This document shows, piece after piece, positions 1-41,955 of a stretch of 41,955 bases of DNA. The notes below the pieces were generated by a model. The model was not told where the DNA came from. It did not search any database and saw only the letters and a program-made list of their open reading frames with translations. Source of the stretch: Pseudobutyrivibrio sp. (lineage in GTDB: Bacteria; Bacillota; Clostridia; Lachnospirales; Lachnospiraceae); assembly GCA_024681435.1 (NCBI GenBank), contig JAILAV010000184.1, positions 1 to 41,955 on the forward strand. Direction: 5' to 3'. Made by a program: the position numbers and the translations under genes. The first letter of the stretch is position 1; every line of letters starts with the position of its first letter.

Positions 1-947
1 TTTGTAATGTACTTACCTGTACCAGTGTTGTTTGTAAGCATATATCCAAGATACTGAGATCCCTGATATGTAAACCACTGAACATTCTCTAAGATGATGT
101 TCTTAGCTGTAAGCTGATTACCAGTTGCAGCATCAACCTGCTTCTGGTTGAACTCATATCTGTAGTAAAGTCCATCGTCTTCATTGTAAATCCAGTATGG
201 CTTATTTGTGTAGTAGTATAACTGAAGTGCCTGGCAATCTTCACCCTCTGCTAAATCATTACCCTTTGCAGCAAACTTGAAGTGTGGCTCATAGTTTGCT
301 GGTAACTCTGTATCATAACCCATCTTCTCGATACCCTTAGCGATACCGTCTGAGTTAGTGTAAAGTGTATGCTCGCCCTTACCAGTTCTGAATGCAGCAC
401 CTTTTCCCTTAGAACCTTCAAGAGTAAGTGCATTAAGGTTATCTACAAGATTCTTATCATCAATAAGTTCGAAAGCTGCTGGGTTACCACCTGCATGCAT
501 ATAAATTGCATCGTACTCACTTGCAAAATATACATAATATGGACGTGAGCTACGAATGTTACCAATCTGATCTAATCCTGTGTAATCATCAAAGATAGCC
601 ATCATACGTGTAATACCACCCTCAACAACACACTCATAGATAATTCCAGCATTTTCAATACCATACTGTGGTAAGCATGCCTTTGTGTTTTCGATCATTA
701 CAGCCACTGGACGCTGTCTAGCATATTTAGCATCTGTGAACTCACCTGTTAAATAGCTGCGTACCTTTCCATCCTCTGATGTCTGCTCCCAAAAATCAGC
801 AGAATCATCAACAGGCTCAACGTCTTCTTGCTCTACTGCTTGTGTACTATTATCAGCTGTATCTTCAGCCGCATCCTTCTTGCCACAAGCAATTAATGAT
901 GTGGCCATTGTAAGCACAAGTAAAGCGGATACTAATTGTTTTTTCAT
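1..947 (-). CDS. DUF3048-family lipoprotein, C-terminus cut by window edge
   Basis: Reading from the ATG at 947 gives 315 codons with no stop before the window edge, so the C-terminus is missing. The N-terminus is a lipoprotein signal: MKKQ, a hydrophobic stretch, then a lipobox LIAC with the lipidated Cys near residue 21. An acidic, low-complexity linker follows. The body (RPVAVMIENTKAC, GITRMMAIFDD, IRSSRPYYV) is what I recognise as the DUF3048 (YerB-like) family, whose biochemical role is not established. The protein should sit on the outer face of the membrane. An AAGGAG ribosome site lies about 10 nt upstream of the ATG. It follows ybeY after 20 nt and may be the last gene of the rlmH-to-ybeY run, but the 3' end is not visible. 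Confidence 0.85.
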   Translation of the reverse strand, partial: MKKQLVSALLVLTMATSLIACGKKDAAEDTADNSTQAVEQEDVEPVDDSADFWEQTSEDGKVRSYLTGEFTDAKYARQRPVAVMIENTKACLPQYGIENAGIIYECVVEGGITRMMAIFDDYTGLDQIGNIRSSRPYYVYFASEYDAIYMHAGGNPAAFELIDDKNLVDNLNALTLEGSKGKGAAFRTGKGEHTLYTNSDGIAKGIEKMGYDTELPANYEPHFKFAAKGNDLAEGEDCQALQLYYYTNKPYWIYNEDDGLYYRYEFNQKQVDAATGNQLTAKNIILENVQWFTYQGSQYLGYMLTNNTGTGKYIT

Positions 948-967
948 AGATTAGTGTCTCCTTCTTA

Positions 968-1465
968 TTAGTTTCGAGAGATATTTAGTATCTCTAAAAT
1001 CTCTCTTTGTTTTTCTTCCATGATAGATGCATCAGTATCTGTCATGTGATCAAACCCAAATAAATGTAACATACTATGGGCTATAAGAAAAGCATATTCC
1101 CTTAGATTAGAATGACCATATTCCTCTGCTTGTTTGTAGATTCGAGGAATGTTCAAAACTATATCTCCAAGAATTACTTCTCCAGTCTCAGGATTAAATA
1201 AATCATCATTTTCTTCAATTGAAGAAAAATCACCAGGTTCTTTATATTCTATCATAGGGAATGAAAGAACGTCAGTAGGTGAATCTATTTCTCTAAACTC
1301 TTTATTGATAGTTTGGATGCCCTCATCATCAGTTAATGTAATACTGACTTCTGCTTCAAAAGGGAACTCCATATAATCTATAGCTGTATTAACAACATCC
1401 TTTGCTATCTTCTCATAGTCAAAGTCAAATTTTACATCATATTCACTTTCAATATATATTGTCAT
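968..1465 (-). CDS. ybeY: YbeY endoribonuclease (rRNA maturation)
   Basis: At 165 aa this is a typical-length YbeY, the zinc-dependent single-strand endoribonuclease involved in 16S rRNA 3'-end maturation and ribosome quality control. The zinc triad is in the spaced HxxxHxxxxxH motif HSMLHLFGFDH, with His130, His134 and His140. The conserved Arg59 lies in NKEFREI and is followed by the SPTDVLSFPM signature. Ser131 stands where many homologues have Gly. The ATG overlaps the upstream stop codon as ATGA, indicating translational coupling to the PgpH-like gene. The phoH-(PgpH-like)-ybeY order is the classic Firmicute arrangement. Confidence 0.95.
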   Translation of the reverse strand: MTIYIESEYDVKFDFDYEKIAKDVVNTAIDYMEFPFEAEVSITLTDDEGIQTINKEFREIDSPTDVLSFPMIEYKEPGDFSSIEENDDLFNPETGEVILGDIVLNIPRIYKQAEEYGHSNLREYAFLIAHSMLHLFGFDHMTDTDASIMEEKQREILEILNISRN

Positions 1466-2655
1466 GCTAATATGTCCTCGTTTGCAAGTATTTCACGAAT
1501 TGTAAGGAACTGATTCATAGTAAGTCCTGAATTATCATAAAATCCTTTTTGTGAAAGCTCATTAATAGTTTGGTAAATAACCATATTTTGATTCCAGGAG
1601 CTACTCATGGAATCTGAATCAAATAACTCAACCTTTGTAACTACAGAATCAACCATATGAACAATAGCTGATTCTTTGGAACTAGGTAAAGACACGATTC
1701 CACCATATTCAGAAAGAATTTGGATTACATCATACGGAAAACAGTGATTATTAGCAATTTTTATTGCATTGTCGATCATTGGTTCCCCTTCGATTTTACC
1801 TAATCTGTAATAATATCCTGCGCAAGCAGCTAAATCTGCATTAGCATTAATAGCAAGTGCGCATTTTTTAGATAGTCTAGATAAGCGTGAGGCATGCTTA
1901 AATTCTATTGAAGAAAACTTACGAATTTCATTATACAACACATACTCTTCATCTAGGAAGTCTTCGTAAGCAATTGCTTGCGACATTTGAACCGACTTGT
2001 ATAAAAATGGCAATGTACAAACTGCTACTACACATGCAATAACACCAGCACCAAGGCCATATACAAATACAGAAAATGTAAGCTCTAAGTAATTAAAATA
2101 ATAGAAAATAATTGAAATTAGCGTGGTTACCGAAAATAAAAGAACCATGCCATAGAGTTTCTGAAGAACCTCTCCCTCTTTCAAAAAATGTGAAATAAGT
2201 CCGCCAAATAAAACCATTGTAACGTAACATAAAACCATGTATACGCTGTAATCCCAACATAATGATGTAATAATAACTAAATAGAGACTTAATGAATTAG
2301 TTAAACTATCATCAAATACTGCACTTGCAATAATAGGTAAAACTATTAGAGGTGCAAAAAAGTTTGGAGCAAAGTTGCTACAAAGGATTGTAATAGCCCA
2401 TTCTAACAGCACTACAAAAGTAATCTTACCATAAGAAATGTAGTTGTATTCAGGTAGTTTATTTTCTAATCTTCTCCTGATTAAAAGTAAAATAAAATGG
2501 CAAAAGAAGACGATGTTGATGGCATTAATACAAATATATTTATCAATTAATACTGAAGCTAATGAACATAGCAAAGTGTTAGATAATATAAAAATCAATG
2601 CCATGATCAAAATATAAACAATCCGTATTGTGGAAAATCTATTTGTTTGTCTCAT
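1462..2655 (-). CDS. Degenerate PgpH/YqfF-like membrane HD-domain protein
   Basis: This 397-aa protein lies between phoH and ybeY, where Firmicutes usually encode PgpH (YqfF), a c-di-AMP phosphodiesterase of about 700 aa. It keeps the multi-pass membrane region (hydrophobic segments from about residue 9 to 220; the stretch 101-125, PLIVLPIIASAVFDD, resembles the 7TMR-HD core). The cytosolic domain at about 225-397 has an HD-domain layout. The large extracellular 7TMR-HDED domain is absent. The catalytic HD of the GYYHDIGK motif is replaced: GYYYRLGK has Tyr283-Arg284. The later HHG motif is also lost (SEYGG, about 315-319). His254 and Asp336 remain in recognisable positions. It is probably not a phosphodiesterase; a structural or sensory role is possible. 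The frame is intact and coupled at both ends (TAATG with phoH, ATGA with ybeY), so it is not an obvious pseudogene. Confidence 0.75.
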   Translation of the reverse strand: MRQTNRFSTIRIVYILIMALIFILSNTLLCSLASVLIDKYICINAINIVFFCHFILLLIRRRLENKLPEYNYISYGKITFVVLLEWAITILCSNFAPNFFAPLIVLPIIASAVFDDSLTNSLSLYLVIITSLCWDYSVYMVLCYVTMVLFGGLISHFLKEGEVLQKLYGMVLLFSVTTLISIIFYYFNYLELTFSVFVYGLGAGVIACVVAVCTLPFLYKSVQMSQAIAYEDFLDEEYVLYNEIRKFSSIEFKHASRLSRLSKKCALAINANADLAACAGYYYRLGKIEGEPMIDNAIKIANNHCFPYDVIQILSEYGGIVSLPSSKESAIVHMVDSVVTKVELFDSDSMSSSWNQNMVIYQTINELSQKGFYDNSGLTMNQFLTIREILANEDILA

Positions 2656-3641
2656 TATTTTGCCCTTTTATTTTTATTCTCACTTCTTTTCTCATGCTTT
2701 TCGTAAGCATTAACAATTTTTTGTACTAATGGATGTCTAACAACGTCCTTTGAATCCAAAGTACAAATTTTAATATCCTCGATATTTTTAAGAACTGACA
2801 TAGCATCATCAAGACCGGATTTCACTCCAGTAGGAAGATCTTTTTGGGTTTTATCTCCTGTAATAACTGCCTTTGAACCAAAACCTATTCTAGTCAAAAA
2901 CATCTTCATTTGAGCTGGTGTAGTATTTTGAGCCTCATCAAGAATAATAAATGCATTATCTAAAGTACGTCCTCTCATATATGCAAGAGGCGCAACTTCG
3001 ATAAGCCCCTTTTCCATATTTCTCTGGAATGATTCTGCACCCATAATCTGATACAAAGCATCATAAAGAGGACGAAGATATGGATCTACTTTACTTTGCA
3101 AATCTCCCGGAAGAAAACCTAACTTCTCTCCTGCTTCAATTGCAGGACGAGTAAGAATAATCCTTGAAACCTCTTCATTTTTAAAAGCTGTAATTGCCTT
3201 TGCCATAGCAAGATATGTCTTACCAGTACCGGCAGGGCCTACGCCAAATACAATCATATTATTTGTGATTGCATCAACATATTTTTTCTGACCAAGTGTT
3301 TTAGGAGCAACAGGCTTTCCTGTAGTTGTATGACAGATTATTTCGCCTCTTGCTTCAGAAACATCATGGCTTTCTATTTTTTCTTGTTCGATTGACATAA
3401 TATAATTAACATCCTGTATTGTAATAGTATTGCCTTTTTTAGAAAGGGATAAAAGTTCATCAACGATAATCACTGCATGTTCTACGTGATCTTTTTCGCC
3501 TATAACTTTTATAGAGTCATCTCTAGGAATAAATGAAATATCCATCCCTTTTTCAATGGCTTTAATATTTTTATCAAATTGACCAAATATGTTGTCAATA
3601 TGTTCCGCAGGAATCGTAATACTTAAAGAAAAATCACTCAT
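2655..3641 (-). CDS. phoH: PhoH-like ATPase (YbeZ family)
   Basis: PhoH-family P-loop ATPase, an RNA-linked partner of YbeY in many bacteria. The N-terminal ~80 residues resemble a KH-like fold. The ATPase follows, with Walker A GVGPAGTGKTYLA and Walker B FIILDEAQN, then TRIGFGSKAVITGDKTQKDLP. I use the ATG at 3641 (328 aa), which comes one nucleotide after the stop of the upstream phosphorylase gene. A longer reading from a TTG at 3659 exists but adds only six residues that the family does not need and has no ribosome site. The ATG itself also lacks a clear Shine-Dalgarno, so translation is probably coupled to the preceding gene. Confidence 0.92.
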   Translation of the reverse strand: MSDFSLSITIPAEHIDNIFGQFDKNIKAIEKGMDISFIPRDDSIKVIGEKDHVEHAVIIVDELLSLSKKGNTITIQDVNYIMSIEQEKIESHDVSEARGEIICHTTTGKPVAPKTLGQKKYVDAITNNMIVFGVGPAGTGKTYLAMAKAITAFKNEEVSRIILTRPAIEAGEKLGFLPGDLQSKVDPYLRPLYDALYQIMGAESFQRNMEKGLIEVAPLAYMRGRTLDNAFIILDEAQNTTPAQMKMFLTRIGFGSKAVITGDKTQKDLPTGVKSGLDDAMSVLKNIEDIKICTLDSKDVVRHPLVQKIVNAYEKHEKRSENKNKRAK

Positions 3642-3642
3642 T

Positions 3643-4947
3643 TTATTCAACAATATCAATTATAAGTTTCATGTGGTCGCATTTATCTGGAGAAATAACT
3701 GTGGCTTTCTCAATTAACTCTTTTGCATTTTCGATTTTATTTTTATCGTTTGCATGAATATAACAAATTGGCTCACCTTTCTTTACTGTATCACCAACTT
3801 TTTTATTAAGAACAATACCAACAGCCATGTCGATAACATCATCAAATGTTTCTCTTCCGCCGCCAAGAGACATAGAAGCAAGACCAAATGATTCCGCCTT
3901 TAATGCATGAACATAACCATCTTCTTTAGCTTCTACAGGTACTATAATAGAAGCTGGTTTGAAGTTTGATAAATCCTTAGCGTAATTTGAATTACCTCCT
4001 TGAGCCTCAATAAACTCAATGAACTTATTAAAAGCTCTTCCTGAAGAAACAGCATCTTCCATAAGTTTACGAGCCTTTGCTTTATCTGTCTCAATTTCAG
4101 AAAAGACTATCATCTGTGAGCCAAGCTCATATACAACTTCCATTAAATCCTCAGGCCCATTACCTTTAAGTGCATTGATAGCTTCGATTACCTCGAGATC
4201 ATTTCCAACAGCATAACCTAAAGGCTCATCCATATTTGTAAGTATTGCAGCTATCTTCTTTTTAGCTCTTTTTCCGATATCAACCATTGATTTTGCAAGC
4301 TCAAGAGCATTTTCCTTATTCTTCATAAATGCGCCATCACCCACTGTAACATCAAGAACAATTGCATCTGTTCCTGCAGCAAGCTTCTTTGACATAATAG
4401 AACTTGTAATTAAAGAAATCTCGTCAACAGTAGCTGTAACATCGCGAAGCGCATAAAGCTTCTTATCTGCAGGTGCAAGATTCTTTGACTGACCTGTAAC
4501 AGCTATTTTGATGTCATTAACCTGTCTTGTAAACTCCTCCTCAGAAAGAGAAACATTAAAACCTGGAAAAGCTTCAAGCTTATCAATAGTACCACCTGTA
4601 TGGCCAAGTCCTCTACCGCTCATTTTAGCTACAGGAACTCCTATAGAAGCAACAATAGGTCCAAGAACAAGTGTAACCTTATCACCTACACCTCCAGTTG
4701 AATGCTTATCAATTTTTACACCATCTATTGATGATAAATCCAAAATATCTCCGGAATAACTCATAGCCATTGTTAAATCCAATCGCTCTCTAACGTTCAT
4801 TCCTTTAAAATAAATAGCCATAAGCAAAGCGGAAATTTGATAATCAGGAATTTCACCATGTGTGTAGCCCTCGATTACCTCATAAATCTCTTCCGTAGTA
4901 AGCTCCTGGCCTAACTTTTTCTTCTCAATAACATCATACATTCTCAT
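3643..4947 (-). CDS. pdp: Pyrimidine-nucleoside phosphorylase
   Basis: At 434 aa this matches Firmicute pyrimidine-nucleoside phosphorylase, which cleaves uridine, deoxyuridine and thymidine with phosphate to free the base and (deoxy)ribose-1-phosphate. The family signature SGRGLGHTGGTIDKLE and the phosphate/substrate loop KHSTGGVGDKVTL (about residues 81-93) are intact, and a C-terminal PYNP domain with GGGRETFDD follows. The start is ATG 4947 with AGAGG ten nucleotides upstream. The gene lies 29 nt after rlmH and directly before phoH. In this cluster it is a salvage enzyme placed among ribosome-maturation genes. Thymidine phosphorylase (deoA) is the closest alternative; overall length and motifs favour pdp. 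Confidence 0.93.
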   Translation of the reverse strand: MRMYDVIEKKKLGQELTTEEIYEVIEGYTHGEIPDYQISALLMAIYFKGMNVRERLDLTMAMSYSGDILDLSSIDGVKIDKHSTGGVGDKVTLVLGPIVASIGVPVAKMSGRGLGHTGGTIDKLEAFPGFNVSLSEEEFTRQVNDIKIAVTGQSKNLAPADKKLYALRDVTATVDEISLITSSIMSKKLAAGTDAIVLDVTVGDGAFMKNKENALELAKSMVDIGKRAKKKIAAILTNMDEPLGYAVGNDLEVIEAINALKGNGPEDLMEVVYELGSQMIVFSEIETDKAKARKLMEDAVSSGRAFNKFIEFIEAQGGNSNYAKDLSNFKPASIIVPVEAKEDGYVHALKAESFGLASMSLGGGRETFDDVIDMAVGIVLNKKVGDTVKKGEPICYIHANDKNKIENAKELIEKATVISPDKCDHMKLIIDIVE

Positions 4948-4976
4948 AGAAAGAAAACCTCTTTATAACTTATTTT

Positions 4977-5456
4977 CTATTTGTGGTAAGGCTCGTTATT
5001 CATAATTCGCATACTGCGATAAATCTGTTCTAGTAAAATTACACGCATAAGCTGATGTGGAAAGGTCATTTTCGAAAATGAAATTTGAGAATTACTGCGA
5101 GCCATCACTGAGTCAGACAGGCCAAGTGATCCTCCAATAACAAAAACGAAACTACTATTACCAGCTACACTAAGATTTTCAATATATTTGGAAAAAGCCA
5201 CAGAATCATGTTGCTTTCCAAGAATAGCAAGGGCAATGACATAATCTCTGTCTTTTACATGTTTAAGGAGACGTTCGCCCTCTTTATCCTTGACTATATT
5301 AATTTCTGTATCTGAACAGTTTTCGGAAGTCTTCTCATCAGCAACTTCGATAATATCTAAAGAACAGTATTTTGAAAGTCTTTTAGAGTACTCTGAAATG
5401 GCATCTCTATAGAACTTTTCTTTTATTTTACCTACACATAGAATTTTAACATTCAT
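4977..5456 (-). CDS. rlmH: 23S rRNA pseudouridine-1915 N3-methyltransferase RlmH
   Basis: RlmH is a SPOUT methyltransferase that methylates pseudouridine 1915 of 23S rRNA on assembled 70S ribosomes. The product starting MNVKILCVGKIKEKF is 159 aa, the normal length. It has the knotted AdoMet site FVFVIGGSLGLSD and the C-terminal SFSKMTFPHQLMRVILLEQIYR...NNEPYHK block that ends the family. I reject the longer reading from TTG 5492, because its 12 extra residues have no counterpart in the family. No Shine-Dalgarno precedes ATG 5456. A possible -10 (TAAAAT, 5464-5469) sits so close that the mRNA could be nearly leaderless. Confidence 0.94.
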   Translation of the reverse strand: MNVKILCVGKIKEKFYRDAISEYSKRLSKYCSLDIIEVADEKTSENCSDTEINIVKDKEGERLLKHVKDRDYVIALAILGKQHDSVAFSKYIENLSVAGNSSFVFVIGGSLGLSDSVMARSNSQISFSKMTFPHQLMRVILLEQIYRSMRIMNNEPYHK

Positions 5457-5463
5457 GAGATAT

Positions 5464-5492
5464 ATTTTAGACCATTTATTAGATTTAAACAA
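5464..5492 (-). promoter_or_regulatory. Candidate rlmH promoter
   Basis: On the minus strand TTGTTT (5492-5487), a 17-nt spacer and TAAAAT (5469-5464) precede rlmH. The -35 is weak and the -10 has one mismatch. The predicted start point falls within a few bases of the rlmH ATG. Read from sequence only. Confidence 0.3.
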
Positions 5493-5507
5493 TAAAAGAA
5501 TAAACTA

Positions 5508-5535
5508 AAAGACACGCCTGCGGTGACGTGTCTTT
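5508..5535 (-). terminator. Intrinsic terminator after the ftsK-fhs-TPR operon
   Basis: A 9-bp perfect stem (AAAGACACG / CGTGTCTTT, arms 5508-5516 and 5527-5535) with a 10-nt loop is followed on the minus strand by a T-rich tract. It lies 108 nt after the stop of the zinc-ribbon/TPR gene and before rlmH. The intervening 5536-5642 holds two small inverted repeats (ATCTC/GAGAT and CTAATT/AATTAG) and no minus-strand gene. Confidence 0.8.
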
Positions 5536-5642
5536 CAAAGGGAGAATAATGTTATGAAAAATGTATCTCTTAATGAGATGATGATATGATACTAATTAAT
5601 TATGTACAATTAGAGTATTAAATGTGAAAATTCTGTTAAATT

Positions 5643-6818
5643 TTATGGCTGGTAAATATAATTGCCCCTATAAACAGGACTGGCATTGCCATTTTCATCA
5701 ACAATTGCCACGGATAATACACTGGCCCCTTCTAGAATTGGAAACGGATCCATATATTGAATACCATTTTCCACCGGATCGCTTCCATCCCATGTATAGA
5801 AAGCCGTGCAACCCTCTGGTACATCAATTGTAATCATTATCTTCTCTGAATATACGCCATCAGTTGGAGATACAACTGGCATAGAAAGCTCATGATGCTT
5901 GATTGTGTATTCAGCAGTTGCAATTTCAGAGTATTCTCCATCTTTATTTTGAGTAGCAGCCTTTATAGTAGTGGTTCCTTCAGTAAGCTCAATAGGTTTA
6001 TTGTATAGCTTTCCTGATGTAACAGGATTTTTACCGTTTAGAGTGTAAAAAATCTGATAGTCTCCATTTGTTGTAAGCTGAACTAACAAATCTTCATCAT
6101 ATTCTCCTGATTCATAGCTAAAACCAGGTGGTAACATAATATAAGCACTAATAAGCTGTGCGATTTCGTCATTTGGAGGATTCTTAGCTAATTCTTTAAT
6201 ACTTTCTGTATCTCCAGACTCATCATAAACGCTTAAAAGATATGAATAAATCTTTTTGTTAGTAGAATCTAATTCAATAGCTTTTTTTAGCATCAAAACT
6301 GCATTATCGTAATCTTTGATTCGATAATACATCCTTCCAAGACCGTAAATAGCCTCAAATGATGATTCATCTAATGAATAAGCCTCTTCATAATAACCTA
6401 ATGCTTTTGCATACTGAAATTGATTTTCTGCATCTACAGCCTTATTCATTGCATAATCGTAATTATGTGTCCCCAAGTAAGGAAGAATCATACACGATGC
6501 AATAATAGCTATACAAACTACAGCACAAAAAATAATAATACAGATTTTTTTAGTAAAAACGGTCTTTAGTAGTTCTATGTATTTATTTGTTGGCTTAGTT
6601 TGAGTTTTAGTCTCCTGCAAAATGACAGGCGCTTCAGTCATTTTATAAACGCCTGAAGCAAACTTGTCATCTTTAGCTTTGTCCTTATCCTCAACGACTT
6701 TAATTAATAACTCTTCTTCAAAAACATTGTAATCTGGCACAAGCTGAATAGACTCCCCACATTTTGGGCAGTACATTAATCCATTTTCAATTTCTTCGCC
6801 ACATTTTTTACAAATCAT
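5643..6818 (-). CDS. Zinc-ribbon, membrane, TPR and tandem CHB_HEX_C-like protein
   Basis: The 391-aa protein has four visible parts. An N-terminal zinc ribbon has Cys3, Cys6, Cys17 and Cys20. A linker rich in Lys, Asp and Glu follows. One transmembrane helix spans about residues 92-115. A TPR region (about 120-215) contains A-L-GYYEEAYSLD and A-V-LMLKKAIELD helices. Two repeats at about 230-306 and 311-391 resemble the chitobiase/beta-hexosaminidase C-terminal (CHB_HEX_C) fold, each with F-YT-(N/W)-G-(K/S)-(N/D)-PV. With a single helix, the ribbon should be cytosolic and the TPR plus beta repeats outside, so it may link the cell interior to the envelope. Function unknown. ATG 6818 comes one nucleotide after the fhs stop (TAAAATG), so it is translated with fhs and ftsK. 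Confidence 0.8.
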   Translation of the reverse strand: MICKKCGEEIENGLMYCPKCGESIQLVPDYNVFEEELLIKVVEDKDKAKDDKFASGVYKMTEAPVILQETKTQTKPTNKYIELLKTVFTKKICIIIFCAVVCIAIIASCMILPYLGTHNYDYAMNKAVDAENQFQYAKALGYYEEAYSLDESSFEAIYGLGRMYYRIKDYDNAVLMLKKAIELDSTNKKIYSYLLSVYDESGDTESIKELAKNPPNDEIAQLISAYIMLPPGFSYESGEYDEDLLVQLTTNGDYQIFYTLNGKNPVTSGKLYNKPIELTEGTTTIKAATQNKDGEYSEIATAEYTIKHHELSMPVVSPTDGVYSEKIMITIDVPEGCTAFYTWDGSDPVENGIQYMDPFPILEGASVLSVAIVDENGNASPVYRGNYIYQP

Positions 6819-6819
6819 T

Positions 6820-8490
6820 TTAGAATAGTCCTGTTATTATTCCTTCATCTGTAACATCGATATTATTAGCTGCTGGAGCCTTAGGAAGGCCTGGCATAGT
6901 CATGATATTTCCTGTTACAGCAACAACAAATCCAGCGCCTGCAGAAGCATATACTTCACGAACATTTAAAGTAAAGCCTTCTGGTCTACCAAGTAATGTA
7001 GCATCATCTGATAAAGAGTACTGAGTTTTCGCCATACATACTGGGAAATCAGACATTCCAAGCTCTGTAATTCTCTTTAATTCTCTCTCAGCCGCTGCTG
7101 AATATGTTACATCTTTTGCTCCGTAAATTTCGGTTGCAATAGTCTTAATTTTATCTTTTAAAGATAATGAATCATCGTATAGAGGCTTGAAGTTACTTTC
7201 TTTTTCATCTAATACCTGAAGTACCTTCTTAGCAAGGGCAACGCCGCCTTCGCCACCTTTTTCCCATACTTCAGAAAGAGCAAACTCACATCCTCTAGAT
7301 TCACAAAATTCCTTAACATAGTTTGTTTCAGCTTCTGAATCAGTAACAAAAGAATTAAGTGTTACTACAACTGGAACATTATACTTTTGTAAGTTCTCAA
7401 TGTGCTTTTCAAGATTCACAATACCTTTCTTTAAAGCATCAAGGTTTTCTGTAGTTAAATCTGTTTTTGCTACACCACCATTATATTTAAGGGCTCTGAC
7501 AGTTGCTACAAGCACAACTGCATCCGGCTTTAAGCCAGCCATTCTACATTTGATATCGAAGAATTTTTCTGCTCCTAAATCTGCACCAAATCCAGCTTCA
7601 GTAATTGTAATGTCAGCAAGTTTCATAGATGCTTTAGTTGCGCGAACAGAGTTACATCCGTGTGCAATATTAGCAAATGGACCACCGTGAACAATTGCTG
7701 GGGTATGCTCTAATGTCTGAATTAAGTTTGGCTTTAATGCGTCCTTAAGAAGTGCAGCCATTGCACCAGTCGCCTGCAAATCATCAGCTGTAACTGGTTT
7801 ATTATCAAATGTATATCCAACAATAATTCGACCCAATCTCTTCTTTAAATCCTGCATATCATCTGCGAGACAAAGAATTGCCATAATCTCAGATGCAACT
7901 GTAATAACAAAATGATCTTCTCTAACCATTCCGTCTGCTTTTGCACCTAATCCAACAACCACATTACGAAGTACTCTATCGTTCATGTCTAGACATCTCT
8001 TCCAAACAATCTGTCTAGGGTCGATTCCTAGAGTGTTACCCTGTTGAATATGATTATCAAGCATTGCAGCAAGTAAATTATTAGCCGAAGTAATTGCATG
8101 AAAATCACCTGTAAAATGAAGATTTAAATCCTCCATCGGTACAACCTGGGCGTATCCGCCTCCTGCAGCACCACCTTTAATACCGAAGCAAGGTCCTAAG
8201 GATGGCTCTCTAAGAGCTAAACAAGCCTTTTTACCAAGTACACCCATGGCTTGTCCCAAGCCAACTGATGTTGTAGTCTTTCCCTCTCCAGCTGGTGTAG
8301 GATTAATGGCAGTTACTAAAACAAGTTTTCCATCAGGATTACTTTCAACTCTTGCCAGTAATTCATCGGATAATTTAGCCTTATACTTTCCGTAATACTC
8401 TAAATCATCCTCTGTAATACCAAGTGATGCAGCAACATCCTTGATATGTGCCATTTTTGCTTCTTGAGCGATTTGAATGTCTGTCTTCAT
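6820..8490 (-). CDS. fhs: Formate-tetrahydrofolate ligase
   Basis: Formyltetrahydrofolate synthetase makes 10-formyl-THF from formate, THF and ATP, feeding one-carbon units into purine synthesis or the methyl branch of acetogenic metabolism. At 556 aa it is full length. The P-loop [18 protein letters not shown] lies at residues 64-80, and [31 protein letters not shown] and [15 protein letters not shown] are all present. GGGAG precedes ATG 8490 at a suitable distance. It follows ftsK by 15 nt. The window also encodes a formate/nitrite channel and purA, so a formate-to-purine link is plausible, but that is inference. Confidence 0.98.
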
Positions 8491-8505
8491 TTAAATGACT
8501 CCCTT

Positions 8506-11214
8506 TTATTGTGCGTTTATTAGTTCTTCAAACTCCGAGATGGACATACGAATTTCTCTAGGTTTAGTACCCATCTCAGGACCTACAACACCTGCTTCAG
8601 CAAGTTGGTCCATAATTCGTGCAGCCCTATTAAAGCCAATTCTAAAGTTTCTTTGCAAATAGCCAATAGAACCTTTTTGGTTTTCTATAACAAGGCGTCC
8701 TGCTTCAACAAATAACTGATCTCTAGAATTGTCAGGTTCTCCAGAAATCGATATTGAACCAGAAGCGCTCTCAGAGTTTTGAATTTGAGTCTCTATATCT
8801 GAATTATAATCGGCAGCTTCATTATTATTTTTTAAGAAATCAACAACAGCGCTAACTTCCTCATCGCTAACAAATGCGCCTTGGATACGAACTGGTTTTG
8901 AAAGATTTTGAGGCGCATACAACATATCACCATTACCAAGTAAATCTTCTGCACCATTCATATCAAGAATAACTCTCGAATCATTACCTGATGAAACTGA
9001 AAAGGCAATTCGAGAAGGAACATTTGCTTTAATTAAACCTGTAATTACATTAACAGTAGGCTTTTGAGTTGCAATGATTAAGTGAATACCAGCAGCTCTG
9101 GCAAGCTGTGCCAAACGAACAATAGAATCCTCTACATCCGCAGCAGCAACCATCATCAAATCCGCAACCTCGTCAAGTATGATTACAAGCTGAGACATTC
9201 TATTACGTTTTTCTTCAGGAATGTCCTCTGGCAAAGTGTTACTTTCAACTTTTTCATTAAAGCCCTCGATATTACGAACACCAGCTTTTGCTAATAACTC
9301 GTATCTATCTGTCATTTCTTTAACTGCCCAATGAAGAGCTCCAGCAGCTTTCTTTGCATCAGTAATAACTGGCAATAATAAATGTGGAATGCCATTATAA
9401 ACTGAAAGCTCTACCATTTTAGGGTCAACCATAATCATTTTAACTTCCTCTGGAGAAGCATGATATAAAATACTCATGATTATAGTATTTATACAAACTG
9501 ATTTACCTGAGCCAGTAGCACCGGCAATAAGTAAATGTGGCATTTTTTCAATATTTCCAACGATAACACTACCTGAAATATCTTTACCAACACAGAATGA
9601 TATCTTAGATTTGGCATTCTTGAATTCTTTAGAAGATACAAGTTCCTTAAAGCCAACCATTGATTTAACTTTATTTGGTACCTCGATACCAATGGCTGAT
9701 TTTCCAGGAATTGGAGCTTCTATTCTAACATCAGTAACTGCCATATTAAGCTTAATATCATCTGATAAATTAACAACCTTAGATACACGTGTACCTTCGG
9801 CAATTTCTAGCTCATATCTAGTAACAGAAGGTCCTAAAGTAACTTCTGTTACATTGGCCTGAACGCCAAAATTTCCAAGAGTTCGCTGTAACTTACCAGC
9901 CATCTCCTGTAAGTAATCCTTTGAATCTCCACCATTTTTCTTTGCATCCTTAAGAAGGGAAAGAGGTGGGAATTTATAAGGTTTATTAGATTTCTTTTTA
10001 TCAGCATCAATAGTTGCTCTAAGTGATTCTGATGACTTCTCAATCTCATCTGCAGACGATGCAGATGGTTTAGCTCTACGAGAAACAGGCTCAGTTTCAA
10101 CCTCTGGAGTTGGTGGAACAACTGGCTCTATAACTGGTTCTGGAGTATTAATTACAGGAGCAACCCTAATAGGCTCAACCACAGGTTTCTCTTCAACAGG
10201 TGCTACTGGAGTCTCAACATTCTTAAAAGCATGAGTACTCTTAGACTTTTTCTCACCAGAACGTAATCTGTGACGACTAGTATTAGTAACCTCAACGTCT
10301 GAATCACCTTCAGCAATGTTAAATTTAATTTCATTTACACCATCATTTGATGTAGAAGTCTCTGTATAATTAGGTATAAGTGTAGTGTCACTAGTGATAC
10401 CAGTACGTTTTCTATCTCTTCTATTGCCATCAGTAGCATTAATTTGCTCTAATTCAAGAGCTTTATCTTCACTTATTTTATCTAAAATAGCCTGTCTATC
10501 AGAATTATATCTTGTCTGATTAGCCTCGCGTTCTAATAATTGTCGTTCTCTTCTTGCACGACGCTTTGCAGCCGCTCTATCAGCATGAATTCTTGAAGAC
10601 TGCTGAACTCTATCAAAAGCAAATCTTTCGATTATTATAATAACGCATACAACCATTATAATAATGTCTATTAAATATGCTCCTAGGAGTCCAAAACTAT
10701 CAAATATGGCAAAAACAATGGCAGCACCAATCAAGCCTCCACCTGTATGACTCTCCTTTGCATACTCAAAAGCATCTAAAGGTGATAATATTTCCTGTCC
10801 ATGTATTATTAATTCAACAAAAACTCCAATAAAAATTAATAATACAGCGCCAGCAACAACCTTTGCAATTGCCACTTTATTACCGTAGTTAGAAATAATG
10901 AAAAATGCAGAAAATACAACCATAAAAGGTAGTACATACTGAATTATTCCAAAAACACCAAAAAGAAGGTTCGCAATTCCATTGCCAACCATTCCACCGA
11001 ATCCAAAATTACTTATGCAAAGTAAAATGCATACAACTAAAGAACCCCAAAGGATAATCTCCTTTGAAGAATCTTCAAAAAATGGATCCTCAAATTCTAT
11101 TTCAGTTGTAGTTTTAGTTCTACTGTTTTTAGTAGAGCTCTTTTTTGTAGTATTGTTTTGGGATTTTTTTGTATTTGATTTTCTTTTAGAATTATTCGTC
11201 CCTTTTGTTGCCAA
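8506..11214 (-). CDS. ftsK: FtsK/SpoIIIE-family DNA translocase
   Basis: At 902 aa this is the septum-anchored DNA pump that clears chromosome ends during division. A Lys/Ser/Thr-rich cytosolic start (1-50) precedes about four membrane helices (53-70, 78-108, 117-137, 158-195). A long charged, Pro/Glu-rich linker runs to about 440. The RecA-like motor has Walker A GATGSGKSVCINT near residue 565 and Walker B LVIILDEVADLM. The C-terminal gamma winged helix has the family motif RNFRIGFNRAARIMDQL. Start is ATG 11214, downstream of the glgA terminator. SpoIIIE is the sporulation-named form; no spore genes are seen here, so ftsK is the neutral name. Confidence 0.96.
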   Translation of the reverse strand: MATKGTNNSKRKSNTKKSQNNTTKKSSTKNSRTKTTTEIEFEDPFFEDSSKEIILWGSLVVCILLCISNFGFGGMVGNGIANLLFGVFGIIQYVLPFMVVFSAFFIISNYGNKVAIAKVVAGAVLLIFIGVFVELIIHGQEILSPLDAFEYAKESHTGGGLIGAAIVFAIFDSFGLLGAYLIDIIIMVVCVIIIIERFAFDRVQQSSRIHADRAAAKRRARRERQLLEREANQTRYNSDRQAILDKISEDKALELEQINATDGNRRDRKRTGITSDTTLIPNYTETSTSNDGVNEIKFNIAEGDSDVEVTNTSRHRLRSGEKKSKSTHAFKNVETPVAPVEEKPVVEPIRVAPVINTPEPVIEPVVPPTPEVETEPVSRRAKPSASSADEIEKSSESLRATIDADKKKSNKPYKFPPLSLLKDAKKNGGDSKDYLQEMAGKLQRTLGNFGVQANVTEVTLGPSVTRYELEIAEGTRVSKVVNLSDDIKLNMAVTDVRIEAPIPGKSAIGIEVPNKVKSMVGFKELVSSKEFKNAKSKISFCVGKDISGSVIVGNIEKMPHLLIAGATGSGKSVCINTIIMSILYHASPEEVKMIMVDPKMVELSVYNGIPHLLLPVITDAKKAAGALHWAVKEMTDRYELLAKAGVRNIEGFNEKVESNTLPEDIPEEKRNRMSQLVIILDEVADLMMVAAADVEDSIVRLAQLARAAGIHLIIATQKPTVNVITGLIKANVPSRIAFSVSSGNDSRVILDMNGAEDLLGNGDMLYAPQNLSKPVRIQGAFVSDEEVSAVVDFLKNNNEAADYNSDIETQIQNSESASGSISISGEPDNSRDQLFVEAGRLVIENQKGSIGYLQRNFRIGFNRAARIMDQLAEAGVVGPEMGTKPREIRMSISEFEELINAQ

Positions 11215-11232
11215 GTTATAACCTCATACATT

Positions 11233-11264
11233 CAAAAGAGAATAGATTATACTATTCTCTTTTG
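11233..11264 (-). terminator. Terminator of yebC-glgA, with TATAAT in its loop
   Basis: A perfect 13-bp stem, CAAAAGAGAATAG (11233-11245) and its complement (11252-11264), encloses a 6-nt loop. Its minus-strand 3' side ends in CTTTTG, so the U-tract is short. It lies 14 nt downstream of the glgA stop. The loop on the minus strand reads exactly TATAAT, correctly placed to be the -10 of ftsK (expected start point about 25 nt before the ATG). The matching -35 (TAGAAT at 17 nt) is poor. Confidence 0.7.
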
Positions 11265-11278
11265 TAAAATTCTATTTA

Positions 11279-12727
11279 TTAACCTATTAAATAGTTATAA
11301 ATATTTTCGTATTTTTCTTTTTGGACAGACCAAGAATAGTTCTTGTTCATTCCTCTTTCGATTATCTTATTCCATTGAGCTTTCTTTTCAAAATAAATGT
11401 ATTTACTGTAGTTGACAGTATTAAGCAGTTCATCGCCATTATAATTAGCAAATGAGAAGCCATCACCAGTTTTCATATATTCATTATAGGCTTCAACTGT
11501 ATCACTAAGACCACCAGTCTCACGCACAATCGGAACAGTGCCGTATCTAAATGAAATAAGCTGTGTCAAACCACATGGTTCAAATCTTGATGGCATCAAG
11601 AAAGCATCGGCAGCTGCGTAAAGCTTATGTGCTAAATTGTCATCATAACAAATATTTGCTGAAATCTTTTCTGGATATTTCCAAGCATAATGTCTAAACA
11701 TATTTTCATATTTAGACTCGCCTGTACCAATGACAACAAGCTGCGTAAAATCATCAACAATGCCTTCAATGCAATAATTAATTAAATCCAGGCCTTTTTG
11801 ATCAGTTAGACGTGAAATCAAACCAATCATATACTTTTTAGCATCTACTTCTAAGCCTAAATCTGCCTGTATTTTTGTCTTATTAATCTTTTTAAATTTA
11901 CGGAAATTGGATACATCAAAATTCTTGTAAATCTTTTTGTCGGTAGCTGGATCATAGACATTATTATCTATACCATTAACAATTCCTTGCATATCATAAT
12001 GACGAGAACGTAATAATCCATCTAAACCTTCGCCATAATATGGCATCTGAATTTCATCACAGTACTTTGCTGAAACTGTAGTGATGTAATCAGCGTAAAC
12101 CAAACCACCCTTAAGCATATTTCCGCATTTTTTGTATTCAAGCTTATCGGTTGTAAATAAATTCATAGATAAACCTGAAATACCTGCAACAGTCTTTATA
12201 TCCCACATACCTTGGAATTTAAGGTTGTGGATTGTCATAACAGACTTCATTCCCCAGAAGAACTGGTCACCCTGAAAATCATTCTTAAGGTAAACAGGAA
12301 TAAAGCCAGTTTGCCAGTCGTGACAATGAATAAGATTAGGCTGAAAACCTATAAGTGGAAGCATTGAAAGAACTGCTTTATCAAAATAGATAAACTTTTC
12401 AAGATCCCATCTATCTTCCGAGTATGGATAAAAACAGTCGAAATATTCCTGATTATCGATGAAATAAAAAATAACTCCATCTAATTCATACTCAAAGACA
12501 CCAACATATTTAGCTCCAACAAGTGGACCCATGTTCATTTGGAAACTAGTTAAAAACTTGAAATCTTTCTTATATTTTTCAGGGATAAAAGAATAGTATG
12601 GTAATACCACTCTTACATCAAAATAGTCCTTACAAAACTCTTTCGGAAGTGCCCCACATACGTCTGCTAGACCGCCAGTTTTAACAAAAGGCACGCATTC
12701 GCTAGCAGCGAAAAGTATCTTATTCAT
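11279..12727 (-). CDS. glgA: Glycogen synthase (ADP-glucose, GT5)
   Basis: GlgA extends alpha-1,4-glucan chains from ADP-glucose to make storage glycogen. The 482-aa product has the ADP-glucose-binding KTGGLADVCGALPKE at residues 15-29. The C-terminal GT-B half carries the family block SRFEPCGLTQLISFRYGTVPIVRETGGLSDTV (key residues E, C, G, G). Start is ATG 12727: GAGGGG lies nine nucleotides upstream, whereas the longer TTG 12736 would abut the ribosome site. It follows yebC by 27 nt. No other glycogen gene is nearby, so it is detached from the usual glgBCAP cluster. Confidence 0.96.
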   Translation of the reverse strand: MNKILFAASECVPFVKTGGLADVCGALPKEFCKDYFDVRVVLPYYSFIPEKYKKDFKFLTSFQMNMGPLVGAKYVGVFEYELDGVIFYFIDNQEYFDCFYPYSEDRWDLEKFIYFDKAVLSMLPLIGFQPNLIHCHDWQTGFIPVYLKNDFQGDQFFWGMKSVMTIHNLKFQGMWDIKTVAGISGLSMNLFTTDKLEYKKCGNMLKGGLVYADYITTVSAKYCDEIQMPYYGEGLDGLLRSRHYDMQGIVNGIDNNVYDPATDKKIYKNFDVSNFRKFKKINKTKIQADLGLEVDAKKYMIGLISRLTDQKGLDLINYCIEGIVDDFTQLVVIGTGESKYENMFRHYAWKYPEKISANICYDDNLAHKLYAAADAFLMPSRFEPCGLTQLISFRYGTVPIVRETGGLSDTVEAYNEYMKTGDGFSFANYNGDELLNTVNYSKYIYFEKKAQWNKIIERGMNKNYSWSVQKEKYENIYNYLIG

Positions 12728-12754
12728 AATTTTCAACCCCTCAATTATTTTGTC

Positions 12755-13483
12755 TTACTCGTCCCAGTTGTGATATACGTTCTGAACGTCATCATCTTCA
12801 TCTAGAAGATCAAGAATCTTATTAATCTTATACAAATCCTGCTCATCTGAAAGCTCAACATATGTCTGAGGAATCATTGTAACCTCAGCGTTTGCCATAG
12901 GAATCTTTTCAGCCTCAAGAGCCTCTCTTACAGCTGAAAAATCATCTGGAGCAGTGTAAATCTCGAAGCAATCATCTTCTTCAGCAAAATCTTCTGCGCC
13001 TGCATCAAGAGCAATCATCATCAAATCATCTGCATCTATAGAGCATTCTTCTTTAGAAATGATAATCTGCCCCTTATTGTCAAACATGAAAGATACGCAA
13101 CCAGGTGTACCAATGCTTCCGCCACCCTTTGTGAAAGCGTTACGTACGTTAGCTGCTGTTCTATTTCTATTATCTGTAAGGCAATCTACAATGATAGCTG
13201 TTCCATTAGGACCATAGCCTTCATATGTAACTATCTCATAATTTACAGCATCTGCGTTACCAGCTGCCTTCTTAATACCACTTTCGATTGTGGCATTTGG
13301 AACGTTATTAGCCTTAGCTTTAGCGATAACATCACGAAGTTTTGAGTTATTGTTAGGGTCTGGACCACCCTCCTTAACTGCTACAGCGATCTCACGACCA
13401 ATTATTGTAAAAATCTTTCCCTTTGCAGCATCATTCTTTTCTTTTTTGTGCTTAATATTAGCAAATTTTGAATGTCCTGACAT
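12755..13483 (-). CDS. yebC: YebC/PmpR (TACO1) family protein
   Basis: The 242-aa protein starts [14 protein letters not shown], the near-invariant YebC opening, and contains [22 protein letters not shown] and [23 protein letters not shown]. The family is annotated as DNA-binding regulators (PmpR). The mitochondrial relative TACO1 acts in translation, so a translational role is also credible. The C-terminal tail is acidic ([10 protein letters not shown]). An AGAGG site precedes ATG 13483. A good promoter sits immediately upstream, with its -35 on the stop codon of the CBS-domain gene. Confidence 0.95.
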
Positions 13484-13520
13484 AAAAATTATTACCTCTT
13501 TTCTATTCTGAATCTAAGAA

Positions 13521-13549
13521 ATTATATCAAATCACGCCCTTTTATTCAA
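13521..13549 (-). promoter_or_regulatory. Promoter of yebC-glgA
   Basis: Minus strand: TTGAAT (13549-13544), 17-nt spacer, TATAAT (13526-13521), with TGA directly before the -10 forming an extended TGnTATAAT. The -35 overlaps the stop codon of the upstream CBS gene. I see no terminator between the two genes, so readthrough from the CBS gene is also possible. Confidence 0.6.
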
Positions 13550-14426
13550 CGTGCCTTTTCCTTCTAACGTAAACGCTTCCGATAACTTTATCCTCAACAT
13601 TTTTAATGTAAAATATAAAATTATCATCCTCCAAAGTAAAAGATGTACCATCTTCAGGTATCTTTCCATATAAAGATATTAAATATCCGTTTAATGTCTC
13701 ATAATCCTCCGAAAGCATAGTTCCCAAGATTTCATAAACATCTTCTAAAGTGGTGCTACCTTCCATTAAGAATGAATCTTCTGTTTTAACTTCGATGGAG
13801 TTTTCCTCTTCATCATGCTCATCCTCAATATTTCCAACAATTTCCTCTAAAATATCCTCCAAAGATAGTAAGCCGGAAACCTGACCATACTCATCAACAA
13901 CAATTACCATATGACGCTTTTTAGATTGCATCTTCGCAAATAACGTGTTGATTCCATGAGTCTCTGGAATAAACTCTGCAACAGAAAGTAGACCTTGCAA
14001 ATCCTTAACCTTTAAATTATCAATATCCTTGTCGTAAAACATAAGGATATCTTTGATATGGAGAATACCGATTATATTATCTAATTCCTCAATATAAACC
14101 GGATAACGGCTCATATTATTCTCATTAATAAAGCTTATAGCCTCTCTAACAGTTGATTCTCCATTGATTGCAACGATATTTTTGCGATGAGTCATTATAT
14201 CTTTAGCATCAGTATCAGAAAATTCAAAAATATTTTGAATCATTGCTGCTTCCGAAGCCAAAATATTGCCATCTTCATGACCTTCATTTACCAAAGAAAT
14301 AACATCTTCTTCAGTAATATTCTCCTGTTTTGAACGCCTATAAATAACAATAGGGACAATAACAAACTCAATAATAGCTACAATTACAAATAATGCCAAA
14401 ATATAGGGATTCGCCCCGTCTTCCAT
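13542..14426 (-). CDS. CBS-pair protein of the CorC/HlyC (CNNM) family, reduced membrane domain
   Basis: The 294-aa product has one membrane helix (about residues 8-29) followed by a CBS pair (about 75-205) with IMTHRKNIVAINGESTV, SRYPVYIEELDNIIGILHIKDIL and VIVVDEYGQVSGLLSLEDILEEIVGNI. It ends in the CorC_HlyC transporter-associated domain (about 220-290, TLEDVYEILG...TLNGYLI). Full CNNM/CorC transporters carry a DUF21 domain with three to four helices; only one is present here. It may therefore regulate a separate transporter rather than move Mg2+ itself. AAGGAG precedes ATG 14426. It is preceded by its own promoter downstream of a terminator. Confidence 0.85.
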   Translation of the reverse strand: MEDGANPYILALFVIVAIIEFVIVPIVIYRRSKQENITEEDVISLVNEGHEDGNILASEAAMIQNIFEFSDTDAKDIMTHRKNIVAINGESTVREAISFINENNMSRYPVYIEELDNIIGILHIKDILMFYDKDIDNLKVKDLQGLLSVAEFIPETHGINTLFAKMQSKKRHMVIVVDEYGQVSGLLSLEDILEEIVGNIEDEHDEEENSIEVKTEDSFLMEGSTTLEDVYEILGTMLSEDYETLNGYLISLYGKIPEDGTSFTLEDDNFIFYIKNVEDKVIGSVYVRRKRHVE

Positions 14427-14468
14427 AAAAACTCCTTTCGATGTTTCCTTCTACGTATTACACTATAT

Positions 14469-14497
14469 ATTATACCTAAAGAAAAAAGACTAAACAA
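14469..14497 (-). promoter_or_regulatory. Candidate promoter of the CBS-domain gene
   Basis: Minus strand: TTGTTT (14497-14492), 17-nt spacer, TATAAT (14474-14469). The -10 is perfect and the -35 lies inside the terminator stem of the rex operon. An 8-bp inverted repeat (CACTATAT at 14461-14468, ATATAGTG at 14497-14504) brackets the element. Confidence 0.45.
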
Positions 14498-14514
14498 TAT
14501 AGTGTTTAGTCTTT
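14485..14514 (-). terminator. Terminator of the rex operon
   Basis: A perfect 12-bp stem AAAGACTAAACA / TGTTTAGTCTTT (14485-14496 and 14503-14514) with a 6-nt loop is followed on the minus strand by TTTTTTCTTT. The stop codon of the coiled-coil gene lies within the first arm. Confidence 0.9.
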
Positions 14515-15280
14515 ACTCTTCACCTTTTGATTCAGTTGATTCTTGTGATTCTCCTGTTTCATCCGATTCCTTAGTTTCCTTTGAAACAGCGTCTAAATCA
14601 ACTTCTTCTAAATCAATATTTGATAAGTCCTTTGGTTCGTCTTTGTCTTTTTGAGCTTTAGCTGGTTCTGTTTTATCATCAGCAGTACCAATATAAAACT
14701 CTCCATTTTGCATATCAAAAAGATTAAGAACTTCCATTCCAAATACATCATGCATATAAGAATAGATTTCTTTATTGTTAATTTCACGATTATGTTTTCT
14801 AATAACATTTTTCTTAAGCTGTACTCGAACGTCCTTAATCCAAGAAGTGATTTCCTCAGCTTCTGAGGAATTTGTACGAAGCTTTCCGTAGCAAAAGTCC
14901 ATTGTCGCAAGCATAAGTTCGCGATTTACTTCTTCAGTTTGCTTTGGAACCTCTAATAGTTCGTCCTCGTCTTGAGCGATTCTTTCGTTACACTCTTCAA
15001 GCAAGCGCTTATCGTCATCTAACTTCTTAGAGACAAGGTCTGATGTACCCTCCATATTAGACATAACAGAGGACATTAGATTTTCCTTAACCTTCTTTAA
15101 ATCTTTTAGCTCTTGCTTTAATTCAGCCTCTCGCTTAAGTAATTCGTTTTCCTTTGCTTCAAGACTTTTCACTTCTTCAGGCTTTCCGCCAAGAGCAAAG
15201 AGTCTGTGCCATTTCTGGTCTAAGATAAGCATAGGAACCTTTATTTTTGAAAGCGCAGCAGAAAAATCCTTTTCAGCCAT
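14513..15280 (-). CDS. Conserved-looking coiled-coil protein of unknown function, downstream of rex
   Basis: I do not recognise a named family for this 255-aa soluble protein. Residues ~1-35 are compact (KIKVPMLILDQKWHRLFALGG). A charged heptad-rich coiled coil runs from about 36 to 120. A small helical/globular part follows (MDFCYGKLRTNSSEAEEITSWIKDV; YSYMHDVFGMEVLNLFDM; GEFYIGTAD). The tail from about 205 is very acidic and rich in Glu, Ser and Thr. There is no signal peptide or membrane helix. It follows rex by 8 nt and shares its promoter and terminator, so its expression should track the NADH/NAD ratio if Rex autoregulates. Function not assigned. Confidence 0.75.
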   Translation of the reverse strand: MAEKDFSAALSKIKVPMLILDQKWHRLFALGGKPEEVKSLEAKENELLKREAELKQELKDLKKVKENLMSSVMSNMEGTSDLVSKKLDDDKRLLEECNERIAQDEDELLEVPKQTEEVNRELMLATMDFCYGKLRTNSSEAEEITSWIKDVRVQLKKNVIRKHNREINNKEIYSYMHDVFGMEVLNLFDMQNGEFYIGTADDKTEPAKAQKDKDEPKDLSNIDLEEVDLDAVSKETKESDETGESQESTESKGEE

Positions 15281-15288
15281 ATACTCAC

Positions 15289-15918
15289 CTACTTTTTATG
15301 CTGTGAAATATTATAAGATAACTGCATTAAACTATCTGATAGATGAACATTTTCAATGACAACATCAGGTATATCATCTAAATCTACATGAGCAAAATTC
15401 CAAATAGCATGAACTCCTAAGCTCACAAGCTTTAAAGCTGTAGACTTAGCATTTTGCTTAGGAAGTGTAAGTGCTGCAATTTCCACATCATTATTTTTAA
15501 TAAAATCCGGAAGCTCCTCTAGCATCTGAACCGGCAAATCTCTAACCATTTTGCCCTTTAATTCTGGATTAACATCAAAAAGTCCGATAATCTTGAAACC
15601 TACACGCTCAAATTTAACATATCCAGCGATAGCCTGTCCTAAATTCCCGGCACCAATTACAATGACATTATGAGTGTCATTAACACCTAAAATATTGCCG
15701 ATTTCGTCATGTAAATATGCAACATTGTAACCGTAACCCTGTTGACCAAAGCCACCAAAATTATTTAAATCCTGTCTAATCTGAGATGCTGTAACGTGCA
15801 TACGTTTACTCAAATCATTTGATGAAATTCTTTCAACGCCATCATCTAAAAGCTCACCTAAATATCTATAATATCTAGGAAGTCTTCTGATAACTGCTTG
15901 TGAAATCTGTTTATCCAA
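15289..15918 (-). CDS. rex: Redox-sensing transcriptional repressor Rex
   Basis: Rex represses fermentation and electron-transfer genes until NADH binds and releases it from DNA. The 209-aa protein has an N-terminal winged helix (to about residue 80, with TASQIRQDLNNFGGFGQQGYGYNV, the last part being the conserved Rex loop). A Rossmann NAD(H) domain follows with VIVIGAGNLGQAIAGY (Gly89, Gly91, Gly94). The start is a TTG at 15918-15916, supported by AGGAGG eight nucleotides upstream; no in-frame ATG would preserve the DNA-binding domain. A near-consensus promoter and a Rex-like operator lie just upstream, suggesting autoregulation. Confidence 0.96.
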   Translation of the reverse strand: MDKQISQAVIRRLPRYYRYLGELLDDGVERISSNDLSKRMHVTASQIRQDLNNFGGFGQQGYGYNVAYLHDEIGNILGVNDTHNVIVIGAGNLGQAIAGYVKFERVGFKIIGLFDVNPELKGKMVRDLPVQMLEELPDFIKNNDVEIAALTLPKQNAKSTALKLVSLGVHAIWNFAHVDLDDIPDVVIENVHLSDSLMQLSYNISQHKK

Positions 15919-15950
15919 ACTAAGTGCCTCCTAATTGAAATCGTAAGTTA

Positions 15951-15979
15951 ATTATAAAATCCCTATAAAACTATGTCAA
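15951..15979 (-). promoter_or_regulatory. Consensus promoter of rex
   Basis: Minus strand: TTGACA (15979-15974), a 17-nt spacer and TATAAT (15956-15951), a perfect match to the vegetative sigma consensus. The predicted start point is about 25-30 nt before the TTG start of rex. Confidence 0.85.
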
Positions 15980-15990
15980 GATTTTAACAA
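15973..15990 (-). promoter_or_regulatory. Rex-box-like operator over the rex -35
   Basis: Minus strand TTGTTAAAATCTTGACAT matches the clostridial Rex pattern TTGTTAA-N4-TTAACAA: the left half is perfect and the right half matches five of seven. It covers the -35 hexamer, the expected place for repression. The assignment rests on motif resemblance and position. Confidence 0.6.
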
Positions 15991-16003
15991 ACATCTGTTT
16001 ATA

Positions 16004-17911
16004 TTACAAATTTAGCTCTTCCCAATTTTCATATAACTTTGCAAGCTTATCATCAATTTCTTTCTGCTTAGCAGTAAGCTCGTTAAGCTTTGCCGAATTA
16101 GTCATGTTCTCTGGCTTTAAGAACTCTTCGTCTGTCTTAGCTTTTTCGTTTTCAAGCTTTTCTATTTCTTCTTCAACCTTGTTAATTTTGTTTTGAAGTT
16201 TACGCTTTTCAGCTTCAATTCTTTTTTGCTCTTTGAAATCAAGCTTTGCTGCTGATTCATTTGAGCTTTGAGATGCCCCAGAAATAGATAACTCATTGCC
16301 AAAAAACTGCTCTTTTTTTTTAAGATAGTCATCATAATTCCCAAGATACTTTACAAATTTACCATCTGTAAGCTCTAAAATGATGTTCGCAGTTCTATTA
16401 ACAAAATATCTGTCATGACTAACATATAAAAGTGTACCATCATATTCATTAAGCGCATCTTCTAATCGTTCTTTAGAATCCATATCCAAATGGTTTGTTG
16501 GCTCATCCAAAATCAAGAAATTAGATTTTGAAAGCATAAGCTTAGCAAGAGAAACTCTTCCTCTTTCACCACCGGAAAGCTCACTGATTCTTTTAAACAC
16601 ATCATCTTCAGTGAACATAAAAGCAGCCAAAGTATTTCTAACCTTAGTTTCAGTAAGGAATGGATATGAATCATGTAATTCGCTAAATACGGTGTTGCTT
16701 TCTGTAAGACCTTGCTGTTCCTGATCGTAGTAGCCAACAGTAACATTAGCACCAAATCTAATTTCACCTGATTCAAAATCAGTTAATCCGTTTATACACT
16801 TAAGGATTGTTGTTTTACCAGTACCATTATCACCAAGAATAGCAATTCTATCACCTTTATGAACCTCAAAAGACAAATCAGTGAATATATTTTTATCCTG
16901 GTATGACTTAGTTACATGGGAAAAATCAAGTACATCCTTGCCACTTTCCTTTTCAACTTCAAGTGTAAGGCGCATTCCTTCTCTATCTTTATCAGGCGCA
17001 TCCATAACTTCCATTTTATCAAGAAGCTTCTTGCGGCTTTCTGCTCTTTTAATAGATTTTTCTCTATTAAAAGACTGCAATTTATCTATTACTGCTTTCT
17101 GGTGCTCAATTTCTTTTTGTTGCTTTTCATAAGAACGCTCATAAGAAAGTTGATATATAGCTTTTTGTTCCACAAAGGCAGAATAATTTCCAGTGTATAC
17201 ATTTGTCTTTCCATAAGATAAATCCACTACATGATCTACGATTTTATCTAGGAAATATCTATCATGGGCAACAATAACAACTGCACCCTTATAAGAAGAC
17301 AAATATCCTTCTAACCAAACAATAGAATTTAAGTCCAAATGATTTATAGGCTCATCAAGAAGTAATAAATCTGGCGAAGAAGCCAATAATCTACCTAAGC
17401 TAACACGTGTTTTTTGACCACCTGAAAGCTCATTCATGCTTTTATTAAATTCACTTTCGGAAAAACCTAAGCCCTTAAGAATACCAATGGCTTCAGAACG
17501 AAATGTATAACCACCATTTAAATCAAACTGATGCTGAAGTTTATGGTAATTATCCATAAATGATGCCATATCATCAGAAGAAATAGAGCTCATAAGCGCT
17601 TCCATTTCTGCCAAACGTCTTTCCATGGATAATAAATCTTCTCTTGCATTTAAAACAGTATCTAAGATATTAGTCCCATAATAGTCTTCCTGATACTGGG
17701 CTAAGTATCCAAAGGTAGCATCTTTTTTAAGAGTAACTTCACCTTCGTCAGCTGGTAACTCACCTATAATAATCTTTAGCAAAGTAGATTTACCAGTACC
17801 ATTATTTCCAACTATGGCAACTTTTGAATGCTCTTCCACTGTGAATGTAGCATCACTTATTACCCTATCTTCACCAAAGGACTTATATATGTGTGAAACA
17901 TTTAATAACAT
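16004..17911 (-). CDS. ABC-F family ATPase (ribosome-associated)
   Basis: This 635-aa soluble protein has two ABC ATPase domains and no membrane helices, the ABC-F layout of translation factors and antibiotic-protection proteins. Domain 1 has GNNGTGKSTLLKI, LSGGQKTRVSLGRLL and DEPINHLD. A charged inter-domain linker follows (about 245-310; KQQKEIEHQK..., the P-site tRNA-interaction region in this family). Domain 2 has GDNGTGKTTILKC, LSGGERGRVSLAKL and DEPTNHLD, then a C-terminal coiled coil (RKLQNKINKVEEEIEKLENEK). The first domain has Ile where the family motif DEPTNHLD has Thr. YdiF/Uup-like is the closest assignment; a resistance role cannot be read from sequence. It starts only 18 nt past the pnp terminator hairpin. 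Confidence 0.92.
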   Translation of the reverse strand: MLLNVSHIYKSFGEDRVISDATFTVEEHSKVAIVGNNGTGKSTLLKIIIGELPADEGEVTLKKDATFGYLAQYQEDYYGTNILDTVLNAREDLLSMERRLAEMEALMSSISSDDMASFMDNYHKLQHQFDLNGGYTFRSEAIGILKGLGFSESEFNKSMNELSGGQKTRVSLGRLLASSPDLLLLDEPINHLDLNSIVWLEGYLSSYKGAVVIVAHDRYFLDKIVDHVVDLSYGKTNVYTGNYSAFVEQKAIYQLSYERSYEKQQKEIEHQKAVIDKLQSFNREKSIKRAESRKKLLDKMEVMDAPDKDREGMRLTLEVEKESGKDVLDFSHVTKSYQDKNIFTDLSFEVHKGDRIAILGDNGTGKTTILKCINGLTDFESGEIRFGANVTVGYYDQEQQGLTESNTVFSELHDSYPFLTETKVRNTLAAFMFTEDDVFKRISELSGGERGRVSLAKLMLSKSNFLILDEPTNHLDMDSKERLEDALNEYDGTLLYVSHDRYFVNRTANIILELTDGKFVKYLGNYDDYLKKKEQFFGNELSISGASQSSNESAAKLDFKEQKRIEAEKRKLQNKINKVEEEIEKLENEKAKTDEEFLKPENMTNSAKLNELTAKQKEIDDKLAKLYENWEELNL

Positions 17912-17929
17912 ACCTATACCTTAAAAAAT

Positions 17930-17953
17930 GCGCCTGACAATAATGCCAGGCGC
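17930..17953 (-). terminator. Terminator between pnp and the ABC-F gene
   Basis: Stem GCGCCTG / CAGGCGC (17930-17936 and 17947-17953) with a 10-nt loop is followed on the minus strand by ATTTTTT. The whole pnp to ABC-F gap is 57 nt, so there is little room for a promoter after the hairpin; it could act as an attenuator for the ABC-F gene. Confidence 0.8.
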
Positions 17954-17968
17954 CACATTAAATCTAGT

Positions 17969-20050
17969 TTACTGAACATCCTTGATAGAGAAGCTAATAC
18001 GTCCCATCTTATCCTTGCCAAGGCAAACAACCTTAACAGTATCACCAAGTGTTAGAACATCCTCTACTCTATCAATTCTCTCCTTAGCAATCTTAGAAAT
18101 GTGAACCATTCCTTCTTTACCAGGAGCGAACTCGATGAATGCACCGAATTCTTTTATGCTGACAACCTTACCAGTAAGAATCTGGTCTTTTTCAAAATCT
18201 GTTGTGATGATTTCAATCATCTTCTTAGCTTCATCCATTTTTGCAGCATCTGTACCGCAGATAGATACGTTGCCATCATCTGTAATATCAATCTTAACAT
18301 CGCATCTTGCAATGATTTCGTTGATTGTCTTTCCACGCTGGCCAACAACATCACCAATCTTCTCTGGATCAATTGAAAGCTGGATAATCTTTGGAGCATA
18401 CTCGCCAACCTGTGGACGTGGCTCAGCGATAGCCTTGCTCATGCAGTTGTCCATGATGAAGAATCTAGCTTCACGGCAACGAGCAATAGCACCTTCAACA
18501 ATTGGACGTGTAAGACCGTGAATCTTAATATCCATCTGGATAGCTGTGATACCTTCTTTTGTACCTGTAACCTTGAAGTCCATATCTCCGAAGAAATCCT
18601 CAAGACCCTGGATATCTGTAAGAAGTACAAAATCATCATCTGTATCGCCTGTAACAAGACCGCAAGAAATACCTGCAACCATTGCCTTAATTGGAACACC
18701 AGCAGCCATAAGCGACATACATGATGCACAAGTAGATGCCATTGATGTAGATCCGTTTGACTCAAAAGTCTCAGATACGGCACGAATTGCATATGGAAAC
18801 TCTTCTGGAGTAGGAAGTACTGGAAGAAGTGCTCTTTCTGCAAGTGCGCCGTGACCGATTTCACGACGTCCTGGACCACGTGATGGCTTTGTCTCGCCTA
18901 CAGAGTATGCAGGGAAATTATAGTGGTGCATGTATCTCTTTTCAGTAACAAATGCATCTAAACCATCAATCTTCTGTGCCTCAGAAAGAGGAGCAAGTGT
19001 AACTACATCACAAATCTGTGTTTGACCACGAGTGAACATAGATGAACCATGAACACGTGGAATAATATCAACTTCTGCAGCAAGTGGACGAATCTGATTA
19101 ATCTCACGACCATCTGGACGCTTATGATCCTTAAGAATCATCTTACGTACTGTCTTCTTTTCGTACTGATAAATAGCCTCGCTAAGAACAGCAAGCCATT
19201 CCTCATTATCAGCAAATGCCTCTTCAAGACGCTCTGTAATCTGACGGATGTTCTCCTCACGAACCTGCTTCTCATCTGTAAATACAGCCTCTTCCATCTC
19301 TGTAGGAGGAACGATTTCCTTCATCTTAGCAAAAAGCTCTTCTGGAATAGCGCATGACGTGTACTCATGCTTTGGCTTACCGCACTCTTTAACCATCTCA
19401 TCGATAAATGCAATAATTGTCTGGTTAACATCGTGGCACTTGTAAATAGCCTCAATCATCTTATCCTCAGGGATGATGTTAGCACCAGCCTCGATCATGA
19501 TAACCTTTTCTCTTGTAGAAGCAACTGTAAGCTTAAGGTCACCCTTATCCCACTGCTCCTGTGAAGGGTTAACGATGAACTCTCCATCAATCATACCCAT
19601 CTGTGTCATAGCGCAAGGGCCATCAAATGGGATATCTGAAATACATGTTGAAATTGCAGCACCAAGCATAGCAACAAGCTCTGGACGGCACTGTGGATCA
19701 ACAGCCATAACCATATTGTTAAGTGTAACGTCGTTACGATAATCCTTAGGGAAAAGTGGACGCATTGGTCTATCAATAACACGAGCTGTAAGAACTGAAT
19801 TCTCAGAAGCCTTTCCCTCTCTCTTGTTAAATCCTCCAGGGATTTTACCTACTGAGTATGTCTTCTCCTCAAACTCAACTGAAAGAGGGAAGAAATCGAT
19901 GCCATCACGTGGCTTATCTGATGCTGTTGCTGTAGAAAGAACTGTTGTATCACCATACTGAATAAATGCAGCTCCGTTAGCCTGTGCAGCAACTCTGCCG
20001 ATATCAACACGAAGTGTTCTACCAGCTAAATCCATTGTAAATGTCTTCAT
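17969..20050 (-). CDS. pnp: Polyribonucleotide nucleotidyltransferase (PNPase)
   Basis: PNPase is the trimeric phosphorolytic 3'-5' exoribonuclease of mRNA decay. The 693-aa protein has two RNase PH-like domains separated by an all-alpha segment. The N-terminal half has GDTTVLSTAT and IPGGFNKREGKASENSVLTARVIDRPMRPLFP; the second core has DGREINQIRPLAAEVDIIPRVHGSSMFTRGQTQ. A KH domain follows (SIDPEKIGDVVGQRGKTINEI), then a C-terminal S1 domain (GKVVSIKEFGAFIEFAPGKEGMVHIS). AAGGAG precedes ATG 20050. It follows rpsO, the widespread rpsO-pnp pairing, but the two genes are separated by a terminator. Confidence 0.98.
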   Translation of the reverse strand: MKTFTMDLAGRTLRVDIGRVAAQANGAAFIQYGDTTVLSTATASDKPRDGIDFFPLSVEFEEKTYSVGKIPGGFNKREGKASENSVLTARVIDRPMRPLFPKDYRNDVTLNNMVMAVDPQCRPELVAMLGAAISTCISDIPFDGPCAMTQMGMIDGEFIVNPSQEQWDKGDLKLTVASTREKVIMIEAGANIIPEDKMIEAIYKCHDVNQTIIAFIDEMVKECGKPKHEYTSCAIPEELFAKMKEIVPPTEMEEAVFTDEKQVREENIRQITERLEEAFADNEEWLAVLSEAIYQYEKKTVRKMILKDHKRPDGREINQIRPLAAEVDIIPRVHGSSMFTRGQTQICDVVTLAPLSEAQKIDGLDAFVTEKRYMHHYNFPAYSVGETKPSRGPGRREIGHGALAERALLPVLPTPEEFPYAIRAVSETFESNGSTSMASTCASCMSLMAAGVPIKAMVAGISCGLVTGDTDDDFVLLTDIQGLEDFFGDMDFKVTGTKEGITAIQMDIKIHGLTRPIVEGAIARCREARFFIMDNCMSKAIAEPRPQVGEYAPKIIQLSIDPEKIGDVVGQRGKTINEIIARCDVKIDITDDGNVSICGTDAAKMDEAKKMIEIITTDFEKDQILTGKVVSIKEFGAFIEFAPGKEGMVHISKIAKERIDRVEDVLTLGDTVKVVCLGKDKMGRISFSIKDVQ

Positions 20051-20083
20051 GATTTTCTCCTTAAAAATATATTAAGCATCAAC

Positions 20084-20134
20084 CCGAAACTACTGAAAAC
20101 GAAGAGATATACTCTCCCAATTCAGTGGCTTCGG
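20084..20134 (-). promoter_or_regulatory. Long leader hairpin upstream of pnp
   Basis: On the minus strand CCGAAGCCACTGAA pairs with TTCAGTAGTTTCGG in 13 of 14 positions (one G-U, one mismatch; arms 20121-20134 and 20084-20097). An inner hairpin GGGAGA / UCUCUU closes the top. It is not followed by a T-run and ends 33 nt before the pnp ATG. In E. coli an RNase III-cleaved leader stem-loop mediates PNPase autoregulation; a similar role here is inference. Confidence 0.55.
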
Positions 20135-20141
20135 ATTACGC

Positions 20142-20158
20142 TTTTAAACTGTTTAAAA
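20142..20158. repeat. 17-bp near-palindrome in the rpsO-pnp gap
   Basis: TTTTAAAC, one base, GTTTAAAA: a perfect 8-bp inverted repeat between the rpsO terminator and the pnp leader hairpin. It could be a protein-binding site for a pnp promoter that I could not otherwise locate, or a chance AT-rich palindrome. Confidence 0.4.
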
Positions 20159-20168
20159 CAAGAAAAAT

Positions 20169-20192
20169 GAGCGGAGTAATACAACTCCGCTC
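20169..20192 (-). terminator. Terminator of rpsO
   Basis: Perfect 9-bp GC-rich stem GAGCGGAGT / ACTCCGCTC (20169-20177 and 20184-20192), 6-nt loop, followed on the minus strand by ATTTTTC. It lies just after the rpsO stop. Confidence 0.9.
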
Positions 20193-20199
20193 TTATAGA

Positions 20200-20466
20200 T
20201 TACTTTCTTAAGCCAAGACGCTCAATGATTGAACGATATCTTTCAATATCTGTATTCTTAAGGTAAGCAAGAAGGTTTCTTCTCTTACCAACCATCTTCA
20301 TCATACCTCTACGAGAATGATGATCACCTGGGTTAGCCTTAAGGTGCTCTGTAAGCTCTGAAATACGAGCTGTAAGAACTGCAATCTGAACCTCTGGAGA
20401 ACCTGTATCACCAGCTGTTCTAGCATACTCATTGATAATTGACTGCTTCTTTTCTTTTGTAATCAT
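20200..20466 (-). CDS. rpsO: 30S ribosomal protein S15
   Basis: The 88-aa product is full-length S15, the early 16S-binding protein of the central domain of the 30S subunit. The conserved core [17 protein letters not shown] and [21 protein letters not shown] is intact. AGGAGG stands eight nucleotides before ATG 20466. It has its own promoter and terminator, so it is mainly a monocistronic unit here. Confidence 0.98.
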
Positions 20467-20551
20467 TATAACTACCTCCTAAATATTAAATATGCCGTAA
20501 CTAAGGCAAAGGTCGGAGTGTCCTAAACCTGAGTCACAGTAAAATTTGTAC
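20467..20551 (-). promoter_or_regulatory. Possible structured leader of rpsO
   Basis: The approximately 85-nt leader can form AGGT-TTA-GGA-CAC-TCC-G-ACCT followed by TGCC...GGCA just before the ribosome site. S15 commonly represses its own synthesis by binding a leader structure, but leader types differ between phyla and I cannot match this one to a known class. Offered as a candidate. Confidence 0.3.
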
Positions 20552-20557
20552 CGATAT

Positions 20558-20586
20558 ATAATATCACAGCAAATGCTATATGTAAA
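20558..20586 (-). promoter_or_regulatory. Promoter of rpsO
   Basis: Minus strand: TTTACA (20586-20581), 17-nt spacer, TATTAT (20563-20558); each hexamer has one mismatch to consensus. It lies in the gap after the DUF4340 gene, where I see no terminator. Confidence 0.6.
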
Positions 20587-20608
20587 CTCCGTAAATACCA
20601 GATTGTAC

Positions 20609-21199
20609 CTATTGAATAAGTTCTTGGATAGTGTAAGCTCCTATATTGTATAACTTACCTTGGTTCACATATATTTTAGTGAAATCGTAATTTATAGCAA
20701 AATAAACAGTTCCCTCTTCTTTGTTGACTTTTCCAATTGATATAATTGTCGAATTATTATTAGCGTCACTTATCTCATAAATTGGTGATTCCTGATTCAA
20801 GCCATATTTCTCGCCATCATCAGCACTAATAACATCAATAAATCTAATGTCTGTAATGTAATTTAAAAGCTTATCGATTCTATCCTGATTTATTTCAAAG
20901 CTGTCATCATTCACGTAAACCCATTTGTCATCTATAAGCTGAAAATCAAGAACAATACCGTGGGCATCTGTCATCGAAAAACTGTACACTTCTTCCTTTG
21001 GAATTAAAAGTATTCGTTCTCCTTCTTCTTCAATCTCACTAGCCTCATCAAGGACTTCCGCTGTCTTTTCTATTTTGGAAGTAGGGCTAATAAGCTCTTC
21101 TTCTCTGGTTTTTCTTAAAGTAAAAAATAAAATTAAGCCTAAAAGAATAACCGCGAGTATAATTAATACAATTTTAAAAATATTAGATGTATTTTTCAT
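20609..21199 (-). CDS. DUF4340-domain membrane-anchored protein
   Basis: The 196-aa protein has one N-terminal transmembrane helix (about residues 9-27, IVLIILAVILLGLILFF), then an acidic linker and a beta-rich external domain. The domain order VYSFSMTDAHGIVLDFQLIDDKWVY...FEINQDRIDKLLNYI...YGLNQESPIYEI is what I recognise as DUF4340. Relatives often accompany gliding or ABC-export genes, but no such partner is present here. AGGAGA precedes ATG 21199. It lies between the STAS gene's terminator and rpsO. Function unknown. Confidence 0.8.
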   Translation of the reverse strand: MKNTSNIFKIVLIILAVILLGLILFFTLRKTREEELISPTSKIEKTAEVLDEASEIEEEGERILLIPKEEVYSFSMTDAHGIVLDFQLIDDKWVYVNDDSFEINQDRIDKLLNYITDIRFIDVISADDGEKYGLNQESPIYEISDANNNSTIISIGKVNKEEGTVYFAINYDFTKIYVNQGKLYNIGAYTIQELIQ

Positions 21200-21230
21200 A
21201 TGTCTCTCCTAATTTTTGTGGTCAACCTAT

Positions 21231-21259
21231 ATTTTATACGAATATTTTCTGTAGGTAAA
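21231..21259 (-). promoter_or_regulatory. Candidate promoter of the DUF4340 gene
   Basis: Minus strand: TTTACC (21259-21254), 17-nt spacer, TAAAAT (21236-21231), immediately downstream of the terminator at 21276-21302. Confidence 0.4.
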
Positions 21260-21275
21260 TATATACATCAATAAA

Positions 21276-21302
21276 AAGGAGGAAAGATAATCCTTCCTCC
21301 TT
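21276..21302 (-). terminator. Terminator of the partner-switch-like operon
   Basis: Perfect 9-bp stem AAGGAGGAA / TTCCTCCTT (21276-21284 and 21294-21302), 9-nt loop, followed on the minus strand by TTTATTGATG. It closes the unit 23771-21319. Confidence 0.85.
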
Positions 21303-21318
21303 GATTAGAATCCAAAAT

Positions 21319-21618
21319 TTATTCTATTGTAAGAATATCACTAAATCCTGTAACTTCAAATATTTCCTGAACTTCCTCAGAAACGTTTTTCACAACCATA
21401 TTGCCCTGCTTATTCATAGTCTTTTGAGCAGCAAGTAAAACTCGAAGACCAGCACTGGAAATATACTCAAGCTTAGTCATATCGAAAGCTAAATTCTTTA
21501 CATCACTTATTAAGCTATTAACCTGCTCTTCAAGCTGTGGAGCTGTGGTTGTATCTAAACGACCTTCAAGCACAAAAGTTAAATCTGTACCATTTTTTGA
21601 GTTATTAATGTTAAGCAT
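21319..21618 (-). CDS. STAS-domain anti-sigma factor antagonist-like protein
   Basis: The 99-aa single-domain STAS protein resembles SpoIIAA/RsbV. The core is TDLTFVLEGRLDTTTAPQLEEQV and the switch loop LEYISSAGLRVLLAAQK, where Ser54 or Ser55 stands at the position phosphorylated in SpoIIAA/RsbV. In those systems the unphosphorylated form binds the anti-sigma kinase and frees the sigma factor. The gene begins 3 nt after the duplicated GHKL-like gene and ends the operon. No sigma-factor gene is adjacent, so the target is unknown and could be a non-sigma partner. Confidence 0.88.
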   Translation of the reverse strand: MLNINNSKNGTDLTFVLEGRLDTTTAPQLEEQVNSLISDVKNLAFDMTKLEYISSAGLRVLLAAQKTMNKQGNMVVKNVSEEVQEIFEVTGFSDILTIE

Positions 21619-21621
21619 AAT

Positions 21622-22836
21622 TTAGTCCTCCTTATAATCATATACTATTGTCAACTCAACGTTATTTCCTTTTATACCAACAATAACATCCTTTGCTAAT
21701 CCGGCTACAATAGATTTTTCTAATTCATCCCATGCAGCCTGCATACCCTCGTTTGAATCCTTTCCTTTGCCTAATTGCTTTTGATAGTCTGACATAGACC
21801 ACATAAATCCCGAAAATGCTCCAGGATTATTGGCTAAACCGATATCGTTATAAACACCCAGGCCACCAAATCCAATGGAAACTCCGTTATATTCCTGCTG
21901 AAGTTTCATAACACTTTCATAGTTAAGCAATCCGGTTTCAATAATGTCTTTTATTTTACCCATGGTGCCCTTAGCCAATTCATTTGCCCCAGTAGAAGAC
22001 ATCGCCAGCATATCATGCTTAATATCAGCATTCATAATAGTTTTGCTTATCATTTTTACACTACACTGAGTTTCAAACTTTTCAACCCATAACAAGCCTT
22101 TGAAATGACCCGTCATTTCTTTGACCATTCCTATGGTTTCTTCCACTAAAAGCTTAACGTGTAGTGAATCTTTTTTGGTTAAATTCAGAGAATTTATCAA
22201 GCCATCAACATTTTCATATGCTTTATTCAAAGCAGTTTCTTCAGCTGTAAGGAATAGCTGTTCCGAAATAAATATAGGCTTTTTGTTTTTTACTGTTACT
22301 AATGATTCTGTAAAATCTTTAGTAATAACCATTAAAACATTATTATGTTTAACACTAACATTAATATCATCAGCAAGACTAGCTAAAACAGATCGTTCCA
22401 GATTATCCCAAGATTCTTGAGCATATTTGTCATTAGCTCTTTTTAAAAGGAGTTCTGCTTCATAATTAGATAACGTCCATGTAGCAGCGTCAGGCTTAAT
22501 AAAGAAAGCCCTCAACTCGTCAAAGAACGTTTTCCCAGCGCTGTTTTCTTTGTTTGTTGAAATTGAAATAAATTGTTCTTGTTTATCTGGGTCAATATTA
22601 CTTTCAAGCTGCAAACAAATATGAGAAACTCTTGAATTACCTTCGAACCATATCTCAACTACTGACTCATCTTTTGTAATAGATTTAGCCAACCTCAAGG
22701 CTTCTTCAACTAATAGAGAAAATCTTATGGCATTTTTTCCTTTGATATTAAGTCGAAACAGATAATCTTCTAGTAAACCATCTACTCTATCGTATTGCTC
22801 TTGTAAATTGGAAAGTCTAACATGCTCAGATTGCAT
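21622..22836 (-). CDS. Internally duplicated, degenerate GHKL-like protein
   Basis: I do not recognise a named family for this 404-aa soluble protein, but it is clearly two related halves. Residues 143-175 (WDNLERSVLASLADDINVSV...) and 369-401 (WDELEKSIVAGLAKDVIVGI...) align closely. So do the preceding TWTLSNYEAEL and MWSMSDYQKQL, and 41-50 (LLVEEALRLA) with 229-238 (LLVEETIGMV). The LLVEE segments resemble the N-box helix of SpoIIAB/RsbW ATPases (VEELFVNIAHYAY in the next gene upstream), but the Mg-binding Asn is Leu49 and Met237, and no DxGxG box is evident. A pseudo-ATPase that binds partners rather than ATP is my inference. GGGGG precedes ATG 22836 at a suitable distance. Confidence 0.7.
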   Translation of the reverse strand: MQSEHVRLSNLQEQYDRVDGLLEDYLFRLNIKGKNAIRFSLLVEEALRLAKSITKDESVVEIWFEGNSRVSHICLQLESNIDPDKQEQFISISTNKENSAGKTFFDELRAFFIKPDAATWTLSNYEAELLLKRANDKYAQESWDNLERSVLASLADDINVSVKHNNVLMVITKDFTESLVTVKNKKPIFISEQLFLTAEETALNKAYENVDGLINSLNLTKKDSLHVKLLVEETIGMVKEMTGHFKGLLWVEKFETQCSVKMISKTIMNADIKHDMLAMSSTGANELAKGTMGKIKDIIETGLLNYESVMKLQQEYNGVSIGFGGLGVYNDIGLANNPGAFSGFMWSMSDYQKQLGKGKDSNEGMQAAWDELEKSIVAGLAKDVIVGIKGNNVELTIVYDYKED

Positions 22837-22869
22837 CTAGTTACCCCCTTTACATTATATTGTAAGAAA

Positions 22870-22898
22870 ATTATACTATTTAAAGCTTTTAATATACA
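22870..22898 (-). promoter_or_regulatory. Possible internal promoter before the duplicated GHKL-like gene
   Basis: The 100-nt gap 22837-22936 is the only large gap in this operon. On the minus strand it has a perfect TATAAT (22875-22870) but a weak -35 (TGTATA at 17 nt). An 8-bp palindrome TTACGTAA lies further upstream. No terminator hairpin is evident in the gap. Confidence 0.3.
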
Positions 22899-22936
22899 CA
22901 ATTTACGTAATGTTTCACAAAAATTTCAAAAAGCCA

Positions 22937-23344
22937 TTAAATTAATTTAAATATACTAGTAATGTTACATCCATTAGTATATTCATACTTAATGTCATCC
23001 ATATTTTTCTTGACCATAAATATACCCAATCCACCGATTGATCGCTCTTCAGCGGAAAGGCTAATATCTGGATCGTCCTTTGCCAAAGGGTCGTAAGGAA
23101 CACCAGAATCAATAAAAGAAATTTTTATTGTTCGTGGATCGTCATGCACATCAAATACTATTTCAGCTTTACCAATAGAATCCGTATATGCGTAATGAGC
23201 AATGTTTACAAATAACTCCTCTACAGATACATCAATCTGCATTTGAATTTTCATGCTACACTCTAATTCTTCAAGTTTTGAATCAATAAATTCAAGAACC
23301 TTTGGAAGGTTTTCAACTGTTGCATCAAGTTCTAATTTACTCAT
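22937..23344 (-). CDS. RsbW/SpoIIAB-type anti-sigma ATP-binding protein
   Basis: The 135-aa protein is a single GHKL ATPase domain of the serine-kinase anti-sigma type (HATPase_c_2). The N-box is DVSVEELFVNIAHYAY with Asn47. The G1 box is FIDSGVPYDP (Asp79, Gly81) and the G2 box is GGLGIFMVKK (104-113). Family members phosphorylate STAS antagonists such as the one encoded at 21319-21618. I start at ATG 23344, with GGGGG five nucleotides upstream. A longer upstream reading lies inside the preceding gene and is not supported. The gene overlaps the stop of the 144-aa gene by 8 nt. Confidence 0.88.
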   Translation of the reverse strand: MSKLELDATVENLPKVLEFIDSKLEELECSMKIQMQIDVSVEELFVNIAHYAYTDSIGKAEIVFDVHDDPRTIKISFIDSGVPYDPLAKDDPDISLSAEERSIGGLGIFMVKKNMDDIKYEYTNGCNITSIFKLI

Positions 23345-23771
23345 GTAACCCCCTATCGAAGCTATCCGGCGACCAGCTTGCCTGCAAATCTTCAACAACA
23401 ACATTATCATCAACTTTAACAACTATTTGGAATTCATCTTCATAAACTATTTCACCAGGAAAGTTCGTATAAACCACATAATACGGATGCTTATATCTTT
23501 CAAGTAACCAAAGCAAAGGATTAATCATCTTCATCATCATTTCACTATTTTCAACTTTAAAATAGCAAATAACCTTTTCCTGTTTTTTACATTGAGGTGG
23601 CCATGGTAGTTCTTCAGCAAACCATTCATCAATTTCTTTAAATAAACCATAATCTTCCTCGTCCATCACATTATCTTCTACCATTTTATTAAGCATACTA
23701 AAAATGCCTTTGCCAGTTCTAGTATTTGCTGCTAGTTCTTTTCCTTGAATTCTGCAGTATTTAAATTTCAT
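23337..23771 (-). CDS. Unrecognised 144-aa protein heading the partner-switch-like operon
   Basis: I do not recognise this family. The protein is soluble, mixed alpha/beta in pattern, with an aromatic centre (EIDEWFAEELPWPPQCKKQEKVICYFK) and later LLWLLERYKHPYYVVYTNFPG and EFQIVVKVDDNVVV. No signal peptide, membrane helix or catalytic motif is visible. AAGAAGG stands nine nucleotides before ATG 23771. It is first in the operon and overlaps the RsbW-like gene, so it probably acts in the same circuit, for example as input or output partner. That role is inferred from position only. Confidence 0.7.
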   Translation of the reverse strand: MKFKYCRIQGKELAANTRTGKGIFSMLNKMVEDNVMDEEDYGLFKEIDEWFAEELPWPPQCKKQEKVICYFKVENSEMMMKMINPLLWLLERYKHPYYVVYTNFPGEIVYEDEFQIVVKVDDNVVVEDLQASWSPDSFDRGLHE

Positions 23772-23875
23772 AAGTAATTACCTTCTTAGTTATATATTAT
23801 TTCTAATTTTAACATGAGTATTTTGTCGCCTCAGTATATTTCACATATTTTTCATAATAAATCCTCAAAATAAAA

Positions 23876-23915
23876 AAAGCGTTCCATGAAATGCTATGAT
23901 TTCATAGAACACTTT
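23876..23915 (-). terminator. Terminator of degV-purA
   Basis: On the minus strand the 16-nt arms AAAGTGTTCTATGAAA and TTTCATGGAACGCTTT pair throughout (two G-U pairs) around an 8-nt loop, followed by TTTTATTTTG. It separates purA from the 23771-21319 unit, which must have its own promoter in 23772-23875. I could not identify a convincing -35/-10 pair there. Confidence 0.88.
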
Positions 23916-23930
23916 AATGTTTAATATGAA

Positions 23931-25205
23931 TTATCTATAAATAATATCTTCTCTACCTGGGCCATTTGAAACCATTGTGATAGGGAATCCAATTTCCTTT
24001 TCAATGAATTCGATGTAATTACGGCAGTTTTCTGGAAGATCTTCATATTTCTTAATACCTCTGATATCTGTCTTCCAACCTGGTAAAGTCTTAAGAACTG
24101 GCTTAGCCTTCTCAAGCTTGCTTGTAACAGGGAAGTCTGTTGTAACTTCTCCATCAATTTCATAACCAACACAGACAGGAATTTCATCAAGATATCCTAA
24201 AACATCAACTACTGTAAATGCAACATCAGTTGTACCCTGCATTCTGCATCCATATTTTGATGCAACACAGTCGAACCAACCCATACGACGTGGACGACCT
24301 GTTGTGGCACCAAACTCACCACCGTCACCACCGCGACGTCTAAGTTCATCAGCCTCATCGCCGAAAATCTCAGAAACAAATGCGCCTGCACCTACTGCTG
24401 ATGAATAAGCCTTACATACAGTAACAACCTGCTTTAACTCCTGCGCTGGAATACCAGCACCGATGCAACCATAAGGAGCAAGTGTTGATGAAGATGTAAC
24501 CATGGGATAGATACCATGGTCTGGATCCTTTAATGTACCAAGCTGACCTTCAAGAAGAATTGTCTTATTTTCTTTAAGTGCATTCCAAAGGTATGCAGAT
24601 GTGTCGCATACATATGGTGCAATCATGTCTCTGTACTCATGTAAAGTCTTAAGAAGATCTTCTGGCTGAAGTAAAGGCTTGTGATATAAATGCTCTAAAA
24701 GAACATTCTTCTGCTCACATGTACGAACAACCTTTTCTTTTAAAAGCTCCTCATCGAAAAGTTCCTGAACCTGATAACCAATCTTAGCATATTTATCAGA
24801 ATAAAATGGAGCGATACCACTCTTTGTTGAACCAAAGGATGCTTTTCCAAGACGCTCCTCTTCATATTGATCAAAAAGGATATGATATGGCATTACAATC
24901 TGTGCTCTATCAGAAACAAGAATGTGAGGTGCTGGCACTCCCTTCTCTTCAATAGATTTAATCTCGTTAAATAGAACAGGGATATTAAGCGCCACACCAT
25001 TACCAATAATACTTGTGGTGTGATTATAAAATACACCAGAAGGTAATGTGTGTAACGCAAACTTTCCATAATTGTTTACAATGGTATGTCCTGCATTTGC
25101 GCCACCTTGAAAACGAACGATGATATCAGCATCTGCTGCCATCATATCTGTTATTTTTCCTTTTCCTTCGTCGCCCCAATTGGCACCTACAACTGCTTTA
25201 ACCAT
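23931..25205 (-). CDS. purA: Adenylosuccinate synthetase
   Basis: PurA joins IMP and aspartate with GTP to give adenylosuccinate, the first AMP-specific step of purine synthesis. At 424 aa it is full length. The GTP-binding loop GANWGDEGKGKITD lies at residues 8-21, followed by RFQGGANAGHTIV and later LLEGQLGTLKDPDHGIYPMVTSS (IMP/Mg region) and TTGRPRRMGWFDCV. TAGGAGG precedes ATG 25205. It lies 25 nt after degV. In IMP-binding segments many homologues read GAQ-D where this reads GQLGT-D; the rest of the site is normal. Confidence 0.97.
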   Translation of the reverse strand: MVKAVVGANWGDEGKGKITDMMAADADIIVRFQGGANAGHTIVNNYGKFALHTLPSGVFYNHTTSIIGNGVALNIPVLFNEIKSIEEKGVPAPHILVSDRAQIVMPYHILFDQYEEERLGKASFGSTKSGIAPFYSDKYAKIGYQVQELFDEELLKEKVVRTCEQKNVLLEHLYHKPLLQPEDLLKTLHEYRDMIAPYVCDTSAYLWNALKENKTILLEGQLGTLKDPDHGIYPMVTSSSTLAPYGCIGAGIPAQELKQVVTVCKAYSSAVGAGAFVSEIFGDEADELRRRGGDGGEFGATTGRPRRMGWFDCVASKYGCRMQGTTDVAFTVVDVLGYLDEIPVCVGYEIDGEVTTDFPVTSKLEKAKPVLKTLPGWKTDIRGIKKYEDLPENCRNYIEFIEKEIGFPITMVSNGPGREDIIYR

Positions 25206-25230
25206 AACAATCCTCCTAAATTACAATTAT

Positions 25231-26103
25231 TTAATTTATATCAATCAATTTCTTAGTCACTGTGCAAGCAAGTGCGCCTGGTCCAATGTGACATGAAACT
25301 GAAAGTGATAACGGATCAATCCAAATATCTTGGCCTGGAAACTCAGCAAGTAGCTCTTCTTTAAATTTTTCTGCTGCTTCTTGATTCTGTGTATGGGCAA
25401 TGGAAATCATCACTTCATCCATATTATTTGTATGAATAACATTTTCCATATCTTTCTTTAATGCGTCTATCATTATCTGCTTAGCAGCTTTAATTGTTCT
25501 AGCCATTGCAAACTTATCAAGCTTCTCACCATAAATTGAAAGAACAGGCTTGATTTTTAACAATGATCCAATTGCTGCAACGGCAGGCGTAAGTCTACCA
25601 CCTTTTTTAAGGTATTCCAAGGTATCTACAGTAATGTAAATTGTAGATAAAGACTTAATCTCCATTAAAGCGTCACAAATTTCCTGTGCGTTCTTACCCA
25701 TATCGGCAAGCTTTTTAGCCTCCATAGCCGAAAGCTTTTGAGTAACAGATATACGCTGATTATCAACAACTACAACTCTACCATCGTAATCTTCTGCAAG
25801 CATTTTAGCTGTTGCACAAGATGAAGATAGACCTGAAGACATTGGAATGTAAACAAGCTCATCATAATCTTTAAGGATTTTTTCCCAAGTATCCATAAGA
25901 TTACCTGTTATAGGCATTGAAGTTGTAATTTCTCCGCCCTGTGTAAGCTTCTTGTAAAACTCTTCTTGGGATAAATCTATATCTTCGTAATATAATTCGC
26001 CATCAATATAAAAAGGCATTGGCTCAACAAAAATACCAAGTTCATTGGATTCTGCTTGAGTAATGCCACTATTGCTATCTGTAAGTATTGCTACTTTGCT
26101 CAT
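25231..26103 (-). CDS. DegV-family fatty-acid-binding protein
   Basis: This 290-aa two-domain DegV/FakB-like protein belongs to a family that binds a fatty acid and in several Firmicutes presents it to the kinase FakA for phosphorylation. The opening VAILTDSNSGI and the block TTSMPITGNL are the family's ligand-head-group motifs, followed by VYIPMSSGLSSSCATAK. No FakA-like gene is in the window. AGAGG precedes ATG 26103. It appears to be the first gene of the degV-purA unit, behind the HerA-like gene's long-loop terminator. Confidence 0.92.
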   Translation of the reverse strand: MSKVAILTDSNSGITQAESNELGIFVEPMPFYIDGELYYEDIDLSQEEFYKKLTQGGEITTSMPITGNLMDTWEKILKDYDELVYIPMSSGLSSSCATAKMLAEDYDGRVVVVDNQRISVTQKLSAMEAKKLADMGKNAQEICDALMEIKSLSTIYITVDTLEYLKKGGRLTPAVAAIGSLLKIKPVLSIYGEKLDKFAMARTIKAAKQIMIDALKKDMENVIHTNNMDEVMISIAHTQNQEAAEKFKEELLAEFPGQDIWIDPLSLSVSCHIGPGALACTVTKKLIDIN

Positions 26104-26125
26104 ACGTCACCTCTAAAATTAATAA

Positions 26126-26192
26126 AAAACACCGAAAGATATAATACCATAAGAGGTAAATAATTTAAAGGCTATAAATCATTCGGTGTTTT
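26126..26192 (-). terminator. Long-loop terminator of the HerA-like gene
   Basis: Perfect 11-bp arms AAAACACCGAA (26126-26136) and TTCGGTGTTTT (26182-26192) enclose a 45-nt loop; on the minus strand the stem runs into TTTTTTATT. The first arm starts just inside the non-coding side of the HerA-like stop. The loop carries a candidate promoter for degV. Confidence 0.7.
26141..26169 (-). promoter_or_regulatory. Candidate degV-purA promoter inside the terminator loop
   Basis: Minus strand: TTTAAA (26169-26164), 17-nt spacer, TATTAT (26146-26141). Both hexamers lie wholly within the loop of the 26126-26192 hairpin, placing the start point in its distal arm. Confidence 0.4.
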
Positions 26193-26199
26193 ACTTTAT

Positions 26200-27777
26200 T
26201 TATTTTATTAATGTATTTAACAATCCTCTAAATAGCTGGGCTCCAGTGTTGCCACCAAGAGTTTGTCCAAACTTTCCTCCAACTTGTTTTCCAATCTTTT
26301 TTCCAACCTCTCGTCCAACTGTTCCAGCTACTGTAGTACCAACCGATTTTACAGCACGTTTCTTGCGATTAGCTTCCTTTTCTTTTTCTCTAGCTTCTGC
26401 CTTTGCCGCAGCTGCTTCATCCTTTGCTTGTTGTTTAGCAGCAAGCTCTGTTTCTTTAGCCAAAGCTGCTTCTTTTTCCTCTAGCTCGTTCTTTCTTCCA
26501 AGCATTTCATAAGCAGAATCAGGATCTTCATCTAATGCATATTTTGAGTAAAGAGTGCTAGATTTAATAGCATTATCCCTAACACCTGTATCAACTCCAC
26601 CCATTTTTGACTGAGGAGGAAGTATAGATACCTTCTCTACTATTCCTGGAGTACCATCTACCTGTAACAAAGAAATTACTGCTTTTCCTGTACCGAGAGC
26701 TTCAATTACCTCGGCAGTATTAAAGGCAGGATTTTCTCTAAAGGAATCTGCAGCAACCTTAACAGCCTTTTGCTCAGAAGGTGTATATGCACGCAACGCA
26801 TGCTGAATCTTATTCCCAAGCTGAGCTAAAACACCTTCACTAATATCTCTAGGATTTTGGGTGACAAAATATACTCCCACACCCTTAGATCGAATAAGTT
26901 TAATTACCTGCTCTATTTTATCAAGAAGAATCTTTGGGGTGTCTTTGAATAGCAAGTGGGCTTCATCAAAGAAAAATACCATTTTCGGCTTTTCTAAATC
27001 ACCAACCTCTGGCAATAACTCAAAGAGCTCTGAAAGTAACCAAAGTAGGAATGTCGAATACAAAATTCCGTTATTAATAAGACTTTGGCTATCAAGAACA
27101 TGAATCATACCTTTACCAGATGAATCTGTTGTAAACCAATCTCTTATATCAAGTTCAGGCTTGCCAAAAAAATGTTCTCCGCCGGCCATTTCAAGAGCGA
27201 CAACCGATCTTTGGATAGCCCCAACACTTTGCTTTGTAATATTTCCATATTCAGCAGCATATTCTTTATTGTTTTCAGCCACCTCGTTAAGCATAGCCTT
27301 TAAATCCTTTGTATCATAAAGGAACCAGCCATTTTCGTCTGCTATTTTAAATACAATACTAAGAATATCTTTTTGAATATCTGTTAATCCAAGAATTCTT
27401 CCAAGAAGAAGCGGCCCCATATCTGAGATAGAAGTACGAACCTGTATACCATTTTTTCCAAACACATCCCAAAGAGTTGTCGGATATTTCTGATAACCGA
27501 AGCCATTCTTATCAAGTTCAAATTTCTTGATTCTTTCTTGCATATCGCTGGTATCTTCACCAACTTCAAGCATACCGGCCAAATCGCCTTTGACGTCTGC
27601 AAGAAATACAGGAACTCCCATGTCTGAAAATGATTCTGCAAGCACCTTTAATGTAATTGTCTTTCCAGAACCCGTAGCTCCAGCTATAAGACCATGTCTA
27701 TTAGCCATCTGAGGTAATAAATAAACCGGTGTACCTTCTTCGGTGTTTGCAACCCAAATCTTTCCATCTCTAATCAT
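26200..27777 (-). CDS. HerA-like ATPase, DUF853 family
   Basis: A P-loop ATPase related to HerA/FtsK translocases (YjgR-like, DUF853). Walker A GLIAGATGSGKTITLKVL lies near residues 28-45. PVFLADVKGDLAGM follows, then Walker B KMVFFFDEAHLLF, VYFVTQNPRDI and an arginine-bearing HALRAYTPSEQKAV. After about residue 420 comes an Ala/Glu/Lys-rich coiled coil and a Gly-rich tail. I start at ATG 27777 (525 aa): AGGGGG lies about 11 nt upstream, whereas the GTG at 27789 would sit on that ribosome site. It follows the FNT gene by 25 nt. The cellular role of DUF853 ATPases is not settled. Confidence 0.88.
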   Translation of the reverse strand: MIRDGKIWVANTEEGTPVYLLPQMANRHGLIAGATGSGKTITLKVLAESFSDMGVPVFLADVKGDLAGMLEVGEDTSDMQERIKKFELDKNGFGYQKYPTTLWDVFGKNGIQVRTSISDMGPLLLGRILGLTDIQKDILSIVFKIADENGWFLYDTKDLKAMLNEVAENNKEYAAEYGNITKQSVGAIQRSVVALEMAGGEHFFGKPELDIRDWFTTDSSGKGMIHVLDSQSLINNGILYSTFLLWLLSELFELLPEVGDLEKPKMVFFFDEAHLLFKDTPKILLDKIEQVIKLIRSKGVGVYFVTQNPRDISEGVLAQLGNKIQHALRAYTPSEQKAVKVAADSFRENPAFNTAEVIEALGTGKAVISLLQVDGTPGIVEKVSILPPQSKMGGVDTGVRDNAIKSSTLYSKYALDEDPDSAYEMLGRKNELEEKEAALAKETELAAKQQAKDEAAAAKAEAREKEKEANRKKRAVKSVGTTVAGTVGREVGKKIGKQVGGKFGQTLGGNTGAQLFRGLLNTLIK

Positions 27778-27802
27778 AAAATGTGCCACCCCCTATGAAT
27801 AA

Positions 27803-28639
27803 TTATTTATTCTTTTTGCAATGAGCCATATAGCATGGCAATCCAACAAAAACCATTCCTCCAAGGATATTTCCAATTGTAACAGGAATTTGATTAGTAA
27901 AGAATCCGCCAACTGATAGATTGGCCAATTGTTCAGCAGTAATACCATAAGCTTCGGTAGCCTTTGAAACATAGCTTTCATTAGTAGAAGCTAAAATTCC
28001 CATTGGAATGTAAAACATATTTGCAACACAGTGCTCAAATCCACCAACTACAAATGCCATAATTGGGAAAAATATAGCCCAAACCTTACCACTAATATCC
28101 TTTGATGCAGCTCCCATAAGAATAGCTGCACATACCAGGATATTACAAAGAATCCCGGATGTAATTCCTTTTATGGGAGTAATTGTAGCTTTTGAAAGAG
28201 CAACTTTAATTGAATACGCACCAAGTAAACCACCTGAATAATCAAGATTTCCAGAATAATAAGTAAGCTCTACAATGATTAAAGCTCCAATTAAATTAGA
28301 AATCCAAATAATACATAAATCTCTTGCTACCTTTGACCATGAAAATCTGTGGTCCATTGCCCCCATTGCTGTAAGACAATTACCTGTAAATAGCTCTCCG
28401 CCGATAAATGTAATTAGCATCAAGCCAACTGGGAATATTGCACCTGCAACAAATCTTGAAATCCCAACATTTTCAACTGCATGTGCAGCTGTTGAACTTG
28501 TAGCGCCTCCTAAAGCAATAAAAGCACCAGCCATAATACCTAATAAAATCATCTTGAAAAGAGGTAAGCTAACTTTTTTCTCCCCTCCACAAATGTTTCC
28601 TTCAACCACTTCTTCTGGCGAGTTAAATAATTTTTCCAT
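27803..28639 (-). CDS. Formate/nitrite transporter (FNT) family channel
   Basis: At 278 aa with six predicted membrane helices, this is a FocA/NirC-type pentameric channel for small monovalent anions such as formate, nitrite or hydrosulfide. Diagnostic segments are GGELFTGN after helix 2 and GFEHCVANMFYIPMG near helix 5; the His in that motif is the conserved gating/proton-relay residue of the family. Formate is likely, given fhs and an anaerobic metabolism, but the exact anion cannot be told from sequence. GGAGA precedes ATG 28639. It lies 29 nt after hypA. Confidence 0.92.
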   Translation of the reverse strand: MEKLFNSPEEVVEGNICGGEKKVSLPLFKMILLGIMAGAFIALGGATSSTAAHAVENVGISRFVAGAIFPVGLMLITFIGGELFTGNCLTAMGAMDHRFSWSKVARDLCIIWISNLIGALIIVELTYYSGNLDYSGGLLGAYSIKVALSKATITPIKGITSGILCNILVCAAILMGAASKDISGKVWAIFFPIMAFVVGGFEHCVANMFYIPMGILASTNESYVSKATEAYGITAEQLANLSVGGFFTNQIPVTIGNILGGMVFVGLPCYMAHCKKNK

Positions 28640-28668
28640 ACATGTTCTCCATTTTTTTATTTTAAAAG

Positions 28669-29010
28669 CTAAATAGCTTCAATATTCTTCACTATAAAAT
28701 CTGTACAACGATTAAGTTTTAGATTCTCACTACCACACTTTGGACATTTACCTGCATATTCGTGCCTAGTAAATTGAGTACCACAATCCTTACATTCTAT
28801 GGTGGATTCTTTTACCGTGGCGTCTACCTTAACACCTTCAAGTGCAGTATTATCACTCATAACCTGCAAATATTCTTCTATAATTTCAGGCACATAATCA
28901 CACTGATCACCTATCAATAAATGAATTTTTTCAACCTTTTTTAAGTTATTTGCTTCTACTTGTTTGTTTACAAGATTAAAAACATATTCTGTTACAGCTA
29001 GTTCATGCAT
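28669..29010 (-). CDS. hypA: HypA/HybF nickel metallochaperone for hydrogenase maturation
   Basis: HypA delivers nickel during [NiFe]-hydrogenase assembly. The 113-aa product begins with the nickel-binding MHE and has the structural zinc site Cys73-x2-Cys76 and Cys89-x2-Cys92 (ECKDCG, CPKCG). GAGAGG stands seven nucleotides before ATG 29010, so I reject a longer reading that adds 23 residues ahead of MHE. No other hyp or hydrogenase gene is in the window. It heads a unit with an FNT channel and a HerA-like ATPase. Confidence 0.93.
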   Translation of the reverse strand: MHELAVTEYVFNLVNKQVEANNLKKVEKIHLLIGDQCDYVPEIIEEYLQVMSDNTALEGVKVDATVKESTIECKDCGTQFTRHEYAGKCPKCGSENLKLNRCTDFIVKNIEAI

Positions 29011-29041
29011 AATTAAACCTCTCAATTCAAAATTTTGAGTC

Positions 29042-29047
29042 ATTATA
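29042..29047 (-). promoter_or_regulatory. Possible -10 element for the hypA unit
   Basis: A perfect TATAAT on the minus strand lies between the groEL terminator and hypA. No convincing -35 is seen; at 17-nt spacing it would fall within the terminator stem (ACTGGC). Confidence 0.35.
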
Positions 29048-29061
29048 AGCATAACATAAAT

Positions 29062-29086
29062 AAAGCCAGTGTAACACACTGGCTTT
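29062..29086 (-). terminator. Terminator of groESL
   Basis: Perfect 11-bp stem AAAGCCAGTGT / ACACTGGCTTT (29062-29072 and 29076-29086) with a 3-nt loop, followed on the minus strand by ATTTATG. It begins 19 nt after the groEL stop. Confidence 0.9.
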
Positions 29087-29105
29087 AATAAATGAACTAA
29101 ATTGT

Positions 29106-30746
<1,641 letters not shown>

Positions 30747-30775
30747 TTACCTCTTTTCTTTATTTTGAAATAAAC

Positions 30776-31060
30776 TTATTCAACTACTGCAAGAATATCA
30801 TTCTGACGAACAATGATGTATTCCTCGCCCTCAAGCTTAACTTCTGTACCAGCATATTTAGAATAAATAACCTTCTGGCCTTCTTTTACCTGCATTGTTA
30901 TCTCTTTTCCGTCAACAACCCCACCAGGACCAACTGCGATGACCATAGCTTCCTGTGGCTTTTCCTGTGCTGCTGAAGCAAGAATAATACCTGACTTTGT
31001 AGTCTCCTCTGCCTCGCACTGCTTTAAAACAACGCGATCTGTTAATGGAACCAATTTCAT
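30776..31060 (-). CDS. groES: Co-chaperonin GroES
   Basis: The 94-aa lid of the GroEL chamber: MKLVPLTDRVVLKQ opening, the mobile loop EEETTKSGI-type segment (here CEAEETTKSGIILA) and the closing EYIIVRQNDILAVVE. AGGAGG lies before ATG 31060. It is the first gene after the CIRCE operator and is 35 nt upstream of groEL. Confidence 0.98.
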   Translation of the reverse strand: MKLVPLTDRVVLKQCEAEETTKSGIILASAAQEKPQEAMVIAVGPGGVVDGKEITMQVKEGQKVIYSKYAGTEVKLEGEEYIIVRQNDILAVVE

Positions 31061-31099
31061 TTTATATTACCTCCTAAATTATAAATCGAATTATAATTG

Positions 31100-31126
31100 T
31101 TAGCACTCTTATCATCCGAGTGCTAA
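31100..31126 (-). promoter_or_regulatory. CIRCE operator (HrcA site)
   Basis: TTAGCACTC, nine bases, GAGTGCTAA: a perfect match to the CIRCE consensus, located in the groES leader just after the predicted start point. It implies heat-shock control by HrcA, whose gene is not in this window. Confidence 0.98.
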
Positions 31127-31137
31127 CTTCAAAAAGT

Positions 31138-31166
31138 ATAATAGGATTCTATTGGAATTGTTGCAA
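31138..31166 (-). promoter_or_regulatory. Promoter of groESL
   Basis: Minus strand: TTGCAA (31166-31161), 17-nt spacer, TATTAT (31143-31138). The predicted start is near 31130, which places CIRCE at about +4 to +30, its normal location. The -10 touches one arm of the inverted repeat 31142-31200. Confidence 0.65.
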
Positions 31167-31200
31167 GCAAAACTCTTTGGCAAATATCAATAGAATCCTA
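31142..31200. repeat. 13-bp inverted repeat enclosing the groESL -35 region
   Basis: TAGGATTCTATTG (31142-31154) and its exact complement (31188-31200) are separated by 33 bases. On the minus strand the structure is followed by TTATACTTTTTG, so it may be the terminator of the topoisomerase-to-DUF308 unit. It overlaps the groESL promoter, so it could also be regulatory. The 31201-31263 stretch between it and the DUF308 stop is AT-rich and holds no gene. Confidence 0.7.
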
Positions 31201-31263
31201 CATAATACTCTTATATTCTCATTTTTTCTCTTATTTTCTTATTATTAGATTTTTAATAAGCTT

Positions 31264-31989
31264 CTATTCCTCGAATAAAGCATCTGAACCAGCTTCAGGC
31301 TCCTCAACCTTTGGGTCATTAATTTCTACAACAGGTTCTTCCTCAAAAATAGACTCATCAACCTTTTTCTTTCCAGATAATGGTGACTCTTCCATGTTTC
31401 GATTATACAGTCTATCAGAATCTTTCTTATGGTCTTTTAATCCGATTGCCATAAGAAGAAGTGAAAACAATGAAAATGCTCCAACAAGAATAAGATAAAC
31501 ACTTGTATAAATGAAACCATCAAATATCTTATATGAATTAAGCAAAATATAAATGCTTCCTGCAACAGTAGCTGCTCCAAAAACTAAGCATAAAAACCAT
31601 GTGCCTCTTTGAATATGAAATAGGGCAAATGACTGCTGAAGCATAATCGCACCAAAAATGACACCAATCAAACAAACTAAGCTATCAATGAAAGCTGCTA
31701 CATAATTGGCATTCATAATAAACACGGCACCAATAATTACAAGAATAACACCCATTGTAAAACCATAGTTTGTAATTCTCTTATACTCATGATTAAAAAA
31801 GAATTTAATCATATTAAAGGTACCAAAACATATAAAAAGAATTCCAAGTGCCAATACAGAAAATGAATATACAATCTTTGCGATTAATTCAGCGTTTAAT
31901 GTAATTAAACAAATGCCTGTAGCCAAAAAAGCAAGGGCACCTAAAATATTTGCAACCAGACTAGCTTTTGATTCTTTAATTTGTTCCAT
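31264..31989 (-). CDS. DUF308 (HdeD-like) integral membrane protein
   Basis: The 241-aa protein has six hydrophobic segments between about residues 10 and 190 in three helix pairs, the DUF308/HdeD pattern (ATGICLITLNAELIAKIVYSFSVLALGILFI; GVILVIIGAVFIMNA; VYLILVGAFSLFSLL). A cytosolic acidic tail of about 50 residues follows, rich in Glu (FEEEPVVEINDPKVEEPE). HdeD is linked to acid tolerance in enterobacteria; no such function can be claimed here. AGGAGA precedes ATG 31989. It is the last gene of the topoisomerase unit, 15 nt after the CPBP gene. Confidence 0.82.
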   Translation of the reverse strand: MEQIKESKASLVANILGALAFLATGICLITLNAELIAKIVYSFSVLALGILFICFGTFNMIKFFFNHEYKRITNYGFTMGVILVIIGAVFIMNANYVAAFIDSLVCLIGVIFGAIMLQQSFALFHIQRGTWFLCLVFGAATVAGSIYILLNSYKIFDGFIYTSVYLILVGAFSLFSLLLMAIGLKDHKKDSDRLYNRNMEESPLSGKKKVDESIFEEEPVVEINDPKVEEPEAGSDALFEE

Positions 31990-32004
31990 GATAATTCTCC
32001 TATT

Positions 32005-32646
32005 TTAGCTAAATATAATTACAATTAAATTCATAAGGCAATGAGCAATTATACACAAGGATAAACGTTTTGTCTTAACGTACATCAATCCTAGTGCTAT
32101 TCCAATAATCATTGCATATAAGAATTGTACTATATTATTGTGTAGAATACCAAAACAAATTGAGGAAAAGATAATAGCAGGCAATAGGCCATGCCATAAA
32201 TATAGTTGTCCTACAATTATTCCACGCATCAATAGCTCTTCTAAAATTGGAATTACTAAACAATTACATAGTATTTTAAGTAGTAAACTTCCATCCGACA
32301 AAATAGCTGAAGATTTTGCAAAGCCAGATGATTCAGTAATAAGCGGGCTATGCGATAATGCTATATTTACCAAAAGTCCAAGAAAAATAGTAAAAACAAC
32401 CCATAAAGCATACTGAATTACAAGCTTTCGACTAAGGGTATTCTCAGGAATTAGCTTTGGGACGCTTTTAAATATCTGATAAATTGGAATTAAGCATACT
32501 ATACCTGCAATCAAAAGACATGACAATCTTCCGTATTTATCGCCAATTAAATCTATCAGCGCGCTGACGCCAAGCTGATAAACAAAAAAGTAAACAAGCA
32601 GCGGATATACAATTTGAATTATTCGGTTTGACTTAATTTGACTCAA
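32005..32646 (-). CDS. CPBP-family intramembrane glutamic endopeptidase
   Basis: The 213-aa multi-pass membrane protein carries the CPBP (Abi/CAAX-like) motifs: EELLMRG near residues 134-140 (Glu-Glu-x3-Arg), FGILHNN near 162, and HCLMN near the C-terminus. These are the catalytic Glu and His positions of Rce1-type proteases. The apparent start is TTG at 32646, inside the 3' end of the HAD gene (14-nt overlap), with AGTGAGG about 12 nt upstream. No ATG lies near the N-terminus, so I keep TTG with moderate certainty. Substrate unknown. Confidence 0.85.
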   Translation of the reverse strand: MSQIKSNRIIQIVYPLLVYFFVYQLGVSALIDLIGDKYGRLSCLLIAGIVCLIPIYQIFKSVPKLIPENTLSRKLVIQYALWVVFTIFLGLLVNIALSHSPLITESSGFAKSSAILSDGSLLLKILCNCLVIPILEELLMRGIIVGQLYLWHGLLPAIIFSSICFGILHNNIVQFLYAMIIGIALGLMYVKTKRLSLCIIAHCLMNLIVIIFS

Positions 32647-33286
32647 TATAATCTAAAACCTCACTTGGATTATCAAGAATAACTTCTGCTCCGTAATCTT
32701 CTAAATCCCATTTAGAGCCAAAGCCCCAACTAACACCGATGCATCTAATGCCCATATTTGAAGCGCCTTGGGCATCGAATTTAGTATCTCCAATAAGGAC
32801 AGTCTCGTCCTTTTGATGCCAAGGAGCTCTACTAAAGCACAAATCAATAACCTGTGATTTTGTATCTATTTTGGCATCAAGAGTTGCTCCGCATATCTCT
32901 GTAAAATAATGGTCAATGCCTAATTTATGTAAAAGTTTTTTGGCAGTAGGCTCAGGCTTTGATGTGCATACAAACAAGCAATAGCCGCGCTTAACCAAAG
33001 AATCTAATAATGATTCTATTCCCGCATAAACCTTTGCATCAAACATTCCGTTTTCTTCATCATAAAAATGACGATAAGTTTTAACCATACCATCAAAATC
33101 TTCGTCCTTAATATGTAATATATTAGGAAAAGAATATTTAAATGGTGGCCCTACGCATTTACGAAGTGTAGCGTAATCTGGAATGTCATAACCATATTTT
33201 GTAAGGGCAATCTTTAGCCCCTGAATAATTCCAGGGGCTGAATCTACCAATGTTCCATCTAAATCAAAATAAACATTTTTTATCAT
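32633..33286 (-). CDS. HAD-superfamily phosphatase (Gph/PgmB-like)
   Basis: The 217-aa haloacid-dehalogenase phosphatase has motif I FDLDGTLVDS with nucleophile Asp8 and acid Asp10, an alpha-helical cap, motif II VCTSKPEP and motif IV IGDTKFDAQGA. The layout is close to phosphoglycolate phosphatase and phosphoglucomutase-type HADs; the substrate cannot be fixed. The ATG overlaps the topoisomerase A stop as ATGA. The C-terminus overlaps the CPBP gene. Confidence 0.9.
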   Translation of the reverse strand: MIKNVYFDLDGTLVDSAPGIIQGLKIALTKYGYDIPDYATLRKCVGPPFKYSFPNILHIKDEDFDGMVKTYRHFYDEENGMFDAKVYAGIESLLDSLVKRGYCLFVCTSKPEPTAKKLLHKLGIDHYFTEICGATLDAKIDTKSQVIDLCFSRAPWHQKDETVLIGDTKFDAQGASNMGIRCIGVSWGFGSKWDLEDYGAEVILDNPSEVLDYIESN

Positions 33287-35523
33287 TTCTTTACACCTTT
33301 TGTGTCTCGACTGGCAACGTGTAATCTTCCTATAGCAATGTTCTTATCCTTAACCTTAACATCCCTATTCTCACCTTCTGAAAGTACATAGATATTTGTT
33401 AATTCATCACCTTTACCGAGCTTCATACCACGTACACCTACAGCGGTCTTTTTCTTTTCTGGGATAGTATCACCTTCAATGCGAAGGAACATATCCTTCG
33501 CTGATTGCATAACAACTGTGTCACCAGACTTTATTAAGCTAACACAAACAAGAGCATCACCATCAGCAAGCTTTGTAGCCGCAATTACTTTTCGAGAAAC
33601 ATCAAATTCTGTACCTTCTACAACCTTAATCATAGATTGTTTTGTACCAAATATCAGCTTAGATTTAATGATATTTTCCATAGAATCTGCAAGCAACAGA
33701 GTTTCTTTTGTAAGATCAATCTTTGAACCTTTTTCAGCTGTATCAATAGGCTGACCCTTATCTCTAAATTTTCCGAATGGAAGACTTAGAACCTTAATAG
33801 CATGCATATCTCCTGTTTCAGTAAATAGACAAATCTTATCTGTGTTTTTACAGAATACAATTTTCTTGGATTCTGCCTCTGCAGCTTCTTTATTTCTTTC
33901 GAATGTAGGCATATCAACTACACGTGCATATGCAAATCTATCAATAAGAACAGCTACATCAATAACCTCGATAGGCTTCTCTTCTACAACAGCCTCTTCT
34001 ACATTGTCAATTACTGTACGTCTTTCTCTTGCATATTCCTTTTTGATTGCCTGCAAATCCTTGATAATAACCTTTGCCATTTCTGCGCGGCTTTCAAGAA
34101 TCTTTGTGTAATCAGAAATCTTCTGCATTGTTTCAGCATAATCGCCACGTAACGCTTCGATTTCCAAGCCAATCAAACGATGTAAACGCATATCAAGAAT
34201 AGCCTGAGCCTGACGCTCTGTAAACTTAAGAAGGGCTGCATCTTTTCTTGACTGTTCTGACTTAAACTTTATTCCATCTGTAATTCCTTCAACAAGACAA
34301 GCCTTTGCCTGTTTTACATCTTTAGAACCACGAAGAATCTCGATAATTAAATCAATAACATCGCATGCCTTAATGAGACCTTCCTGAATCTCTTTCTTTT
34401 CACGCTCTTTGCCAAGTAAATGTGTGTACTTTCTAGTACATAACTCATACTGGAAATTAACATGATGTCTGATGATTGGAACTATACCAAGTGTCTCTGG
34501 CTTACCATCAGCAACAGCAAGCATGTTTACACCAAAAGTATCCTCAAGACGAGTCTTCTTGTAAAGAAGGTTGAGTACATTCTGGGCATCAGCACCCTTT
34601 CTCAACTCAACAACAATCTTCATCTGCTCACCCTTAGACTGATTTGAAATATCAGTAATATCATTAGTTTTCTTTGATTCAACCAATGAATAAATATCGT
34701 TAAGAAATTTACCGATGTTTGCACCAATCATTGGGTATGGAATCTCAGTAATTACGATTTGTTCCTTACCACCTTTAATCTTTTCAATTTCAGCCTTACC
34801 ACGAATTTTAATCTTACCAACACCTGTTGAATAAATCTCAAGCAAGTCGTCTTTGTTTGTGATAATACCGCCGGTTGGGAAATCTGGACCAGGAATGATT
34901 TTCATCATCTGGGCAGTGTTAATATCCGGATCCTTCATATAGGCAATAACACCATCAACCACTTCCCCAAGGTTATGTTGAGGAATAGATGTAACCATAC
35001 CTACAGCAATACCATCTGAACCATTGATAAGAATATTAGGTACTCGAACAGGAAGAACCTCAGGCTCTTTTTCTGTCTCGTCGTAGTTAGGAACAAAATC
35101 AACGACATTTTTGTCCAGGTCCCCTAAATATACTTCCTGAGCAACCTTTGCAAGGCGTGCTTCAGTGTATCGCATTGCAGCAGCTCCATCACCTTCGATG
35201 GAACCAAAGTTACCGTGACCATCTACAAGAGGAAGGCTCTTTTTAAAGTCCTGACTCATTACAACAAGAGCCTCGTAAATAGAGCTATCACCATGTGGAT
35301 GATATTTACCCATTGTATCACCAACGATACGGGCAGATTTCTTATATGGCTTATTATAATCAACCTTTAACTCGTACATGTCATAAAGAGTACGACGCTG
35401 TACAGGCTTTAGACCATCTCTAACATCTGGTACTGCACGGGCAAGTATTACAGACATTGAATAGTCAATAAAGGATTTTTGCATTATCTCTGAATACTCA
35501 GTTCTGATTATTTCACTAGGCAT
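33283..35523 (-). CDS. parC: Type IIA DNA topoisomerase subunit A (topoisomerase IV-like)
   Basis: The 746-aa breakage-reunion subunit has the active tyrosine in GAAAMRYTEARL (Tyr119). The quinolone-contact helix HPHGDSSIYEA has Ser80 and Glu84, the residues and numbers typical of drug-sensitive ParC. The C-terminal beta-propeller region has degenerate repeats (FGKFRDKGQPI, TAVGVRGMKLGKGD), but the GyrA box QRRGGKG is absent, favouring topoisomerase IV, which decatenates chromosomes, over gyrase. It overlaps the subunit B gene by 8 nt. Clostridial genomes can carry gyrase-like second pairs, so the parC name is likely rather than certain. Confidence 0.85.
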   Translation of the reverse strand: MPSEIIRTEYSEIMQKSFIDYSMSVILARAVPDVRDGLKPVQRRTLYDMYELKVDYNKPYKKSARIVGDTMGKYHPHGDSSIYEALVVMSQDFKKSLPLVDGHGNFGSIEGDGAAAMRYTEARLAKVAQEVYLGDLDKNVVDFVPNYDETEKEPEVLPVRVPNILINGSDGIAVGMVTSIPQHNLGEVVDGVIAYMKDPDINTAQMMKIIPGPDFPTGGIITNKDDLLEIYSTGVGKIKIRGKAEIEKIKGGKEQIVITEIPYPMIGANIGKFLNDIYSLVESKKTNDITDISNQSKGEQMKIVVELRKGADAQNVLNLLYKKTRLEDTFGVNMLAVADGKPETLGIVPIIRHHVNFQYELCTRKYTHLLGKEREKKEIQEGLIKACDVIDLIIEILRGSKDVKQAKACLVEGITDGIKFKSEQSRKDAALLKFTERQAQAILDMRLHRLIGLEIEALRGDYAETMQKISDYTKILESRAEMAKVIIKDLQAIKKEYARERRTVIDNVEEAVVEEKPIEVIDVAVLIDRFAYARVVDMPTFERNKEAAEAESKKIVFCKNTDKICLFTETGDMHAIKVLSLPFGKFRDKGQPIDTAEKGSKIDLTKETLLLADSMENIIKSKLIFGTKQSMIKVVEGTEFDVSRKVIAATKLADGDALVCVSLIKSGDTVVMQSAKDMFLRIEGDTIPEKKKTAVGVRGMKLGKGDELTNIYVLSEGENRDVKVKDKNIAIGRLHVASRDTKGVKK

Positions 35524-37441
35524 CTATTTCAGCCTCCTTAGCATGTTTGTAAATAAATTCCTTTCTAGGAGCAACATCACTTCCCATAAGAAGTTCAGTA
35601 ACCTCAGAAGCCATAAGGGCATCTTCGATTTCAACAAGTTTAAGCTTTCTTCTTTCAGGATCAAGAGTTGTCTCCCAAAGCTGCTCAGCATCCATCTCAC
35701 CAAGACCTTTGTATCGCTGAAGAGTAAAAGACTTACCGTTCATTTTCTTACGATACTTTTCAAGGGCAACATCATCGTAAAGATATTCTTCCTCACCCTT
35801 TAATGGAATCGCCTTATAAAGTGGTGGCATAGCAATATATACATGTCCCTCTTTAATTAACTCTGGCATAAATCTATAGAAGAATGTCAAAAGCAATGTA
35901 CAGATATGGGCGCCATCTACGTCGGCATCGGCCATAATAACGATTTTGTCGTAACGAAGCTTTGATATATCAAAATCATTACCGTAACCCTCTGAAAAGC
36001 CGCAACCAAAAGCATTGATAAGAGTTTTTATTTCAGCATTAGCTAAAACCTTATCCATTGATGCTTTTTCAACGTTAAGGATTTTACCTCTGATAGGCAT
36101 AATAGCTTGATACATACGATTACGCGCTTTTTTTGCTGAACCACCAGCTGAATCTCCCTCTACGATAAATATTTCGCACTTACTAGCATCTCTTGACTCA
36201 CAGTTAGAAAGCTTACCATTTTGATCAAAAGAGAACTTTTGCTTTGTAAGAAGGTTAGTCTTTGCCTTTTCTTCGGATTTACGAATCTTAGCAGACTTCT
36301 CAGCACACGAAATAATAGCCTTTAAAGTCTCAAGGTTTCTATCAAAGTAAAGAACAAACTCATCCTGGCAAATCTTTGTTGTAGCCTTAGAAGCATCAGG
36401 ATTATCAAGCTTTGTCTTAGTCTGGCCTTCAAAACGTGGATCTGGGTGCTTAATAGAAACAATTGCAGTAATACCATTTCTAACATCCGCACCTGTAAAG
36501 TTAGCATCCTTATCCTTTAAAATACCTAGCTCTCTTGCGTAGTTATTAATTACAGTTGTAAGAACGGTCTTAAAACCTGTAATGTGAGTACCGCCCTCTG
36601 AGTTGTAAATATTATTACAGAAGCCAAGTATATTCTCTTTGAATTCGTTACAATACTGGAAGGCAACCTCTAGCTCAATTCCATCTGCACTGCCACTAAA
36701 GTAAATTACATCGTGAAGAGCCTCAGCTGTCTTATTAATTTCCTTAACAAAACCCTTTATTCCATCTGGCTCGTGAAATGTATGATATTCTGGCTCTTCG
36801 CCACGTAAATCTGCATAGTTAATTGTAAGACCTGGATTTAGATAGGCAGTCTCATGCAAACGAGACTTAATATCATCCTCTTTGAAATAAGTCTTTTCAA
36901 ATATCTCTGGGTCAGGTAAAAAGTTAATCTTTGTACCATGCTTTGTTGTTTTAGCTATCTTTGGAAGAAGTCCATCAACAAGCTTTTCTGTTGGAACACC
37001 TCTTTCATATCTATCGTGATGTACATATCCCTCACGAGAAATATCAACTGTCATATATACACTGAGTGCGTTAACAACAGAAGAACCTACACCGTGAAGA
37101 CCACCAGATGTCTTATATACACTGTCATCAAACTTACCACCTGCATGAAGTGTAGAGAATACAAGACGTGCAGCTGGAATACCTTTTGCATGCATACCAA
37201 CAGGAATACCACGACCATTATCTTCAACAGTACAGCTTCCATCCTTTTCAAGAGTAACGAAAATAGTGTCACACTCTCCTGCTAAATGCTCATCAACAGA
37301 ATTGTCGACTATTTCGTATATAAGATGATTTAGACCTTTTCGAGAAGTAGAACCAATGTACATTCCAGGTCTTTTTCTAACAGCTTCAAGTCCCTCTAAC
37401 ACTGAAATGCTGGTAGCATCATATGTAACCTTATTTGCCAT
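35516..37441 (-). CDS. parE: Type IIA DNA topoisomerase subunit B (topoisomerase IV-like)
   Basis: The 641-aa ATPase subunit has the GHKL site VRKRPGMYIGST and EIVDNSVDEHLAG, G1 EDNGRGIPVG and ATP lid GLHGVGSSVVNAL. A transducer segment follows. The TOPRIM domain has EGDSAGGSAKKARNR and DADVDGAHI, and the C-terminal domain has QRYKGLGEMDAEQLWETT. It is transcribed with and overlaps subunit A, so the two form one heterotetramer. The gene lies 79 nt after dut, beyond a terminator. Subunit identity is certain; parE rather than a second gyrB rests on the partner. Confidence 0.87.
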   Translation of the reverse strand: MANKVTYDATSISVLEGLEAVRKRPGMYIGSTSRKGLNHLIYEIVDNSVDEHLAGECDTIFVTLEKDGSCTVEDNGRGIPVGMHAKGIPAARLVFSTLHAGGKFDDSVYKTSGGLHGVGSSVVNALSVYMTVDISREGYVHHDRYERGVPTEKLVDGLLPKIAKTTKHGTKINFLPDPEIFEKTYFKEDDIKSRLHETAYLNPGLTINYADLRGEEPEYHTFHEPDGIKGFVKEINKTAEALHDVIYFSGSADGIELEVAFQYCNEFKENILGFCNNIYNSEGGTHITGFKTVLTTVINNYARELGILKDKDANFTGADVRNGITAIVSIKHPDPRFEGQTKTKLDNPDASKATTKICQDEFVLYFDRNLETLKAIISCAEKSAKIRKSEEKAKTNLLTKQKFSFDQNGKLSNCESRDASKCEIFIVEGDSAGGSAKKARNRMYQAIMPIRGKILNVEKASMDKVLANAEIKTLINAFGCGFSEGYGNDFDISKLRYDKIVIMADADVDGAHICTLLLTFFYRFMPELIKEGHVYIAMPPLYKAIPLKGEEEYLYDDVALEKYRKKMNGKSFTLQRYKGLGEMDAEQLWETTLDPERRKLKLVEIEDALMASEVTELLMGSDVAPRKEFIYKHAKEAEIDA

Positions 37442-37483
37442 AAAAAATACTCTCTTTCAAATATTATTAAAAAAACGCTTAAA

Positions 37484-37508
37484 GGCGTCTGGTAAATAAC
37501 CAGGCGCC
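37484..37508 (-). terminator. Terminator of nrdD-nrdG-dut
   Basis: Minus strand: GGCGCCTGGT, 5-nt loop, ACCAGACGCC (one mismatch). It is followed by a second overlapping small hairpin ACGC/GCGT directly before TTTTTTT (about 37469-37475). Together they form a credible terminator 12 nt after the dut stop. Confidence 0.75.
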
Positions 37509-37520
37509 ATAGCTTAAATT

Positions 37521-37958
37521 CTAATGTTTTCCAGTGGAACCAAATCCGCCTTCACCTCTGGCGGTATCAGAAAGATTTGATACTTCATTGAAATCAACTG
37601 AAAGAAATGGAACAACAACTAACTGTGCAATCTTTTCAGCTGGTGTAATAACTCTAGCCTGCCCTCCATCATTGTGAAGTGCAACCTTAATCTCTCCCCT
37701 GTAATCAGAATCAACAACGCCTACACAATTGGCAGGACGTAATCCCTCTTTAGCAGACAATCCTGATCTGGCAAAAATACCTCCGAAATAACCTTCTGGA
37801 ATTTCCATAGCAAGACCAGTTCCAATCATCTTTGTCTCATGCGGCTGGATTGTAGTATCCTCAGCTACATCAGCAAACAAATCATAACCTGCAGCTGATA
37901 CTGAACCTCTCTCTGGAAGCTTTGCAGAATCAGTCATGCGCAAAATATTAATATTCAT
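37521..37958 (-). CDS. dut: dUTP diphosphatase
   Basis: Trimeric dUTPase hydrolyses dUTP to dUMP and pyrophosphate, keeping uracil out of DNA and supplying dTMP synthesis. At 145 aa it has all five motifs: AGYDLFAD, RSGLSAKEG, GVVDSDYRGEI, EKIAQLVVVP and RGEGGFGSTGKH (the C-terminal arm that closes on the active site). GGGAG precedes ATG 37958. It lies 19 nt after nrdG, so dUTP removal is coupled to anaerobic dNTP synthesis. Confidence 0.97.
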   Translation of the reverse strand: MNINILRMTDSAKLPERGSVSAAGYDLFADVAEDTTIQPHETKMIGTGLAMEIPEGYFGGIFARSGLSAKEGLRPANCVGVVDSDYRGEIKVALHNDGGQARVITPAEKIAQLVVVPFLSVDFNEVSNLSDTARGEGGFGSTGKH

Positions 37959-37977
37959 TTAGATACATCTCCCTTTT

Positions 37978-38469
37978 CTAATCGCAAGCTAGTACAATCT
38001 GATTTAATTTTCTAGTCTGTGGGACATCAATTACACGCTGATTGATGCTGCCTCTCCATTTTGCCTGCAAATCTATCTTATCAATTTCAAATTCTCCGTC
38101 AACCAGAACATCAACCAAATTCATAATTTCTAAATCTTTAATCTGTTCATAAGTAAAACCGGTGTACAGCCAGACGGTCTTGCCGGGAAATCTCTCCCTA
38201 ATTTCCCGTGCAAGCTCCGTCACTTCCTGTCTATTGCCAGGAAAAAGTGGATCTCCTCCACTAAATGTTATGCCTGATATATAGTCGCGAGATAAAACCT
38301 CGTACAACTCATCTTTAGCAGCCTGATCAAATTTTAAACCGCCATTTGGGTCCCAAGTAATTGGATTTTGGCAGCCCTTACATTCATGATCACAGCCTGC
38401 AACCCATAAAACAACTCGCAGGCCATCTCCATTTAGCATGTCATCTTTAGTAATATTATGGTAATTCAT
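37978..38469 (-). CDS. nrdG: Anaerobic ribonucleotide reductase activase
   Basis: NrdG is the radical-SAM enzyme that installs the glycyl radical on NrdD. The 163-aa protein has the cluster-binding CDHECKGC (CxxxCxxC), the start MNYHNITKDDMLNGDG and GITFSGGDPLFP. I start at ATG 38469, with GGGAG ten nucleotides upstream. An ATG at 38514 would add 15 residues with no ribosome site. It lies 120 nt after the nrdD stop, in a gap with no terminator. Confidence 0.95.
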   Translation of the reverse strand: MNYHNITKDDMLNGDGLRVVLWVAGCDHECKGCQNPITWDPNGGLKFDQAAKDELYEVLSRDYISGITFSGGDPLFPGNRQEVTELAREIRERFPGKTVWLYTGFTYEQIKDLEIMNLVDVLVDGEFEIDKIDLQAKWRGSINQRVIDVPQTRKLNQIVLACD

Positions 38470-38589
38470 TATGTCTATTCTCCCTAGTCCGCAATTTATT
38501 ACGTTAACAAGCATTATTATTCTTCATTCGACTAACATGTCTCATTCAGAACAATAATAGCTTGATAACTATAAATTGCTCTTCTATAT

Positions 38590-40713
38590 TTACATGGATT
38601 TACGATCAGCAATTTCAGCCATCTTTGCTTCGTTTAGACGTGTATCGCCTTTTACTCGTGAATATGATAAATATCCGTTCATTCTGTCAATTTTGGTGAG
38701 ATTCTTGCTACCGCAAACTGGGCAAACATCCATTTCAAGCTCCTCATGACCGCAGTCATCACAGTATGAAAGTGATAGGTTTACACCTTCATAAAATCCC
38801 TTAGCCATGGCTCTACGAACCAATGTCTTAACGGCTTCGCGGTTGTAGTTAATTGGATATCGAACGTACTGAATCTTACCACCATTTGAAAGTTCCCAGA
38901 AACGTCCCTCTAAATCCTGCTTCTGAATTGGTGTAATATCCTCTGTAACGTGGCAATGGAATGAGTTTGAAACATACTGTCTGTCAGAAACATTTTCAAT
39001 CAAACCATATTTATTTCTAAACTGTTTAATCTGTAAACCACAAAGATTCTCAGCAGGTGTGCCATAAATAGCGTAAAGATTGCCGTCCTCTTCCTTAAAT
39101 TGATTTACTTTTTCATTGATGTGCTTTAATACTTCAAGGGCAAATTCACCGTCTTCTACTAATGACTTGCCATTGTATAATTCCTGAAGCTCATTGAAAG
39201 CTGTAATACCAAATGAAGCTGTCGCTGCCTTAAGTAAAGGCTTAATCTTATCGTGAAATCCAAGATGTCCGCCATAGAAACCGCCCTCGCAGTATGCAAG
39301 TGGGTTTGTAGATGCACGCATCTCTCCAAGATAAGCATAAGTACGAATATGGAGCTTTCTAATCATCTCCAAATAGTAATCTAAAACTTCATAGAAATCT
39401 CTAGATTCCTGACGAGCCTTAGCAAGAATCATAGGTAAATGAAGTGAAACTGCACCGATGTTGAAACGACCAATAAATACTGGTTCATCCTTATCATCAG
39501 CAGGCTTCATACCACCTCTTTCATACCAAGGTGAAAGGAACGCACGACATCCCATAGGTGAAATTACTTTGCCATATTTCTTATACATGCTGGCAATATA
39601 TCCTTCACCTGTAAGTGAAAGCCAATCAGGATACATTGTCTTTCTAGAACAATCGATACCAGCTTCAAATACATCTTCTAATTCGCCACCTGGTCCGTGA
39701 AGGTTCTCATCATAAAGGAACACAACCTTAGGGAAAAGAACCGGCTTTTTAAAGCCTGGCTTACCCTGTCCAATTGAGCGAACCTTAAGACATGCCTTTG
39801 AAGCCATCTTTGCAAATGTAGATGTGCCAAGACCAATAGTAACTGTAATAAATGGATAATCACCTCTAGAAGATGCAACTGTATTAAACTTATATTCCCA
39901 TCCCTGGAAGCCCTGTTCCATTTCACGCTGAACCTCAGCCATTGAAACCTCATGAGCCTTATCTTCTTCAATACCCAGGCTTAAGTATTTCTCCATATAC
40001 TTATCAAAGGATTTCTGAGCATACTTCTCAAGAATCTGATCAGCCTGAGGGATAGTAAATCCACCGTACTGCTGGCTAGCTGCCGAAAGGACAATATCAC
40101 CTATAACGTCAAAGGCAACATCTAAGCTCTTTGGCTCATTATAGAAGATGTTTCCCATCTCAAAGCCGCCCTCAAGAACGCTCTTAACATCAAATAAACA
40201 GCAGTTCATTGTATCACGTCTTGCGTTCATATCATGAATATAGATATATCCATCTCGAATGGCCTGAATTTCTTCTGTTGTAAGGAAAAATTTCTTATAA
40301 AGCTCACGATTTAATTCATTAAAAATTAATGAACGCTTTGTGGAAACAAGCGCAGAATCAGTATTCGAATTCTCCTTATCACCGATATACATGATATTTT
40401 GAGACTTCTTATACACATCATCCAACATCTGTACGAAATCCTGCTTATAGTTTCGATAATCTCTGTAAGACTTCGCCACCATAGGATTAACACGTTCCAA
40501 AGCACCCTCAACAATATTATGCATTTGCGCAATCTCAATTTTTTCAAGACCAAGCTCCTCCACTCTCTCTTCAACAAATTGACAAATGAATTGCTCCTGC
40601 TCTGGTGTAAATTTAACAAGTACTCTTGTTGCAGACTTTCCTACGGCATCAACTACCTTTTGAACGTTAAAAGGCTCTAATGCGCCGTCTTTTTTTACAA
40701 CAAATCTTTCCAT
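38590..40713 (-). CDS. nrdD: Anaerobic ribonucleoside-triphosphate reductase
   Basis: NrdD reduces NTPs to dNTPs without oxygen using a glycyl radical and formate as reductant. The 707-aa protein has an N-terminal ATP-cone (about residues 1-95, FVVKKDGALEPFNVQKVVDAV) for allosteric control, a large catalytic barrel, a C-terminal zinc site CDDCGHEELEMDVCPVCG and the radical loop RMNGYLS with Gly680. GGAGG lies five nucleotides before ATG 40713. Candidate NrdR boxes overlap its promoter. No aerobic class I or II reductase is in the window. Confidence 0.98.
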   Translation of the reverse strand: MERFVVKKDGALEPFNVQKVVDAVGKSATRVLVKFTPEQEQFICQFVEERVEELGLEKIEIAQMHNIVEGALERVNPMVAKSYRDYRNYKQDFVQMLDDVYKKSQNIMYIGDKENSNTDSALVSTKRSLIFNELNRELYKKFFLTTEEIQAIRDGYIYIHDMNARRDTMNCCLFDVKSVLEGGFEMGNIFYNEPKSLDVAFDVIGDIVLSAASQQYGGFTIPQADQILEKYAQKSFDKYMEKYLSLGIEEDKAHEVSMAEVQREMEQGFQGWEYKFNTVASSRGDYPFITVTIGLGTSTFAKMASKACLKVRSIGQGKPGFKKPVLFPKVVFLYDENLHGPGGELEDVFEAGIDCSRKTMYPDWLSLTGEGYIASMYKKYGKVISPMGCRAFLSPWYERGGMKPADDKDEPVFIGRFNIGAVSLHLPMILAKARQESRDFYEVLDYYLEMIRKLHIRTYAYLGEMRASTNPLAYCEGGFYGGHLGFHDKIKPLLKAATASFGITAFNELQELYNGKSLVEDGEFALEVLKHINEKVNQFKEEDGNLYAIYGTPAENLCGLQIKQFRNKYGLIENVSDRQYVSNSFHCHVTEDITPIQKQDLEGRFWELSNGGKIQYVRYPINYNREAVKTLVRRAMAKGFYEGVNLSLSYCDDCGHEELEMDVCPVCGSKNLTKIDRMNGYLSYSRVKGDTRLNEAKMAEIADRKSM

Positions 40714-40787
40714 AATAACCTCCGAGTTATCTATATAAATATTGTATATAAAATTCAGTCAATATTTAGTAAACATACAAATCAAAA

Positions 40788-40803
40788 CTACTAGATATTG
40801 TGT
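40788..40803. promoter_or_regulatory. NrdR box 1 (near consensus)
   Basis: CTACTAGATATTGTGT matches the NrdR consensus acaCwAtATaTwGtgt at 13 of 16 positions by eye, including the central CtAgATATTG. It lies immediately downstream of the nrdD -10, where NrdR would block initiation. Confidence 0.6.
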
Positions 40804-40810
40804 TGATGAA

Positions 40811-40842
40811 ATTATAGTACCACCACACTATCTTGTAGTCAA
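40811..40842 (-). promoter_or_regulatory. Promoter of nrdD-nrdG-dut
   Basis: Minus strand: TTGACT (40842-40837), 17-nt spacer, TACTAT (40819-40814). A perfect TATAAT lies 3 nt further on (40816-40811) at 20-nt spacing. The leader to the nrdD ATG is about 95 nt. The other part of the gap, 40714-40787 and 40843-40908, holds a weaker second TTGACT (40762-40757) and no gene. Confidence 0.5.
40823..40838. promoter_or_regulatory. Weaker NrdR box 2
   Basis: CCACACTATCTTGTAG matches the NrdR consensus at about 11 of 16 positions and lies between -35 and -10. The 35-nt distance from box 1 differs from the usual 31-32 (three helical turns), which lowers confidence. Confidence 0.35.
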
Positions 40843-40908
40843 TAGATATGAAGACCACAAAATAAAGTTTCACAATTCAGACATATTATATATACATATA
40901 AAACAAAA

Positions 40909-40934
40909 ACCCTTCGAGTAAACACTCAAAGGGT
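40909..40934 (-). terminator. Terminator after gpsA
   Basis: Minus strand: ACCCTTTGAGT, 4-nt loop, ACTCGAAGGGT (one G-U pair), followed by TTTTTGTTTT. It lies 17 nt after the gpsA stop. Confidence 0.92.
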
Positions 40935-40950
40935 ACAGTAAAATCATAAT

Positions 40951-41955
40951 TTACCAATCTAAATCAGATGTCTCATCCTTCTTAGATCTTGTCATTAATT
41001 CAAGAACAGCATCTTTTGTAGCCATTCCATCAAATAATACTGCATTTACAACATTAACAATAGGCATTTCAACATTATATTTTTCTGCAAGCTTATTTGC
41101 AGCCTTTGCAGAATAAACGCCTTCAACTACCATGGCAACCTTATCCATTGCCTCATCCTTAGACATGCCCTGGCCCATATAAAAACCAGCCATTCTATTT
41201 CTTGAATGCATAGATGAACATGTAACAATCAAATCACCTACACCAGTAAGTCCTGACAATGTCTCAGCTTGAGCCCCCATAGCGACAGCAAGCTCTGAAA
41301 TCTCTTTAATTCCTCTAGTAATAAGAGCGGCCTTAGCATTATCACCAAAACCTAAACCGTCTGACATACCTGCAGCAAGCGCAATGACATTTTTAAGCGC
41401 TGCGCCAACCTCAATGCCCTTAACATCAGGTGATGAATAAACTCTAAAATATTTATTCATAAAAAGATTTTGAACAAACAAAGCAGTCTGTCTATTCTTA
41501 GAACCTGCCACCACAAGAGTTGGTTTAAATACCACAACCTCCTCTGCATGACTTGGCCCTGAAAGTACACAAATCTGTTTATCTTCGCCAAAAACATCCT
41601 CTAGGATTTCAGTCTGAGTATAAAGAGTCTCCTCTTCAATACCCTTTGTAACAGTAATAATAATCTGATTATTAATAAACTGCTTAAGCTTCTCAGCAGT
41701 TTCTCTAGTTGCCTTTGAAGGAACTGCCATTAAAATTACATCTGCATTACTTGCTGCATCCTCAATATCAGCAGTAAATGTCATACTCTCTGGCAGCTTA
41801 ACACCTTTTATTTTATCGCTGGTATGAGTGTCATTCATCTGGTCCACCTGTGACTGTCTGTGGGACCAAACTTTTACCTCATGACCATTCTTATTAAGCA
41901 TAACAGCCAGAGCAATACCCCAGCTACCTGCACCAATCACACTAATTCTAGCCAT
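40951..41955 (-). CDS. gpsA: NAD(P)-dependent glycerol-3-phosphate dehydrogenase
   Basis: GpsA reduces dihydroxyacetone phosphate to sn-glycerol-3-phosphate for phospholipid synthesis. The 334-aa protein has the N-terminal Rossmann loop VIGAGSWGIALAV, the catalytic Lys in the GAALKNVIALAAGMSDGLGFGDNAKAAL region, and GVGDLIVTCSSMHSRNRMAG. The ATG occupies the last three bases of the window, so the gene is complete but its ribosome site and promoter are outside. It is probably the last gene of an operon entering from the right. Confidence 0.97.
   Translation of the reverse strand: MARISVIGAGSWGIALAVMLNKNGHEVKVWSHRQSQVDQMNDTHTSDKIKGVKLPESMTFTADIEDAASNADVILMAVPSKATRETAEKLKQFINNQIIITVTKGIEEETLYTQTEILEDVFGEDKQICVLSGPSHAEEVVVFKPTLVVAGSKNRQTALFVQNLFMNKYFRVYSSPDVKGIEVGAALKNVIALAAGMSDGLGFGDNAKAALITRGIKEISELAVAMGAQAETLSGLTGVGDLIVTCSSMHSRNRMAGFYMGQGMSKDEAMDKVAMVVEGVYSAKAANKLAEKYNVEMPIVNVVNAVLFDGMATKDAVLELMTRSKKDETSDLDW

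Follow-up and report, generated by a model that had tools for sequence, protein, structure and literature searches.

The window analysed here, a stretch of 41,955 nucleotides from the assembly of a rumen Pseudobutyrivibrio (Lachnospiraceae; 81% complete), carries between phoH and ybeY a reading frame for a protein of 397 residues, about half the length of PgpH (YqfF), the c-di-AMP phosphodiesterase encoded in this slot in other Clostridia. The locus raises the question of what has become of the phosphodiesterase in this lineage and what its shortened counterpart now does. The initial annotation described the frame as coupled to both neighbours, and this is the case: the phoH stop codon and the start codon of the half-length gene share the A of TAATG, while its own stop codon overlaps the ybeY start codon as ATGA. 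Reading of the sequences revealed the ATGA overlap in 24 of 28 Pseudobutyrivibrio loci; in L010, L022, L023, and L027 the frame extends slightly beyond. The half-length gene was matched in all 29 genus genomes, once with in-frame stops and once cut by a contig end, so that 28 matches, the cut one among them, are free of in-frame stops. In one genus genome, with 4% contamination, part of a further copy lies at the end of a contig (L030; G009 contig C16). In the draft genome of Butyrivibrio fibrisolvens 16/4 (FP929036; L052/L026), a frameshift affects the membrane part of the orthologue, through either sequencing error or real decay.

An AlphaFold2 model was built from a 29-row alignment including the window's protein (A1) and reached a mean pLDDT of 84.7 and a pTM of 0.73. 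Residues 9–227 are modelled as one short and seven long helices (9–32, 37–63, 75–95, 105–110, 116–134, 138–160, 163–189, and 194–227). The protein weakly matches Pfam family PF07698 (7TM-7TMR_HD; E 3.9e-5), with 24.1 bits against a curated cut-off of 29.4, and 21 of the 29 A1 rows, the window's included, match this family at E ≤ 1. A scan of the 397-residue protein against NCBIfam yielded no match. In a Foldseek search against the PDB, four matches reached E ≤ 0.001, and each was a chain of the HD domain of Listeria PgpH (4S1C/4S1B), with a probability of 1.00, E-values of 7e-5 to 1.1e-4, and TM-scores of 0.64–0.67 by target length. Moreover, a sequence profile of the window's family matched 4S1B over residues 236–289 (E 8.4e-6). 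Because the structural and the profile search both find 4S1B/4S1C, the cytosolic part derives from the HD domain of PgpH, in agreement with the earlier description of a retained HD-domain layout. An unrelated cytosolic fold is ruled out, these chains being the only PDB matches at that threshold. Two weaker similarities were seen elsewhere, namely to DUF4871 in 22 of the 29 A1 rows (best E 0.0055) and, in Foldseek, to the ECF S-component RibU (5kc0, 5kbw; E 0.39–0.67), for which the membrane core may be the source.

Table. Positions in the window of the half-length gene, its parts, and its two neighbours.
Feature	Position	Strand	Basis
phoH (KH + PhoH ATPase)	2655..3659	(-)	Pfam PF02562, E 5.3e-98
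Half-length PgpH-derived gene for a probable pseudo-phosphodiesterase, 397 aa	1462..2655	(-)	ORF, PF07698 match below cut-off, AlphaFold2 model, Foldseek, genus matches
Predicted membrane core, residues 1–228	1972..2655	(-)	Secondary structure of the model; Pfam PF07698 over residues 43–218
Degenerate cytosolic HD domain, residues 229–397	1465..1971	(-)	Foldseek to PgpH HD domain; profile match of residues 236–289 to 4S1B
Y283-R284-L285-G286-K287, at the HD-x-G-K position of PgpH	1795..1809	(-)	Aligned with 21 PgpH proteins from other Clostridia
WNQNMVIYQT, residues 354–363	1567..1596	(-)	Invariant across the 29-row A1
ybeY (rRNA maturation RNase)	968..1465	(-)	Pfam PF02130, E 5.6e-46; TIGR00043

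The ectodomain of PgpH is absent, as had been proposed: its family, PF07697 (7TMR-HDED), is unmatched in all 29 genus genomes, including the source genome. Among 140 Lachnospiraceae genomes no match exceeded the cut-off and one fell below it; as a control, PF07697 is present in 61 of the 118 genomes of a class sample. A full-length PgpH encoded elsewhere in the source genome was rejected on the same grounds, PF07697 being missing from the 81% complete assembly and from the genus genomes.

With PgpH/YqfF (Listeria Lmo1466) the half-length protein shares the slot before ybeY, a weakly matching membrane core, the modelled HD fold, the order of its elements, and the positions of the first His, the last Asp, and the Lys, but it differs in its missing ectodomain, in two shorter HD segments, and in its metal site. 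We take the metal ligands of PgpH to be H514, H543, D544, H580, H604, and H605, in addition to D648. An excerpt of a published account names D648 as a metal ligand and K547 as the catalytic lysine (PMC12072042). At the seven ligand positions the window's protein reads H-Y-R-(gap)-Y-G-D, keeping two and losing five. The HD pair has become Tyr283-Arg284 (G280-Y-Y-Y283-R284-L-G-K287) and HHG is gone, both as originally noted, the HHG site now reading YGG (E316-Y317-G318-G), and no HD pair preserved elsewhere in the 397 residues was seen in the alignments. Kept at catalytic positions of PgpH are H254 (H514), K287 (K547), and D336 (D648). Two ligands of seven are likewise retained in all 27 genus proteins examined, frameshifted and cut-off copies from the 29 genomes having been excluded; all 27 carry Arg in place of the HD Asp, and 26 have Lys at the catalytic Lys position. 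The stretch between K547 and H604 counts 30 residues in the window's protein versus 56–57 in PgpH of other Clostridia, and that between H604 and D648 counts 19 versus 44–47. Judged from these sequence features, catalytic activity has probably been lost.

The degeneration is family-wide. We surveyed 140 Lachnospiraceae genomes, one per genus, located YbeY in 134, and read the content before ybeY locus by locus in these. The half-length gene is present in 40 of the 134 (39 and the window's own), phoH directly precedes ybeY with nothing between in 89, and a full-length PgpH between the two was found in none. The remaining five comprise an unrelated gene (G098), another gap (G158; 381 bases without a 200-residue frame), and three unclassified loci (G049, G078, G088). 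The frame in the slot of G098 (L125) encodes 372 residues and by eye resembles 3-dehydroquinate synthase. Beyond the window's own genome, a frame of 300–599 residues occupies the slot in 56 family genomes, a count that takes in G098 as well as 16 genomes not among the 134; phoH was observed upstream in 52 of the 56. The initial annotation had called the gene fixed between phoH and ybeY; this holds for the genus but not for the family, many members of which lack the gene.

Among 38 loci from outside the Lachnospiraceae, 20 encode a full-length PgpH, one encodes a protein of 474 residues (L192), 16 have phoH and ybeY adjacent, and one is unclassified. The 20 full-length genes all lie before ybeY, phoH being observed upstream in 17; with L192 added, this applies to 21 and 18, respectively. 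All seven ligands are kept in these 21 proteins and in none of the 55 distinct half-length proteins from other genera, of which three keep five ligands, eight keep four, 11 keep three, 25 keep two, six keep one, and two keep none. Those with five (L084, L088, L090) are possible intermediates and may retain metal binding or some activity. At the fourth ligand column, His appears in four half-length proteins (L075, L078, L079, L089) in a regional alignment and in none of the 55 in a whole-protein alignment. The Asp of HD is replaced by Arg or Lys in 33 of the 55; at the position of the catalytic Lys, 20 have Lys and 14 Arg. L192 (L192:2966-4390; G388, family f46) resembles the half-length proteins in lacking the ectodomain and in lying in the phoH–ybeY slot, but it keeps full HD segments (57 and 44 residues) along with its seven ligands and groups with full-length PgpH; by its sequence, it is a case of ectodomain loss with the active site intact.

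The 55 half-length proteins constitute one family (leave-one-out profile E ≤ 7.2e-32). With Z set to 20000, a profile of full-length PgpH matches 54 of them with an E-value below 0.1 and 52 with one below 0.01; the exception, L111, is matched at E 9.8 only and is by itself barely PgpH-like. Excluded from the analysis were L125 as unrelated, L030 and L029 as partial, L026/L052 as frameshifted, and five duplicate loci, while L053 and L055–L057 were included in the tree and lie outside the count of 55. In the protein tree, for which bootstrapping had not fully converged (correlation 0.974), L192 is placed with the full-length proteins to one side of a branch supported at 100/100. Together with the shortened HD segments common to the half-length proteins, this branch is consistent with a single origin of the short form. 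Several half-length members evolve fast, with end branches of up to 3.47, and the window's clade sits on a long stem (0.72). On a quick tree of phoH and ybeY, presence and absence of the half-length gene require about 20 changes, of which branches with good support impose at least eight, indicating that the gene was lost repeatedly.

These losses took place in a family with another c-di-AMP phosphodiesterase. GdpP, recognized by its GGDEF_GdpP, DHH, and DHHA1 domains, is encoded in the source genome and in 139 of the 140 Lachnospiraceae genomes, and a diadenylate cyclase domain is found in all 29 genus genomes; c-di-AMP is therefore probably made and cut without PgpH, with GdpP as the likely remaining hydrolase. 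GdpP belongs to the same signalling system as PgpH but differs from the half-length protein in its domains, having DHH/DHHA1 chemistry and a degenerate GGDEF domain. Since the half-length gene has often been lost where GdpP persists, it is dispensable in the genera concerned.

In the window's genus the gene is nonetheless under strong constraint. Across 27 genus orthologues, the median omega is 0.035 for the half-length gene (7 usable pairs), 0.037 for phoH (47 pairs), and 0.115 for ybeY (184 pairs), a rough estimate for the half-length gene because dS is near saturation (median 1.27) and only seven whole-gene pairs are usable. By part, the median is 0.081 for the membrane core (12 pairs, the highest at 0.669) and 0.034 for the cytosolic domain (9 pairs). 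Among 24 diverse members of the clade, the five former ligand positions show higher conservation than cytosolic positions drawn at random (permutation p 0.00035), and W354, N355, Q362, N365, G371, Y373, D374, N381, L384, and R387 are invariant. A1 contains 43 invariant columns even though the four non-genus sequences in it share only 30–35% identity with the window's protein. Given this strong purifying selection, the half-length protein probably serves another job. The loss of five of seven ligands from a gene so constrained supports the earlier suggestion of a retained function other than c-di-AMP hydrolysis.

We tentatively favour, at a probability of roughly 0.4, the reading that this protein is a catalytically dead PgpH descendant that was re-purposed in the window's clade as a membrane-bound, non-catalytic receptor. 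Within the Lachnospiraceae, and probably in a common ancestor, a PgpH descendant would first have shed the ectodomain together with two segments of the active site, and later its metal site; the dead protein would then have been recruited to a new role in the window's clade, where it is now strongly conserved. A long stem followed by strong constraint is the pattern expected of re-purposing, and it is from this burst-then-constraint that we infer such a step. The former active-site pocket, comprising H254, Y282-Y283-R284, K287, E316-Y317, and D336, with an Arg in place of a metal-binding Asp, could hold, and leave uncut, a phosphorylated nucleotide such as c-di-AMP or the pApA that its hydrolysis yields. 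Judging by the conserved pocket positions, we would favour a phosphorylated nucleotide as ligand, with c-di-AMP as first candidate; a nucleotide-binding sensor had also been among the suggestions of the initial annotation. The effect of binding might travel along the conserved C-terminal helix (WNQNMVIYQT in A1) and via the membrane core reach a partner. A precedent may be seen in FimX, described in an excerpt of PMC12072042 as a dead EAL phosphodiesterase that acts as a c-di-GMP receptor. The likeness to such degenerate EAL proteins is one of principle, in that a phosphodiesterase domain without activity may have been turned into a receptor; the domain and the messenger are unrelated, and it is for FimX that binding has been reported. 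The shortened HD segments perhaps removed nucleotide contacts, which may count against the receptor reading, and conservation of H254 and D336 could have a structural cause. A wider version, in which a PgpH hydrolase became a membrane c-di-AMP receptor throughout the Lachnospiraceae, with a conserved Arg replacing the two catalytic metals and holding the intact messenger, appears doubtful; if the half-length protein were a general c-di-AMP receptor, its repeated loss would need explaining.

The same pattern of loss would suit a decaying relic, in which PgpH became redundant with GdpP in the Lachnospiraceae and the half-length genes are on their way out. Such decay would account for the empty slot in 89 of 134 genera and the some 20 changes on the tree, for end branches reaching 3.47, for the graded loss that leaves between zero and five ligands, and for the frameshifted copy of B. 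fibrisolvens 16/4. It sits poorly, however, with the omega of 0.035 in the window's genus, with matches free of in-frame stops in 28 of 29 genus genomes (one cut by a contig end), and with 43 invariant A1 columns at 30–35% identity of the four outside rows. As a general account it is improbable, the less so in fast-evolving lineages, where it may apply, than in the window's clade. A direct action on PhoH, YbeY, or both, either as the membrane scaffold that the initial annotation had suggested or as a membrane regulator, would fit the overlap of start and stop codons with both neighbours, including the ATGA that links the gene to ybeY in 24 of the 28 loci of the genus. Two observations weaken this proposal: the position was inherited, a ligand-complete full-length PgpH preceding ybeY in 20 of 38 loci from other Clostridia, and 89 of the 134 Lachnospiraceae genera have phoH and ybeY adjacent and lack the half-length gene. 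We regard it as unlikely.

Pseudoenzymes often act as dead subunits tuning live enzymes, and the half-length protein might in this way form a heteromer with GdpP or the cyclase DacA. Both candidate partners are at hand, GdpP in 139 of 140 family genomes and a cyclase domain in every one of the 29 genus genomes, but GdpP occurs irrespective of whether the half-length gene is present, which leaves a heteromer a rather slim prospect. The protein might, finally, still be an enzyme, performing metal-free or different chemistry in a rebuilt pocket whose polar positions (H254, Y282-Y283-R284, E316-Y317, and D336) are conserved and whose K287 is kept in 26 of 27 genus proteins. However, the protein has lost two segments of the active site and all but two of the seven metal ligands, and we know of no metal-free HD-domain enzyme, making this very improbable. 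Set against these alternatives, the non-catalytic receptor remains our preferred, if tentative, reading for the window's clade.

Among the matches listed in a search of the open-licence literature, covering titles and the beginnings of abstracts, none described a dead PgpH in Lachnospiraceae. Gene order alone would label the half-length genes PgpH, although in this family the gene very probably no longer supplies that hydrolase activity. With between five and zero metal ligands retained in one and the same slot, the Lachnospiraceae offer a natural series for tracing how an enzyme turns into a pseudoenzyme. Among bacteria of the rumen and gut, the half-length protein stands out as a candidate c-di-AMP receptor of a new type; if the family-wide conversion were true, a major family of gut bacteria would possess a c-di-AMP receptor derived from a dead phosphodiesterase.
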